Shown here piece by piece: positions 1 through 64,000 of a DNA stretch of 64,000 bases. A program made the position numbers and the translations under genes. The notes beneath the pieces were generated by a model. It worked only from the letters and a program-made list of their open reading frames with translations, had not been told where the DNA came from and ran no database searches. The first letter of the stretch is position 1, and every line of letters begins with the position of its first letter. Source of the stretch: Veillonella rogosae JCM 15642 (GTDB taxonomy: Bacteria > Bacillota > Negativicutes > Veillonellales > Veillonellaceae); contig NZ_PPCX01000011.1 of the NCBI RefSeq assembly GCF_002959775.1, positions 62,001-126,000 on the forward strand, in the 5' to 3' direction.

Positions 1-284
1 ATGTCGCGCAATTGATGTGTAATATTTTCAGAATCTTCAAATACTTTTGGTTCAATTACAACTACTTTCATAGCTGTTGGACGTTGTGTCATCGTAGATT
101 GGCCTCCTACCTTGCGTGGATGAAATTCAGATGCGCCGGATACTGGAGCTACTGGAGCTACTGGTGTAGGTTCCGCTTCATATTCCTCTTCATCTTCATA
201 GTCATAATCATCATATTCATAGTCATCATCATTTTTGCCTAAGAATAAGTTTTTTGCTTTGTCTAAATAATCTCCCAATGCCAT
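1..284 (-). CDS. sepF: Cell division protein SepF, 5' part (runs off the left edge)
   Basis: The first 94 codons of a SepF (YlmF) homologue are present. SepF is a membrane-associated protein that bundles FtsZ filaments and tethers them at the division septum. The N-terminus MALGDYLDKAKNLFLG is the expected amphipathic membrane-targeting helix. It is followed by a very acidic Asp/Glu/Tyr linker (about residues 18-38), a short Pro/Val/Ala stretch, and the start of the conserved core (VVVIEPKVFEDSENI). The ATG at 282-284 has an AGGAGG about 8 bases upstream. It is the third gene of a pgeF-yggS-sepF cluster that matches ylmD-ylmE-ylmF of other Firmicutes. The C-terminal core lies outside the window. 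Confidence 0.88.
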   Translation of the reverse strand, partial: MALGDYLDKAKNLFLGKNDDDYEYDDYDYEDEEEYEAEPTPVAPVAPVSGASEFHPRKVGGQSTMTQRPTAMKVVVIEPKVFEDSENITHQLRD

Positions 285-335
285 TTGGATTTCCTCCTAA
301 TACTTAACGCTATCGATTATCAGGCAACCCAAGCC

Positions 336-1022
336 TTAATCATACACACGTTCCCCAAAAATTGCTGTGCCTACACGAACGATGTTAGCCCCTTCTTCTA
401 AAGCGACTTCAAAGTCGTGAGTCATCCCCATAGATAAATATTGAATCTGCCCCTCTTCAAAGTAGCCTTTCATATCCTCATACAAGGCGTTTGCTACGCG
501 GAAGATTGGACGTGCTTCCTCTGGATTGTCGAAAAATGGCGCCATACACATCAAGCCCCGTACACGTACATGAGGCAATGTCTTTGCATAGTCTCGAATA
601 TCTGGAAACTCCTCTACGGACATGCCCGTTTTGGAGGCTTCTCGAGCTACATTGACTTGCAATAATACGTCTTGCACCTTGTCGTGCTTTGTAGCGACCT
701 TTTCGATTTCATCTAATAGTTTACGGCTGTCTACAGAATGAATTAAATCAAACATAGGCACCGCTTGACGCACCTTGTTGACCTGTAAATGTCCAATCAA
801 GTGCCATGTTAATTGTGGCCCCTTATAGGTGAGCTGTTTTTCCTTGGCCTCTTGTACTCGGTTTTCCCCTACATGAGTGACACCGAGACTAGCCGCCTCC
901 TCTACAGCTGACACAGGGTGATTCTTTGTAACCGCCACTAACAATGCTGTATCTACGCGACCAACGCGCGCCATAGCATCTGCCATGCGCTGCTGTATTG
1001 CGTGTAGGGATTCTTCAATCAC
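336..1022 (-). CDS. yggS: YggS/PLPBP family pyridoxal-phosphate homeostasis protein
   Basis: This 228-residue protein is a PLP-binding protein of the YggS/YlmE/PROSC family. The family carries PLP in a TIM-barrel fold like that of alanine racemase but has no known enzymatic turnover, and it buffers vitamin B6. The PLP lysine is Lys33 in LLVAVTKNHP, and the C-terminal phosphate-binding segment reads VRVGTAIFG. The length matches the family. The start is GTG at 1020-1022 with a GGGGG Shine-Dalgarno 8 bases upstream. It lies between pgeF and sepF, the conserved ylm order, which suggests cotranscription with the division gene. The 173-bp gap to pgeF may hold a separate promoter. Confidence 0.95.
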   Translation of the reverse strand: MIEESLHAIQQRMADAMARVGRVDTALLVAVTKNHPVSAVEEAASLGVTHVGENRVQEAKEKQLTYKGPQLTWHLIGHLQVNKVRQAVPMFDLIHSVDSRKLLDEIEKVATKHDKVQDVLLQVNVAREASKTGMSVEEFPDIRDYAKTLPHVRVRGLMCMAPFFDNPEEARPIFRVANALYEDMKGYFEEGQIQYLSMGMTHDFEVALEEGANIVRVGTAIFGERVYD

Positions 1023-1195
1023 GTGAATGCCCCCTTCAATCTATATATAGTAATCATTAAATATATTTGTATAGACTATTCTATTATATAGTATTTAGCC
1101 TTGAATGTACATGATTTAGAGCTTATAAGCACCATAAATCCTTGCATGGATATGCTAACAATCATCTGCTTGATTCTAATTATTGTGAAAGCTAA

Positions 1196-2053
1196 TTATT
1201 GGCGCTCTTGTAACATCCCAAAAAGTGCCATACGGCCTGTTGTTCCTGCTTCACGGCGATAGGAATAGCAGTCGCTTTCAGTTACACTATCGGTACCACC
1301 GATAGCAATATGTTCTCTAGGTACACCATTAACTATGAGTCCTTCGGCGATAAAGTTCCATAAATTAATATAGGCCTTGTCTAATTTATCACCAGGATAG
1401 TTAACCACATCAGCTGCGTTTCGCTCTGTCATGCCTCGCCAAGCTAATTCAAAGCGTTTTCCTAGCTCTACATCGACTTCAAAAGACTCAGGTCCAATAC
1501 TAGGCCCAAGATATACATAACAATCTTTGAACTCAGTGCCATAAGTTTCTTTCATAGCCTCAATCGTAAGGACTGGTAAATGACCAATAGCTCCGCGCCA
1601 GCCCGCATGGACAGTCGCAATAGCATGATGTTTAGCATCGTAAATACCAACGCCTACACAGTCAGCGGTAAATAAGAATAATGGCACATTAGGTAATCTT
1701 GTAAATACCGCATCACAGTCAGCAATAGCCGTATCCTCCCCGAGAGCACCAGCACCAACGAGGTTTTCCGTAATTTCTACAGCCTTAAGACCATGTACTT
1801 GATTACCGCAGGAAATACGCGTCGGATCAACACCTAAATGATCCGCCACAACAGCTCGATTAGCTCGTACATTCTGAGCCTCATCCCCTACGTGAAAGGC
1901 TAAGTTTAACGATTCATAAGGGGCCTTCGATACGCCACCATGACGATAGGTATCCCCCATAACGATAGGAAATTGTTCAGCCCATTTGGGTGCTTCATAG
2001 GACCAAGTACCATGAGGTCCTTTTACATCTATACGTTTTTCAGATTCATTCAT
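1196..2053 (-). CDS. pgeF: Purine nucleoside phosphorylase / polyphenol oxidase-type protein PgeF (YlmD)
   Basis: This 285-residue member of the YfiH/DUF152 family was formerly annotated as a laccase. Characterised members are zinc-dependent purine nucleoside phosphorylases or adenosine deaminases, or correct peptidoglycan precursor errors. The family ligand motifs are visible: NQVHG, the Cys in FTADCVG and the His in VHAGWRG. The ATG has AGGAGA upstream. It follows the radical SAM gene by 9 bases and precedes yggS, so these genes probably form one operon. Which activity applies here cannot be read from sequence. Confidence 0.92.
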   Translation of the reverse strand: MNESEKRIDVKGPHGTWSYEAPKWAEQFPIVMGDTYRHGGVSKAPYESLNLAFHVGDEAQNVRANRAVVADHLGVDPTRISCGNQVHGLKAVEITENLVGAGALGEDTAIADCDAVFTRLPNVPLFLFTADCVGVGIYDAKHHAIATVHAGWRGAIGHLPVLTIEAMKETYGTEFKDCYVYLGPSIGPESFEVDVELGKRFELAWRGMTERNAADVVNYPGDKLDKAYINLWNFIAEGLIVNGVPREHIAIGGTDSVTESDCYSYRREAGTTGRMALFGMLQERQ

Positions 2054-2062
2054 GCGTATCTC

Positions 2063-3790
2063 CTATTTACACACACCACAACGTTTACAGCCTTGTACAC
2101 ATGGCGGTGTATACGCTTCATCAATGGAGCGCTTCCATTCCATTTCAAGATAACCTTCGTCCATCCCCATATCTAAGTGGCTCCATGGTAAGAATTCATC
2201 AAAGCTACGTTCACGATAGTTCATTTCGTCCATATCTAGGCCTGCGGCCTTCAATTCAGCCTTGAAGGACTTGCTACCACGATCTGCGGCACATGCCGCA
2301 AGAACAGCGCCAAGACGGCGGTCACCACGAGCGAGAACGCCTTGAATATACGCCTCTTTTGGAGACTCTACGAGCACCTCGATGCGACGATTCTTTTGCA
2401 ATGCCTTCTTAATATATTGCAGTTTTTTCTCTACCGTTTTTTGATTGTCCATGGCCATCCATTGGAAGGGTGTAAAAGGCTTTGGAATAAATGGATTAAT
2501 GCTGAGCGTTAACCGCCCTTTACATCCCACCTCTGCCATATGAGCTTGCGTCCGTTCTGCAAGGCCTACGATAGCTTCGATATCTTCGTCAGTTTCCGTA
2601 GGCAACCCAATCATAATATAGAGTCGCATATGTTGAATGCCAGACTTTGCAGATAAGGTAGCTGCATTTTGTAAATGTTCTTCGCTAATGCCCTTATTGA
2701 TGACGCGGCGCAGCCGGTCACTGCCCGTTTCGGGAGCAATAGTAATCGTCTTTTGACCACTATCTGCCAAGCCATCAACTACGGCTTGCGTTAAGGAGTC
2801 CGCCCGCAAGGACGCACAAGAGTAGCGCATATCTTTAGAGCGAATGTAATTAACTAACTCATCGACCTCTGGATAATCAGAAATAGCGGCGCCCATGAGG
2901 CCTACTTTTTTGCCTAACTGCTCTGCTCTATCTACACCTTCTTTTAAAATGTCGAGAGGACGCACACGAGGCACACGGAAGCAGTATCCAGCCATACAGA
3001 ATCGACAATGACGGCCACAACCACGTGCTACCTCGATGATGTACATAGCGCCAAATTCTGTATAGTTTGTTGCTACTACGGTTTCGCCGCCGCTAGTGAG
3101 CATTTCAAAGTGGCGTTTAATCGTTTTTGGTGCGCCTTCTGCAATATCATAACCTTTAAATTCGCCGTTGTCGCTGTAAATTGGCACGTACAAGGATGGT
3201 ACATACACGCCAGATATATTCGCTAATTGACGCAAAATAGCATGTCGATCTAGACCCTCCATTTTGCCATCGCGAATAATATCTAGAACGCGACTGACGA
3301 TGCCTTCCCCTTCACCAATGATGAAAGCATCAATAAAATCCGCAAAGGGCTCTGGATTGAAGGTAGCACAAGGGCCCCCGGCAATGACGATAGGATCAAA
3401 TTCAGTGCGGTCTTTCCCCATAATAGGTACGCGTCCATGACGTAACATCAGCGGAATATGGAAATAGTCCATTTCAAAGGTCACGTCAAAGGCCACCACA
3501 TCAAATTGATGCATAGGCCGCTGTGTTTCAACGCTCATTAACGGTGTCTTAGTCTTATCATATGCTTCTAATTCCTTTTTCTCAGGTAAGAAGATACGTT
3601 CACATACGCTATCATGGCGTAAGTTGATTTCCTCATAAATGATGTGAAGACCAAGATTACTCATGCCTACAAAATATGTATTAGGATAGACGATAGCTAC
3701 CTTTTGCCCTGCATGAGGGTTTACCGTTACCCGACTATCTTCGTCTTTATATAATGCTTGTAATCTATCAATTAAATCTTTACGATTCAC
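2063..3790 (-). CDS. B12-binding-domain radical SAM protein (TIGR03960-like)
   Basis: This 575-residue protein has an N-terminal Rossmann-like region of the B12-binding type (about residues 25-200) and a radical SAM core whose [4Fe-4S] cysteines are Cys258, Cys262 and Cys265 in the CX3CX2C motif GCGRHCRFC. The C-terminus ends with a second cysteine cluster, CVQGCKRCGVCK, that could bind metal. The overall pattern fits the TIGR03960 family, which has no assigned substrate. In many Firmicutes this family neighbours a DUF2344 gene and ribonuclease G, but here it is followed by pgeF-yggS-sepF. The start is GTG at 3788-3790 with AAAGGA upstream. Confidence 0.85.
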   Translation of the reverse strand: MNRKDLIDRLQALYKDEDSRVTVNPHAGQKVAIVYPNTYFVGMSNLGLHIIYEEINLRHDSVCERIFLPEKKELEAYDKTKTPLMSVETQRPMHQFDVVAFDVTFEMDYFHIPLMLRHGRVPIMGKDRTEFDPIVIAGGPCATFNPEPFADFIDAFIIGEGEGIVSRVLDIIRDGKMEGLDRHAILRQLANISGVYVPSLYVPIYSDNGEFKGYDIAEGAPKTIKRHFEMLTSGGETVVATNYTEFGAMYIIEVARGCGRHCRFCMAGYCFRVPRVRPLDILKEGVDRAEQLGKKVGLMGAAISDYPEVDELVNYIRSKDMRYSCASLRADSLTQAVVDGLADSGQKTITIAPETGSDRLRRVINKGISEEHLQNAATLSAKSGIQHMRLYIMIGLPTETDEDIEAIVGLAERTQAHMAEVGCKGRLTLSINPFIPKPFTPFQWMAMDNQKTVEKKLQYIKKALQKNRRIEVLVESPKEAYIQGVLARGDRRLGAVLAACAADRGSKSFKAELKAAGLDMDEMNYRERSFDEFLPWSHLDMGMDEGYLEMEWKRSIDEAYTPPCVQGCKRCGVCK

Positions 3791-3807
3791 TAATTTCCTT
3801 TCTATAT

Positions 3808-3831
3808 AAGCCCACTACGAATAGTGGGCTT
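3808..3831 (-). terminator. Hairpin after the DUF421 gene
   Basis: A perfect 10-bp stem, AAGCCCACTA/TAGTGGGCTT with a four-base loop, sits between the DUF421 gene and the radical SAM gene. The downstream T-tract on the minus strand is weak (TTATAT), so termination may be partial. Confidence 0.5.
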
Positions 3832-3927
3832 AAAAACATTTTATATATCGTTTGTATGTCTATATTTGTATGTCTATAAGAGTAGTATATAATACTTATC
3901 TTAACTATGCTATAAGACCAAGAAACA

Positions 3928-4647
3928 TTACAATTTAGATTTCAATTTATCCTTTGTATGAGAGGTCTTATCTTTAAGTGTTTTTACAATTTGAGGGCGA
4001 TGTTTTTTTTCATAAGGGTAAATAACAACCTTGCCCCCATTGTATTCCGCAATATATACGTCCTTAATAGAATACCCTTGAGCTTGTACCTCTTGTTCAA
4101 GCCACTCTCTATCTTTTTCAATTACATCAAGAGTAAATTGATTAATTTGACCATCATCAATGAGGTCAAAACGAATATTATCTTCCCCAAATTGAACTAT
4201 ATTGAGTTGACCGTTTTGTTCTAACACAGCACGTTTAACATCTGTTACATATTGAACACCTGCTACTCGAAGCTTTAACTTAAGCTCCGCCGCTTGAATG
4301 CCATAACGCATACATTCATCTGTTAGAATATGCCCTTTTTCAATTACGATAACTGGATGTCCATCGAGAATTGTTTTAAAGAAACGAAGATTGCCTTTTA
4401 AGAATTTAAGAGTCATTACGAGTATAGTCCACAAAATGAGGACTAACATAAACTGTAAAATACCAATTTGGTCATTATAAATGATGGCACCGATAATACC
4501 ACCAAGTACATAGTTTTGTAATTGGTCTAAAGCAGAGGTCGGCGCTAAGTTGCCCTTCCCCATTAAGTTGATTTGTAAAATAATCGCCAAGAGACCGATG
4601 GCGAGTTTTGCAAAGACCATCCCATAAACGGCCATAGCTTCTGTCAT
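3928..4647 (-). CDS. DUF421 (YetF-type) membrane protein
   Basis: This 239-residue protein has about three N-terminal membrane helices (residues 5-85) followed by a soluble DUF421/YetF C-terminal domain containing the typical segments VIVIEKGHIL and RYGIQAAELKLKLR. The lysine-rich tail is cytoplasmic-like. The biochemical role of the family is unsettled. It starts 12 bases after the DUF3290 gene with an AGGAGG site. The DUF3290-DUF421 pairing recurs in Firmicutes, so the two proteins probably act together in the membrane. Confidence 0.82.
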   Translation of the reverse strand: MTEAMAVYGMVFAKLAIGLLAIILQINLMGKGNLAPTSALDQLQNYVLGGIIGAIIYNDQIGILQFMLVLILWTILVMTLKFLKGNLRFFKTILDGHPVIVIEKGHILTDECMRYGIQAAELKLKLRVAGVQYVTDVKRAVLEQNGQLNIVQFGEDNIRFDLIDDGQINQFTLDVIEKDREWLEQEVQAQGYSIKDVYIAEYNGGKVVIYPYEKKHRPQIVKTLKDKTSHTKDKLKSKL

Positions 4648-4659
4648 ATGTGGTCCTCC

Positions 4660-5121
4660 TTATGGTAATACATCCGCTTTATCATGGATTCGATCAGTTG
4701 AACTAACCTTATATACCCGTGTAATCGTGTACGTTGAAAATTCTGGGTTAAATTGAACTTCATAATAAATATCATTTACTTTCAAAATCATGCCATTGCG
4801 AATTTTCAAGGAGTTAACTGCTAATTGCGCACTTGGTACAGATTGCTCTGTACTAAAAGAATGTAAAAATTGAGCCATACGAGAAGAATCTTCAGAGTAT
4901 GTTTTCATACGGTTATATTCTTGATATTCAAGGCCCAAGAAAAACACCACAATCAACGACAAGATAACCATTAAATCCCGATAACGACTCGTCAAGCCAT
5001 TTCGTAGAACTTGTACGCCCAAAACGAGCAATGCTAATAAAACGGTTACTAAGATAATAAAGCCCCATGTTTGGCCCCCTACAGCCAAACTTTCAACATA
5101 GGATAATGTGTAGAAATCCAT
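4660..5121 (-). CDS. DUF3290 family membrane protein
   Basis: This 153-residue protein has two predicted membrane helices (about residues 17-37 and 48-66) followed by an extracytoplasmic or soluble domain rich in short beta segments, ending in RVYKVSSTDRIHD. It fits the DUF3290 family, which has no known function and is commonly encoded beside a DUF421 gene, as here. The ATG at 5119-5121 has AAGGAGA upstream. It appears to be the first gene of a two-gene unit. Confidence 0.72.
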   Translation of the reverse strand: MDFYTLSYVESLAVGGQTWGFIILVTVLLALLVLGVQVLRNGLTSRYRDLMVILSLIVVFFLGLEYQEYNRMKTYSEDSSRMAQFLHSFSTEQSVPSAQLAVNSLKIRNGMILKVNDIYYEVQFNPEFSTYTITRVYKVSSTDRIHDKADVLP

Positions 5122-5222
5122 ATCGTTCTCCTTTCATAGATTATCTTTTATTATACCATACCTTATGCCAATATTTTGATATAACAATGTATAGTACCAA
5201 GAAATATCTTATAAAACATAAA

Positions 5223-5248
5223 AAAGCGACCCCCTTAGGAGTCGCTTT
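5223..5248 (-). terminator. Intrinsic terminator of the ilv operon
   Basis: On the minus strand AAAGCGAC pairs with GTCGCTTT across a short loop, followed by a run of T. It lies 40 bases after the ilvC stop codon and ends the branched-chain amino acid operon. Confidence 0.85.
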
Positions 5249-5287
5249 GGTATGCTTTATCTTACAAGAGATTACTAATTAATACTC

Positions 5288-6388
<1,101 letters not shown>

Positions 6389-6391
6389 TTA

Positions 6392-6424
6392 TTATCAGTA
6401 AGCTAAATTCAAAGTTACTGATAA
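6392..6424 (-). terminator. Weak hairpin between the ABC ATPase and ilvC
   Basis: A 10-bp stem, TTATCAGTAA/TTACTGATAA, encloses a 13-base loop. The stem is AT-rich and the T-tract is interrupted, so it may reduce readthrough or protect an RNA end rather than terminate fully. Confidence 0.35.
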
Positions 6425-6437
6425 AGAAATGTGATTA

Positions 6438-7223
6438 CTACCGAACAATCACCCATGGGCGATCATCTTTCCACACAACTTGTACGGAAATGCCAAACAC
6501 ATCAGACAGATTTTCATCTGTTAATACAGCGTGTTTAGGCCCCGCATGTATCATCTTGCCCTCTTGCAAGATAGCTACATGTGTAATCGCTGGTAGTATC
6601 TCTTCAATTTGATGTGACACATAGATAATCGGTGTCTGTTGCTCCGCCACCAAGTTAGCTACTGTACGCAAGAATTGTTCTCGCGCCGGTAAGTCTAAGC
6701 CAGAGCAAGGCTCATCCAAAATCAGTAAATCTGGATTTGCCATGATGGACCGTGCCAATAATACACGTCGCTGTTCTCCAGCGGACAAAGTATGAAAGCG
6801 ATGTCCTTCTAAGTGGCTTACCCCAAACTCAGCTAATAATTGCATACCCCGCTCACGCACGTCTGGTGCAACCTCTTGGTATATACCGATGCTACTGAAA
6901 GCACCAGAAATGATGACATCCTCTACCACTTGCTTATCCAAGGTAGACTGAAACTGTCCCAGAGCAGAGCTGACAAAGCCTAATCTCGATTTGATCTTAG
7001 GCCATGCATATTTCCCAAATTCATGACCAAAGACACGCAATGTACCTGTCGTTGGAATTTGGTAGGCTGGTATCATGCTAAGAAGCGTCGATTTACCAGC
7101 CCCATTGAGCCCTAATAATGCCCAATGTTCACCTTCCTCTATATGCCAATTTACATTATCTAGGATATGTCTGCCATCACGACGAAAACAGACATTTTCA
7201 TAATGGAGTAATTCATTCCCCAC
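6438..7223 (-). CDS. ABC transporter ATP-binding protein inside the ilv operon
   Basis: This 261-residue stand-alone ATPase has Walker A (GLNGAGKST, about residue 39), the signature LSAGEQRRVLLA, Walker B LLILDEPCSGLD and the switch histidine in IYVSHQIEE. It resembles the YlmA/ModF group of ABC ATPases. No permease or substrate-binding gene is adjacent: it lies 11 bases after ilvN and before ilvC. Its role may be to energise a permease encoded elsewhere, or it may be a soluble ABC protein. The start is GTG with GGAG 8 bases upstream. A link to branched-chain amino acid transport is inference from position only. Confidence 0.85.
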   Translation of the reverse strand: MGNELLHYENVCFRRDGRHILDNVNWHIEEGEHWALLGLNGAGKSTLLSMIPAYQIPTTGTLRVFGHEFGKYAWPKIKSRLGFVSSALGQFQSTLDKQVVEDVIISGAFSSIGIYQEVAPDVRERGMQLLAEFGVSHLEGHRFHTLSAGEQRRVLLARSIMANPDLLILDEPCSGLDLPAREQFLRTVANLVAEQQTPIIYVSHQIEEILPAITHVAILQEGKMIHAGPKHAVLTDENLSDVFGISVQVVWKDDRPWVIVR

Positions 7224-7234
7224 TCTATCATCTC

Positions 7235-7723
7235 CTACATTTTTTCTCCACGGCTCATCGCAGTAATACCTGTTTTAGCAATTTCAAGAATACCATAGGT
7301 TTCCATAATTTGGATGAAACCGCGCAACTTTTCAACACTACCGATGACTTCAATAATCATGGACGTAGGAGAAATATCTAGCACATTGCCACGATATACA
7401 TCGGCAATTTGTACAATTTGAGAGCGTGTTGTAGCCGTTGCTTTTACCTTGATAAGCATTAATTCACGACATACTACATCATGATCTTCAAATACTTTAA
7501 CCTTTACAACGTCAATAAGCTTGTAAATTTGCTTTTGAACTTGATCTAAGATGCGATCATCCGCCTCAACAGTGAGGGTAATACGCGCATAACCTGGCTT
7601 ATTAGTAATGCCAGAGGTCATTTTTGTAACGTTAAAACCACGACGATTAAAGAGTGCTAAAATACGTGTACCAATACCTGGTGTATTTTTTGCAATTACT
7701 AAGACTTGATGTTCTTTAGCCAT
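7235..7723 (-). CDS. ilvN: Acetolactate synthase small (regulatory) subunit
   Basis: This 162-residue regulatory subunit activates IlvB and confers valine feedback inhibition. An N-terminal ACT domain (HQVLVIAKNTPGIGTRILAL, residues 5-75) is followed by the conserved C-terminal domain. The length matches IlvH-type subunits. Its ATG overlaps the ilvB stop as TAATG, so translation is coupled to the catalytic subunit, which suits a fixed subunit ratio. Confidence 0.96.
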   Translation of the reverse strand: MAKEHQVLVIAKNTPGIGTRILALFNRRGFNVTKMTSGITNKPGYARITLTVEADDRILDQVQKQIYKLIDVVKVKVFEDHDVVCRELMLIKVKATATTRSQIVQIADVYRGNVLDISPTSMIIEVIGSVEKLRGFIQIMETYGILEIAKTGITAMSRGEKM

Positions 7724-9432
7724 TATAGCACCCCTTTCTTACCCATCATGCCGCTTACAGTGCCGCCTGCTGGAATCATTGGCAATACATTGTCTTCACG
7801 CTCAACGCGACAATCTAGGACAATGCTTTCATCAGACGTAATGTAAGATTTGAAATCTTTATTGAAAGTTTCCACATTATCGAGACGAGCCGCCTTTAAA
7901 TCAAAGGCATCAGCCAATTTCAAGAAGTCTGGGCTCATTTCCAAATCTACATAGGAGTAGCGACGATCGTTAAAGATTTGTTGCCATTGACGAACCATGC
8001 CAAGGTAACCATTGTTGATGATTACAATTTTGATTGGCAAGTTATATTGACGAACCATCATGAGCTCTTCGCAAGTCATTTGGAAGCCACCATCACCTAC
8101 AACAAGAACGACTTGTTTCTTTGGAGCACCTACTTGTGCACCAATAGCTGCCGGTAAACCATAACCCATTGTACCAGCACCACCAGATGTAACGATGGTA
8201 TGAGGTTTTTTATGTGTTAAGAATTGAGCTGCCCACATTTGATGCTGACCTACATCAGAAACGATGATGGCATCATCTTTCACAATTTTATTAAGTTCAG
8301 ATAATACATATTGTGGATGTAATTCACCATCAGTAGATTCTGGAACAACAATAGGATACTCCTCTTGCCACTGACGAATTTGCTCAAGCCAGGCTTCATG
8401 TTTTGCGGGCTCCACAAGTGCGTTAAGCTCTGTTAATACCCGTTTCAAGTCGCCTACGATAGGCACATCGATTGTGACGTTCTTGTCGATTTCAGCTGGG
8501 TCTATATCGATGTGAATGATCTTAGCTTTTTTACAGAAGAAATCAGGATGACCTGTAATGCGGTCGTGGAAGCGAATACCTGCTGCGATAACAAGGTCTG
8601 CCTCGTCTGTACTATTATTAGCCGCCACAGAACCGTGCATACCTACCATGCCTAGGGCTAATTCGTGGTCTCCAGGGAAGCCGCCAAGGCCTACTAAAGT
8701 ATTCGTTACAGGAATATGAGCTGTTTCAGCCAATGCTTTAAGCTCATCCACAGCACCGGATTTCAATACGCCTGCACCAGCTATGATAAGAGGGCGCTTA
8801 GCATTTTTAATGAGCGTAGCAGCCTTCTTAATTTGACCTTGATGACCTTTATAAGTTGGATCATAGCCTTCAAGTTGAATCGGTACTTCATATAATTTAT
8901 TGTATTCTGTCATGGATATTTTTTCTGTTTGAATATCCTTTGGAATATCGATAAGTACTGGACCTGGACGGCCTGTACCAGCAATAAAGTACGCTTCTTT
9001 AATGATGCGAGGTAAATCATGAATATCTTGTACAAGATAGTTATGCTTTGTAATCGGCATTGTAATACCTTGAATATCCGCCTCTTGGAAGGAATCCTTA
9101 CCGATGAAAGGACGACCTACCTGACCAGTAATGGCTACCATTGGTACGGAATCCATGTACGCAGTCATAATGCCTGTTACAAGATTTGTTGCACCAGGAC
9201 CAGACGTAGCAAGGCATACGCCTACGCGACCAGATACGCGAGCATAACCGTCTGCTGCATGTGCTGCACCTTGTTCATGACGAACGAAATAATGTTTAAT
9301 TTCAGGGAAGCTATAAATTTCATCGTAAATTGGAATGACTGCGCCACCTGGGTAGCCGAACATATCAGTTACGCCTAGGCGATGCAATGTTTCAAGGACA
9401 ATGCGTGCCCCATTGATTGTTTCTGCGCTCAT
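7723..9432 (-). CDS. ilvB: Acetolactate synthase large (catalytic) subunit
   Basis: This 569-residue thiamine-diphosphate enzyme condenses pyruvate with pyruvate or 2-oxobutyrate. The catalytic Glu lies in VRHEQGAAHAADGYAR (about residue 53), the central FAD/Rossmann domain follows, and the ThDP/Mg2+ motif is GDGGFQMTCEELMMVRQYNLP with Asn in IINNGYLGMVRQWQ. The start is ATG with AAAGGG upstream. It lies 18 bases after ilvA and overlaps ilvN by one base. Confidence 0.97.
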   Translation of the reverse strand: MSAETINGARIVLETLHRLGVTDMFGYPGGAVIPIYDEIYSFPEIKHYFVRHEQGAAHAADGYARVSGRVGVCLATSGPGATNLVTGIMTAYMDSVPMVAITGQVGRPFIGKDSFQEADIQGITMPITKHNYLVQDIHDLPRIIKEAYFIAGTGRPGPVLIDIPKDIQTEKISMTEYNKLYEVPIQLEGYDPTYKGHQGQIKKAATLIKNAKRPLIIAGAGVLKSGAVDELKALAETAHIPVTNTLVGLGGFPGDHELALGMVGMHGSVAANNSTDEADLVIAAGIRFHDRITGHPDFFCKKAKIIHIDIDPAEIDKNVTIDVPIVGDLKRVLTELNALVEPAKHEAWLEQIRQWQEEYPIVVPESTDGELHPQYVLSELNKIVKDDAIIVSDVGQHQMWAAQFLTHKKPHTIVTSGGAGTMGYGLPAAIGAQVGAPKKQVVLVVGDGGFQMTCEELMMVRQYNLPIKIVIINNGYLGMVRQWQQIFNDRRYSYVDLEMSPDFLKLADAFDLKAARLDNVETFNKDFKSYITSDESIVLDCRVEREDNVLPMIPAGGTVSGMMGKKGVL

Positions 9433-9450
9433 AGGAACCCTTTCAACCAG

Positions 9451-10674
9451 CTATTCAGACAAGGTCTCGCTGGAATTTAAACGTTTAATAATGTAACCAT
9501 TATTTTTGAAAGTATCAATAATCTGTTGGATGTGTTCTTCACCATTGGTTTCAACTGTTACTTGTAATTCCACTTCGTGGAAGCGGTCAAGGTTTTTAAA
9601 CTGATTGTGATCGAGTTTAATTACGTTAGCATCTGCCTCTGCTAGCATTTGAGATACAGCTACCAACTGACCTGGTTTATCAGGCAAGTTAACAGAGAAG
9701 GTAAAGATACGACCACGTACGACAAGACCTTTATTGATCATAGAGGAAATGGTAAGTACGTCGATATTGCCACCGCTGACGATGGCTACAACCTTTTTAC
9801 CAGTGCAGTTTAATTTTCTAAGGCCTGCTAATGGTAAAATACCAGAGTTTTCTGCTACTAATTTATGTTTTTCTACGAGTAACAAGAATGCTTCCATCAA
9901 CTCATAGTCAGAAACAGTAATAATTTCATCTACATATTGTTTAATATATTCTAATGTAGTTTCACCAATTTGGCGTACTGCTGTACCATCTGCGATGGTT
10001 GCTACTTCATTAAGTGGCACAGGGTGGTCAGCCTTTAGTGCAGCAATTGCACTAGCGGCACCTTCTGGTTCTACACCAATAATCTTAATGCTAGGATTTT
10101 TTAATTTAGCAGCCGCTGCGATACCAGAAACAATACCGCCACCACCAACTGGGACTAGCAATACATCAGCATCAGGCAATTCCTCTAAAACCTCTAATGC
10201 AATTGTACCTTGCCCTTCAATTACATCTTCATCATCAAAAGGATGAACAAACACATAGCCGTGTTCTTGTTGGAGCTCCATCGCCTTTTGGTAAGCTTCA
10301 TCATAAATCTCGCCGTGTAGTACGACCTCTGCGCCGTATTGTTTCGTTGCATTGACCTTAATGAGAGGTGTATGTTTTGGCATTACGATTGTCGCTTTAA
10401 TGCCGAGGCGTTTTGCGGCAAGTGCCACACCTTGTGCGTGGTTGCCGGCAGACGCGGCGATAACACCGCGCGCCTTTTCCTCTTCCGTCAATTTTGCAAT
10501 TTTATTATAAGCTCCACGGACCTTGAAGGAACCTGTTATTTGTAAGTTTTCTGGCTTGATATATACATCATTGCCACACTCGTCAGAGAACACATCACTA
10601 TGAAGCAATTTTGTTTTCACCGTGATTGTGCTTAATCGCTCACGAGCCTCCATAAAATCATACAACTTATGCAT
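9451..10674 (-). CDS. ilvA: Threonine ammonia-lyase with one C-terminal ACT domain
   Basis: This 407-residue PLP enzyme deaminates threonine to 2-oxobutyrate, the entry to isoleucine synthesis. The PLP lysine is in TGSFKVRGAYNK, and the glycine-rich phosphate loop is PVGGGGIVSGIAAA. A single ACT domain occupies about residues 325-400 (FTFSVNLPDKPGQLVAVSQM), the short form rather than the 500-residue E. coli form with two ACT-like units. The ATG has GAGGAG upstream. It lies between ilvD and ilvB, consistent with a biosynthetic rather than a catabolic role. Confidence 0.95.
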   Translation of the reverse strand: MHKLYDFMEARERLSTITVKTKLLHSDVFSDECGNDVYIKPENLQITGSFKVRGAYNKIAKLTEEEKARGVIAASAGNHAQGVALAAKRLGIKATIVMPKHTPLIKVNATKQYGAEVVLHGEIYDEAYQKAMELQQEHGYVFVHPFDDEDVIEGQGTIALEVLEELPDADVLLVPVGGGGIVSGIAAAAKLKNPSIKIIGVEPEGAASAIAALKADHPVPLNEVATIADGTAVRQIGETTLEYIKQYVDEIITVSDYELMEAFLLLVEKHKLVAENSGILPLAGLRKLNCTGKKVVAIVSGGNIDVLTISSMINKGLVVRGRIFTFSVNLPDKPGQLVAVSQMLAEADANVIKLDHNQFKNLDRFHEVELQVTVETNGEEHIQQIIDTFKNNGYIIKRLNSSETLSE

Positions 10675-10715
10675 GTACTCTATCTCCTCTAGTTAGTATT
10701 AATGAAAGTCTACTA

Positions 10716-12386
10716 TTAGTCTTCAAATACTTCGATAGCACCTTGTGCTGCAGAGGATACATGAAGAGCATATTTTTTAAGGTAACCAGTTACATTGGAT
10801 TTGAATGGTTTCAATGCAGCTTTACGACGAGCGATTTCCTCATCGGATACAGCTAATTCCAATTTACCGTTTGGAATGTCGATGTTGATGATATCCCCAT
10901 CTTCAACAACGGCGATTGTACCACCTGCCGCAGCTTCTGGAGATACGTGACCAATGGATGCACCACGAGTAGCACCAGAGAAACGACCGTCAGTCAACAA
11001 GGCTACGTCTTTATCAAGACCCATACCTGCGATCATGGATGTTGGTGTCAACATTTCACGCATGCCAGGACCACCTTTAGGGCCTTCGTAGCGGATAACT
11101 ACCACATCGCCTTTTACGATTTTACCACCTGTAATAGCTTCAACAGCTTCTTCTTCGCTGTTGAATACTTTTGCTGGACCAGAATGAACGAGCATATCCG
11201 CATCTACAGCACCCGCTTTTACAACGGAACCGTCTTCAGCAAGGTTGCCTTTAAGTACAGCAATACCACCAGTTTCGTGAACTGGATTATCCCAAGGATG
11301 AATTACGTCTTCATCAGCTACATAAGCAGCCTCAGCAATTTCACCTTGTGTTTTAAGTGCTACTGTTTGGCACTCTGTATGGAGACGACCATTTTCTGCT
11401 AATCGTTTTAATACTGCAGATACGCCACCTGCTGCATACAAGTCTTCGATGAAGTATACGCCAGATGGGGACAATTTAGATAATTGAGGTGTAATTTGAG
11501 CAATGCGATCGAAATCGTCTAAGGATAATGGTACACCTGCTTCGTGAGCAATGGCTGGCAAGTGAAGTGCTGTATTAGAGGAACCACCTAATGCCATATC
11601 GAGTGCTACCGCATTTTCAAAGGCTTCACGAGTCATAACATCTTTTGGACGAAGGTTCGCTTTTAATACTTCTACTGCTTGCATACCTGCTAATTTAGCC
11701 AAACGTAAACGTTCAGAGTATACAGCAGGGATTGTACCATTACCAGGAAGACCCATACCAAGAGCCTCTGTTAAGCAGTTCATTGTGTTTGCTGTGTACA
11801 TACCAGAGCAAGAACCACAAGTAGGACATGCATTATCTTCAATGCTTGCCAATTCTTCGTCGCCCATTTCGCCAGTTTGGTGTTTACCTACTGCTTCGAA
11901 CACGTCGGACAAACCAATTTTTTTACCTTTATGTACACCAGCAAGCATTGCGCCACCAGATACGAATACAGATGGAATGTTAAGGCGAGCCGCCGCAATT
12001 AACATACCTGGTACTACTTTGTCGCAGTTTGGAATGAATACCATCGCATCGAATGGTGTTGCCATTGCAGTTGCCTCGATAGAGTCAGCAATGATATTGC
12101 GTGTAACCAAGGAGTATTTCATGCCGATGTGGTTCATTGCGAGGCCATCGCAAATACCGATTGTATTGAACTCGATTGGCACACCACCTGCGTTGCGGAT
12201 GCCGTCTTTTACGGCTTGTACAATATTTTTCAGGCCTACGTGACCAGGGATAATCTCGTTGAAAGAGTTCGCAATACCAATGACTGGTCTGCCCATTTCT
12301 TCGTCAACGAAACCCAGAGCTTTTAGCAAAGATCTGTGTGGTGCACGTGCTACGCCTGTTTTTAAATTGTCACTTCTACAACTCAT
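10716..12386 (-). CDS. ilvD: Dihydroxy-acid dehydratase
   Basis: This 556-residue iron-sulfur enzyme converts dihydroxy acids to the 2-oxo acids that precede valine, leucine and isoleucine. The cluster cysteines are in NCDKVVPGM and [19 protein letters not shown], and the C-terminal catalytic segment reads [12 protein letters not shown]. The start is ATG at 12384-12386 with GAGGAG 8 bases upstream; a 15-codon upstream extension exists but has no ribosome site. It is the first structural gene of the operon. Its transcript must pass the terminator at 12444-12467, since I see no promoter in the 57 bases between. Confidence 0.97.
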
Positions 12387-12443
12387 GTTAATCTCCTCAC
12401 TTTTGAAAGCATCCACTTGGACAGCTTTCACAACGCATAAAAA

Positions 12444-12467
12444 AAGACGATTCCTATGAATCGTCTT
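12444..12467 (-). terminator. Intrinsic terminator in the ilvD leader (candidate attenuator)
   Basis: A perfect 9-bp stem, AAGACGATT/AATCGTCTT with a six-base loop, is followed on the minus strand by seven T residues. It lies between the Leu/Ile/Val-rich leader ORF and ilvD, in the path of transcription from the promoter at 12751-12779. This position makes it a candidate attenuator. I could not identify a convincing competing antiterminator by eye. Confidence 0.85.
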
Positions 12468-12578
12468 AAAAGTTTACAAATGATATTCCTTTTGTTTACA
12501 GAATCCCTATATACATAAATAGACCTATGTACCCCTTGGAAAATATACACATAAGAAACAAACTATATAGCCAAAATC

Positions 12579-12710
12579 TTATTGATTGTATATTAACCCA
12601 TTCGCGGAACTTCTAAGACAAAAACGTGTTAAGTTGTTGTTCATAATTCGAATGTCATTAATAATCACGACTAGCGCAATAATCAATAAGCTAATGACTA
12701 AACCTAACAT
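12579..12710 (-). CDS. 43-codon Leu/Ile/Val-rich ORF, candidate ilv leader peptide
   Basis: This ORF starts with ATG behind a perfect AGGAGG (7-base spacing) and encodes 43 residues. The first 17 residues are MLGLVISLLIIALVVII: 13 of the 16 codons after the start specify Leu, Ile or Val, the three end products of the operon downstream. The composition resembles the E. coli IlvL leader. A strong promoter lies about 40 bases upstream and an intrinsic terminator lies between it and ilvD. The alternative is a small single-span membrane protein, since the same stretch could be a membrane helix and the polar tail (NNNLTRFCLRSS) is longer than a leader needs. Confidence 0.55.
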   Translation of the reverse strand: MLGLVISLLIIALVVIINDIRIMNNNLTRFCLRSSANGLIYNQ

Positions 12711-12750
12711 GTTTCCTCCTAAAATAATCTGTAATATTAATCACGGAATA

Positions 12751-12779
12751 ATAATAACACGTTACATTATCCTGTGCAA
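12751..12779 (-). promoter_or_regulatory. Promoter of the ilv leader and operon
   Basis: The -35 box TTGCAC (12774-12779) and the -10 box TATTAT (12751-12756) are separated by exactly 17 bases. Predicted transcription starts near 12744, leaving about 34 bases before the leader ORF. Confidence 0.75.
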
Positions 12780-12908
12780 GATAATTCGCTATAAATTCTA
12801 TAGATTCACTATAGTTTTTTTATGAAGTTCACCATATAAAAAAGCTATAGCAAGCCTAGTTAGGTATAAAAATTGTACATATAACACGAAAAAATCCCCC
12901 ACCGTAGT

Positions 12909-12954
12909 GATATGTACCCCCTTTACTGGTTGTCCAGTAAAGGGGGTACATATC
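12909..12954 (-). terminator. Terminator of the DASS transporter gene with a 21-bp perfect stem
   Basis: Twenty-one perfectly paired bases (12909-12929 with 12934-12954) enclose a TTGT loop. Further imperfect pairing of the flanks continues outward, and a TTTTTT run follows on the minus strand. It lies 20 bases after the transporter stop codon. The stem is much longer than the other terminators in this window. Confidence 0.8.
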
Positions 12955-12973
12955 ATAGTGAGGGAGTTTTATA

Positions 12974-14377
12974 TTATAGGATACCAAAGATCCACATACC
13001 AAGGGCGCCGCCCCAGAAGTGGATGAGGAAGCTTACCACGGAAATGGCAAGCCCAACGCGCCACCACGTACCTTGCGGTACATAACCAGCGCCAAAGAAG
13101 ATTGGCGTTACACCAGAGCTATAGTGAGTTAATGTACAACCAGGGCTGTTCATCAAACCAAAGAGCAAGATGGTAAACGGAATTGGTGCGCCCATAGCCA
13201 CGAGAATGGCCGCAAAGGCAGAGAACAAAGCTGTAATACGCGCCGTACCACTAGCGAAGAAATATTGGGAGTATACAAAGGTTGCAGAGATAATAAAGGA
13301 TGCCCAGAACCAGTCAATACCGGCAAGATGTTGGCTAACAAAGTTTGCAAAGACAGCAACTACACCGAGTTTACCTAGTAAGCCTGCCATGCCAACCAGA
13401 GTGCCCATCCAAATGAGGATATCCCAACCAGTGCGCTCACCTAAGATATCATCCCACGTAAGAGAGCCTGTTACTACACATGCAAGAACACCCATCATAG
13501 CCACTACGGTTGGATGAAGCTTAGTCCAAATAGCAGTAGCCCAAAGCAAGATACAAAGCACAAAGATTATAGCTACAGAAATTTCGGCTTTTGTAATAGG
13601 ACCAAGAGCATCTAACTCTTTTTGAGCCATCGCCGCCGCTTGTGGGGTTTCTTTAATTTCTGGAGGATAGATTTTATAGATGAACCAAGGCATCAAAATC
13701 ATACAAATCACACCAGGAATCACACCTGCTTGGAACCATTCCCACCAAGAAATATCATAGCCGAATAATTTCGCACCTAAGGACGTAATGAGCAAGTTAC
13801 CACTACATGCAGTCAAGAAGATCGTTACAGTAATAGTGTTGATGGTATGAGCCGTCGTCATCAAGTACGCTCCAATGCGACGAGCTGTCTTCCCATATGG
13901 TTCAGAATCAAAAGCTAAAGAAATATTTTGCACGATTGGGAATACGATACCACCCCCACGCGCCGTATTAGAAGGCGTCGCTGGAGAGATAATCAAATCC
14001 GTACAAGCTAATGCATAGGCTAGTTTTAAAGAACTTGTGCCGAAAGAACGAATCAAAGTATAGGCAATGCGCTTACCAAGACCAGAATTAATAATGCCTC
14101 TAGAAAAGAATACGGCCGCTACGATAAGCCACACATTCGCCTCTGCATAACCACCTAATGCTTGCACCATCGTAATAGACTTCGTGGCTACTGCTGCAAC
14201 GATACCAAAGAGCGCCATAATGCCAGTTGGCCAAGGGCGCAAAATAAAGCCTACAATGGTAGCCGTAAAGATAGCTAATAAATGCCACCCTTCAGGCTTA
14301 ATTGCCTCCGTGTGAGGCAAGAACCAGATCACTAAGCCCACCAAAACGGTAAGGGCCGCACGTGTAAAAGTATTCAT
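12974..14377 (-). CDS. DASS-family (SLC13-like) anion/dicarboxylate transporter
   Basis: This 467-residue protein has about 12 hydrophobic membrane segments and belongs to the divalent anion:Na+ symporter or antiporter family (CitT, TtdT, SodiT relatives). The two family substrate/Na+ motifs are visible: ISPATPSNTARGGG near residue 130 and NSPGCTLTHYSSGVTPI near residue 410. Likely substrates are C4-dicarboxylates such as malate, tartrate or succinate, which would suit Veillonella organic-acid metabolism, but the substrate is inference. The ATG has GGAGG 7 bases upstream. A hexamer array lies in the upstream region and may modulate expression. It appears monocistronic. Confidence 0.9.
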   Translation of the reverse strand: MNTFTRAALTVLVGLVIWFLPHTEAIKPEGWHLLAIFTATIVGFILRPWPTGIMALFGIVAAVATKSITMVQALGGYAEANVWLIVAAVFFSRGIINSGLGKRIAYTLIRSFGTSSLKLAYALACTDLIISPATPSNTARGGGIVFPIVQNISLAFDSEPYGKTARRIGAYLMTTAHTINTITVTIFLTACSGNLLITSLGAKLFGYDISWWEWFQAGVIPGVICMILMPWFIYKIYPPEIKETPQAAAMAQKELDALGPITKAEISVAIIFVLCILLWATAIWTKLHPTVVAMMGVLACVVTGSLTWDDILGERTGWDILIWMGTLVGMAGLLGKLGVVAVFANFVSQHLAGIDWFWASFIISATFVYSQYFFASGTARITALFSAFAAILVAMGAPIPFTILLFGLMNSPGCTLTHYSSGVTPIFFGAGYVPQGTWWRVGLAISVVSFLIHFWGGALGMWIFGIL

Positions 14378-14410
14378 AGAACCTCCATATCAAACTACAC
14401 AAATCAACTA

Positions 14411-14524
14411 TTACAGTTACCGTTACAGTTACAGTTACAGTTACAGTTACAGTTACAGTTACAGTTACAGTTACAGTTACAGTTACAGTTACAGTTACAG
14501 TTACAGTTACAGTTACAGTTACAG
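14411..14524. repeat. Hexanucleotide tandem array (TTACAG)x19 upstream of the DASS gene
   Basis: There are nineteen contiguous hexamers: one TTACAG, one variant TTACCG, then 17 perfect TTACAG copies. On the coding strand of the transporter it reads CTGTAA. It is bounded by the inverted octamers AATCAACT (14402-14409) and AGTTGATT (14523-14530). It ends 34 bases before the transporter ATG, between the start codon and a TATAAT box. Every unit contains TAA, so the array is not coding in that frame. Such simple repeats are prone to slipped-strand length change. Confidence 0.97.
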
Positions 14525-14527
14525 TTG

Positions 14528-14551
14528 ATTATAAAACGATATGGCGGTCAT
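14528..14551 (-). promoter_or_regulatory. Candidate promoter of the DASS gene, just upstream of the hexamer array
   Basis: A perfect -10 box TATAAT lies at 14528-14533 on the minus strand. A poor -35 (GTGTGA, 14546-14551) is at 17-base spacing and overlaps the terminator stem of the preceding gene. If used, the whole hexamer array would lie in the 5' untranslated region. Confidence 0.4.
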
Positions 14552-14569
14552 CACACATAACCGCCATAT
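14539..14569 (-). terminator. Terminator of the cupin gene
   Basis: A 10-bp stem ATATGGCGGT/ACCGCCATAT is followed by CGTTTTAT on the minus strand, directly after the cupin stop codon. Confidence 0.75.
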
Positions 14570-14572
14570 AGA

Positions 14573-15016
14573 TTAGCAACTTTCTAAGAATTCTTTGATC
14601 TTAGGATTCGCCTGTAATGTTTCCATTTCTTCTGAGGATAATAATTTAACCTTATCCCGCTCTTGGTTTACCAAACATAAGAAACCAATATAGTCCCCTT
14701 TATTAGCGCGAAACTGATGAATTGTCTTGCCTGGAATTTCAATAAAATCACCAGACTCTACATCATGAATTTCGTCTCCTAATAAAAGCTGACCTTTGCC
14801 TCGGAATATCATAACCATATGCGTATGCTCGTGATATTCTAATGTGGAATAGCCTCCTGGCAAACATTCAAAATAACGGAATTGGCATGGAATATCATAA
14901 GCACCATCGTATAGCACTTGACGTGTTACATCTTTAAAAGGACTACCATCTTGTTTATATACCAAGGTGTCGACGCCATCCCACTTGAAATTTTTAGCAT
15001 CAAACTTGCGTATCAT
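14573..15016 (-). CDS. Cupin-domain protein
   Basis: This 147-residue single-domain cupin has conserved cupin motif 1 (GGYSTLEYHEHTHMVMIFRGKG, residues about 54-75), giving metal-binding His/His/Glu candidates, and motif 2 (GDFIEIPGKTIHQFRAN), giving the fourth His. It is probably a small metal-dependent enzyme or a binding protein; the ligand or reaction cannot be assigned. The ATG has AGAGG upstream. It lies after the heavy-metal-domain gene and is separated from it by a terminator, so it probably has its own promoter. Confidence 0.85.
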   Translation of the reverse strand: MIRKFDAKNFKWDGVDTLVYKQDGSPFKDVTRQVLYDGAYDIPCQFRYFECLPGGYSTLEYHEHTHMVMIFRGKGQLLLGDEIHDVESGDFIEIPGKTIHQFRANKGDYIGFLCLVNQERDKVKLLSSEEMETLQANPKIKEFLESC

Positions 15017-15039
15017 ATATTACCTCTTCATACAAAAAA

Positions 15040-15072
15040 GTGCTGCATCGAAACAGTGTTTCAATACAGCAC
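15040..15072 (-). terminator. Terminator of the tatA / heavy-metal-domain unit
   Basis: On the minus strand GTGCTGTATTGAAAC pairs with GTTTCGATGCAGCAC, with G-U pairs, and TTTTTT follows. It lies 12 bases after the stop codon of the gene at 15084-15392. Confidence 0.88.
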
Positions 15073-15083
15073 CAAAGGTTCGA

Positions 15084-15392
15084 TTATTTGAAGAAACGTT
15101 TCAAGGTTCCCATTAAACCATGACTATGTTGTTGTACACTATCTGCAACGCCTGTTACTTCAAAGCCAGTTTTTTCAATGGCCGTAGAAATAACCTCTAC
15201 TGCAGATTTAGTAGGATCAAAAGAAATCGTTACCGTCTTATCATCTAAATTTACTTCTGAACTCAATACGCCTGGTAGCGCAAGAGATGCCCCTTCTACT
15301 GCTTCCTTACAGTTGTTGCACATCATACCAGGTACAGTAAATACCTTTGTTACAACGCCATTATCTTCACCGCAACCACAATCTTTGCACAT
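15084..15392 (-). CDS. Heavy-metal-associated (HMA) domain protein
   Basis: This 102-residue soluble protein has an N-terminal Cys cluster (MCKDCGCGED) and one HMA domain (about residues 14-82) with metal ligands in GMMCNNC. The family fold is that of copper chaperones and the N-terminal domains of P-type ATPases. A His-containing tail, QQHSHG, precedes a basic end. It probably binds Cu(I) or another soft metal. No P-type ATPase is adjacent; the nearest gene is tatA, 14 bases upstream, suggesting cotranscription. The extra N-terminal cysteines are unusual for a simple chaperone. Confidence 0.85.
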   Translation of the reverse strand: MCKDCGCGEDNGVVTKVFTVPGMMCNNCKEAVEGASLALPGVLSSEVNLDDKTVTISFDPTKSAVEVISTAIEKTGFEVTGVADSVQQHSHGLMGTLKRFFK

Positions 15393-15406
15393 AGTAATAC
15401 CTCCTA

Positions 15407-15649
15407 TTAATCGTTAGCTTCTTTATGTTTATCGTCGTTTTTAGCCCCTGCTGTTACGTCGATAGTAGTCGCCTTTTTAACGGCTTCTTTCGTTTCATCA
15501 ACAGCTTTTTTAGGGCCGGAAATAGCATCTTTAAATTCATTGATGCCCTTACCAATAGCTTTACCTACTTCAGGTAATTTACCAGGTCCGAAGATAACTA
15601 GAGCGATCACTAATATAACTATTAATTCAGGTGTTCCTATAGATCCCAT
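15407..15649 (-). CDS. tatA: Twin-arginine translocase subunit TatA/TatE
   Basis: This 80-residue protein has the TatA architecture: a short N-terminal membrane helix (residues 6-21, [16 protein letters not shown]), the [16 protein letters not shown] hinge and amphipathic helix, then a charged tail. It forms the pore component that moves folded proteins across the membrane with TatC. No tatC is adjacent. It starts 36 bases after the 6-phosphogluconolactonase gene, with AAGGAGA before the ATG. Confidence 0.93.
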
Positions 15650-15685
15650 ATGTATCTCCTTTATATTTACTAAAACTTATATCTT

Positions 15686-16438
15686 TTAGTGTACATCATT
15701 ATAGGCTGCCTTGTCCACATACCAAGTGGCTTCTTGTGAAAGCACTGCCCCAGGTAGTACGCGACCAATGCGTTTTTCCCAAGGTAAATCCTCATAATCC
15801 TCGCGTTGGTACAACACCTTAGTAAGTGCGGTTTTCTTGCTTTCACCCGTTACAGTGAACCAAACAGCATCGGATTTAGCAAGGAAAGAAAAGGTCATAG
15901 AAATACGTTCCCATACCTTGCCATCCTCTACGGCCACTACCTCTTGATCTGCCACGCGAAGTGCATGAGAGCCTGCAAACAGCCCTGCTGTATGCCCATC
16001 TTCGCCTAGATCGAGCAATGCTAAATCGAGGCCAGATTTCTTGCAAGCCTTGAGCACATTCTTAATCTCTTTCTGATATTCCTCAGCCGCCTCTACAACG
16101 GTTCTAGAATCCGTATTGATTGGCAAGAAATGAGCCGCCCCTTTTGCCTTACAAAGCAAATGGGGTTTAACGCGATTAAAATAATTATCCTCGTGAGTTT
16201 GCGGCAAGAAACGCTCATCAGTCCACACAAAGAATATGCGCTCCCAATTGAGGCGCTCAATATATTCAGGGGAATTAAGCAATTCTAACAAACCATTAAC
16301 AACAGTGCCACCTGTGATACCAACAATGCACGATTCCGTGCGGCTAATCTCTTCATTGGTAAAAGCAATGAAATCCTCCGCTAATGCTTGGACTACATCA
16401 CTAGGACTGTCATAACATTTAATTGTATTTTGAGCCAT
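15686..16438 (-). CDS. pgl: 6-phosphogluconolactonase
   Basis: This 250-residue member of the SugarP-isomerase/NagB-like fold hydrolyses 6-phosphogluconolactone in the oxidative pentose phosphate pathway. The diagnostic motifs are GITGGTVVNGLLELL, VWTDERFLP and LLDLGEDGHTAGLF; the last distinguishes lactonases from glucosamine-6-phosphate deaminases. No zwf or gnd neighbour is present. The ATG has AGGAGG upstream. Confidence 0.88.
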   Translation of the reverse strand: MAQNTIKCYDSPSDVVQALAEDFIAFTNEEISRTESCIVGITGGTVVNGLLELLNSPEYIERLNWERIFFVWTDERFLPQTHEDNYFNRVKPHLLCKAKGAAHFLPINTDSRTVVEAAEEYQKEIKNVLKACKKSGLDLALLDLGEDGHTAGLFAGSHALRVADQEVVAVEDGKVWERISMTFSFLAKSDAVWFTVTGESKKTALTKVLYQREDYEDLPWEKRIGRVLPGAVLSQEATWYVDKAAYNDVH

Positions 16439-16507
16439 GTAATAATGACCTCCTAAACTATTATAATAGTACTATTATATACACTTTTGCATCGTAATGA
16501 AAGCAAA

Positions 16508-16543
16508 AACCGATGTAACTCAATATAGGGAGCCACATCGGTT
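16508..16543 (-). terminator. Terminator of the enoyl-CoA hydratase gene
   Basis: A 9-bp stem, AACCGATGT/ACATCGGTT, encloses an 18-base loop and is followed on the minus strand by TTTTTGC. Confidence 0.75.
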
Positions 16544-16607
16544 CGAATTATATTAGTAACTGCTTATAAATTACATGATATTTAGTACAATTACAAGAGG
16601 ATAATTA

Positions 16608-17399
16608 TTATTTTTGACCAAATTTAGGACGACGACGCTCTGTGAAAGCCAGAACCCCCTCTTTGAAGTCCTCAGAAAGACCTAATTCACATTGTTTTTC
16701 TACTTCAAATTTCTTGTATTCTTCCCAACCAGCTAAGAAACTATTCCACATCATTTCCTTCATAACGCGGTAAGATTGTGCAGGACCTTTAGCTAACTTC
16801 TCTACAAGACGTCTTGTGGCCGTTTCTAGATCTTCTAATTCACAAACTTTATATACAAAGCCAAGTTCTTTACCTTTTTCCGCAGATACGGCTTCACCAG
16901 TCATAACGATATGCATAGCACGGTTCATACCAATAGCTCGAGTCAACAAGAATAAGCCGCCTGCATCAGGAGCAAGACCTACGTTTACGAAAGCCTGAAT
17001 AAAACGTACGTTATTAGCAGCTACAACAAAATCGGCAGCCAACGCCATATTAAATGCTGCACCAGCCGCAGCACCTTGAAGGCTCATAATAACAGGTTTA
17101 GGCAAACGTTTCAGAGCCATAGAAATCTGAGCTACTAACTCAACGATTTCAAATAAAGACTCTGTATCCCCTTCGTTTACAGCGCGTTCCATTTCTGTTA
17201 AATCGCCACCAGCAGAGAATACCTTGCCTTCAGCATTAATAAGCAATGCACGAACACTTTCATCGTTGTGTGCTTGAGCTAAAACCTCAAGGATCTCCTT
17301 GCACATCTCGATATTAAAACCATTCGCCACTGTAGGGCGATTAAATGTCAACGTACCAATGCCGTTGTCCACTACGTATTGAATTGTATTATAAATCAT
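16608..17399 (-). CDS. Enoyl-CoA hydratase/isomerase (crotonase) family protein
   Basis: This 263-residue crotonase-fold protein has the oxyanion-hole segments INAEGKVFSAGGDLTEME and LQGAAAGAAFNMALAADF, and the C-terminal region FKEGVLAFTERRRPKF typical of the family. In crotonase itself two Glu residues act. The first is replaced here in the NVGLAPDAGG region, where Asp is present, so the reaction may be isomerisation or another crotonase reaction rather than hydration. It appears monocistronic, with AGGAG upstream and a terminator downstream. No fatty-acid oxidation genes are adjacent. Confidence 0.85.
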   Translation of the reverse strand: MIYNTIQYVVDNGIGTLTFNRPTVANGFNIEMCKEILEVLAQAHNDESVRALLINAEGKVFSAGGDLTEMERAVNEGDTESLFEIVELVAQISMALKRLPKPVIMSLQGAAAGAAFNMALAADFVVAANNVRFIQAFVNVGLAPDAGGLFLLTRAIGMNRAMHIVMTGEAVSAEKGKELGFVYKVCELEDLETATRRLVEKLAKGPAQSYRVMKEMMWNSFLAGWEEYKKFEVEKQCELGLSEDFKEGVLAFTERRRPKFGQK

Positions 17400-17499
17400 A
17401 TGATTTCTCCTATATGAAAATCTATTTTCGAAAAAATTCGATTATTATATATCTATTATAGGAGAATTAAATGTCCCTGTAAATGATAGAAATGCAAAA

Positions 17500-17526
17500 A
17501 CACCTGCAGACATTGTCTGCAGGTGT
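17500..17526 (-). terminator. Terminator of the rplM-rpsI operon
   Basis: A GC-rich stem ACACCTGCAGA/TCTGCAGGTGT with a five-base loop is followed by TTTTTGC on the minus strand, 20 bases after the rpsI stop. Confidence 0.9.
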
Positions 17527-17546
17527 AATAACCTGTATTCCAAATA

Positions 17547-17939
17547 TTAACGTTTGGAGAATTGGCTTGCTTTGCGGGCTTTTTTAAGACCGTATTTTTT
17601 ACGTTCTTTCATACGTGGGTCACGAGTCAAGAAGCCAGCTTTTTTCAAAGATTGACGAAGTTCGCCATCTACGTCCAATAACGCACGGGAGATACCGTGA
17701 CGAATTGCACCAGCTTGACCGGAAGGACCGCCACCAGCTACAGTTGCGATAACATCGTATTGTTCAACTGTGTTAGTCAAATTCAAAGGTTGTTTTACGA
17801 TCAATTCCAAAGTTTGGCGACCGAAATAATCATTAAGTTCACGTTTGTTAACAGTGATTTTACCTGTGCCCGGTACCAGACGAACTCTAGCAACGGAAGA
17901 TTTTCTACGACCAGTGCCGTAATATTGTGCTACTGCCAT
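17547..17939 (-). CDS. rpsI: 30S ribosomal protein S9
   Basis: This 130-residue S9 has the family start [21 protein letters not shown] and the conserved C-terminal tail [18 protein letters not shown], whose last Arg contacts P-site tRNA. It lies 20 bases after rplM, the conserved two-gene operon, and is followed by a strong terminator. Confidence 0.98.
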
Positions 17940-17959
17940 TATATGTTCCTCCCTCTAGA

Positions 17960-18400
17960 TTATCGTACGGAAATTTCTAATACTTCTGGTTTTTGAGCTG
18001 CATGTGGATGCTCAGGACCAGCGTATACGTTTAATTTACGGTATTGTTGTGCACCCAATTTATTTTTTGGAAGCATACCACGAACTGCCATCTCAACAAC
18101 ACGTTCAGGTTGTTTTTCAAGCATCATAGCTAATTTAGTGAAACGAGCACCACCTGGATAACCAGAATGACGGAAGTATTCCTTTTGCTCTAATTTTTTA
18201 CCAGTTACGCGAATTTTTTCTGCGTTTACAACGATCACATGGTCACCAGTGTCTACGTGTGGTGTGAAAGTTGGTTTATTTTTGCCCCGAAGAACTTTTG
18301 CAACTTCGGCAGCAAGGCGTCCTAAAGTTTTACCTTCAGCGTCAACAACATACCATTTCCGTTCGATTGTGTTCGGATTGGCCATAAATGTAGTTTTCAT
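17960..18400 (-). CDS. rplM: 50S ribosomal protein L13
   Basis: This 146-residue L13 has the conserved core [33 protein letters not shown] and [12 protein letters not shown]. The ATG has AGGAGG upstream. A promoter with a perfect -35 box lies about 100 bases upstream, leaving a roughly 90-base leader, long enough for the autoregulatory structure known for L13 in other Firmicutes, although I did not resolve a fold. truA often precedes this pair in Firmicutes, but here it is 15 kb away. Confidence 0.98.
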
Positions 18401-18496
18401 GCTGCATATCCTCCTAATAACGTCATAATTCTACCAAAATCAGCTTGTCCTTTGCTTCCGGGGCTAATGGAAACACGACTAAAGCTTACTCAAAAT

Positions 18497-18525
18497 AGTA
18501 TACAGATTTTATGGGTTTGTGTCAA
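18497..18525 (-). promoter_or_regulatory. Promoter of rplM-rpsI
   Basis: The -35 box TTGACA (18520-18525) and -10 box TATACT (18497-18502) are 17 bases apart on the minus strand: a perfect -35 and a near-consensus -10. Confidence 0.85.
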
Positions 18526-18557
18526 TTAAAATTTAGTACTTATATGCTGTCATCAAA

Positions 18558-18935
18558 TTATTTTTTTAATATAGAATTACATTGCTGTATTACATCATTC
18601 AATACGGTCTGATCAGTATTAAGAAGAAGTTTAACCCAATTATCACGCCAACTGCCTCCTAATTGAGCTTCTACTTTTATATGTCCATATGAATTACATA
18701 TAATATGGACATAATCATCCGAATCAGCATAAGCAATACGAACTTCTCCATCTAATGTTATATATATTAATTTGAGTTGACTAATTAATTCTCTAAATTC
18801 ATTTACAGTATAAACAAAGGTACCTCGACCAGAAAAGTCTCCACTTTTGATGTATACACTAAAAGCGATACACTCATCTCGCGGCTCAGCATCAGCGATA
18901 TATTTTTCTTCTAACTCAACACGGATAATATCCAT
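18558..18935 (-). CDS. Small soluble protein, possible WapI-like immunity protein
   Basis: This 125-residue acidic protein has no signal or membrane segment. Its second half reads SDDYVHI, YGHIKVEAQLGGSWRDNWVK and LNTDQTVLNDVI. The combination of a GHI-x-V-x-x-x-LGG strand and a terminal TDQT-x-L helix recalls WapI-type immunity proteins that protect against polymorphic toxins. That similarity is from memory of the family pattern and needs a profile search. No toxin gene is adjacent, so it would be an orphan immunity gene. It is AT-rich and starts the accessory patch between rplM and rpsD. The ATG has GAGGAGA upstream. Confidence 0.6.
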   Translation of the reverse strand: MDIIRVELEEKYIADAEPRDECIAFSVYIKSGDFSGRGTFVYTVNEFRELISQLKLIYITLDGEVRIAYADSDDYVHIICNSYGHIKVEAQLGGSWRDNWVKLLLNTDQTVLNDVIQQCNSILKK

Positions 18936-19152
18936 TAATATCTCCTCTAAATAATAAAAATGAACAGACCTCTTTATTATCCTTTATTAGCAAAAACCTA
19001 CTTATATTACACATTACTTTATATTGTGCAGGAAATTTAAATATTTATATAGAATTATGAATATATAACATCAAAATTGATAAAAGTTTAATTGAGATTT
19101 TATAAAATAATACATATTATATCAGTACATCTATAATCTAGGAGATGATGGT

Positions 19153-20358
19153 ATGAATCTAGAAAACAAAAACTCATTTCTCTTAAATAGTGCTCTATTC
19201 TTTTCAACAATGGGAAGCACCGCAACAACACTAGGTTTTATAACATATATATTCAATACCACCCACAGTCCCTTTAATACAGGGGCAGTTACAATAGCGA
19301 CATTATTAGTTGGAATGTTATTAGGCCCATTTTTAGGGATACTCGTAAAAGAAAAAGGCTTAATGTGGTCTATGGTGGTTCCTGAAATAGTTTCGAGTTT
19401 TATATTATTAATTTTTGTTTTCATAGATAACCTATATCTAGTATATATCATAGCTTTCCTTATAGGTTTTAATAATAAAATTTTAGGAATCGCTAGACTT
19501 TCTTTTGTACCTAATATTACAAATGATTTAGTCAAATTCAATGCACTGCTCCGGTCTATTAATCGTTTTGCATTAATAAGTGGTTCCTTATTATTTAGCG
19601 TTATAATTAATTACTCTTTAACGCTAGTATTCGTTATTGATGCAGTTACTTATATTCTTTCAGCCTACCTACTTTATCGTTTAAATAAAAATGTAAGAAT
19701 ACAGTCACACTCGACTATCTCCAAAAAAACCATTAGAGAAAGCATATATGATCGCATTCAACTTCTATTAAAAGGATATAAGTTATTATTCCTAAATAAA
19801 AAAATCAATTTTATAGTTTATTTGGGTATATTAGCCAGAATATTTTATATGTGTATACCTATTCTACTATTAATATTTATTAAAGATATCTTACATTTAA
19901 CTGATAGTCAGTATGGATATACGCAAACAATCTCTAGATTGGCATCATTCATTATTTTTGGACTTCTTGCTAAATATTTTACTATTAACTTAGCAACGAG
20001 TTTTAAAAAAGTTTTGTTCCCTCTTTTTATACTATATGGAGGAAGTATTTTTTGCATAGGCTATATAGAAACAATAGAACAACTTTATATTCTATATAGT
20101 ATATCTGAAATATTATTATTTACAGCCGTTGTTTTAGTTCATGCATATATACAATCTATTTTTTCACAGGAAGAGTTAACATTAGCTAGCGGTTCTGTAA
20201 GTACAGGCTTCTCTATTGGATCAATATTATCAATAACTATATTTACAAACTTAGCAAATATATTACCGCTACATGATATATTTTTTATATGTGGACTGGG
20301 GATAATTATAAGCACAGTTATTATAATAGGCTATACTCGATTAAACCAAGAAAGATAG
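19153..20358 (+). CDS. MFS transporter, exporter-like
   Basis: This 401-residue protein has about 12 membrane segments, an MFS loop between helices 2 and 3 reading GPFLGILVKEKG, and a layout like the MFS_3 exporters (EntS or MefA type). The substrate is unknown; export of a drug, siderophore or peptide would be typical. Codon use is strongly AT-rich (many ATA and TTA codons) compared with the flanking housekeeping genes, suggesting acquisition. The start is ATG with GGAG 8 bases upstream. It is one of the few plus-strand genes and is divergent from the putative immunity gene. Confidence 0.85.
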   Translation: MNLENKNSFLLNSALFFSTMGSTATTLGFITYIFNTTHSPFNTGAVTIATLLVGMLLGPFLGILVKEKGLMWSMVVPEIVSSFILLIFVFIDNLYLVYIIAFLIGFNNKILGIARLSFVPNITNDLVKFNALLRSINRFALISGSLLFSVIINYSLTLVFVIDAVTYILSAYLLYRLNKNVRIQSHSTISKKTIRESIYDRIQLLLKGYKLLFLNKKINFIVYLGILARIFYMCIPILLLIFIKDILHLTDSQYGYTQTISRLASFIIFGLLAKYFTINLATSFKKVLFPLFILYGGSIFCIGYIETIEQLYILYSISEILLFTAVVLVHAYIQSIFSQEELTLASGSVSTGFSIGSILSITIFTNLANILPLHDIFFICGLGIIISTVIIIGYTRLNQER

Positions 20359-20437
20359 ATTTTATGATAATTATTTGATTTATCCTTTTATAAATAATAC
20401 ACACATAATAGGGTTATAGGACAAAAAGTGTGTGTGA

Positions 20438-20734
20438 CTAATCCCAATAAGTTGGAAAATCTGTAGACATATGTAGCTCATTCCAAACAGGAGCATCACC
20501 CCATTGAGGGATTGAACGATCTATTTGGCAATAATCAGATAACCGTTTGTAGATAGCAGCAATCGATTCATCTGTAGGCATACAATTTAATATATCTGAA
20601 ATAGAAAGCGGTCTTGGTGAGTGCATATAGCACCACCAATAGACCGCTTTTAGTCTTCTTTCAAGTGAAAGACCCCTATGAGCCCGTAGCATACTTCTTA
20701 GTTGAGTATTTACATCAAAAAAGCCATAAATCAA
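20438..20734 (-). CDS. Unrecognised 98-residue protein
   Basis: This basic, tryptophan-rich, probably helical protein contains ERRLKAVYWWCYMHSPRPLS, NCMPTDESIAAIYKRL and a C-terminal WNELHMSTDFPTYWD. I do not recognise the family. It could be the tail of a larger protein, such as a transposase remnant, but nothing proves this. The frame overlaps the end of the preceding membrane-protein gene by 20 bases. No good ribosome site precedes the TTG at 20732-20734, and the first in-frame ATG is at 20693-20695, so the start is uncertain; coupled translation is possible. Confidence 0.5.
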   Translation of the reverse strand: MIYGFFDVNTQLRSMLRAHRGLSLERRLKAVYWWCYMHSPRPLSISDILNCMPTDESIAAIYKRLSDYCQIDRSIPQWGDAPVWNELHMSTDFPTYWD

Positions 20735-21185
20735 TATTAAAGACTAATATGCTCAACAACCATATAATTATCAAATAAGATGCTTGCCTAACATAATGTT
20801 TTCTTTGTGTAGTATATTCTATTCGTTTAATCTCTTTAAGATTATATGCTCGATATTCTAATAAGTGATTATGTATATTAAATGATAATAATACATCTAA
20901 TAATACAACACCTAAGAGTATGCGTTCCGATATAGTAAACTGAAAGAAATCAACGGAGCCAATAAAGTAAGATGATACTATGAGTGCTAACGAAAACAAG
21001 ATATTAACAAGGCTCAACCAATTATACCAAGCATAATCCCGACCTATTGTATAAGTTACAAAGCCATATTTTTTTAAGATTTCCAATAATACTTTTATAA
21101 GAAAATATATAAGAAAAATAATTAGAGATATCATCATTATAAGATGACTAAATGATATATTTTCAATATATGATAATAAAAACAT
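20715..21185 (-). CDS. Hypothetical four-span membrane protein
   Basis: This 156-residue protein has about four hydrophobic segments (residues 15-35, 55-75, 85-105 and 135-155). A cytoplasmic-like charged stretch before the last helix contains RAYNLKEIKRIEYTTQRKHYVRQ. No family was recognised. It is AT-rich like its neighbours. The ribosome site before the ATG is weak. It overlaps the next gene downstream by 20 bases, so the two may be translated together. Confidence 0.6.
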   Translation of the reverse strand: MFLLSYIENISFSHLIMMISLIIFLIYFLIKVLLEILKKYGFVTYTIGRDYAWYNWLSLVNILFSLALIVSSYFIGSVDFFQFTISERILLGVVLLDVLLSFNIHNHLLEYRAYNLKEIKRIEYTTQRKHYVRQASYLIIIWLLSILVFNIDLWLF

Positions 21186-21301
21186 ATTCTACCAAAGTAC
21201 CTCTTTAATTAAAACGGCCAATACTTTCTAGCTTTCTCTCTGCTGCAGAAGAAATATTCTATATTTACTTTCATTTAATTGAAAAATCTAAATACTCAAG
21301 A

Positions 21302-21547
21302 TTAAGTACCAAACCATGTCCCTGTAACAAGCCGATATAATAAATACAAAACCATTATTAAAAACAACATCCCACTAATAAGCCTAAAAATCAATATCAT
21401 AATTGGGTTTTCATTGTAACTGTTATCAGGAGAGTATAAGCCCAATAATAAAGGATTATATATGCCGATTCCAGTTACAATGAGACCAAATATACAGATA
21501 TAAAACTGTGGATCAATATTTCGAAAAAATCTAATTAATTCACTCAT
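21302..21547 (-). CDS. Hypothetical two-span membrane protein
   Basis: This 81-residue protein has two membrane helices (about residues 16-36 and 49-71), with a polar loop SPDNSYNENPI between them. No family was recognised and the ribosome site is poor. Its position beside other AT-rich unknown genes supports a real accessory gene, but the evidence is limited to hydropathy and an uninterrupted frame. Confidence 0.5.
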   Translation of the reverse strand: MSELIRFFRNIDPQFYICIFGLIVTGIGIYNPLLLGLYSPDNSYNENPIMILIFRLISGMLFLIMVLYLLYRLVTGTWFGT

Positions 21548-21604
21548 TTATATACTCAAAATAATCTTTTAGTAATAATACAAACAACACAATATATACA
21601 AAAA

Positions 21605-21627
21605 CCCGCAGTGCATAGCACTGCGGG
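21605..21627 (-). terminator. Terminator of rpsD
   Basis: A perfect 10-bp stem CCCGCAGTGC/GCACTGCGGG with a three-base loop is followed by TTTTTG on the minus strand, 13 bases after the rpsD stop. Confidence 0.92.
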
Positions 21628-21640
21628 CAATAGCGCCAAA

Positions 21641-22228
21641 TTATTTGGAGTACAATTCGACGATAAGTGTTTCGTTAACTTCGATAGGAAGTTCTTCACG
21701 TTGAGGAAGACGAGTGAATGTAGCTTTGAAGCCTTCCAAGTCTTTTTCAATGTAAGGAAGTTCGAAAGAACGAAGTTCTTGGAAATTAGTTTTGAACATT
21801 TCGTTGTCGCGGGAAGCTTCACGAAGTTCAATAACGTCACCTGGTTTGCAGGAGTAGGATGGAATGTCTACACGACGACCATTTACCAAGATGTGGCCAT
21901 GGTTTACCATTTGACGAGCTTGACGAATGGAGTTACCGAAGCCGATGCGATATACAAGGTTATCAAGACGTTGTTCCAAAAGGATCAACATGTTTTCACC
22001 TGTAACACCTTGCATTTTTTTCGCTTTATCATAATAGCGTACGAACTGGCGTTCTAGCAAGTTGTAGTAAGCTTTAACTTTTTGTTTTTCTAATAATTGT
22101 GTGCCATACTCAGACATTTTTTTCTGACGTTGGTCTTTTTTGACGCGATTCAAGGCTTTTGCGTGACCGAATACGTTCACACCAAAGCGACGACAAAGTT
22201 TGAATCGAGCCTCTCTTCTCGTTGCCAT
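21641..22228 (-). CDS. rpsD: 30S ribosomal protein S4 (zinc-free form), isolated gene
   Basis: This 195-residue S4 has the S4 RNA-binding domain ([31 protein letters not shown]) at about residues 88-150. S4 initiates 30S assembly and represses its own synthesis. The N-terminus [15 protein letters not shown] has one Cys instead of the four-Cys zinc motif, so this is the C-minus form. It is monocistronic with its own consensus promoter and terminator, rather than lying between rpsK and rpoA. Its leader of about 50 bases could hold an S4-binding site. Confidence 0.98.
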
Positions 22229-22287
22229 GTGATTATCACCTCATAGTTGAATAAAAAACTTGTACCGACACATAATGGTACCCATGT

Positions 22288-22316
22288 ATAATATCATTTT
22301 CATTTACTTATGTCAA
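22288..22316 (-). promoter_or_regulatory. Promoter of rpsD
   Basis: The -35 box TTGACA (22311-22316) and -10 box TATTAT (22288-22293) are separated by 17 bases, about 60 bases before the rpsD start. The remaining divergent region up to the LysR gene is AT-rich and shows no other clear element. Confidence 0.85.
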
Positions 22317-22525
22317 TTAATGATAATTGTGAAAGTTATTGAAATAAGTGCATAATCACAATTTTTAATTAATCTTTTTTATGATAATAGTACACGCTAT
22401 ATCGATTGTGCATGCTTCATCATATTTTATAGATTTAGATGAAAAAACAATTATAGTATGCTACAATATGAATAAGTAAGGTAATAGTTATCATTGGATT
22501 CTTATTACAAAATTGGGGGAACAAC

Positions 22526-23425
22526 ATGAAAGAGTTACCTACAATGCAAGAGCTACAAAGTTTTATTACTTATAATAAAACAGGAAGCTTTACATTAGCA
22601 GCACAATCTATGAATATTACACAATCAGCTTTCAGCGCTCAAATGAAAAAATTAGAGCGTTTAGTTGGTGTGAAATTAATCTCCCGTTCTACAAGAGGTA
22701 GCCGTTTAACGCCAGAAGGCGAATTATTCTTACCAGAAGCAGAACAAGTTCTCGATACATTAGAACGTGCTATTCAATCCATCCGCCTAGCAAGCAAGGT
22801 GGAACGTCCGATTTTGAACATCGGTGTACTGCGTAGTTTAGGTGATATTCGTCTAAATGGTTACGTATCACACTTCTTCCAAAATCATCCTGAGTTCTCT
22901 GTCAGCATCTATGACATGGAAGAAGAAGAGTTAATGCTCGACTTACGCGAAAATCGTATCGACATTGCTCTACTCTATTTACCAAATAACAAAGATATGT
23001 CCGCATACGAATCTACAGCTCTTAGAGAGGACGAATTCGTATACTATGCACCAAATTTAATAGAAGGCATGGAAACCGCTAGCTTGAAAGCGATTCAGTC
23101 ACAACCTTTGCTCATGTATCCACCTAAATACTTCATGTATCGCACATTGAAAAACTACGTAGGCAATGGTCAACAAAATCTACACATCCGTGGTAGCCGC
23201 TTATCCAACCCTTACACAATGATCGACTATTGCCAAAAAAATAATTCTGGTTGCATCGTAGCAAAACAAATTTTAAATTCCTTAGGCATCACTGATGGTT
23301 TTGTACCTTTAGAAAAACCATTCAAACTACAAGTGTGCTTCGCATTCAAGAAAAATAACTCTAAAACAGAAACTATGCATACCTTTATGGACTATGTACA
23401 CAGCGAATCACCACCACGCTTATAA
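22526..23425 (+). CDS. LysR-family transcriptional regulator
   Basis: This 299-residue LysR protein has an N-terminal winged HTH (residues 6-65: LQSFITYNKTGSFTLAAQSM, TQSAFSAQMKKLERLVGVKL) and a C-terminal substrate-binding domain of the periplasmic-binding-protein fold (about residues 92-295). The effector is unknown. It is divergent from rpsD and followed by its own terminator, so the usual LysR target, a divergent metabolic gene, is not evident. ynfA, 224 bases downstream, is a possible neighbour target. The ATG is preceded by GGGGGAA. Confidence 0.93.
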   Translation: MKELPTMQELQSFITYNKTGSFTLAAQSMNITQSAFSAQMKKLERLVGVKLISRSTRGSRLTPEGELFLPEAEQVLDTLERAIQSIRLASKVERPILNIGVLRSLGDIRLNGYVSHFFQNHPEFSVSIYDMEEEELMLDLRENRIDIALLYLPNNKDMSAYESTALREDEFVYYAPNLIEGMETASLKAIQSQPLLMYPPKYFMYRTLKNYVGNGQQNLHIRGSRLSNPYTMIDYCQKNNSGCIVAKQILNSLGITDGFVPLEKPFKLQVCFAFKKNNSKTETMHTFMDYVHSESPPRL

Positions 23426-23438
23426 AAGCTAACTAAAC

Positions 23439-23463
23439 CCCGTATACCTTTTAGGTGTACGGG
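23439..23463 (+). terminator. Terminator of the LysR gene
   Basis: An 11-base stem CCCGTATACCT/AGGTGTACGGG with a three-base loop is followed by TTTTTTA on the plus strand. Confidence 0.88.
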
Positions 23464-23649
23464 TTTTTTATACATAACTCGATTCCATCACAAGATGCCA
23501 TTACTACTAGAATCTATTTATGAGTACATTTTCGCCTTCATTCTAAACAATTATTAATCTAAGGATATAAAATAATTGCTCTTTCCTAATCTAGGTTGTA
23601 GAATAGAGAATAGATTTCAATTAATGTAGTAGAATACAGTGAGGTTATT

Positions 23650-23973
23650 ATGCTCTTATCTATCCTCTTCTTTATACTAGCAGGACTTGCTGAGATTGGT
23701 GGCGGTTATCTTGTATGGCTTTACATGCGCGATGATAAAGGCCCCCTCTATTTAATCGCAGGTGCCATTATTCTATTTTTATATGGTATCATTCCTACCT
23801 TCCAACCAGAAGCAAGCTTTGGCAAAGTATACGCCGCATACGGCGGCGTATTCATCGCCCTTTCTATTCTATGGGGCTGGCTTGTTGACGGCTTGCGACC
23901 AGATACATATGATATCATCGGCGGTCTCGTTTGCATCGTAGGTGTATATATCATCATGTACGCACCACGGTAA
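23650..23973 (+). CDS. YnfA/UPF0060 family small membrane protein
   Basis: This 107-residue protein has four membrane helices and the YnfA pattern: [19 protein letters not shown] at the N-terminus, [19 protein letters not shown] in the third helix and a short C-terminal helix. YnfA proteins resemble small multidrug resistance pumps, and some have reported efflux activity. The ATG has GAGG 6 bases upstream. A terminator follows directly, so it is monocistronic. Confidence 0.9.
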
Positions 23974-24008
23974 ACAGAAATATAGAGTTTCTCTATAAGC
24001 ATTACAAC

Positions 24009-24043
24009 AGAAGGAGTACAACTGTAACAGTTGTACTCCTTCT
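24009..24043 (+). terminator. Terminator of the YnfA gene
   Basis: A perfect 16-bp stem AGAAGGAGTACAACTG/CAGTTGTACTCCTTCT with a TAA loop is followed by TTTATTTA on the plus strand. Confidence 0.85.
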
Positions 24044-24099
24044 TTATTTATATAACCATATGTATTTTCTTATGATTGTATGTACTTTTAAATACTAAA

Positions 24100-24125
24100 A
24101 AACGGTCATCCGAAGATAACCGTTT
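24100..24125 (-). terminator. Terminator of the tRNA cluster
   Basis: An 11-bp stem, with one G-U pair, is closed by a TTCG tetraloop and followed by TTTTTTAG on the minus strand, 4 bases after the CCA of the last tRNA gene. Confidence 0.92.
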
Positions 24126-24129
24126 ACTT

Positions 24130-24205
<76 letters not shown>

Positions 24206-24208
24206 ATG

Positions 24209-24283
24209 TGGTGACCCGTCCGGGAATCGAACCCGGGATACCGCCGTGAAAGGGCGGTGTCTTAACCGCTTGACCAACGGGCC
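24209..24283 (-). tRNA. tRNA-Glu(TTC), copy 2
   Basis: The 75-base cloverleaf has acceptor GGCCCGT/ACGGGTC, anticodon loop CTTTCAC with anticodon TTC, and an encoded CCA. It is identical to the Glu gene at 24533-24607. Confidence 0.97.
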
Positions 24284-24290
24284 AGAAATA

Positions 24291-24366
24291 TGGCTCCTCG
24301 AGTAGGACTCGAACCTACGACCGATCGGTTAACAGCCGATTGCTCTACCGACTGAGCTATCGAGGA
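24291..24366 (-). tRNA. tRNA-Asn(GTT), copy 2
   Basis: The 76-base cloverleaf has acceptor TCCTCGA/TCGAGGA, anticodon GTT in the loop CTGTTAA, discriminator G and an encoded CCA. It is identical to the Asn gene at 24693-24768. In this half of the array there is no Lys gene between Asn and Glu. Confidence 0.97.
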
Positions 24367-24373
24367 ATGTTTA

Positions 24374-24448
24374 TGGAGCGGGAAACGAGATTCGAACTCG
24401 CGACCCCCGCCTTGGCAAGGCGGTGCTCTACCGCTGAGCTATTCCCGC
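24374..24448 (-). tRNA. tRNA-Gly(GCC), copy 2
   Basis: The 75-base cloverleaf has acceptor GCGGGAA/TTCCCGC, anticodon GCC in the loop TTGCCAA, discriminator T and an encoded CCA. It is identical to the Gly gene at 24774-24848. Confidence 0.97.
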
Positions 24449-24451
24449 ATG

Positions 24452-24527
<76 letters not shown>

Positions 24528-24532
24528 ATATG

Positions 24533-24607
24533 TGGTGACCCGTCCGGGAATCGAACCCGGGATACCGCCGTGAAAGGGCGGTGTCTTAACCGCTTGACCA
24601 ACGGGCC
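24533..24607 (-). tRNA. tRNA-Glu(TTC), copy 1
   Basis: The 75-base cloverleaf with anticodon TTC and encoded CCA is identical to the Glu gene at 24209-24283. Confidence 0.97.
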
Positions 24608-24612
24608 AGAAA

Positions 24613-24688
24613 TGGTGACTCACCCGCGACTCGAACGCGGGACACCCTGATTAAAAGTCAGGTGCTCTGCCAACTGAGCTAGTGAGTC
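24613..24688 (-). tRNA. tRNA-Lys(TTT)
   Basis: The 76-base cloverleaf has acceptor GACTCAC/GTGAGTC, anticodon TTT in the loop CTTTTAA and an encoded CCA. It is the only unduplicated tRNA in the array, lying between Asn and Glu of the first block. Confidence 0.97.
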
Positions 24689-24692
24689 AAAA

Positions 24693-24768
24693 TGGCTCCT
24701 CGAGTAGGACTCGAACCTACGACCGATCGGTTAACAGCCGATTGCTCTACCGACTGAGCTATCGAGGA
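24693..24768 (-). tRNA. tRNA-Asn(GTT), copy 1
   Basis: The 76-base cloverleaf with anticodon GTT and encoded CCA is identical to the Asn gene at 24291-24366. Confidence 0.97.
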
Positions 24769-24773
24769 ATGTA

Positions 24774-24848
24774 TGGAGCGGGAAACGAGATTCGAACTCG
24801 CGACCCCCGCCTTGGCAAGGCGGTGCTCTACCGCTGAGCTATTCCCGC
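24774..24848 (-). tRNA. tRNA-Gly(GCC), copy 1
   Basis: The 75-base cloverleaf with anticodon GCC and encoded CCA is the first tRNA of the transcript, about 19 bases after the proximal -10 box. It is identical to the Gly gene at 24374-24448. Confidence 0.97.
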
Positions 24849-24866
24849 ATACAGAACCGATAATTA

Positions 24867-24895
24867 ATATAACATAATTATCAATCTGTCGTCAA
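24867..24895 (-). promoter_or_regulatory. Proximal promoter of the tRNA cluster
   Basis: The -35 box TTGACG (24890-24895) and -10 box TTATAT (24867-24872) are 17 bases apart. The region between the tRNA genes and the CobT-like gene (24849-25172) otherwise holds a second promoter, one terminator and a short degenerate repeat. Confidence 0.8.
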
Positions 24896-24927
24896 GAACA
24901 AATTGAGAATGTCCTGACTGCCTTATA

Positions 24928-24956
24928 ATAATATCAATTTACACATATAGTGTCAA
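24928..24956 (-). promoter_or_regulatory. Distal promoter of the tRNA cluster
   Basis: The -35 box TTGACA (24951-24956) and -10 box TATTAT (24928-24933) are 17 bases apart, 61 bases upstream of the proximal promoter. Tandem strong promoters are typical for stable RNA genes. Confidence 0.78.
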
Positions 24957-25012
24957 TGGTTTTTCCATGAAATTCCTGCAAAATTTTGATTTTACAACGG
25001 CCCTAATCAAAA

Positions 25013-25036
25013 ATGAGGGATTATGTAATCCCTCAT
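25013..25036 (-). terminator. Terminator of the CobT-like gene pair
   Basis: The stem ATGAGGGATTA/TAATCCCTCAT is followed by TTTTTGATT on the minus strand. It lies about 136 bases after the stop of the second CobT-like gene. Confidence 0.8.
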
Positions 25037-25099
25037 CTATTTAATTCCTATTTTCTAGGATTTTCGGTAACTTTGACTGATATCTCAACTAGTCTTATT

Positions 25100-25160
25100 C
25101 CCTATATAGCTTGCGTTAACCCATATTTAGCTTGAGTTCCCCCATATTTGGTTAGTGTTA
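25100..25160. repeat. Degenerate 20-bp triple repeat
   Basis: Three imperfect units of about 20 bases follow each other: CCCTATATAGCTTGCGTTAA, CCCATATTTAGCTTGAGTTC and CCCATATTTGGTTAGTGTTA. They lie just after the stop codon of the CobT-like gene. No function is evident. Confidence 0.5.
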
Positions 25161-25172
25161 CCTTATCTTTAA

Positions 25173-26276
25173 TTAATTTTTACCGGCTTGTCTACCTTTA
25201 CCGGCCCCATCTTCTGCGACACTAACCTCGGCTTCAATGAACGTTTTCATGTCGTTTAACATATGCATCGACGCATTGATAATAGATAGCCCCATTGTTG
25301 ACCCTAAGGCTTCATCGATTTGTAAGTGATAGTGCAAACATGGTTTCACACCTAGGAATCGACATTGTTCCTTATGAATTGGTTCCTCATAGGCCGCCGA
25401 TGGGAATACATAGTCTTTTACTAATGGCTCAATGGTAACAGCCGCCAATACAGCAGCACCTGTTACGGCATTATCAAAAACGATAGCCATACGGTGACTA
25501 GCAGCACCTAAAATAAAGCCAGTTAAAAATGCAATATCAAGACCGCCTGCAATATGGAGCAAATGTAATATCGCATCACGGCGCTCGCTTTCACTCAATG
25601 CAGACCAATCATCAACGGCAATATTAAAGCGATCTACAAAGGAATGAATATGAGCAGCCCGTTGTTCTACCGTAGGTCCACATTCGGTATGAACGAGAAT
25701 ATCGTCATAGGCGCAGCCCGTAATTGTAGCCGTCGTTACGAGGGAGTCAAGGAACGCCCTTTCCCCTACGTTACCAATCGCCACCACTTGTAATCCATCA
25801 GCATGTAGTGCATCAGCATAGGTAAAGCCAAGCTCTAGAGCTCGCTCAAGTTCATCTTGAGAAATAACAGGTTCTACACCAAAGAAATGAGAGCCTTTAC
25901 GAATGACTTGTTGATCAATATATTCTAGATCACTAGTATCTTGCTCAAGACCTACATTTACAACATGTACGTCTGCATTTAACTTAAATGCCGCCCCCTG
26001 CGTAGCCGTTCTACCTTCATTGAAACGTTTGATAGCGGCGTAGCTTTCACTACCATGCTGATTATTTTGAGGACCATCTACCAAGTGATCCGCTGCTACA
26101 ATGAGTACACCATGGCGCAAATGATTGGGCTTAGGATTTGCCAAAATACCTGCAAAGCGTTCTGCTATAAGCTCTAAGGTTGCTAGGCTATAAATAGGTT
26201 TTGTTAAATTATCAATACGTAACCGGCACTCCTCCATGGAGGGTGCGTGCAATGGTTCTATGTTGAAAGTTCTCAT
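25173..26276 (-). CDS. arsB: CobT-like lower-ligand phosphoribosyltransferase subunit (ArsB-like)
   Basis: This 367-residue paralogue of nicotinate-nucleotide:dimethylbenzimidazole phosphoribosyltransferase contains VAADHLVDG, GNVGERAFLDSLVTTATITG and a C-terminal IDEALGSTMGLSIINASMHM segment aligned with the CobT catalytic region. Its ATG overlaps the stop of the upstream CobT-like gene by 4 bases (ATGA). In Sporomusa ovata and Veillonella such a pair encodes ArsAB, a heterodimer that attaches phenol, p-cresol or benzimidazoles to ribose phosphate for cobamide lower ligands. Which of the two is ArsA and which is ArsB is assigned here only by gene order. The symbol is unrelated to arsenic resistance. 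Confidence 0.8.
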   Translation of the reverse strand: MRTFNIEPLHAPSMEECRLRIDNLTKPIYSLATLELIAERFAGILANPKPNHLRHGVLIVAADHLVDGPQNNQHGSESYAAIKRFNEGRTATQGAAFKLNADVHVVNVGLEQDTSDLEYIDQQVIRKGSHFFGVEPVISQDELERALELGFTYADALHADGLQVVAIGNVGERAFLDSLVTTATITGCAYDDILVHTECGPTVEQRAAHIHSFVDRFNIAVDDWSALSESERRDAILHLLHIAGGLDIAFLTGFILGAASHRMAIVFDNAVTGAAVLAAVTIEPLVKDYVFPSAAYEEPIHKEQCRFLGVKPCLHYHLQIDEALGSTMGLSIINASMHMLNDMKTFIEAEVSVAEDGAGKGRQAGKN

Positions 26277-27310
26277 GCCTCACCTCCTGTTATGGCCATA
26301 TACATATGAACTGCAAGGTCCAGCATCCCCATTTGAACCGAACTACCAGAGGCCTCGCCTAGACAAAGCCCCAAATCTACATACGCTTCTAAGCCTAGAT
26401 TTTCTAAAGAGGACTTCGCTGCCTTTTCGGCCGACAAATGAGATGCCATCACATAATCCATGACTTCTGGCACTAAGGTTTTAGCCACCAATGCACAAGC
26501 AGATGTATTGAAGCCATCGATGATAACTAATCCATTATTAGCGGCCGCACCTAAGATGACGCCAACGATACAAGCAAACTCAAAACCACCTACAGAGGAT
26601 AAAATACCAATAGCATCGTCTTTGGGAATATCCTTATATTTTTCCAGCACATCATGAACGATACGCTGTTTTAGTTTGAGCCGTTCATCGGAAATATTCG
26701 TCCCTCGACCTGTAGCTTCTTCCGCAGTAAGACCGGCAAACTTAGCGGTCATAAGAGCGCTAGCAGTTGTATTGGAAATACCCATTTCACCGACTAAAAA
26801 TACGTTAAAGCCTTCATCAATTTTCTCTTTTACAAGACGAATCCCTGCTTCAATACCTTCAATCGCTTGTTCCCGCGTCATGGCGGGTTCTTCTACAAAG
26901 TTTTTTGTACCCATCCCCAGTTTATGACTTCGAAGGCCTGGAACCCAGCTCATATCCGCATCAATGCCCATGTCGATGACTTCCATTTGAGCACCACAGT
27001 AATTAGCTAAGGAATTGGCACCAGCCCCTTTTGGAATTAGGTAGTTCTGTGTCATACCAACGGTCGTTTCCTTTGGATACGCACTAACCCCCATATCCGC
27101 CACACCATGATCCGCACTAGCGATAATCATACATGGCTTTGGTACAGTCAAAGTCTCTTGATTTGTGGCAGAACCATATTGGGCCACTACATTTACAAGA
27201 CGACCATATTGCTCTACAGGTGACGCTGTATTCCAGCTATCAATTATATGTTGTTCAATCTCTTGGTTGCGACCTACAATAGCGCCACAAGTTTCTTGTA
27301 ACAAACTCAT
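26273..27310 (-). CDS. arsA: CobT-like lower-ligand phosphoribosyltransferase subunit (ArsA-like)
   Basis: This 345-residue CobT homologue shows the canonical features: IIASADHGVADMGVSAYPKE, the base-binding GMTQNYL region, VGEMGISNTTASALM, DGFNTSACALVAK and the catalytic-Glu segment CLGEASGSSVQMGMLDLA. The enzyme family transfers phosphoribose from nicotinate mononucleotide to a lower-ligand base. It is followed by a second, diverged CobT-like gene with a 4-base overlap, the ArsAB arrangement for activating phenolic bases. The ATG has AAGGGAGA upstream. Veillonella needs cobamides for methylmalonyl-CoA chemistry, so salvage or remodelling of lower ligands fits. Confidence 0.85.
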   Translation of the reverse strand: MSLLQETCGAIVGRNQEIEQHIIDSWNTASPVEQYGRLVNVVAQYGSATNQETLTVPKPCMIIASADHGVADMGVSAYPKETTVGMTQNYLIPKGAGANSLANYCGAQMEVIDMGIDADMSWVPGLRSHKLGMGTKNFVEEPAMTREQAIEGIEAGIRLVKEKIDEGFNVFLVGEMGISNTTASALMTAKFAGLTAEEATGRGTNISDERLKLKQRIVHDVLEKYKDIPKDDAIGILSSVGGFEFACIVGVILGAAANNGLVIIDGFNTSACALVAKTLVPEVMDYVMASHLSAEKAAKSSLENLGLEAYVDLGLCLGEASGSSVQMGMLDLAVHMYMAITGGEA

Positions 27311-27393
27311 ACGATCTCCCTTAACTAATTAATAGATCAGTTTACTTTTAGAATAATAGCATATCTTTAAAATACTATTATGTTTTTATAATA

Positions 27394-27438
27394 TTAGTAT
27401 ATTTTTAGAATTTTAGTATATTTTTAGAATTTTAGTAT
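27394..27438. repeat. 19-bp tandem repeat, 2.4 copies, upstream of arsA
   Basis: The unit TTAGTATATTTTTAGAATT occurs at 27394-27412 and 27413-27431, with a partial third copy to 27438. It lies 84-128 bases before the arsA start in an AT-rich stretch and could affect promoter structure. Confidence 0.75.
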
Positions 27439-27490
27439 ACACATGTTAGGGCATACACAATGTCACTTCAGCTACATAACCTGGATTGAG

Positions 27491-28378
27491 TTAGCTATCC
27501 TTAATTTGCCCCGTTAAATACGGCAACTTAGTGCGTATGTCACGACTGCGTTCCAAATAGGATTCCAATGCTTGACCTTCATCGTCTTGTGAAAGCACCT
27601 CTTTTACACGTTGTATTTCAGCTTCTATCCGAGTAAGCCCTTCAATGACATTGCGCCGATTACCGTAGATGATTTCGCGCCACATAGACGGCAAGCCACC
27701 GGCTACACGGGTGCAATCTCGAAAACCACCTGCAGATAATCTCATGCGCAATTCTCCCAATTCATCACCACCAGAAACTTGCGTCAAAATGGCAGCTAGC
27801 AAATGAGGCATATGACTAACCATGGCTAGATATTCATCATGAGCGTAAATATCGACGAACTCAATGCGTGAACCTACGGCACGGCCCATCTCAGCTAGCT
27901 CCTCGGCTACCTCTTCGCTATATACTTCAGAGGCCTTATCCTCTAGGACGATCCATCCCATACCTTTAAATAAGTTTTTATGAGATACTTCGTAGCCACC
28001 TTTTTCTGAACCCGCCATAGGATGGACGGAGACAAAAATCGTTCCCTTAGGAATTGATTCATAGACAGCACGGAGGAAGTTTTCCTTCGCACTCGATACA
28101 TCTGTTACAACTTGTTTTGGTCTAAATAGATGTGCCGTTTCAGTAAAGAGTCGTGCGTTTGTATCTGGTGGTAAGGAGAACACAACAATATCTGAGCTTT
28201 CAATCAATGGTTCTACCTCGGTCCAAGCAGCTTTCACCACCCCATCTTGGATGGCCGCATCACAAACCTCTTGGCGACGAGCATACCCTACCACCTCATA
28301 ATCGGTGTAAGCCTTCAAAGCCTTTGCCAATGAACCGCCTAATAAGCCTAAGCCAATAATACCTACTGTCTTACTCAT
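27491..28378 (-). CDS. tyrA: Prephenate dehydrogenase
   Basis: This 295-residue enzyme oxidatively decarboxylates prephenate to 4-hydroxyphenylpyruvate in tyrosine synthesis. The NAD-binding motif is GIIGLGLLGGSLAKAL at the N-terminus, and the catalytic region contains HPMAGSEKGGYEVS and MVSHMPHLLAAIL. It ends without the C-terminal ACT domain found in Bacillus TyrA, so tyrosine feedback control may be absent or different. No other shikimate genes are adjacent. The ATG has GTAGG upstream. Confidence 0.94.
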   Translation of the reverse strand: MSKTVGIIGLGLLGGSLAKALKAYTDYEVVGYARRQEVCDAAIQDGVVKAAWTEVEPLIESSDIVVFSLPPDTNARLFTETAHLFRPKQVVTDVSSAKENFLRAVYESIPKGTIFVSVHPMAGSEKGGYEVSHKNLFKGMGWIVLEDKASEVYSEEVAEELAEMGRAVGSRIEFVDIYAHDEYLAMVSHMPHLLAAILTQVSGGDELGELRMRLSAGGFRDCTRVAGGLPSMWREIIYGNRRNVIEGLTRIEAEIQRVKEVLSQDDEGQALESYLERSRDIRTKLPYLTGQIKDS

Positions 28379-28482
28379 ATAAACCTACTTTCACAATATC
28401 TAGTAAATTACACGCTCCTATGTAATGCTACATATATCTACAAACTATAAAAGGAATTAATTAAAATAACAGAAACGCAAAC

Positions 28483-29829
28483 CTAAGCTTCAATAAGTCT
28501 CTTGTTTTTCCATTTACCGCTATACCAGCGATACACAAATAATAACCCCCGTAAAATTTCATCAACAGCCATAGCAACCCAAATACCTACGAGGCCCCAG
28601 CCCCAATATATGCCAAAGAGATATGATAGTGGCACTGCACATAACCACATGCCAAAGATGCCTACGAGCATTGGAGTTCGAATATCCCCTGCGGCTTGTA
28701 AACAAGATACCATAACGATATTTACGGCACGACCTAACTCAAGGAAGATTTCTACTAATAATACATTATGGGCTAATGATAAAATTTCAGGATCTGTAGT
28801 AAAGACAGAAAGAACAACATCGCTAACAAGATAGAAGAATGTAGCAAGACCTACGTTAATAGCAATGGCTAAAAACGTAGAATGCCATACGCGATTACTT
28901 ACCTCCTCTTGGCGTTTGGCCCCCATCAAGAATCCAACGATTACCTGTGAAGCATTGGCGAGTGCTATTGTATATACATAGCAAAGCATAGCAATAACGG
29001 ATACATATACCTTTGTATTGATTACTGCGAGTCCCAAAATATTGACCATTTTCATAATCATCGTTTGAGACAATTGATAACTCAATGTTTCGCCACCAGA
29101 AGGAACACTGATATGCAATAAAGACTTAATCGTATGCCACGGAAATGGTTTTAAGAATGTAAAGCTTACCTTTAAGGTCAATAATTTCTTAAAAGTATAT
29201 CCAATAATCATTAGGCCTACCAGTTTAGATAGCCATGTTGAAATAGAAACACCTAATACACCAAGACTTGGTATTGGTCCATGTCCAAAGATTAATACAT
29301 AATTCGTTATAATATGAATTACATTCATAACGAGTGCTATGTACATGGTAATACGCGTTAGTGAATGACCTCTAAACACAGCCACTAATGCATAGTACAT
29401 AGCTTGTATCGGTAGGCCCGCCGCTACGATGGTCATATAGAGCGACGTATCACTCATCGTTTCAGGTGGAATTCCCAGCCATGTAAAGATCCATTCATGG
29501 CAGGTGATAAAGAATACTGCCGCTATGGATGAAAACAGAAAATTCATCACTAAGCTGACCGTACATACCTCTGATAGTTTGGACTGATTCCGAGCCCCTA
29601 AATACTGGGCAATCAAAATCGTCGTAGCTGTACTCATAACAATAATGAGCATAATAAAAATATTTAAAATTTGATTGGCATTAGCTACCGCTGCTACCGC
29701 TTGAGGCGAGTAGTGACTCATCATCACTTGGTCTATATTACCTACTAACAGCTGTAGGAACACTTCGATAAATATAGGCCAACTCAAAGTCCAGATAGAT
29801 AAACTAATCCCCTTTTCGTCTGCTTTCAT
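28483..29829 (-). CDS. MATE-family efflux transporter
   Basis: This 448-residue protein has about 12 membrane helices in two homologous halves of the MatE type. The first helix contains WTLSWPIFIEVFLQLLVGNIDQVMMSHYS, and the second half begins near LHISVPSGGETLSYQL. It probably exports cationic compounds in exchange for Na+ or H+. The start is ATG at 29827-29829 with GAGG upstream; 16 further in-frame codons upstream lack a ribosome site. It is a single gene. Confidence 0.9.
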   Translation of the reverse strand: MKADEKGISLSIWTLSWPIFIEVFLQLLVGNIDQVMMSHYSPQAVAAVANANQILNIFIMLIIVMSTATTILIAQYLGARNQSKLSEVCTVSLVMNFLFSSIAAVFFITCHEWIFTWLGIPPETMSDTSLYMTIVAAGLPIQAMYYALVAVFRGHSLTRITMYIALVMNVIHIITNYVLIFGHGPIPSLGVLGVSISTWLSKLVGLMIIGYTFKKLLTLKVSFTFLKPFPWHTIKSLLHISVPSGGETLSYQLSQTMIMKMVNILGLAVINTKVYVSVIAMLCYVYTIALANASQVIVGFLMGAKRQEEVSNRVWHSTFLAIAINVGLATFFYLVSDVVLSVFTTDPEILSLAHNVLLVEIFLELGRAVNIVMVSCLQAAGDIRTPMLVGIFGMWLCAVPLSYLFGIYWGWGLVGIWVAMAVDEILRGLLFVYRWYSGKWKNKRLIEA

Positions 29830-30028
29830 AAAAACCTCTGCAACGAACACGATACAATTGCAATGAATATCATACAATGTCCTTATTATATCATGTTATA
29901 TAACCACATGGGACAAATCGCAGAAATCAATACATCAAAATCGGTCTCCATTAAAGAGCGACAATTACAATTAAACTACAGATGAAAGTTACATACACAT
30001 GAGAGATACAAAATATAGGATAAACAAA

Positions 30029-30056
30029 AAACGTGCCACCCGAAGGTGACACGTTT
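30029..30056 (-). terminator. Terminator of korAB
   Basis: A 12-base stem AAACGTGTCACC/GGTGGCACGTTT (with G-U) is closed by a TTCG loop and followed by TTTTTTG on the minus strand, about 40 bases after the korB stop. Confidence 0.92.
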
Positions 30057-30097
30057 ATTATGTAGATAAGCAAGTATCTATTGTGTTCTGCTAATGC

Positions 30098-30970
30098 TTA
30101 TTTGAAGCCATTACAAAGGCTGTCGAATAATGCTTGGTCAGGTTTTACAACGTCTTCAGTCAATGGACGTGGGTGTGCGCCGCCATTAGCTGCTGCCAAG
30201 GATTTTTCGAAGGAAGGTTTAGATGTATCTTGGTAAATAAGACCAGTAACCAAACCATCTGTATCGCCCAAAGTTTTAAGCGCTGCTGCACGATCTGTTG
30301 GATCATAGCCTTCAGGCAATGCTACTAAGTGTTCTTTGAACCAGTCATAGCTGTTGCGTTTGTTGTATGTAACACATGGGCTAAATACGTTGATGAAGGA
30401 GAAGCCATCATGGTCCATAGCTTGTTGAATCAAATCAACAAGTTCTTCACGGTTGATCATGTAGCTTTGAGCTACGAATGTAGCACCTGCTGCAATCGCA
30501 GTTTCACAGATGGACAATGGAGACTCGAACGCACCATGAGGAGTTGTTTTTGTAACAAAACCGATGTCGGAACGAGGGGATGCTTGACCTTTAGTCAAAC
30601 CATATACATGGTTATCCATTACAACGTATGTCATGTTTACATTACGTTTGAAAGCATGGATAGTGTGACCCATACCGATAGCGAACGCATCACCGTCACC
30701 GGAGAATGCGATAACTTCTAAGTCTTGGTTAGCAAGTTTTACGCCTTGAGCGTAAGGAAGTGCACGACCATGAGTTGTATGAGCACCGTAAGCGTAGAAA
30801 TAACCACCGATACGGCTAGAGCAACCGATACCGGAAATTACTGCTAATTTTTCTGGTGGAATATTTTTCGCTACTACAGCGTCAGTAATCGCTGCTTGAA
30901 CCCCATAATGGCCACAGCCTGGGCACCAGTTAGGACGAATATCGTTTCTGTAATCTTTAGCTGTTGCCAT
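30098..30970 (-). CDS. korB: 2-oxoacid:ferredoxin oxidoreductase subunit beta (KorB-like)
   Basis: This 290-residue ThDP-binding subunit has the cluster or ThDP motif NWCPGCGHYGVQ, GIGCSSRIGGYF and the ThDP/Mg2+ motif FSGDGDAFAIGMGHTIHAFKRN. With the alpha subunit it oxidatively decarboxylates a 2-oxoacid, most likely 2-oxoglutarate, to the acyl-CoA and reduces ferredoxin. The start is ATG at 30968-30970, with AGGAGG lying inside the last codons of korA; the two genes are one base apart, so translation is coupled. No separate ferredoxin subunit is encoded nearby. Confidence 0.93.
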   Translation of the reverse strand: MATAKDYRNDIRPNWCPGCGHYGVQAAITDAVVAKNIPPEKLAVISGIGCSSRIGGYFYAYGAHTTHGRALPYAQGVKLANQDLEVIAFSGDGDAFAIGMGHTIHAFKRNVNMTYVVMDNHVYGLTKGQASPRSDIGFVTKTTPHGAFESPLSICETAIAAGATFVAQSYMINREELVDLIQQAMDHDGFSFINVFSPCVTYNKRNSYDWFKEHLVALPEGYDPTDRAAALKTLGDTDGLVTGLIYQDTSKPSFEKSLAAANGGAHPRPLTEDVVKPDQALFDSLCNGFK

Positions 30971-30971
30971 A

Positions 30972-32723
30972 TTATAGGACCTCCTTAATCGCATTTTTCA
31001 CATAACTTTTTGTGAATGGATTACCATCGTATTTTAAGCAGCTAGAAATTTTATTTTTCTTATGCATGTTGATTTTAAACAAGTTAGTCAATTGACCAGT
31101 TTTATTATGCTCTACGATAACCACTTTTTTCGCAGCATCAAAGAATGGTTGTAATTGTTTTGCTGGGAATGGTTTAATCAAGCGCAATTGCAAGTGGTTA
31201 ACTTTAACACCTTCTTGATCGAATTCAGCAACTGCTTCTTCGATAGCGCCACGGCTAGAAGCCATACCTACAACAAGTACATCTGCTTCGTCGTATTTAG
31301 CGTTGTTCAAGAATGGTTCGTAGTTATCAGCTACAGTTTCCAATTTGCGGAAACGTTTATCAGTTTGCGCTACGTGCATTGTAGGCGCTTCTGCTGGTTT
31401 ACCTTCTTCGTTATGCTCTAAGCCTGTGGAAAGGAATAGACCATTTTTCATGCCAGGAATTGTACGAGGAGAAATACCATCTTCAGTCAATTCGAAGCGT
31501 TTGAAGTATTTAGGTTGTTCCAATGCAGGAAGTTCTGCTTCTTTCATCATTTTACCGCGGTTAATAGGTACACGGTTCAAATCGAAAGTAGGAACGGATT
31601 GTTTATTCAAACCTTGTTGTAAGTCAGGCATAAAGATTACTGGACATTGGTACATTTCTGCCAAGTTGAAAGCTTTTTGAATTTCATAGAAGCATTCTTC
31701 GATAGATGTTGGAGAAATTACGATACCGGAGTAGTCGCCATGTGCATTGTAGCAAGCCGCATCAATATCGGATTGCTCAACTTTTGTAGCCATACCAGTA
31801 GATGGGCCAGAACGTTGAACGTCGATAACAACCATTGGCAATTCAGCCATGGAAGCCATGGACAAGGATTCTGCCATCAAGGAAAGACCAGGGCCAGAAG
31901 TACATGTGAAGCCACGAACACCAGCGTATACGCCGCCCATAGCTGTCATGCATGCTGCGATTTCGTCTTCTGTTTGAACAACAGTAGCACCCAATTTATC
32001 CATGTTTTTAATCATGAATTCCATAACTTCGGATGCCGGTGTAATAGGATAAGATGCCATGAAACGGGAGCCCGCTGCAATAGCACCGAGAGCACAAGCT
32101 TCGTTACCTAATAAGAACATTTGATCTTTCTTACCAGGAGCTGGCAATGTATCGATTTCAACATCGCCCAATTTTTCCATTACAAGGCCATGACCATCGT
32201 CGAAAGCAGCCAAGTTTTTATCGATAATTTCTTGGGATTTTTTTGCAAATTGTTCAGCAATAGCATCTTTGAACAACTTAGTTTCAAAACCAAGAAGTGC
32301 TACGGACATGCCAAGTGCTACGATGTTACGCATCAACATAGAGCCTTGTTTCATCGCTGTTTCAGAGATTGGCAAGGATAAGCAATTGATTTTTGTACCT
32401 TCGTATTTAGAGAAGTCCGGTTTTACTTTGCTATCACAGATGATGTAACCGCCATCACGAACTTCAGAACCGTGCATATCAACAGTTTCTTGGTCAAGAG
32501 CTAATAAGAAGTCTACGCCTTCACCGATGGACATAATTTGTTCTAACGCTACGCGCAATGCGAATGTAGTATGACCACCTTTGATACGAGATGCAAATAA
32601 ACGTTGGCTATACAAGGAATAGCCTTCTTTAGCGAGGATTGTCGCCATAATTTCGCCGCAACTCTCGATACCTTCACCTTGTTGGCCGCCCATTTTCCAG
32701 ATAAAATCTTTACGTTTTTGCAA
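30972..32723 (-). CDS. korA: 2-oxoacid:ferredoxin oxidoreductase subunit alpha, gamma-alpha fusion (KorA-like)
   Basis: This 583-residue fused subunit begins with the gamma domain (about residues 10-190; GGQQGEGIESCGEIMATIL, SRIKGGHTTFALRV) and continues with the alpha/pyrimidine-binding domain (about residues 200-580; MASYPITPASEVMEF, EDEIAACMTAMGGVYAG, TCTSGPGLSLMAESLSMA). The layout matches two-subunit KorAB enzymes. The favoured start is TTG at 32721-32723, since AAGGAGG lies 9 bases before it; an upstream GTG at 32730 abuts the ribosome site. It is first in the operon with korB. Confidence 0.93.
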   Translation of the reverse strand: MQKRKDFIWKMGGQQGEGIESCGEIMATILAKEGYSLYSQRLFASRIKGGHTTFALRVALEQIMSIGEGVDFLLALDQETVDMHGSEVRDGGYIICDSKVKPDFSKYEGTKINCLSLPISETAMKQGSMLMRNIVALGMSVALLGFETKLFKDAIAEQFAKKSQEIIDKNLAAFDDGHGLVMEKLGDVEIDTLPAPGKKDQMFLLGNEACALGAIAAGSRFMASYPITPASEVMEFMIKNMDKLGATVVQTEDEIAACMTAMGGVYAGVRGFTCTSGPGLSLMAESLSMASMAELPMVVIDVQRSGPSTGMATKVEQSDIDAACYNAHGDYSGIVISPTSIEECFYEIQKAFNLAEMYQCPVIFMPDLQQGLNKQSVPTFDLNRVPINRGKMMKEAELPALEQPKYFKRFELTEDGISPRTIPGMKNGLFLSTGLEHNEEGKPAEAPTMHVAQTDKRFRKLETVADNYEPFLNNAKYDEADVLVVGMASSRGAIEEAVAEFDQEGVKVNHLQLRLIKPFPAKQLQPFFDAAKKVVIVEHNKTGQLTNLFKINMHKKNKISSCLKYDGNPFTKSYVKNAIKEVL

Positions 32724-32907
32724 GAGATTCACCCTCCTTAGGATAAAAATTACACTGCTGACAAGAGTCTAACTTACTATTTTAAATATGTATAGTACGA
32801 ACCTGTCTTATATCGTCATTGTATCATGTATACTTTAGGTTTACAATGTATCATTTCTCATAATAATAGGTATAAATTAGAGCATTATAACTAAAACTTA
32901 TAAGAGA

Positions 32908-32940
32908 AAAAGGATACTACTTTTTTCGTAGTATCCTTTT
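32908..32940 (-). terminator. Terminator of the ecf-truA operon
   Basis: A perfect 13-bp stem AAAAGGATACTAC/GTAGTATCCTTTT with a seven-base loop is followed by a T-run on the minus strand, about 80 bases after the truA stop. Confidence 0.85.
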
Positions 32941-32992
32941 AGTATTTATGCTCATCGTTTCATAATTACTCGTTTAAAAAATATTCTATATG

Positions 32993-33038
32993 AAATTATA
33001 TAGAATATTTATTCTTAAATTATATAGAATATTTATTC
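32993..33038. repeat. 24-bp tandem duplication of the truA 3' end
   Basis: The 22-base sequence from 32993 to 33014 recurs exactly at 33017-33038 (period 24). The second copy contains the last codons and stop of truA, so the first copy is a post-stop duplicate. The adjacent TATTCTATATGAAATTATATAGAATA can also fold into an AT-rich hairpin. Confidence 0.85.
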
Positions 33039-33805
33039 CGTAATACCTCTTGTTGTCGTTCCTCAGTAAAGAAGATTTCTTCTAAACATAAACCTTGAGC
33101 GGGCGCAGTTTTTCCGATAACGCGACGGTCTTTAGCAGCTAAGTAGCCTTTGATATCCTCCACCTTACGGCGACCAAGGCCTACATCTACGAGTAAGCCT
33201 GCAATATTACGTACCATATGGTATAAGAACCCATCGCCTACCACAGAAATAGTCACATGGGGTCCCTTTCCCTCTACATGAATGCCCATAATCGTCTTAA
33301 CTGGATCAGCCGGTGTAGAATTCGTTCCCTTTAAGGTCGTAAAGTCATGTGTACCTAGTAATTCATTACCTGCAGCTTGCATGAGCTCAATATTGAGAGG
33401 CTTTTTTACATGCCAGTGATATCGTTTCGTCAACGGATTAGCAATGAGCTGATTATGAATAGTATATACATACTCTTTACCGTATATATTCCAACGTGGT
33501 TTCCAATCTAATGGTATTTCAATAGCCTCTAATACAACTATATCCTTTGGAATATGCGCAATCATAGCGCGTGGAATATTGTCTACTGGTATAGCACCAG
33601 AGGTTTGAAAGGTACATACTTGAAACTTTGCATGTACCCCTGCATCCGTACGAGAAGCACCGTAGATTTGAATGGGCTCATTACAGATTTTTGATAAGCC
33701 ATATTCTAAACAACCTTGTACGGTTAAGCCCTTATCATCAGGTTGTTTTTGATAGCCCGCTAAATCAGTGCCATCATAAGCAACTATGATCCGTATATTT
33801 CTCAT
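33020..33805 (-). CDS. truA: tRNA pseudouridine(38-40) synthase
   Basis: This 261-residue TruA modifies U38-U40 in the anticodon stem of many tRNAs. The catalytic Asp lies in GASRTDAGVHAKFQV, and the family start MRNIRIIVAYDGTDLAGYQ is present. The start is ATG at 33803-33805, overlapping the ecfT stop by 4 bases (ATGA). It is the last gene of the ECF operon, a common Firmicutes arrangement, though here rplM-rpsI do not follow. The 3' end is tandemly duplicated after the stop codon. Confidence 0.95.
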   Translation of the reverse strand: MRNIRIIVAYDGTDLAGYQKQPDDKGLTVQGCLEYGLSKICNEPIQIYGASRTDAGVHAKFQVCTFQTSGAIPVDNIPRAMIAHIPKDIVVLEAIEIPLDWKPRWNIYGKEYVYTIHNQLIANPLTKRYHWHVKKPLNIELMQAAGNELLGTHDFTTLKGTNSTPADPVKTIMGIHVEGKGPHVTISVVGDGFLYHMVRNIAGLLVDVGLGRRKVEDIKGYLAAKDRRVIGKTAPAQGLCLEEIFFTEERQQEVLRNKYSI

Positions 33806-34605
33806 AGGCCAAGCCACCACAACGCAATGAGTACAACAGTAACCAAAATAACAGCACCGACACCGATATAGTCGACATAGGTCACTTGTAATTCTTTCAT
33901 ACGCGTACGATTTACACCGCCGCGATAGCAGCGAGCCTCCATGGCGATAGCCAGTTCATCAGCACGTCTAAATGCACTGATAAATAATGGTACCAATAAG
34001 GGCACCATATTCTTTGCTCGTTGAATGATAGAACCGGTCACAAAGTCTGCACCACGGGCTGATTGGGCTTTCATAATACGATCCGTCTCATCCAATAAAG
34101 TCGGAATAAAACGAAGTGCAATAGTCATCATCATAGCCAGCTCATGAGCCGGTACGCCAATGCGACGGAATGGATTGAGCAAATGCTCGATACCATCAGT
34201 TAAACGAATAGGAGATGTGGTATAAGTCAACAACGAGGAGAACAAGATTAAGAAAATTAATCGTGCCGCCATTTGAAGGCCCATAGCCACACCATGATCG
34301 GTGATATTAATAATGCCCCATTGGAAAATAGTATTACCAGGTGTCGTAAAAATGTGAATCCCCATAGTAAATACAATGATAATCCAAAGTGGTTTAATAG
34401 CGGTCCACATAAGACGTAGTGGTAAACGAGATAATAGCATTGCAAAGATTGTAAAACCACCTACAATACCATAAGCTAGCGGCGAATCTGCCAAGAAGAT
34501 GGCGACTACGAAAATAGTAGTAGCAATAATCTTTGCTCGTGGATCCATGCGGTGCAAGAAAGAATTTCCAGGGAAGTATTGACCAATAGTAATGTTATTT
34601 AACAT
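33802..34605 (-). CDS. ecfT: Energy-coupling factor transporter transmembrane protein EcfT
   Basis: This 267-residue integral membrane protein couples the two ATPases to exchangeable vitamin- or metal-binding S components. It has about five to six membrane segments and the two coupling-helix Arg motifs, seen as QSARGADF and EARCYRGG. The ATG lies inside the end of ecfA2 (11-base overlap) and the stop overlaps truA. No S-component gene is adjacent, so it is a shared (group II) ECF module. Confidence 0.95.
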   Translation of the reverse strand: MLNNITIGQYFPGNSFLHRMDPRAKIIATTIFVVAIFLADSPLAYGIVGGFTIFAMLLSRLPLRLMWTAIKPLWIIIVFTMGIHIFTTPGNTIFQWGIINITDHGVAMGLQMAARLIFLILFSSLLTYTTSPIRLTDGIEHLLNPFRRIGVPAHELAMMMTIALRFIPTLLDETDRIMKAQSARGADFVTGSIIQRAKNMVPLLVPLFISAFRRADELAIAMEARCYRGGVNRTRMKELQVTYVDYIGVGAVILVTVVLIALWWLGL

Positions 34606-35455
34606 GGCTACCTCCTTCTAGAATTGCTTGTACTGCATCATCTACAGATAGAACTCGGTTAGACACATCAAGACCTTGTTCACGTAAGTACTCCATAGTT
34701 ACAGACACAGGCGGTACATCTACGCCAACAGCTTGCAATGCATCTCGATGATTATTAAAGATATCCATCGGTTCCCCATCGAGTACTATACGACCTTTAT
34801 CGAGTACTACTAGGCGAGAGGCCATGCGGGAAATATCCTCCATATTATGGGATACAAGAATAACCGTAATTCCTTTCTCCTTATGGAGACGAATGATTTC
34901 CTCAAAGATTTCTTCACGACCAAATGGGTCTAGGCCTGCAGATGGTTCATCAAGAACTAAAAAGTCTGGATTCATTGCAACTACGCCAGCAATAGCAACG
35001 CGGCGCATTTGACCTCCGGATAAGTGAAACGGAGATCGTTCTGCATAGGTATTGTAGTCAAGACCTACAAACTTCATGGCATCACGAACGCGTTCATCTA
35101 CTTCATCAGCACTAAGGCCTAAATTTTTAGGACCAAAGGCAATGTCTTCAGCGATGGTTTCTTCAAATAGTTGATGCTCTGGGTATTGGAATACCATGCC
35201 TACCTTGTGGCGCATCTTTTTAGCTTCCTCTGTGGAGGCACTAATATCTACACCATTTACAGTTACTGTACCTGTTGTAGGGTGTAATAAACCATTTAAA
35301 TGTTGTACAAAGGTGGATTTACCAGAACCAGTATGACCGATAACACCTAGAAATTCACCATTTTCAATAGTAAGAGATATACCATGAAGGGCTGTTTTTT
35401 CAAAAGGAGTTCCCATGCCATAGGTGTATGTAATATTATCTAATACAATCGCCAT
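34595..35455 (-). CDS. ecfA2: Energy-coupling factor transporter ATPase EcfA2
   Basis: This 286-residue ABC ATPase has Walker A GHTGSGKST, Q-loop FQYPEHQLFEETI, signature HLSGGQMRRVAIAG, Walker B FLVLDEPSAGLDP and H-loop VSHNMEDIS. It pairs with EcfA1 as the heterodimeric motor of group II ECF vitamin transporters. The start overlaps the ecfA1 stop (TAATG). Confidence 0.95.
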   Translation of the reverse strand: MAIVLDNITYTYGMGTPFEKTALHGISLTIENGEFLGVIGHTGSGKSTFVQHLNGLLHPTTGTVTVNGVDISASTEEAKKMRHKVGMVFQYPEHQLFEETIAEDIAFGPKNLGLSADEVDERVRDAMKFVGLDYNTYAERSPFHLSGGQMRRVAIAGVVAMNPDFLVLDEPSAGLDPFGREEIFEEIIRLHKEKGITVILVSHNMEDISRMASRLVVLDKGRIVLDGEPMDIFNNHRDALQAVGVDVPPVSVTMEYLREQGLDVSNRVLSVDDAVQAILEGGSHVK

Positions 35456-36402
35456 TAGTGAGATCCCTCCCCTCTTGCATCAGTGGTCAGCTCACTAGCA
35501 GGAACTTCTTCAACCTTAGCAGCCACATGATTAGAGTTTACTAATTGATCTGCCAGTTTTGAACCTTTAAGACCTTCTGCTAGTTCCTCATTGTTTATAA
35601 TGCTGTTACCCACTTCATAACCTTTTGCATTTAATTTGAAAGCAATTTCAGAGGCTACAGGCACATCGAGGCCAAGTTCTTTCAAGGTATCTACATGACT
35701 AAAGATTTCACGAGGTGTGCCATCGTGTAATTTCACACCATTTTTCATAACCACCACACGGTCAGCCGTAACGGCTTCCTCCATGAAGTGTGTAATAAAG
35801 ACAATAGTAATGCCCTCTTCTTTATTGAGCTTATGGACTGTCTCTAAGACCTCACGACGACCTTTTGGATCGAGCATGGCCGTTGGTTCATCGAGGACAA
35901 TACAGTCTGGTTTCATAGCAAGCACGCCTGCAATGGCAATGCGCTGCTTTTGACCACCAGATAGCAAGTGAGGACCATGTTCTCTATATTCAGTCATATT
36001 AACAGCTTCTAACGCTGCATCGACACGTTTTCTAATTTCATCACTAGGAATACCTAGATTTTCAGGACCAAAGGCAACGTCCTCTTCTACGACAGCCGCT
36101 ACGATTTGGTTATCAGGATTTTGGAATACCATGCCTACATGTTGGCGAATATCCCAAATATGTGCTTCATCGCGCGTATCAAAGCCACATACATTGACGT
36201 GACCTTCGCTAGGTTGTAATAGCACATTAAAATGCTTGGCTAGGGTACTTTTACCACTGCCATTAGTACCGATAATACATACAAACTCGCCGCGCTTGAT
36301 AGATAAATTCACATCATCTAATGCGCGTACATCATTGCCGTTTTCATCAGTATATATATGACTCATATGATTGACATCAATCATAATGTCTTTTTCGTTC
36401 AT
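35455..36402 (-). CDS. ecfA1: Energy-coupling factor transporter ATPase EcfA1
   Basis: This 315-residue ABC ATPase has Walker A GTNGSGKST, Q-loop FQNPDNQIVAAVVEEDVAFG, signature LLSGGQKQRIAIAG and Walker B CIVLDEPTAMLDP. A C-terminal extension of about 40 residues after the ATPase core is acidic and of unclear role. The start is ATG at 36400-36402 with GAGG 6 bases upstream; an earlier in-frame ATG overlaps that site. It is the first gene after the rplQ terminator, with a weakly defined promoter in the AT-rich 280-base gap. Confidence 0.95.
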   Translation of the reverse strand: MNEKDIMIDVNHMSHIYTDENGNDVRALDDVNLSIKRGEFVCIIGTNGSGKSTLAKHFNVLLQPSEGHVNVCGFDTRDEAHIWDIRQHVGMVFQNPDNQIVAAVVEEDVAFGPENLGIPSDEIRKRVDAALEAVNMTEYREHGPHLLSGGQKQRIAIAGVLAMKPDCIVLDEPTAMLDPKGRREVLETVHKLNKEEGITIVFITHFMEEAVTADRVVVMKNGVKLHDGTPREIFSHVDTLKELGLDVPVASEIAFKLNAKGYEVGNSIINNEELAEGLKGSKLADQLVNSNHVAAKVEEVPASELTTDARGEGSH

Positions 36403-36644
36403 GAATAGCCTCATATCTTTCTAGTCAATTTCGTTTCTATGAAAGTATAACCTTTAAATTGTATATCACATTATTGACCCATTAACTACAACAAATTAAT
36501 GTAATCCACTTTATAGATTAAGCATTAATTATTGCCATAAATATATATCATAAGGTTAACAATACTTATTCATCCTTTACGATAACTGCTAATATATTAC
36601 GATATTGTACTAATCGATTGTACCATAAAATTGACAATAAAAAA

Positions 36645-36674
36645 ACGGTGCTGCAACGTAAGTTACAACACCGT
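36645..36674 (-). terminator. Terminator of the ribosomal superoperon after rplQ
   Basis: On the minus strand ACGGTGTTGTAAC pairs with GTTGCAGCACCGT using two G-U pairs, followed by a run of seven T residues, 11 bases after the rplQ stop. Confidence 0.92.
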
Positions 36675-36684
36675 ATGAGTTTGA

Positions 36685-37020
36685 TTAAACTAACTCGATA
36701 ATAGCCAAAGGTGCAGCGTCACCTTTGCGAAGACCAGTTTTGATTACACGAGTGTAACCACCTTGACGGTCTTCATATTTTGGAGCAATTGTATCAAACA
36801 ATTTTTTTACTACACTTTCATCCATGAGGTATGCAAGAACTTGGCGACGTGCATGAAGATCACCACGTTTAGCCAAAGTTACCATTTGATCAGCTAAAGA
36901 GCGAAGTTCTTTCGCTTTAGCTTCAGTAGTTTCAATACGCTCATATTGGAAGAAAGATGTTAACATGCTACGGAACAACGCTTTACGAGCGGAGCTGTCG
37001 CGGCCTAATTTTCTGTACAT
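36685..37020 (-). CDS. rplQ: 50S ribosomal protein L17
   Basis: This 111-residue L17 has the conserved [20 protein letters not shown] start and the [24 protein letters not shown] end. It lines the rim of the exit tunnel in the 50S subunit. It lies 12 bases after rpoA and is the last gene of the ribosomal superoperon. Confidence 0.98.
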
Positions 37021-37032
37021 TCGTCTTCCTCC

Positions 37033-38037
37033 TTATTCGCCTTTTTGTTTAAGTTGAAAACCACCTGGATGATTGTTGAGTTTTTCCTCAATTTCATCGA
37101 TGGATTTTTTGCCTAAATTGCGAACTTTTCCTAAGTCATCAATGGTTTTGTCTAGCAAGTCTGCAATTGTATTAATGCCAGCACGTTTCAAGCAGTTATA
37201 CGCACGAACAGAGAGCTCCAACTCATCGATGGAAATCTTTGCTGGGCCGTCATCTACAGCTGGTTCTTCATTATCGGAACCTACTGGATCAACAACGATA
37301 CCGCCTTCACCTGTGTTAACATCTACAACGTCTGCAGAGTGCGCTAATTTAGTGAAGTTCCCTAAATAACCAATCATAATGGCAGCAGATTTTGCCACTG
37401 CATCAGCAGCGGTAATGGAACCATCAGTCCAAACTTCTAATGTAAGTTTGTCAAAGTCCATTTCATTGCCTACACGAACATCACTCACTTCGTATTTAGC
37501 ACGAAGAATTGGAGAGAAGATGGAATCGATTGGAATGCAACCGATAACATCTGTATCTTTTTTATTCTTCGTAGAAGGAACGTAACCTTTGCCACGTTCG
37601 ATTACTACATCCATTACGAGATGAGCTGTCTCATCCATTGTCGCAATCACGAGTTCAGGATTCAATACTTCTACTTCTGGTGGGAATTGTTCAGCCAAAT
37701 CAGCAGCTGTCAATACGCCGTCCTTTTGGAAGTCAAAGTGTACTTCCAAAGGTAATTGAGCATCTTCTTCAACTTTGATGCACAATTGCTTTAAGTTAAG
37801 GATGATATCCGTAACGTCTTCGCGAATACCAGGAATAGTAGAGAATTCATGAAGAACTCCATCAATTTTGATAGAGGTGATAGCTGCCCCATCCAAGGAT
37901 GAAAGCAAAATTCTGCGTAAGCTATTACCAAGAGTGATACCATAACCACGGTCTAATGGTTCACATACGAACTTACCATAGCGACCGCCGTCGGCGATGT
38001 CCACTTTCTCGATTTTAAGTTTCTTTTCTTCGCTCAT
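37033..38037 (-). CDS. rpoA: DNA-directed RNA polymerase subunit alpha
   Basis: This 334-residue alpha subunit has an N-terminal dimerisation domain (residues 1-230; GYGITLGNSLRRILLSSLDG), an acidic linker and a C-terminal domain (ELSVRAYNCLKRAGINTIADL, RNLGKKSIDEIEEKL) that contacts UP elements and activators. The start is ATG at 38035-38037, 9 bases after AGGAGG; longer in-frame starts abut that site. It follows rpsK directly, without the rpsD gene that many bacteria place between them. Confidence 0.98.
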   Translation of the reverse strand: MSEEKKLKIEKVDIADGGRYGKFVCEPLDRGYGITLGNSLRRILLSSLDGAAITSIKIDGVLHEFSTIPGIREDVTDIILNLKQLCIKVEEDAQLPLEVHFDFQKDGVLTAADLAEQFPPEVEVLNPELVIATMDETAHLVMDVVIERGKGYVPSTKNKKDTDVIGCIPIDSIFSPILRAKYEVSDVRVGNEMDFDKLTLEVWTDGSITAADAVAKSAAIMIGYLGNFTKLAHSADVVDVNTGEGGIVVDPVGSDNEEPAVDDGPAKISIDELELSVRAYNCLKRAGINTIADLLDKTIDDLGKVRNLGKKSIDEIEEKLNNHPGGFQLKQKGE

Positions 38038-38108
38038 CAGGAACATCCTCCTATACAACACACGTTCATAGTTTAATTATAGCACCGTATCAAATCGGCC
38101 GCTATCAA

Positions 38109-38498
38109 TTATACACGACGGCGTTTTGGAGGGCGACAACCATTGTGAGGAATTGGAGTTACGTCTTTAATGGAAGTAACTTCAAGACCTGCAGCTTGTA
38201 AAGCACGGATTGCAGCTTCACGGCCGGATCCAGGACCTTTTACGAATACTTCAACAGTGCGAAGACCATGTTCCATTGCAGCTTTAGCAGCTTGTTCAGC
38301 AGCCATTTGAGCAGCGAATGGAGTGGATTTACGGGAACCACGGAAGCCCAAGCCACCAGCGGAAGCCCAAGACAACGCGTTACCGTTTGTATCTGTCAAA
38401 GTTACGATAGTGTTATTGAATGTAGAACGAATATGAGCCGCACCGGATTCAATATGTTTCTTTTCTTTTCTTTTTGTTCTAACAACTTTTTTAGCCAC
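38109..38498 (-). CDS. rpsK: 30S ribosomal protein S11
   Basis: This 129-residue S11 of the 30S platform has [29 protein letters not shown] and the C-terminal [18 protein letters not shown], all conserved. It lies 19 bases after rpsM and 71 bases before rpoA, a gap that shows no terminator. Confidence 0.98.
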
Positions 38499-38517
38499 GC
38501 TTTATCCCTCCTTTATC

Positions 38518-38886
38518 TTATTTCTTTTTACCAGCAATTGCTTTTCTAGGACCTTTGCGAGTACGTGCATTCGTTTTAGTACGTTGACCACGAAGTGGTA
38601 AACCCATACGATGACGTTTGCCTCGATAGGAGTTGATTTCAATTAAGCGTTTAATGTTAAGTGCTTCTTCACGACGAAGGTCACCTTCTACTTTGTATTC
38701 AGCATCTAACAATTCACGGATTTTCACGACTTCATCTTCGGAAAGATCGCGAACGCGTGTGTCTGGATTGATGCCAGTTTTAGCAATGATTTCAGCTGCC
38801 AAAGTTGGACCAATACCATAAATATAAGTTAAACCAATTTCCACTCGTTTATCACGAGGTAAGTCTACACCGGCGATACGTGCCAT
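38518..38886 (-). CDS. rpsM: 30S ribosomal protein S13
   Basis: This 122-residue S13 of the 30S head has the conserved [20 protein letters not shown] start and the basic tail [18 protein letters not shown] that reaches P-site tRNA. The ATG has a strong AGGAGG. It lies between rpmJ and rpsK. Confidence 0.98.
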
Positions 38887-38909
38887 CTAATCATCCACCT
38901 CCTATCAGA

Positions 38910-39023
38910 TTATCCTTGTTTTTGTTTATGTTTTGGATTTTCGCAAATAACCATTACACGGCCTTTGCGTTTAATGATTTTACATTTTTCGCATATCTTT
39001 TTAACTGATGGTTGAACCTTCAT
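38910..39023 (-). CDS. rpmJ: 50S ribosomal protein L36
   Basis: This 37-residue L36 begins [20 protein letters not shown] and has the zinc-ribbon ligands Cys11, Cys14, Cys27 and His32, the standard C-plus form. It lies between infA and rpsM with short gaps on both sides. Confidence 0.97.
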
Positions 39024-39049
39024 TAGTACCTCCTTTGTGGACCCTATGC

Positions 39050-39268
39050 TTATTTAAAGCGATAGGTGATGCGACCACGATTTAAGTCATACGGTGTCAG
39101 TTCCATAGTAACTTTATCACCAGGAAGAATACGGATAAAATTCATACGCATTTTACCTGACACATGAGCCAATACGATATGACCATTTTCCAATTCTACT
39201 TGGAACATGGCATTCGGTAATGCCTCAACTACCGTACCTTCCACCTCAATAACGTCTTCTTTTGACAT
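39050..39268 (-). CDS. infA: Translation initiation factor IF-1
   Basis: This 72-residue S1/OB-fold protein occupies the A site of the 30S subunit during initiation. It shows [37 protein letters not shown] and the conserved end [12 protein letters not shown]. It follows map by 23 bases with no KOW-domain gene between them. Confidence 0.98.
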
Positions 39269-39291
39269 ATCTTTTCCTCCGGTTACCTGTT

Positions 39292-40062
39292 TTATTTAAT
39301 TAACCGCGGTTCTTCCCGCATAGTTAATATTTCAGGGCCGTTTTCTGTAACAACCACTGTATGTTCGAAATGAGCAGCAGGTTTACCATCTGTGGTAACT
39401 GCTGTCCAGTCATCCCCTAATACACGAACACGATGCGTCCCTAGAGTAATCATCGGTTCGATACACAATACCATACCTGGTTTCATAATAGGTCCTTGTT
39501 CAGGACTACCATAGTTTGGTATTTGCGGATCTTCATGCATTTCGCGGCCTAAACCATGACCTACGAAGTCGCGAACGACACCGTAACCATGTTTCTCACA
39601 ATACGTTTGAACAGCGTGGCCGATGGCACCAATTCGGTTACCAACTTTCACTTGTTCAATTCCCTTGAACAGACTTTCTTCTGTAACTTTTAACAATTTC
39701 ATCACATCAGGTTTGACGTGACCGATAGGAACCGTCACAGCCGAATCGCCGTGATATCCATCAATAGATGATACAAGATCAATACTGAGGATATCGCCGT
39801 TTTTAAGCTTGCGCTTAGCGCTCGGAATACCATGAACGACTTCTTCATTAACAGAAGCACAGATTGTTGCAGGGAATCCATAGTACCCTTTACAACTTGG
39901 TATACCACCGTGGCTGCGAATATATTCTTCGGCAATTGTATCTAACTCAAGCGTCGTGATGCCAGGTTTAGCCTTTTCTACTAACAAGGACAACGTGTCT
40001 GCTGTAAGCTTACTTGCCTTGCGGATACATTCAATCTCATGGGGCGATTTTAAAATAATCAT
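39292..40062 (-). CDS. map: Methionine aminopeptidase, type I
   Basis: This 256-residue enzyme removes N-terminal Met from nascent proteins. The dinuclear metal ligands are visible as Asp in [18 protein letters not shown] (two), His in [14 protein letters not shown], and Glu in CIEPMITLG and [15 protein letters not shown]. There is no N-terminal SH3-binding extension, so it is type Ia. It starts 3 bases after adk. Confidence 0.97.
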
Positions 40063-40065
40063 AGA

Positions 40066-40629
40066 TTATTTCTCCAACGCCTTAATGATGTCAGCAAATA
40101 CTGCGTCTACATCTTGTAAACCATTGATTTCTTCATACAATCCGCTATTGCGATAGTAGTCGATTAATGGTTTAGTAGATTCGTCGTACACAGCTAGACG
40201 TTTCTGTACTGTTTCAGGGTTATCATCAGCACGATTTTCTAGAACAGCTCGTTCACTAATACGTTTAACCAATTCCTCAGTAGGAACGTTTAAGTTAAGT
40301 ACAGCGTCCAAAGAAATTCCTAATTCTTTAAGGATTGCATCCAAGGATACAGCTTGTGCTGTAGTTCTTGGGAAACCGTCAAGAATAAATCCAGATTTGC
40401 AGTCATCTTTCACCAAGCGATCACGTACGATACCAACAGTTACACTGTCTGGTACCAATTGACCAGCATCGATGTATTTCTTAGCCTCAACTCCAAGAGG
40501 TGTTTCGTTCTTAATCGCAGCGCGGAACATATCACCTGTTGAAATTTGGGGAATACCGTATTTTTCAATAAGTCGAGCTGCCTGAGTGCCTTTACCAGCA
40601 CCAGGAGGTCCCATTAATAGAATATACAT
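40066..40629 (-). CDS. adk: Adenylate kinase, short-LID form
   Basis: This 187-residue enzyme interconverts ATP, AMP and ADP. The P-loop is [14 protein letters not shown], the AMP-binding segment is [11 protein letters not shown], and FILDGFPRT is conserved. In the usual 214-220-residue form a LID of about 35 residues lies between the two Arg clusters. Here [23 protein letters not shown] passes directly from one to the other, so the LID is a short loop without zinc ligands. It lies between secY and map in the conserved spc order. Confidence 0.96.
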
Positions 40630-40641
40630 ATTGTTTCCCTC

Positions 40642-41904
40642 CTATTTCACAAAGCCTTTATAGTGGCGTGTTACCATGAGCGACTCGATTTGTTGCATTG
40701 TATCAAGTGCTACACCTACAACGATGAGAAGAGCCGTACCACCAAAGTATACGCCTTGGACGCCGGTAATGCTACCGAGGAAATTCGGTATAATAGCAAC
40801 GACAGCTAAGAATACAGCGCCAGCCAAAGTGATTCTGGTCATCACGTTATCCACATAATCAGCAGTTGGTTTACCCGCACGAATGCCTGGGATAAAACCA
40901 CCGTATTTTTTCATATTATCTGCCATATCTGTAATGTTGATAGAGATTGCAGTATAGAAATACGTAAAGATAAAGATCAATAATGCATACAATGCCGTTT
41001 GTAACGGCGTACCCCATGTAAATAGATCCGCAACTTTATGAACGAATTCATTGTCAATAAATTGCGCAATCGTCACAGGGAACATCAACACAGATGACGC
41101 AAAGATAATTGGGATTACACCTGCCTGATTGACTTTCAACGGCAAGAATGTAGAGTGACCACCGTACATTTTACGCCCTACTACGCGTTTTGCGTATTGG
41201 ATAGGAATGCGACGTTGGCCTTGTGTAACTGCTACTACGACAGCAATCATCGCAAGTGCAATTACAGCAAATAAGAATGCTTGGAACATGTTAATTGTTC
41301 CGTTTTGGATATATTGATAAATGGTTTCTAGACCATCTGGTAATCGAGCTACGATACCAGCAAAGATGATCAAGGAAATACCATTACCTATACCATATGC
41401 TGTGATTTGCTCACCAATCCACATCAACAAGCATGTGCCTGCTGTAAGAATGATGGCCACAACAAATACACTAAGGAAATCATTATTTACCAAAGCGTTG
41501 TTTGCTCTAAGAGCAAATGCCATGCCTGCGGCTTGTACAAAGCCAAGGACTACGGTGCCATAACGAGTTACCTTCGCTATTTTCTTACGCCCATCCTCAC
41601 CATCTTTACTCCATGCTTCAAACTGTGGAACTACAGACTGAAGCAGTTGCATGATGATGGAAGCATTGATGTAAGGGGTAATACTCATTGCAAAGATAGA
41701 GAACTTACTAAGCGCACCACCAGCAAACAAGTCTAATAGACCGAATAGGTTACCGGATGTAAACAAAGATTCAATGACAGATGCATCTACACCTGGTACT
41801 GGAATGTGAATGCCGGCTCTAAACACGGCAAACATCATCAACGTGTACAAAATCTTGTTACGTAACTCGGTAATCTTAAAGATGTTCGAGAGGCTATCTA
41901 GCAC
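40642..41904 (-). CDS. secY: Preprotein translocase subunit SecY
   Basis: This 420-residue protein is the 10-helix channel of the Sec translocon. It shows the plug-proximal FRAGIHIPVPGVD region, GIGNGISLIIFAGIV and the cytoplasmic loop QRRIPIQYAKRVVGRKMYGG, which contacts the ribosome or SecA. The start is GTG at 41902-41904, one base after the rplO stop; its ribosome site GAGGTGA lies in the end of rplO, so translation is coupled. Confidence 0.98.
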   Translation of the reverse strand: MLDSLSNIFKITELRNKILYTLMMFAVFRAGIHIPVPGVDASVIESLFTSGNLFGLLDLFAGGALSKFSIFAMSITPYINASIIMQLLQSVVPQFEAWSKDGEDGRKKIAKVTRYGTVVLGFVQAAGMAFALRANNALVNNDFLSVFVVAIILTAGTCLLMWIGEQITAYGIGNGISLIIFAGIVARLPDGLETIYQYIQNGTINMFQAFLFAVIALAMIAVVVAVTQGQRRIPIQYAKRVVGRKMYGGHSTFLPLKVNQAGVIPIIFASSVLMFPVTIAQFIDNEFVHKVADLFTWGTPLQTALYALLIFIFTYFYTAISINITDMADNMKKYGGFIPGIRAGKPTADYVDNVMTRITLAGAVFLAVVAIIPNFLGSITGVQGVYFGGTALLIVVGVALDTMQQIESLMVTRHYKGFVK

Positions 41905-41905
41905 C

Positions 41906-42352
41906 CTAGATCACCTCTACTTTTCCGCCTGCTGCTGTGATTTTTTCTTCAGCAGATTTAGTGAAGCCATTAGCGATAACAGTCAAGTTTTTAGTTTCCA
42001 ATGTACCGTTACCTAAAATACGAATACCATCGCGTACATTTTTCAAAATGCCAGCTTCAATAAGAGCTACTGGATCAACTGTTGCACCGTCTTCAAAACG
42101 GTTCAATTGTTCTACGTTAACTTCAGCATATTGTTTAGCAAAAACGCTGTTGTTGAAACCGCGTTTTGGTAAACGACGATAAAGAGGCATTTGGCCGCCT
42201 TCAAAACCGGAGCGAACGCCACCGCCAGAACGGGAGTTTTGACCTTTTTGACCACGACCAGATGTTTTACCCAAGCCAGAACCTAAACCACGGCCTACAC
42301 GAGTACGAGCTTTTTTGGAACCAGCTGCTGGTTGTAATTCATGAAGTTTCAT
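41906..42352 (-). CDS. rplO: 50S ribosomal protein L15
   Basis: This 148-residue L15 has a glycine/arginine-rich N-terminal extension ([20 protein letters not shown]) that threads into the 50S core and the conserved [17 protein letters not shown]. It is coupled to secY, one base away. Confidence 0.98.
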
Positions 42353-42374
42353 TCAGTGCACCTCCTTATCAGTA

Positions 42375-42554
42375 TTAAACTTCTTCAACTTTAACTAAAT
42401 GTCTAACTTTGTGAAGCATACCTTCGATTTGAGGTGTTACTTCTTTTACAACTTGAGAATTAGTTTTTTTCAAGCCCAAAGCTTTAACTGTCGCGCGTTG
42501 ATCTTCAGGACGACCGATTAAGCTTCTTGTTAATGTTACTTTAACTTGTGCCAT
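42375..42554 (-). CDS. rpmD: 50S ribosomal protein L30
   Basis: This 59-residue L30 starts [20 protein letters not shown] and includes [16 protein letters not shown] and [12 protein letters not shown], the typical bacterial length and motifs. It lies between rpsE and rplO. Confidence 0.97.
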
Positions 42555-42568
42555 TTCTTGTCTCCTTA

Positions 42569-43072
42569 TTACGCGTTATAGATTTCTTCAACGGTTTTAC
42601 CACGAAGTTCAGCAACTTCGCTAGCGCGTTTCAAATCTTTCAAACCTTCGATTGTAGCACGAACCATATTGTTAGGGTTAGAAGAACCCAAGGATTTAGT
42701 CAAGATGTTACGAACACCTACTAATTCCAATACGGCACGAACAGGGCCACCAGCGATAACGCCAGTACCTTCAGCAGCTGGTTTCAAGAATACGCGGCCT
42801 GCACCGAATACGCCTGTTACGCTGTGAGGGATTGTACCATTTTTAATAGCTACGTTTACAATATTTTTCTTAGCATCATCGATACCTTTGCGAATTGCTT
42901 CTGGTACTTCCGCTGCTTTACCTAAGCCAACGCCTACATAACCGTTGCCATCACCAACAACTACAAGAGCGCTGAAGGAAAAACGACGACCGCCTTTAAC
43001 TACTTTGGCTACGCGGTTGATGAATACTACTCTTTCTTTAAGATCAAGACTGGTGTAGTCAATTCTCGCCAT
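42569..43072 (-). CDS. rpsE: 30S ribosomal protein S5
   Basis: This 167-residue S5 has an N-terminal double-stranded-RNA-binding domain with [20 protein letters not shown] and the C-terminal domain [17 protein letters not shown]. The loop positions linked to spectinomycin resistance read KGGRR, wild type. It takes part in decoding fidelity. Confidence 0.98.
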
Positions 43073-43090
43073 GTCTATAGTTCCTCCTTC

Positions 43091-43453
43091 TTAGAATTTT
43101 AAGCCTGCTTCACGAGCACCTTCTGCAAGGGCTGCTACGCGGCCGTGGTAAATGTAACCACCACGGTCAAACACTACTGTGTCAATACCTTTAGCGATAG
43201 CTTTTTTAGCAACTGCTTCACCAACAGCTTTTGCAGCAGCTACGTTACCACCATAGGATAAGTTCAAATCTTTATCTAAAGAGCTAGCAGCAACCAAAGT
43301 TGTACCTGCTACGTCATCGATAACTTGAGCATAGATGTTGCCTAAAGAACGGAATACGTTCAAACGTGGGCAAGTTGCCGTACCAGAGATGTGACGGCGA
43401 ATACGAAGATGACGTTTTGCTCGAGCGATGTTTCTACTAGATTTACGAGGCAA
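43091..43453 (-). CDS. rplR: 50S ribosomal protein L18
   Basis: This 120-residue L18 binds 5S rRNA with L5. It shows [20 protein letters not shown] and the C-terminal [25 protein letters not shown]. The start is best placed at TTG 43451-43453 (protein begins PRKSSRN after Met), 8 bases after AAAGGAG. An ATG six codons upstream would include that ribosome site in the coding sequence. Confidence 0.96.
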
Positions 43454-43488
43454 GATATTCACTCCTTTCATTCATATAGATGATATTA

Positions 43489-44034
43489 CTATTTACCTTT
43501 TGCACCAGCTTTACCAGCTTTACGACGAACAACTTCGCCTTCATAGCGGATACCTTTACCTTTGTAAGGTTCTGGTTTTCTCCATTTACGGATATCAGCT
43601 GCTACTGCGCCTACAACTTCTTTGTCTGCACCAGACACAATGATTTTGTTAGGAGCTGGAACGTCAATTGTAATACCAGCTGGAGCTTCCATTTCTACTG
43701 GATGAGAGAAGCCAAGTGTAAGAGCTAATTTATTGCCTTGTTTAGCCGCTCTGTAACCAACACCGTTGATTTCAAGAGTTTTTGTGAATCCTTCAGATAC
43801 GCCTGTTACCATATTAGCAACAAGAGCGCGAGTCAAACCGTGAAGGGAACGATGAGCTTTATCCTCGGAAGGACGAGCTACTGTAATTGTGTTACCTTCT
43901 ACAGTGATAATCATATCTGGATGCAAATCGCGAGATAATTCGCCTTTAGGACCTTTTACGTTCATATGATGGTTATCATATGTAACAGTAACGCCTGCAG
44001 GGATCTCGATAGGCATTCTACCGATACGTGACAT
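43489..44034 (-). CDS. rplF: 50S ribosomal protein L6
   Basis: This 181-residue L6 with two repeated domains starts [17 protein letters not shown] and contains the conserved [22 protein letters not shown] and [19 protein letters not shown]. It contacts the sarcin-ricin region near the factor-binding site. Confidence 0.98.
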
Positions 44035-44058
44035 TATTTCTACCTCCTATTGCTACTA

Positions 44059-44445
44059 TTACCAAACGTATGCGATTACTTCGCCACCAAGACCTTCTTT
44101 ACGAGCTTGTTTGTCGCTCATAACGCCTTTGGATGTAGAAATAACTGCGATACCCAAACCACCAAGTACACGAGGAAGTTCTTCCTTTTTCGCGTAAACA
44201 CGTAAACCAGGTTTGGAAATACGTTTAATTCCTGTAATAACTTTTTCGTTATTGGAACCATATTTCAATGTTACTTTTAAAGTATTTTCTTCTTTTTCAA
44301 CGCTCTTAACGAAACCTTCTTGTAAAAGGATGTCAAGAACTGCTGCTTTCATTCTAGATGCAGGAATGTTTACCGTTTCATGAAGTGCAGCGTTTGCATT
44401 ACGGATGCGCGTAAGCATATCCGCGATAGGATCGGTCATTACCAT
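44059..44445 (-). CDS. rpsH: 30S ribosomal protein S8
   Basis: This 128-residue S8 starts [20 protein letters not shown], the same N-terminus as Bacillus S8; the first ATG has AGGAGG at 10 bases. The C-terminal [28 protein letters not shown] is conserved. In E. coli S8 represses the spc operon by binding mRNA near rplE; whether this holds here is not visible. Confidence 0.98.
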
Positions 44446-44472
44446 AATCTAAAAACCTCCTCTCGTCTAATA

Positions 44473-44742
44473 TTACCAGCTGGCTTTTTTAACACCAGGA
44501 ATTTGTCCTTTGTACGCCAATTCACGGAACGCAATACGGCTGATACCGAATTTACGCATATAGCCGTGAGGACGACCAGTTAAGTTGCAACGGTTGTGCA
44601 AGCGTGTTGGGGATGCGTTTGCTGGTAATTTGGATAAGCCTTCATAATCACCTGCTGCTTTTAACGCTTCACGTTTAGCTGCATATTTTTCAACGATTTT
44701 AGCGCGTTTCTTTTCGCGTTCAATCATAGATTTTTTAGCCAT
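44473..44742 (-). CDS. rpsN: 30S ribosomal protein S14 (zinc-free 89-residue form)
   Basis: This 89-residue S14 has [12 protein letters not shown] at the N-terminus and [20 protein letters not shown]. It lacks the CX2C...CX2C zinc motif of the 61-residue S14 usually found at this position in Firmicutes, so it is the C-minus form. It lies between rplE and rpsH. Confidence 0.97.
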
Positions 44743-44758
44743 CTATATGTTCCTCCTA

Positions 44759-45298
44759 TTATTTTTCAAAAGGCATACCGAATTGAGTCAACAATTCACG
44801 AGCTTCTTCATCTGTATTAGCACTTGTTACGATAATGATATCCATACCTGTAACACGTTCTACCTGATCATATTCGATTTCAGGGAAGATGAGCTGTTCT
44901 TTAAGACCCAAAGCGTAGTTACCACGGCCATCGAATGCAGTAGCGCTGATACCGCGGAAGTCACGTACACGAGGTAATGCCGCATTGATCAATCTATCAA
45001 GGAATTCATACATGCGTTCGCCACGAAGAGTAACTTTTGTACCCAACGCCATGCCTTCACGAACTTTAAAGTTCGCAATGGATTTTTTTGCTTTTGTGAT
45101 TACAGGTTTTTGACCAGCGATGATAGTCAAATCATTAACTGCTGCTTCCAATGCTTTTGCATTGCCTACTGCATCACCAACGCCGATGTTGATAACGATT
45201 TTTTCCAATTTAGGGATTTCCATAACGTTGCCGTATTGGAATTTTTCTTGCAAACTCTTTTTAATTTCAGAGTTGTATTGTTCAAATAAACGAGACAT
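44759..45298 (-). CDS. rplE: 50S ribosomal protein L5
   Basis: This 179-residue L5 binds 5S rRNA and P-site tRNA. It shows [35 protein letters not shown] and the C-terminal [20 protein letters not shown]. The ATG has AGGAGG upstream. Confidence 0.98.
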
Positions 45299-45321
45299 TT
45301 ATTTAGCTCCTCCTTTCCTGA

Positions 45322-45642
45322 TTATTTAAGTACTGTACCAGATTTAACTGTAGCGCGAACGAATTTACCGTCTTTGCCTTCAACTTTTTTGATACGAGTA
45401 GCTGTTTTAGTTTCTGGGTCAACAACCATTACGTTAGAAACATGGATACCAGCTTCTTTAGTAACGATGCCGCCTTGTGGGTTAGCTTGGGAAGGTTTTG
45501 TATGACGTTTTACAGTGTTTACGCCTTCAACAAATACGCGTTCTTTTTTAGGTTCAGTTGCGATAACTGTACCTTGCTTACCTTTATCTTTACCGGAGAT
45601 AACAACAACTGTATCGCCTTTTTTGATTTGTAGTTTAGCCAT
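45322..45642 (-). CDS. rplX: 50S ribosomal protein L24
   Basis: This 106-residue L24 with an N-terminal KOW motif ([20 protein letters not shown]) is an early 50S assembly initiator. It ends with a bacterial-type C-terminal region [18 protein letters not shown]. Confidence 0.98.
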
Positions 45643-45660
45643 ATGCTGCGTTCCTCCTTC

Positions 45661-46029
45661 TTATAATACTTCTGGAGCCAAAGAAACAATTTTCATGAAG
45701 TCTTTTTCACGAAGTTCTCTAGCTACAGGTCCAAAGATACGAGTACCACGAGGGGTCTTGTCATCTTTAATAACTACTGCTGCGTTTTCATCGAAACGGA
45801 TATAGGAACCGTCTTGACGGCGGATACCTTTTTTAGAACGAACAATAACAGCTTTGACTACGTCGCCTTTCTTGACAACGCCACCGGGTGATGCATCTTT
45901 TACAGAAGCAACGATTACGTCACCGATATTGCCGAATTTGCGATAAGAACCGCCCATGACTTGGATGCACATAATACGTTTTGCACCAGTGTTGTCGGCA
46001 ACATTCAAAATTGTTTGTTGCTGGATCAT
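45661..46029 (-). CDS. rplN: 50S ribosomal protein L14
   Basis: This 122-residue L14 forms intersubunit bridges. It starts [20 protein letters not shown] and includes [15 protein letters not shown] and [20 protein letters not shown], all strongly conserved. Confidence 0.98.
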
Positions 46030-46053
46030 CGTCTATTCCTCCTTACATCACTC

Positions 46054-46314
46054 TTATTTTAGTCTTTCAAGAATTTCAACAACTCTCCAACATTTATCTT
46101 TAGAAAGTGGACGAGTTTCTACAATTTTAACTGTATCGCCAACTTGGCACTCATTGTTTTCATCATGAGCTTTGAAGCGTTTTGTGCTAACCATTGGCTT
46201 GTTATATAATGCGTGAGGTACTTTACGTTCTACAGCAACAACAACAGTTTTATTCATTTTGTCGCTTACAACTTTACCTACGCGGACTTTACGTACGTTT
46301 CTTTCTTCTGCCAC
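46054..46314 (-). CDS. rpsQ: 30S ribosomal protein S17
   Basis: This 86-residue OB-fold S17 contains [20 protein letters not shown] and [17 protein letters not shown]. The start is GTG at 46312-46314, 9 bases after AAGGAGG; a longer frame starting with TTG would include the ribosome site. Confidence 0.96.
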
Positions 46315-46353
46315 GATTTTAAGCCTCCTTTTCAACCTTTAACAAATCTGTTA

Positions 46354-46557
46354 TTATGCGTTTTCAGATTTAAGTTCAACTTCACGTTGTACAGTTTTAA
46401 TACGAGCGATTGTCTTCTTAACTTCACGAATGCGCATAGGATTTTCTAATTGACCTGTTGCAAGCTGAAAACGGAGGTTAAATAACTCTTCCTTAAGACC
46501 GGAAACTTTTTGTTCCATTTCGGCAGCGCTCATATTGCGAATGTCATTAACCTTCAT
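46354..46557 (-). CDS. rpmC: 50S ribosomal protein L29
   Basis: This 67-residue helical-hairpin L29 near the exit tunnel shows [20 protein letters not shown] and the conserved [20 protein letters not shown]. It overlaps the end of rplP by 11 bases, so translation is probably coupled. Confidence 0.97.
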
Positions 46558-46984
46558 TTACGTCACCACCCAATTCTTTACCCTTAACAACAAATTTGCA
46601 TTTGATTGGAAGTTTATGGCTTGCAAGACGCATAGCTTCACGAGCTGTAGCTTCTGGCACACCGTCCATTTCAAACATTACACGACCTGGTTTAACTACT
46701 GCTACCCAGTATTCAGGAGAACCTTTACCGGAACCCATACGAGTACCAGCTGGTTTAGCTGTAATTGGTTTGTCAGGGAAAATTTTAATCCATACTTTAC
46801 CACCACGTTTGATATAACGAGTCATAGCAATACGGGCAGCTTCGATTTGACGGTTAGTGATCCAAGATGGTTCGCATGCTACCAAGCCGAACTCACCATG
46901 AGACACTGTATTACCGCGCATAGCACGACCTTTCATACGGCCGCGGAATTGCTTACGATGTTTTACGCGCTTTGGAATAAGCAT
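46547..46984 (-). CDS. rplP: 50S ribosomal protein L16
   Basis: This 145-residue L16 starts [19 protein letters not shown] and includes [20 protein letters not shown]. It organises the A-site tRNA and peptidyl-transferase region; the loop with the conserved Arg is intact. It overlaps rpsC by one base and rpmC by 11. Confidence 0.98.
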
Positions 46985-47649
46985 TACTTGCCACCTTCTT
47001 CCTTCTTAGCAGGTTGTTTTGCTTCTGGCAAAACTTCACCTTTGTAAATCCATACTTTAATGCCGATACAACCATATGTTGTATGAGCTTCAGCAGTACC
47101 GTAGTCGATGTCTGCACGAAGTGTATGCAAAGGAATAGAACCTTCACGGTAGGATTCGCTACGAGCGATTTCAGCGCCGCCAAGACGACCGCTTACCATG
47201 ATTTTGATACCTTTTGCACCTAAGCGCATTGTACGACCAACAGCTTGTTTCATTGCACGACGGAAACCGATACGGCGTTCCAATTGGCCAGCAATGTTTT
47301 CAGCAACTAAAGTTGCATCCATGTCTGCTTGTTTAATTTCTGCGATGTTAACGTCCACTTGTTTGTCAGTGAAACGAGTCATTGCTTTTTTGATATCTTC
47401 GATACCAGCACCACCACGACCGATAACCATACCTGGTTTTGCAGTGTGGATAGTCAATTTAATACGTTTATTTGTACGCTCGATTTCAATGCGGGAAATA
47501 CCAGCAATGAAAAGGGTTTCTTTCAAGAAGTTACGAATTTTTACGTCTTCATGAAGATTAGCAGCGAAATCTTTATCTGCATACCATTTTGCGTCCCAAT
47601 CTTTTACGATACCGACACGCAAACCGTGTGGATTAACTTTTTGACCCAC
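46984..47649 (-). CDS. rpsC: 30S ribosomal protein S3
   Basis: This 221-residue S3 has an N-terminal KH domain ([22 protein letters not shown] loop GRGG) and a C-terminal domain with [19 protein letters not shown] and [14 protein letters not shown]. It helps form the mRNA entry site. The start is GTG at 47647-47649 with GGAGGG upstream. Confidence 0.98.
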
Positions 47650-47665
47650 TCTGTTTCCCTCCTTC

Positions 47666-48001
47666 TTAAGCTCTTTCTTTAACTACTACTGTTACGTGGC
47701 TAGTGCGTTTCAAAATTTTGAACGCTTGACCACGGGAACGAGGATGAATGCGTTTTAATGTAGGGCCTTGATCAACGAAGATCTCGGATACGTAAAGATT
47801 GTCAACATTCATATCGAAATTATGTTCAGCGTTTGCGATTGCAGAACGCATAACTTTTTCTACTACATCAGCGCCAACTTTCGGAGTGAACTTCAAGATG
47901 GCAAATGCTTCGCCGATGTTTTTACCGCGCACTAAATCAGCTACGATACGGATTTTACGAGGCGCGATTCGGATATGTCTAGCGATTGCTTTTGCTTCCA
48001 T
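47666..48001 (-). CDS. rplV: 50S ribosomal protein L22
   Basis: This 111-residue L22 has the loop that lines the exit tunnel ([20 protein letters not shown]). No insertion or deletion in the loop, of the type tied to macrolide resistance, is evident by eye. Confidence 0.98.
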
Positions 48002-48014
48002 GTATTAATTCCTC

Positions 48015-48296
48015 CTATTTTCTGCCTGTAGATTTTTCGTCCTTACCATGACCTTTATAAGTACGTGTAGGAGCGAACTCACCTAATTTATGACCTACCA
48101 TATCTTCTGTAATGAATACAGGTACGTGTTTGCGACCATCATGCACAGCAATTGTGTGGCCTACAAAACTTGGGATAATAGTAGAGGCACGGGACCAGGT
48201 TTTTACAACTTTCTTTTCGTTAGTTTCGTTTAAAGCTTCAACTTTCTTAAGCAAATGATCTGCTACGAAAGGGCCTTTTTTAATAGATCTGGACAC
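48015..48296 (-). CDS. rpsS: 30S ribosomal protein S19
   Basis: This 93-residue S19 of the 30S head starts [19 protein letters not shown] and has [20 protein letters not shown]. The start is GTG at 48294-48296 behind AAGGAGA. Confidence 0.98.
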
Positions 48297-48319
48297 TATT
48301 TTATCTCCTTTCCTTTATC

Positions 48320-49150
48320 CTATTTTGTACGACGTTTAATGATTAAGCTGTTAGAAGCTTTTTTCTTGTCGCGAGTTTTAACACCATGTGCTGGTTTGCC
48401 CCAAGGTGTAACAGGATGTTTACGACCAACAGGAGATTTACCTTCACCACCACCATGTGGATGGTCACAAGGGTTCATTACAACACCACGAGTGCCAGGA
48501 CGAACGCCCATCCAACGATGACGACCAGCTTTACCAATTACTTGGTTGCTGTGGTCAGTGTTACCAACAACACCAACTGTTGCACGGCATTCTTGACGTA
48601 CGCGGCGCATTTCGCCAGATGGTAAACGAAGAATAGCATAGCCATTATCTTTACCCATCAATTGAGCGGATGTACCAGCGGAACGAACGATTTGGCCACC
48701 TTTACCGATTTTCAATTCGATATTGTGGATTTGTGTACCGTCAGGGATATTAATCAATGGTAAGCAGTTACCAGGTTTAATATCGGATTCAGGACCGGAG
48801 AAAACAACGTCACCAACTTTTAAGCCGTTAGGAGCTAAAATGTAGCGTTTTTCACCATCAGCATAGTTAAGCAAAGCGATACGAGAAGAACGGTTAGGAT
48901 CATACTCGATTGTTGCTACTTTAGCTGGAATATTATCTTTAGTACGTTTGAAGTCAATAATACGGTATTGACGTTTATGACCGCCACCTTGGTGACGAAC
49001 TGTCATTTTACCAGTATTGTTACGACCACCTTTTTGAGAAACCTTAGCGAGCAAGGATTTTTCCGGTTTGCTTGCTGTGATTTCGTCGAAGGCGGATACT
49101 GTCATAAACCGGCGACCAGCGGAGTACGGTTTAAATGATTTAATTGCCAT
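48320..49150 (-). CDS. rplB: 50S ribosomal protein L2
   Basis: This 276-residue L2 is needed for subunit association and peptidyl transfer. It has [20 protein letters not shown], the OB/SH3 core and the C-terminal [20 protein letters not shown] loop with the conserved histidine. It lies 26 bases after rplW. Confidence 0.98.
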
Positions 49151-49176
49151 TAGTGGGCCTCCTTACAACTAGACTC

Positions 49177-49461
49177 TTAGACACCTTCAAAGAATTCAAT
49201 GGATTCGCCAGCTTTCAAAGTAACGATAGCTTTTTTGTAATCGCTACGTTTACCTTGTGTACGACCCATGCGTTTAGTTTTGCCTAAAACGCGAATAGTA
49301 GCTACTTTTTCTACTTTTACATTGAAGATTTTTTCAACTGCTTGACGGATTTGCACTTTATTTGCAGTTAAAGGCACACGGAAAGTGTATTTGCCTTCTT
49401 CCATAAGCATAGTGGATTTTTCGGTAATAACCGGGCGGATTAGTACATCATGTAATTGCAT
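49177..49461 (-). CDS. rplW: 50S ribosomal protein L23
   Basis: This 94-residue L23 at the exit-tunnel rim is the docking site for trigger factor and SRP. It has [20 protein letters not shown] and [20 protein letters not shown]. Its ATG overlaps the rplD stop as TAATG. Confidence 0.98.
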
Positions 49462-50084
49462 TATCCAAGTACCTCCTCGATTTTTGCGACAGCGCCTTTA
49501 GTAATGAAGAGCTTATCGTAATGAAGAAGATCGAAAATGTTCATACCTTCGCAAGCCAAAGCTTTAACACCTTGAATGTTGCGAGCGGAACGTTCAACAT
49601 TTACATCACCTTCAGTGATGAACAATACTTTTGCATCACCAACGTTGAAGCTATTGATAATGTTCAACACTTCTTTAGTTTTAGGAGCTGCTAATGTGAT
49701 TTCTTCCAAAACGTATAATTCGCTATTATTCACTTTATCGCTAAGAGCAGATTTAACTGCTAAACGTCTAGCCTTACGAGGCATAGCTTTGTAATAGCTG
49801 CGAGGTTGTGGACCAAATGTAGTACCGCCACCGATCCAGATTGGAGAACGGCTGGAGCCTGCACGTGCACGGCCAGTACCTTTTTGTTTCCAAGGTTTGC
49901 GGCCACCGCCACGAACCATACCTCTAGTTTTTGTTGCATGTGTGCCGAGACGTTCGTTAGACAATTGACGAACTACGGCTTGATGCATTACGGCTTCGTT
50001 AACTTCAACGCCGAATACTGCATCGTTTAACTGTATTTCACCGACTTTAACGCCGGATTGATTATATGTTGCTACTGTAGGCAT
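49461..50084 (-). CDS. rplD: 50S ribosomal protein L4
   Basis: This 207-residue L4 has a tunnel-lining loop with [20 protein letters not shown], wild-type in the macrolide-contact segment KQKGTGRAR. In E. coli L4 autoregulates the S10 operon through its leader RNA; an analogous role with the rpsJ leader here is speculative. Confidence 0.98.
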
Positions 50085-50110
50085 TACATAATCCTCCTTT
50101 CGACAAATGA

Positions 50111-50752
50111 TTATTTAACAGGTTTAACCGTGTTGCGAACCATAACCAAGCTGCCTTTAGCGCCTGGGATACCGCCTTTAACCAATAAAAGGTTACGTTC
50201 AGCATCAACTTTCACAACAGATAAGCGTTGTACGGTAACTCTGTAACCACCCATTTGTCCAGGGAGTTTTTTACCTTTGTATACCTTACCGCCACCACCG
50301 GAGATCATAGGACCGATGGAACCAGGTTCACGGTGAGATTTAGAACCATGAGTTTCAGGACCACGGGAGAAGTTATGGCGTTTAATTGTGCCAGCAAAAC
50401 CCTTACCTTTACCTGTACCCACTACGTCCACTAATTCACCTTCTGCGAAGATATCAGCTGCCAGAGTTTGGCCTACTGTGTAGTCAGCTGCATTTGCAAC
50501 GCGAACTTCGCGAAGATATTTCACTGGAGCTACGCCAGCTTTGTCGAACTGACCTTTTACAGGTTTTGTTAAATGTTTTTCTTTAATGGAACCGTAACCA
50601 ATTTGTACTGCTTCGTAGCCGTCTGTTTCAACAGTCTTAACGCGCACTACAACGCTTGGGGTAGTTTCCACTACTGTTACAGGAACTAATTGGCCTTCAG
50701 CTGTGAAGACTTGTGTCATTCCCAATTTTTTACCCAAAATAGCTTTAGACAT
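50111..50752 (-). CDS. rplC: 50S ribosomal protein L3
   Basis: This 213-residue L3 starts SKAILGKKLGMTQVFTAEGQ and includes GTGKGKGFAGTIKRHNFSRG and the loop near the peptidyl-transferase centre, IGPMISGGGGKVYKGKKLPG. It lies 12 bases after rpsJ. Confidence 0.98.
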   Translation of the reverse strand: MSKAILGKKLGMTQVFTAEGQLVPVTVVETTPSVVVRVKTVETDGYEAVQIGYGSIKEKHLTKPVKGQFDKAGVAPVKYLREVRVANAADYTVGQTLAADIFAEGELVDVVGTGKGKGFAGTIKRHNFSRGPETHGSKSHREPGSIGPMISGGGGKVYKGKKLPGQMGGYRVTVQRLSVVKVDAERNLLLVKGGIPGAKGSLVMVRNTVKPVK

Positions 50753-50764
50753 TATCGCACCTCC

Positions 50765-51076
50765 TTATAGTTTTATTTCAATAGATACACCAGCTGGTAA
50801 ATCTAAACGAGTGATAGCATCTACTGTTTTCGAATTTGGTTCAAGAATATCGATTAAGCGTTTATGTGTACGCATTTCGAATTGTTCACGAGAATCTTTG
50901 TTTACGTGTACAGAACGAAGAATTGTGAAGATATTCTTTTCTGTTGGCAATGGAATCGGACCAGAAACCATAGCGCCATTTCTTTTTGCAGTGTCTACGA
51001 TCTTAGCAGCGCTTTGATCGAGAGCTTTGTGGTCGTATGCCTTAAGGCGAATACGGATTTTTTGCTGTTTAGCCAT
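50765..51076 (-). CDS. rpsJ: 30S ribosomal protein S10
   Basis: This 103-residue S10 has [20 protein letters not shown] and [20 protein letters not shown]. The tip residues linked to tetracycline or tigecycline resistance appear normal (HVNKDSRE). The ATG has AGGAGG, and this site lies inside a small upstream ORF that stops two bases before the ATG. It is the first gene of the S10 part of the operon. Confidence 0.98.
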
Positions 51077-51078
51077 TA

Positions 51079-51123
51079 TTAATAATTCCTCCTGTCGTCC
51101 ATTTCGTGAATGGGCTGCTCCAT
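51079..51123 (-). CDS. 14-codon leader ORF ending just before rpsJ (candidate)
   Basis: ATG at 51121-51123 opens a frame encoding [14 protein letters not shown] and stopping at 51079-51081, two bases before the rpsJ ATG. GGAGGAG lies about 8 bases upstream of its start, and it can pair with CCTC in CCTCTGCGGAGG, so the site may be masked by a small hairpin. The two Arg codons AGG AGG near the end are themselves the rpsJ ribosome site. Translation of this ORF would place a ribosome over the rpsJ start, so coupling is plausible. It could also be chance. Confidence 0.3.
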
Positions 51124-51179
51124 AGAAATTCTCCTCCGCAGAGGCAACCTTCTACTTCATAGTTTAAAAACACAACACG

Positions 51180-51202
51180 AGAGCGGCATTAGCTGCCGCT
51201 CT
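51180..51202 (-). terminator. GC-rich hairpin after tuf
   Basis: The perfect stem AGAGCGGCA/TGCCGCTCT lies 55 bases after the tuf stop. The next T-run (TGTTTTTAAA) begins about 10 bases after the stem, so it is a poor intrinsic terminator. It may partly separate tuf from the S10 operon, cause pausing, or stabilise the tuf mRNA end. Confidence 0.45.
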
Positions 51203-51257
51203 GAGTGCTGCATGTATTGTGCTCAACGCATCACTACGATGAGCATAAAAGGTTAAA

Positions 51258-52445
51258 TTAACCTTCGATTGCTGTTACTACGCCAGCGCCTACTGTGTGG
51301 CCACCTTCGCGAATCGCGAAACGAAGACCTTCTTCAATAGCGATTGGTGTAATCAATTCGATGTTCATTGTTACGTTATCGCCAGGCATACACATTTCTA
51401 CACCTTCAGGAAGGTTTACAACACCTGTTACGTCTGTTGTACGGAAGTAGAATTGTGGACGGTAGTTGGAGAAGAATGGAGTATGACGGCCACCTTCTTC
51501 TTTAGTCAATACGTAAACTTCTGCTTTGAATTTTGTGTGTGGTTTGATGGAACCTGGTTTAGCCAATACTTGACCACGTTCGATGTCTTTACGGTCAACA
51601 CCACGAAGCAATGCACCTACGTTGTCACCTGCTACTGCAGAATCCAACACTTTACGGAACATTTCAAGACCAGTTACTACGTATTGTTCAGCTTTTTCTT
51701 TCAAGCCTACTACTTCGATAGTATCGCCAACGTTTACTTGACCACGTTCAACACGGCCAGTTGCTACTGTACCACGACCAGTGATTGTGAAAACGTCCTC
51801 TACAGGCATCAAGAAAGGTTTGTCAGTATCACGAACTGGTGTTGGGATGTAGGAGTCTACAGCGTCCATCAAGTCGTCGATTTTAGCTACATATTGAGCG
51901 TCGCCTTCCAAAGCTTTCAAAGCGGAACCTACAACGATAGGTACTTCGTCGCCAGGGAATTCGTAGGAGGAAAGAAGTTCACGAACTTCCATTTCTACTA
52001 ATTCGATCAATTCTTCGTCGTCAACCATGTCAGCTTTGTTCAAGAATACTACGATTGCAGGAACACCAACTTGGCGAGCCAACAAGATGTGTTCGCGAGT
52101 TTGAGGCATAGGGCCGTCAGCTGCGGAACATACCAAGATAGCGCCGTCCATTTGAGCCGCACCAGTGATCATGTTTTTAACATAGTCAGCATGGCCTGGG
52201 CAGTCAACGTGTGCATAGTGACGGTTAGCAGTTTCATACTCAACGTGTGCAGTGTTGATTGTGATACCGCGTTCACGTTCTTCTGGAGCTTTATCGATCA
52301 TGCTGTAATCTTGGAAGTCAGCTTGGCCTTTTTCAGCCAATACTTTTGTGATTGCAGCAGTCAAAGTAGTTTTACCATGGTCAACGTGACCGATTGTACC
52401 GATGTTAACATGCGGTTTCGTACGTTCAAATTTTTCTTTAGCCAT
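51258..52445 (-). CDS. tuf: Translation elongation factor Tu
   Basis: This 395-residue GTPase delivers aminoacyl-tRNA. G motifs are [21 protein letters not shown] and NKADMVDD; domain 2 has [19 protein letters not shown] and domain 3 ends with [13 protein letters not shown]. It lies 50 bases after fusA. No second tuf copy is in the window. Confidence 0.98.
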
Positions 52446-52495
52446 TTTAAATTATCCTCCGAGGAAAATAGTAATTCTATTAATCTAATGTAAGA

Positions 52496-54571
52496 TTAAC
52501 CGTTTTTCTTTGCTTGAATTTCTTCAGCAATTTTCTTAGGAACTTCTTCGTAATGATCGAATGTCATGGAGTAGTTACCGCGACCTTGAGTTTTAGAACG
52601 AAGGTCTGTTGCGTAACCGAACATTTCGCTCAATGGAACATATGCTTTGATATGTTGGTTGCCATTACGAGCTTCCATGCCGTCCATGCGACCACGACGG
52701 GAGTTCAAGTCACCGATAACGTCGCCCATGTATTCTTCAGGAACGTCTACTTCTACGGACATGTATGGTTCAAGCAATGCAGGATCTGCTTTGCGAGCAC
52801 CTTCTTTAAAGCCCATGGAACCAGCGATTTTGAAGGCCATTTCGTTGGAGTCAACGTCATGGTAGGAGCCGTCAAATACGATAACTTTGATGTCAACCAT
52901 TGGATAACCAGCGATAACACCGGATTCCATAGCTTCTTTAACACCGTTTTCTACAGGTCCAATGTATTCACGAGGAATTGCACCACCTACGACCTTATTT
53001 TCAAATTCGAAGCCAGCGCCTGGTTCTTGTGGAATCAATTCCAACCAGCAGTGCCCATATTGACCACGACCACCAGACTGACGTACGAATTTACCTTCAG
53101 CTTTGACAGCTTTACGGATAGTTTCGCGATATGCTACTTGAGGTTTACCTACGTTACAATCTACTTTGAACTCACGGTTCATACGGTCAACGATGATATC
53201 CAAGTGAAGTTCGCCCATACCGGAGATAATAGTTTGACCTGTTTCTTCATCAGTACGAACTTTGAAAGTAGGATCTTCTTCTGCCAAACGAGCAAGAGCT
53301 GTACCCATTTTTTCTTGGTCAGCTTTTGTTTTAGGTTCAACAGCAACGGAGATAACTGGTTCAGGGAATTCCATGGATTCAAGGATTACAGGATTCTTTT
53401 CATCACACAATGTGTCGCCTGTAGTAGTATCCTTCAAGCCAACCGCCGCAGCGATGTCACCAGAGTATACGCGTTCGATTTCTTTACGGGAGTTAGCGTG
53501 CATTTGAAGAATACGGCCGATACGTTCTTTTTTACCTTTAGTGGAGTTGAAAACGTAAGAACCGGATTCCAATGTACCGGAGTACACACGGAAGAACGCT
53601 AATTTACCAACATAAGGGTCAGCCATGATTTTGAATGCCAATGCGGAGAATGGCTCTTCATCGGAAGAAGGACGAGTTGTTTCTTCTTCAGAACCAGGAA
53701 CTACACCTTTAATGGCTGGGATGTCGATTGGAGCTGGCATGTAATCGATTACAGCGTCCAACAACATTTGTACACCTTTGTTTTTGTAGGAAGAACCACA
53801 AAGAACTGGGAACAATTGGTTAGCAATAACTGCTTTACGCAATGCTGCTTTCAATTCTTCTTCAGTAATTTCTTCGCCTTCCAAGTATTTCATCATGATA
53901 TCGTCATCTGTTTCAGCGATAGCATCGATCATCATTTCGCGACGAGCTTCTGCTACTTCTTGATATTCAGCTGGGATATCAGTGATTTCAAATTCTTTAC
54001 CGTCATCGGATAAGTAAATTTCCGCTTTCATAGTCATCAAGTCGATGATACCTTTGAAAGTATCTTCAGCGCCGATTGGCACTTGAATAGCTACGGAATT
54101 TGCACCTAAACGGGATTTCATCATGTCAACTACGTTGAAGAAGTCAGCACCTACAGTATCCATCTTATTTACATAAGCGATACGAGGTACGCCGTAGTTA
54201 GAAGCTTGACGCCATACTGTTTCGGATTGAGGTTCAACGCCACCTTTAGCACTGAATACCGCAACAGAACCGTCAAGTACACGTAGAGAACGTTCTACCT
54301 CTACAGTAAAGTCAACGTGACCAGGAGTATCGATGATGTTGATACGATGTTCTTTCCATTGACAAGTTGTCGCAGCAGAAGTGATTGTGATACCACGTTC
54401 TTGTTCTTGCTCCATCCAGTCCATCGTAGCAGCGCCTTCATGTACTTCGCCGATCTTATGAACGATACCTGTATAGTAGAGGATACGTTCTGTAGTTGTT
54501 GTCTTACCAGCATCGATGTGGGCCATGATACCGATATTACGAGTTTTTGCTAAGGAAAACTCTCTTGCCAC
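52496..54571 (-). CDS. fusA: Translation elongation factor G
   Basis: This 691-residue GTPase drives translocation. G motifs are [35 protein letters not shown] and [10 protein letters not shown]; domain IV contains [14 protein letters not shown] and domain [20 protein letters not shown]-like residues. Positions linked to fusidic acid resistance look ordinary by eye. The start is GTG at 54569-54571 with AGAGGTG upstream; another in-frame GTG three codons earlier overlaps the ribosome site. Confidence 0.97.
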
Positions 54572-54586
54572 AGTTGTCACCTCTTA

Positions 54587-55096
<510 letters not shown>

Positions 55097-55109
55097 TTAA
55101 TGGCTAAAA

Positions 55110-55484
55110 TTATTTTTTAGCTTTTTTCGCGCCGTATTTGGAACGACTTTGCATACGATTTTGTACGCCAGCTGTATCCAATGCACCACGAACGATGTGA
55201 TAACGCACACCTGGAAGGTCTTTTACACGACCGCCTCTGATAAGTACAACACTGTGTTCTTGTAAATTGTGACCAATGCCTGGGATGTAAGCAGTTACTT
55301 CAATAGCGTTTGTCAAACGTACACGGGCAACTTTACGAAGCGCGGAGTTTGGTTTCTTTGGAGTAGCTGTGTACACACGAGTACATACACCACGTTTTTG
55401 TGGAGATTCTTGAAGCGCTGGAGCTGTAGATTTTTTAGTCAAGCTCATGCGACCTTTGCGTACTAGCTGATTAATTGTTGGCAT
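55110..55484 (-). CDS. rpsL: 30S ribosomal protein S12
   Basis: This 124-residue S12 is at the decoding centre. It starts [19 protein letters not shown]. The streptomycin-relevant loops read [11 protein letters not shown] and [11 protein letters not shown], with wild-type lysines at both positions. It is the second gene of the str operon. Confidence 0.98.
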
Positions 55485-55560
55485 TTGGGCACCTCCTTTC
55501 CAAATTTGAGATTTATAATTGATCCGTCATAACAAAGTGTTACATCGGATATTACCGAAA

Positions 55561-55806
55561 TTAACGAAGGATACCTACCGCTGTGGCCCGCACCTTAATG
55601 CGACACGCACGACCGAGGTCATCCATAGTGTGCTTATCATTCACAGGTATGCCCTGTGCTTCACAAGCATTTCGTATAGGTTCAACTACACTTTCATCAC
55701 TATCATGTCCAACGAACACATAGCTTACAGTTCCTTTAGCAATGTTTTTCAACGTTTGCTTGGCACCGATTGTTTTGTTCATCGACTTCAGATGGGCAAT
55801 GTCCAT
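55561..55806 (-). CDS. L7Ae-family ribosomal protein (YbxF-like)
   Basis: This 81-residue L7Ae/L30e-fold protein resembles Bacillus YbxF/YlxQ, which bind kink-turn RNA. It has NKTIGAKQTLKNIAKGTVSY, FVGHDSDESVVEPIRNACE and GIPVNDKHTMDDLGRACRI. It is the first gene of the str transcript, 76 bases before rpsL, where many Firmicutes also have this gene. Its exact role on the ribosome is not settled. Confidence 0.9.
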   Translation of the reverse strand: MDIAHLKSMNKTIGAKQTLKNIAKGTVSYVFVGHDSDESVVEPIRNACEAQGIPVNDKHTMDDLGRACRIKVRATAVGILR

Positions 55807-55866
55807 AGTAAAATTCTCCTTACGAAACTATGCTACTTAGGCATACTAGCCCCTGAGCACTATGTA

Positions 55867-55895
55867 AGTATATCAATTACACTAGCCATTGTCAA
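55867..55895 (-). promoter_or_regulatory. Promoter of the str-S10-spc-alpha superoperon
   Basis: The -35 box TTGACA (55890-55895) and -10 box TATACT (55867-55872) are 17 bases apart, about 60 bases before the L7Ae-like start. The rest of the 400-base gap up to rpoC (55807-56207) is AT-rich and holds only the rpoC terminator. Confidence 0.88.
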
Positions 55896-56163
55896 ACATT
55901 TTTCAAGGGTCAACACCGCTATACAACTGCATTTTATGTGTACACGTTTCCGTGCGTTTCATAATGCCGAATCATATAAATCTATTACTAATTTTTATAC
56001 AGTAATTCTGGATTTCAACTCATTTTTATACACAATATTAATATTATTTCTATTAATCACATTTCATGTATGCATAATTGATATAGCACAAGTATAAGTA
56101 ACCGAAATTTTTATGTATTTTATTTAAAGTGCAACTATTATAAGTGAATAGTAATTATATATA

Positions 56164-56193
56164 AAAAGAGCGCACCCTAAGGCACGCTCTTTT
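56164..56193 (-). terminator. Terminator of rpoBC
   Basis: On the minus strand AAAAGAGCGTGCC pairs with GGTGCGCTCTTTT using two G-U pairs around a UUAG loop, followed by TATATAT. It lies 14 bases after the rpoC stop. Confidence 0.88.
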
Positions 56194-56207
56194 AATACCC
56201 CTATAGA

Positions 56208-59200
56208 TTATTCTTCTACAGCTGGTTCTTCAGTAATATCAATAATTTCAGGTGTGTTTTTCACAACCTCAATTTTGCGGTAACGGCTCATGCCAGTACC
56301 TGCAGGAATCAATTTACCGATAATTACATTTTCTTTTAAGCCCAATAATGGATCGATTTTACCTTTGATTGCAGCGTCGGTAAGAACACGTGTTGTTTCT
56401 TGGAAGGACGCAGCAGACAAGAAGGAATCCGTTGCCAAAGCGGCTTTTGTAATACCCAATAACGTGCGTTTACCTGTAGCAGTTTCACGACCATTAAGAG
56501 TAAGACGACGGTTTTCTTCGTCAAAGGTATTAACGTCGACCATATCCCCTGGAAGCATATCTGCATCGCCAGCTGCTTCAATTTTAACTTTATGAAGCAT
56601 TTGACGTACGATAACTTCGATATGTTTATCGTTAATTTCTACACCTTGAGATTTATATACTTTTTGTACTTCGTATACGAGGTAACGTTGAGTAGCTTCA
56701 GTACCCATTACGCGCATAATATCGTGAGGGTTGATAGAACCTTCAGTCAAACGAGCACCCAAGGATACAACATCACCGTCTTTAACGATAATGCGAGAAC
56801 CATAAGGGATGAGGTAATCAAGTTCAATACCGTCTTCACCAGTAATAAAGATTGTATTTGTACCTTTTTTACCTTCGTTAGGTACAACGCGAACTGTACC
56901 TTCGTTTTCTGCGATGATTGCATTACGTTTTGGTTTACGCGCTTCGAACAATTCTTCGACACGTGGCAAACCTTGTGTAATATCGTCACCTGCGACACCA
57001 CCAGTATGGAATGTACGCATTGTTAACTGTGTACCAGGTTCACCGATGGATTGGGCTGCAATAATACCTACCGCTTCACCAACTTGAACTTGGTTACCAG
57101 TACCTAAATCGCGACCATAACACTTGCGACATACACCATATGGGCTGCGGCAAGTCAATACGGAACGGATTTTAACTGTTTCATAGTGTTTTACAACTTC
57201 ATCAGCCAATGGTTCTGTGATTTCACCGTTAAGAGGAACGATTACTTCACCAGTTTCCTTATTAACTAATTCTTCAGCTGCAATACGACCTACGATACGA
57301 TCTTTTAACGGCTCAATAACACCAGTACCTTCAACGATTGCTTCCACTTCAATACCGTGGATTTCATTGTTGCGTACTTGTACTTCTTTTACATCGGAGT
57401 TAAGAATCGCTTCGATGCCTTCTTCAGTGAGACGTGTATCAGCAGGGAAGATTTCTACCCCTTCGCTATCAACAATTGCTTGTACAGTATCCTTGTTCAA
57501 CATATTTTGAACCATAGTTTCTTTTAATGTTGCACGGATGCGTTCATCGCTTTCACCAAGAATAATTTTTTGAACCAAATTAGTATGGTTGATATCGCTA
57601 TCAGAACCTAGATGTGCACCACGTAATGCAACAGATGTTACACCGGATTCTGCGATATCCGCCAAGCATTGTTCGTCTAAGATAGTTTCAGCAGGAACAA
57701 CAAGTTCGCCTGTTTCTACGTTCACTACATCTTTATCTAGAACACGACCAATGAGTTTGTCTTTCAACAATTCCAAAGCTTGACGCGGAGATGTAGCCAA
57801 ACGAGCACGTTCACGAACGAGATCGATACCTACAACATCACAATCGTCCTCGCGAACGATAACGTCTTGAGATACGTCAACAAGACGACGAGTCAAGTAA
57901 CCGGAGTCAGCTGTACGAAGAGCTGTATCGGCCAAACCTTTACGAGCACCATGAGAGGAAGTAAAGTAATCCAATACAGTCAAGCCTTCTTTAAAGTTTG
58001 CTTTGATTGGTAAGTCGATGATACGACCAGATGGATCGGCCATCAAACCACGCATACCAGCAAGCTGACGGATCTGTTGTTTGTTACCACGGGCACCAGA
58101 GATAGCCATCATGTAAACAGGGTTGAAGCCATCTTTGTCGCGCGCCATATTATCCATCATGGCATCAGTAACATCATCTGTTGCTTTTGTCCATAATTGG
58201 ATTGTTTTGCGGTAACGTTCTTCTTCTGTAATAAGACCACGACGGTACATACGAGATACTTTTTCTACCTCTTGTTCCGCTGTGTCTAATAAGCCAGTTT
58301 TGACTTCTGGTACTTTAATATCAGCAATAGCTACAGTCATACCTGCGCGACGAGCGAAGGAGTAACCTAAGGATTTAATACGGTCCAAAAGTTCTGCAGT
58401 TTTTTCATTGCCAAACAATTGGAAGCATTGGTCAACCAATTTACCAACTGTTTTCTTATCCATAACCTTACCTAATGTGTAAGTGCCATCTTCGTTTTGT
58501 GCATATTGCCATAATTCAGGGAACAATGCATGGTTGAAGATCAAGCGACCTGCAGTCGTTTCAACACGACCGTAGCCAGGCATACGGATATAGAGAACAT
58601 CTTGCAAGCCGATGACACCTGCTTCATAAGCAAGCATTACTTCATCATAAGTAGCAAATGTTTTAGCGTTATCTTTAGTATTTTCACGTACTACGGTTAA
58701 GTAGTATGTACCCAAGATCATATCCTGAGATGGTACTGCTACTGGTTTACCATCTTTAGTGGACAAGATATTGTGGCTAGAAAGCATCAATGTACGAGCT
58801 TCTGCTTGTGCTTCTACAGACAATGGTAAGTGACACGCCATTTGGTCACCGTCAAAGTCGGCGTTGAAGGCTGTACATACTAATGGATGCAATTTGATAG
58901 CACGGCCTTCCCAAAGAATTGGTTCGAAGGCTTGGATACCAAGTCTATGCAATGTAGGTGCACGGTTCAAGAGAACTGGATGTTCTTTGATTACCTCTTC
59001 CAAGGATTCCCATACGCCAGGGCCAATTCTTTCAACTTGGCGTTTAGCTGCCTTGATGTTGGATGCTTGACCGCGTTCTACCAAACGTTTCATAACGAAT
59101 GGTTTGAACAATTCCAATGCCATTTCTTTTGGCAACCCACATTGGTGCATTTTAAGTTCAGGACCTACTACGATTACGGAACGACCGGAGTAGTCAACAC

Positions 59201-60410
59201 GTTTACCGAGCAAGTTTTGACGGAAACGACCTTGTTTACCTTTAAGCATATCGGACAAGGATTTTAACGGACGGTTACCAGGACCTGTTACAGGACGACC
59301 GCGACGACCATTATCGATCAATGCGTCAACAGCTTCTTGAAGCATACGTTTTTCGTTGCGCACGATAATATCAGGAGCACCTAAGTCTAACAAACGTTTC
59401 AAACGATTGTTACGGTTGATAACACGACGGTATAAATCATTGAGGTCAGATGTAGCAAAACGACCACCATCTAATTGAACCATTGGGCGCAATTCAGGCG
59501 GGATTACAGGAACGATGTCCATAATCATCCACTCAGGGCGGTTACCAGATTGACGGAATGCTTCTACTACTTCTAAGCGACGAACTGCACGAATTTTACG
59601 TTGACCACTAGCAGTGTTTAATTCTTCACGCAATTCAGCATTCAATGCTTCAAGATCAAGTTCTGCTAAGAGAGCTTTTACAGCCTCAGCACCCATGTCG
59701 ATACATACGAAGAGGACTTCTTCTGCAGCACCTAATTCATAGCGCTCTTCACGAGTTAATTCTTCATATTCTTTATCTGCTTCTGGAATTGTTGCATCAT
59801 CGCGAAGAGCTGCATTGTAGCGCTCTTTGCGTTGTGCTTCACGAACAATAGCTAAACGTTCATTTCGTTGAGCTACTGTTTCGATTACAACGGATTTACC
59901 ACCGATAGTGTAACCGTCTTCGTTAAATTGAGCTTCATATTCGCGGTATTCTTGCTCGGACAATAATTGACGTTTTGCCAACGGAGTACCAGCTGGATCT
60001 ACTACGATATAGGAAGCAAAGTATAATACGCGTTCCAAGGAACGTGGGGATACGTCAAGGATAAGGCCCATACGGGATGGGATACCTTTGAAGTACCAAA
60101 TGTGAGATACAGGAGTGGCCAATGCAATATGACCCATACGTTCACGACGTACTTTCGCACGTGTAACCTCTACACCACATTTATCGCAGACTACGCCTTT
60201 ATGGCGAATGCGTTTATATTTGCCGCAGTGACATTCCCAGTCTTTTGTTGGTCCAAAAATGCGCTCGCAGAATAGACCATCACGTTCTGGCTTCAACGTA
60301 CGGTAGTTAATAGTTTCAGGTTTCTTAACTTCCCCATGAGACCAAGCTAAGATCTGCTCTGGAGAGGCTAAACCGATTCGCATGGAATCGAATTCATTTA
60401 CGTCTAGCAC
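56208..60410 (-). CDS. rpoC: DNA-directed RNA polymerase subunit beta'
   Basis: This 1400-residue catalytic subunit has N-terminal zinc ligands in [21 protein letters not shown] (about residues 58-78), the clamp and rudder region, the active-site motif [15 protein letters not shown], bridge-helix and trigger-loop segments ([41 protein letters not shown]) and the second zinc cluster [13 protein letters not shown]. Its length is nearer the 1407 residues of E. coli than the 1199 of Bacillus. The start is GTG at 60408-60410 with AAGGGAG upstream, 29 bases after rpoB. Confidence 0.98.
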
Positions 60411-60439
60411 TACTATCGCTCCCTTCCTTATAGATAGTT

Positions 60440-63400
60440 TTAGTCTTCATCGTTAGAGGAGTCGCCCATTGGGAACGCCAATTGGCTAAGGATATCATCT
60501 TCACCACCGTTGTCAGCTGGTGCTTCTTCCTCTACTTCTGGTTCTACTACAGTTACTTCATCAGTTTCTACTGTACTGCCTTCCATAACTTCTTCAATAC
60601 CAGTTTCTACCACTTCATCTTCGTCATCAAGTTCTTTCATAACAACTTCTTCTTGATCTTCATTCAAGATTTTTACATCAAGACCAATACTTTGAAGTTC
60701 TTTGAGCAATACCTTGAAGGACTCAGGTACACCTGGTTCAGGGATGTTTTCGCCTTTAACGATTTTTTCGTATGCTTTCACACGACCAACAACGTCGTCA
60801 GACTTAACAGTTAATAGCTCTTGAAGTGTATAAGCTGCGCCATATGCTTCGAGAGCCCAAACTTCCATTTCCCCGAAACGTTGACCACCGAACTGAGCTT
60901 TACCGCCCAATGGTTGTTGTGTAACAAGGGAGTACGGACCTGTGGAACGAGCATGGATTTTGTCGTCAACCAAGTGATGGAGTTTAAGCATGTAAACGTA
61001 ACCAACAGTTACGTGGTTATCCATAGGTTCACCAGTACGACCATCGTACAATACTGTTTTACCATTTTCAGGACGACCAGCAATTTCTAATGTTTCGAAT
61101 ACGTCTTTTTCGTGTGCACCATCAAATACAGGTGTAGCGATATGAATACCTGCTACATCTGGTGTTGGCATGCCATATTTTTTGAAGTCATAGCCAAGAC
61201 CTTCCAACTCTTTGCGGATTTCAATGCGTTTTTCTTCAGCAGAGTGAATATTGTTAAGAGTATCCTTAACTTTATTGATTGCTTCTAATTCCTCTACAAG
61301 TACAGGATCCATTTCTGGAGCATCCTCTTCAGAGTCAAAGAATTCTACATGAAGTGCATTGTATTTTGCTTCAATAGCTTTAAGTTCTTGGTAACGAGCT
61401 TCGCCGCCCATAGCATCCAATTTCTTTTGTGCTGCTTTTTCTACATGTTTAAGAATTTTAGTTTTCAAAGTAATGATTTGTTCATTCTCTTTGAAATGGC
61501 TTACTGTTACATCTTCTGCAATTTTTGCTTCCAATGCTTCAATTTGAGCATAAAGATCGCGGATTGCATCGATTTGTTCCCAGTAAGATGCATCAGTACG
61601 AGCTTCTTTCAACACATTTTTAATATGAAGGTCTGTAGCTTTGATTTTCATACCTAAGCCTTGAACAGCCCAACCCAAGTGAGTTTCAAGAACCTGACCG
61701 ATGTTCATACGAGAAGGTACGCCCAATGGGTTCAATACGATTTGTACTGGAGTACCATCCGGAAGGAATGGCATATCTTCTTTTCTCATAACGCGAGAAA
61801 CGACACCTTTGTTACCATGACGGCCCGCCATTTTATCGCCTTCGTGAATCTTACGTTTTTGAGCGATGTATACGCGAACAAGTTTATTTACACCTGGTTG
61901 TAATTCGTCGCCGTTTTCACGAGTGAAGACTTTAACATCTACTACTTTACCAGATTCGCCATGAGGTACGCGCAAGGATGTGTCGCGAACTTCACGTTCT
62001 TTGTCGCCAAAGATAGCGCGCAATAAACGTTCCTCTGGAGTAAGCTCAGTTTCACCTTTTGGTGTAGCTTTACCTACTAGGATATCGCCAGGGTGTACTT
62101 CTGCACCAATGCAGATAATACCTTCTTCATCTAAGTTTTTAAGTGTGTCGTCACCAGTATTAGGCAATTCACGAGTAATCTCTTCAGCCCCTAATTTAGT
62201 GTCGCGCGCATCACATTCGTATTCTTCAATATGAATGGATGTGTAGATATCTTCTTTGCAAAGTTCTTCACTAAGCAAGATAGCATCCTCGTAGTTATAA
62301 CCTTCCCAAGGCATGAACGCTACAAGAACGTTATAACCTAACGCCAATTCACCGCCATCAGTAGCAGGACCGTCAGCCAATACTTGACCTTTTACAACAT
62401 GGTCGCCACGATTAACGATTGGTTTTTGGTTAAAGCATGTGGATTGGTTAGAACGAAGGAATTTATTTAATCGGTATGTATCAACACGACCATCGCTATC
62501 GCGAAGTACGTGGATTTCATTACCCCAGCAACGTACAACTTTACCAGCTTCACGTGCAAGTACGCAAACGCCGGAGTCAGTCGCTGCTGTATATTCCATA
62601 CCTGTACCAACAAGTGGAGCTTGTGCACGCAAGAGTGGTACCGCCTGACGTTGCATGTTCGCACCCATCAAGGCACGGTTAGCATCGTCATTTTCAAGGA
62701 ATGGAATCATAGCTGTACCGATGGATACAACTTCTTTTGGACTTACGTCCATATAGTCAACCTTATCAGGTGTAACTTCTAATACGTCATGACCACGACG
62801 ACAAGCTACATGTTCAGTTGTGAAGTAACCTTCCTCATCAAGTGGAGAGTTCGCTTGGGCAATTGTCATGCCTTCTTCTTCATCTGCTGTCATGTATACT
62901 ACGCTGTCAGATACGCGTACTTTAACTACTTTATCAGCATCAGCACCTTTGCCATATACTTTTTCTACTTTACGGTAAGGAGCTTCGATGAAACCGAACT
63001 CGTTTACTTTCGCGTAGTTAGACAAGGAGTTGATCAAACCGATGTTTGGACCCTCTGGAGTCTCGATTGGACACATACGGCCATAGTGAGAATGATGCAC
63101 GTCACGAACTTCGAAGCCTGCACGCTCACGAGATAAACCGCCAGGACCAAGGGCAGATAAACGACGTTTGTGAGTCAATTCTGCTAATGGGTTTGTTTGG
63201 TCCATGAATTGGGACAACTGGGAGGAACCAAAGAATTCTTTGATTGCAGCCACTACAGGACGAATGTTAATCAACGCTTGAGGCGTGATAGATTCGATTT
63301 CTTGAATTGTCATACGTTCACGAACAACACGTTCCATACGAGTCAAACCAATACGGAATTGGTTTTGCAACAATTCACCTACGCAACGAAGACGACGGTT

Positions 63401-64000
63401 ACCCAAGTGGTCAATATCATCTGTGTGACCTGCACCATCCATAAGGTTGAGCAAGTAAGAGATGTTAGCAATCATATCTTCGCGAGTTACTGTGCGGTGA
63501 TCGAATGGCAAGTTGCAGTTGTTGCAGATAACTTTGGACTCTACACCATCGTTATTTACGATGTAGAATTCAGCAAAGCCTTCGCCATCGAATACATGGC
63601 TATTTGCTACGATATCAAGTTGTTCTTCCCCAACTTGTACGCCCGCATCAAGGATTACTTCGCCAGTTTCAGGATCTACGATAGGTTGAGCCAATGTGTG
63701 ACCTAACATACGTTGACGCCAGCCAAGTTTTTTGTTCAATTTATAACGACCAACGCGCGCCAAGTCATAACGGCGTGCATCGAAGAACAAGTTATCGAAC
63801 AAGTTACGAGCAGACTCTACTGTTGGAGGCTCGCCTGGACGCAATTTTTTATAGATTTCAACTAATGCTTCATCAGCGGATTGAGTTGTATCTTTTTCTA
63901 ATGTGCGAACGATGCGCTCATCATAAATTGGCAAACCATCTTCATCAGTTTTACCGTTCCAGAAGAGGTCAAGGATGCTTTCATTAGTATCCCAACCTAA
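60440..64000 (-). CDS. rpoB: DNA-directed RNA polymerase subunit beta, 5' end cut by the window
   Basis: At least 1186 residues are present and the frame runs off the right edge (first visible residues [16 protein letters not shown]); the true start lies outside. The rifampicin pocket reads [20 protein letters not shown] and [20 protein letters not shown], the wild-type residues. Other conserved parts are [45 protein letters not shown] and [20 protein letters not shown]. The protein ends in a long acidic tail of about 70 residues (many Glu and Asp), which is longer than in most relatives. Confidence 0.98.

Follow-up and report, generated by a model that had tools for sequence, protein, structure and literature searches.

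The 64,000-nucleotide stretch of Veillonella rogosae JCM 15642 DNA analysed here (the window) contains a tandem array of 19 hexamer units upstream of a gene for a DASS-family transporter, and the question raised by this locus is whether changes in the length of the array tune the transporter or are simply tolerated there. Phase-variable repeats have been best studied in the surface-structure genes of a few Gram-negative pathogens. With a fast-changing array at a metabolic transporter, and a related one at a regulator, a genus of anaerobic commensals would bring nutrient uptake into the range of functions tuned by repeats.

Layout of the array and its flanks

The array separates a cupin gene from the transporter gene, and both genes are encoded on the minus strand. 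The features of this region, in window coordinates, are as follows:

10716–12431, minus strand: ilvD, beyond the DASS transporter gene
12974–14377, minus strand: gene for a DASS-family anion symporter, 467 aa (TIGR00785, PF00939)
14382–14386, minus strand: GGAGG, Shine-Dalgarno sequence of the transporter gene, outside the array (read from the sequence)
14402–14409: inverted octamer AATCAACT, exact reverse complement of 14523–14530
14411–14524, minus strand: hexamer array, 19 units (read off the sequence; Tandem Repeats Finder)
14523–14530: inverted octamer AGTTGATT, overlapping the last array unit and TATAAT
14528–14533, minus strand: TATAAT, candidate −10 box, present in 6 of 6 orthologous gaps with the module
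14539–14569, minus strand: hairpin ATATGGCGGTTATGTGTGATGACCGCCATAT, 13 pairs, loop GTGTG, terminator-like or regulatory (fold and scan)
14573–15016, minus strand: gene for a cupin-domain protein, 147 aa, upstream of the array (domain match)
15084–15392, minus strand: heavy-metal-associated domain gene
15407–15649, minus strand: TatA-like gene
15686–16438, minus strand: 6-phosphogluconolactonase-like gene

On the plus strand the units are ordered TTACAG, TTACCG and 17 × TTACAG, whereas on the strand of the transporter gene 17 perfect CTGTAA units adjoin TATAAT and are followed by CGGTAA and by a last CTGTAA nearest the gene. The complete order in the sense of the gene is the cupin stop codon, the 13-pair hairpin, CGTTTTATAAT, CAA, 17 × CTGTAA, CGGTAA, CTGTAA, TAGTTGATT, about 20 nt, GGAGG and ATG, with the array ending 33 nt before the start codon, the first base of which is 14377. 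The initial annotation, which described 17 perfect copies and two leading units between a TATAAT box (14533–14528 on the minus strand) and the start codon of a DASS transporter, agrees with these positions to the base, and the bounding inverted octamers that it noted are exact reverse complements of each other. Arms of at least 8 bp arose in 40 of 20,000 single-letter shuffles of the outer flanks. The transporter type was also confirmed, as the product scored 356.6 bits against NCBIfam TIGR00785 (cut-off 198.6) and 438.8 bits against PF00939, and its best match of solved structure was the plant chloroplast dicarboxylate transporter 1 (E = 3e-101). No open reading frame of at least 20 aa runs through the array (the two ORFs of the region 14380–14575 end at 14402 and begin at 14573, respectively), which bears out the earlier statement that changes in its length would affect no coding frame.

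The array had also been called the longest simple repeat in the window. Tandem Repeats Finder reports it at 14411–14526 with a period of 6, 19.3 copies, 98% matches and a score of 225, but this score is exceeded by a single other row, a two-copy 322-bp tandem duplication with tRNA-like sequence at 24133–24785 (78% matches). A 19-bp tandem repeat rich in AT is present at 27346–27439, with 4.9 copies and 82% matches.

Variation across Veillonella and a second locus

The genus search covered 14 genomes, 11 of which have a close orthologue of the transporter (at least 95% protein identity) and three distant paralogues only; each species is represented by one genome, and the differences described are therefore between species. 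The longest perfect run in the 11 orthologous gaps was 17 units in V. rogosae (G000), eight in G011, five in G010, two in G004 and zero in the other seven. The unit is CTGTAA in G000 and G011 and TTGTAA in G004 and G010. The gaps of G005 and G006 carry the hairpin, TATAAT and one variant unit, CAGTAA, with the perfect palindrome ATCAACAGTAACTGTTGAT where the array would be. The whole module is missing from five of the 11 loci: the spacing between the cupin and DASS genes is only 16 bp in G008, G009 and G012, the gap of G013 is 42 bp long and without the module, and in G002 the two genes almost touch. Seven further Veillonella records, in which the transporter is 73–90% identical and the upstream gene is a different one, contained at most one unit within 330 nt. 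What is new here is that the hexamer site differs between species both in copy number and in the letters of its unit.

In the six module-bearing genomes, the 20 nt upstream (TATGGCGGTTATGTGTGATG) have one variable position. The DASS genes of G004 and G010 are 78.8–80.3% identical to those of the other four genomes with the module, and in the DASS gene tree these two species lie across the midpoint root from G000 and G011, the forks that place G000 having 92–93% bootstrap support. The presence of arrays on both sides of the root suggests that the site has either long been repeat-bearing or was re-expanded.

In three of 11 genomes a second leader, unrelated to that of the DASS gene, carries an array of the same unit family; it belongs to a gene for a LysR-type regulator that follows an MFS transporter gene. 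The array begins 2 nt after a TATAAT, and its forms, given in gene sense, are:

L099 (G005), 5264–5317: 9 × TTGTAA
L100 (G011), about 5393–5464: 12 × TTGTAA
L104 (G006), upstream of 1501: 13 × TTGTAG

The other eight of the 11 orthologous LysR leaders contain no array. In the LysR leader of G000 (L105), which has no hexamer array, successive copies of a longer repeat occur around TTAGTGAAAGCAATGGA..CGCAATTAAGTGATTC, about 60–210 nt upstream of 1501. The DASS genes of G005 and G006 are 94.7% identical, yet their LysR units are TTGTAA and TTGTAG, respectively. The flanks of the DASS and LysR leaders are dissimilar; what they have in common is the unit family, the sense orientation and the position of the array 2–3 nt after a TATAAT. 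From the frequency of TATAAT in upstream gaps, one this near would be expected by chance at about 1.7% per locus, a value for which both motif and window were chosen post hoc. Differences of whole units between orthologous loci are what slippage predicts, and slippage is the natural reading of these differences and of the wholesale replacement of the unit between sister species.

The array is not due to chance, because no hexamer array of at least three perfect copies was present in 1.6 Mb of DNA from five Veillonella genomes. This sample consisted of regularly spaced stretches (400 kb each from G000, G005 and G011; 200 kb each from G010 and G012) and contained no known array place; six other short arrays were seen in it, with periods of 5, 5, 7, 8, 9 and 12 and 3 to 4.4 copies. 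Three consecutive TTACAG units occur in G000 at the array site alone.

Promoter, folding and known repeat systems

The best −35 element for the TATAAT matches at only 3 of 6 positions, and this box is absent from the list of the promoter scan. Its position coincides with the tail of the hairpin that was called terminator-like by the scan, and it may be a terminator tail. However, G004 and G010 have lost the T-run that follows the hairpin but kept TATAAT, an observation more in line with a −10 box than with a terminator tail. Six of the 14 genus genomes have the hairpin core (up to three mismatches), each at a single place, which is always the DASS locus, and no similar sequence was found in plasmids, phages or viral contigs; a mobile element or a multi-copy REP/MITE-like repeat was rejected on these grounds. 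In Rfam the array matched microRNA models alone, with scores well short of the gathering thresholds (34.2 vs. 110), as expected by chance on repeats; this does not indicate a known RNA family.

For the leader of G000 the predicted fold is one long hairpin with the octamers paired at its base (z = −3.8 compared with dinucleotide shuffles); the hairpin grows with the number of units, from −12.5 to −37.7 kcal/mol between 1 and 24 units. Among 670 hexamer classes, CTGTAA ranks 347th in folding, TTGTAA 267th and TTGTAG 670th; within its own composition CTGTAA ranks 19th of 30, and 12 copies of TTGTAG do not fold. As the folding of CTGTAA is that of an average hexamer repeat, the hairpin is no evidence of selection, and the view that it is a selected property of the unit is unsupported. 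The predicted unpaired probability of the Shine-Dalgarno sequence (0.43–0.44) and of the AUG (0.12–0.17) was constant at every length tested from 2 to 30 units, with somewhat different Shine-Dalgarno values of 0.43 and 0.29 for 0 and 1 unit. The idea that array length determines whether the ribosome site is hidden is hence unsupported, and the constant accessibility speaks against on/off switching by this means. The initial annotation had proposed phase-variable or graded expression, brought about by changes in leader length or in the spacing of regulatory sites. The whole-unit differences between orthologous loci are in keeping with this proposal, and changes in array length would alter the leader, but on/off control through masking is not supported, although a graded effect may arise by another route; the −35/−10 spacing would be unaffected, as the array would lie downstream of the candidate −10 box.

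In its mode of action, the array would be most like the uspA2 AGAT array of Moraxella catarrhalis and the hmwA heptamers of Haemophilus influenzae. The former is found 132 bp upstream of its gene (PMC7302503), with 6–23 copies in the 5′ untranslated region (PMC4679880), and in one strain mRNA differed up to 3.37-fold between 17 and 19 units, although in a second strain the effect of length was modest (PMC7302503). The two loci share a short-unit array upstream of one gene, the length of which is outside any frame, and the graded mRNA effect is that of uspA2 (PMC7302503); unlike uspA2, with its 4-nt unit, surface protein and data on strains and expression, the present case involves a 6-nt unit, a transporter gene and data between species only. 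Arrays of 7-nt units about 100 bp upstream of the adhesin genes hmw1A and hmw2A modulate expression by copy number (PMC2651432), and they are similar to the present array in having a unit longer than 4 nt in a promoter region, here a candidate one, but differ in unit length and in the type of gene. The same study described ten hexanucleotide SSRs, eight of them within ORFs; of the remaining two, which are non-coding, one (TTAAAA) varied between 2 and 3 units (PMC2651432).

A further resemblance is to the TAACTGA heptamer direct repeats of Beggiatoaceae, Cyanobacteria and Bacteroidetes, which reach 43 copies in some species, have almost the same letters, and are intergenic and often sense-oriented before a gene (PMC4679880). 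However, these repeats have a 7-nt period and many sets per genome, mostly a few nt from the start codon (PMC4679880), whereas the unit here is of 6 nt and lies 33 nt from an ATG that has its own GGAGG; it does not replace the Shine-Dalgarno sequence, as the Beggiatoaceae form does, and we do not regard it as a member of this group. Neither Veillonella nor Firmicutes is mentioned in that text (PMC4679880), and searches for papers on Veillonella and repeats or phase variation turned up no report of such arrays, judging by titles and the openings of abstracts. We provisionally place the locus among the SSR contingency (phase-variable) loci of the promoter/leader type, which are marked by a short-unit tandem array well above chance, here 17 contiguous perfect units.

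Possible graded tuning and its alternatives

The reading that we prefer, with a probability of about 0.45, is that of a slipping leader array which tunes the DASS transporter in a graded manner through leader length or a 5′ hairpin. The (YTGTAR)n array would be a hypervariable leader element that directly follows the candidate −10 box and is enclosed by a short inverted repeat; the number of its units would change through slipped-strand replication or repair. Transcription would probably start at the upstream edge of the array, so that copy number would set the length of the leader and the size of the 5′ hairpin and, through mRNA stability or promoter escape, could tune the transporter level gradually rather than on/off. 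A like array appears to have arisen separately upstream of the LysR regulator gene in related species. We count in favour of tuning the differences in copy number and unit letters between species, the constraint on the 20-nt upstream block, the presence of repeats in two leaders, the rarity of other arrays and the precedent of uspA2. It is weakened by the array-free LysR leaders (8 of 11), by the modest effect in the second uspA2 strain (PMC7302503), and by the lack of a clear enrichment of single units behind TATAAT (6 vs. 2.7 expected at the best offset in 864 kb), a result on which the idea of YTGTAR as a general post-TATAAT element was also dropped. Other points that count against tuning, viz. 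the module-free DASS loci (5 of 11), the missing −35 element, the accessibility that is independent of length above one unit and the ordinary folding of the unit, equally favour neutral slippage, which follows closely as the second choice and has somewhat better than one chance in three. Here, a short leader repeat would have seeded an array that grew and shrank without effect on the transporter, tolerated outside genes with the ribosome site spared. Yet 1.6 Mb of genus DNA lacks any other hexamer array while the same unit family is found at two unrelated leaders, both leaders share the adjacency to TATAAT and the orientation, and DASS-site arrays occur on either side of the midpoint root. The ladder of species with none, 2, 5, 8 and 17 units provides natural constructs for a direct test, and even a neutral array would be useful as a marker for strain typing.

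Two other explanations are improbable. The palindrome ATCAACAGTAACTGTTGAT at the presumed start could be a repressor operator, the half-sites of which are parted by growth of the array with a change in repression. Exact copies occur at the DASS locus of G005 and G006 and nowhere else in the 14 genus genomes, and the array is still surrounded by arms, 8 bp long in G000 and 6 bp long in G011; however, G004 and G010 lack the arms, the LysR arrays have no such palindrome, and near matches (2–3 mismatches) are present in 14 of 14 genomes, where a reversed control pattern matches 5 of 14. With no second exact copy no regulon of the palindrome is visible, and the idea of such a regulon was dropped. 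Still less credible is the reading of the repeated CUGUAA as a series of targets for an RNA-binding protein, a role suggested for the Beggiatoaceae heptamers. Read as TAACTG, the unit equals the first six letters of TAACTGA, and in both cases the repeats lie between genes, in sense orientation to the gene that follows (PMC4679880), but the period is 6 rather than 7, there is one array in G000 against 169 sets in the Beggiatoaceae study (PMC4679880), and the array stops 33 nt short of the start codon with GGAGG intact.

An extension of graded tuning, which we consider rather unlikely, is that (YTGTAR)n arrays 2–3 nt after a −10 box are leader dials of the genus' own, in which the first transcribed bases would be the repeat. 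They would have arisen at least two times (before the genes of an organic-anion transporter and of a LysR regulator), with a turnover so fast that sister species differ in copies and letters, and would provide heritable bet-hedging of metabolism, not of surface antigens. YTGTAR arrays of at least three units were found in 6 of 28 genomes of the family (a reversed control matched once, in G001), and those of at least four units in 7 of 380 Negativicutes genomes, five of which are Veillonella; in one of the two non-Veillonella genomes (G200) the copy sits inside a long open frame. Viral contigs with TATAAT and three YTGTAR units (20 contigs) are not comparable, as they have three units only, all inside frames of at least 101 codons. 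In another genus of the family, four CTGTAA units are present on the minus strand at 2689–2712 of L101 (G015:C50), a 3.3-kb contig on which the nearest ORF of at least 80 aa is about 1 kb away; the contig also carries an ORF with a YadA anchor domain, at a distance of about 1 kb from the units.
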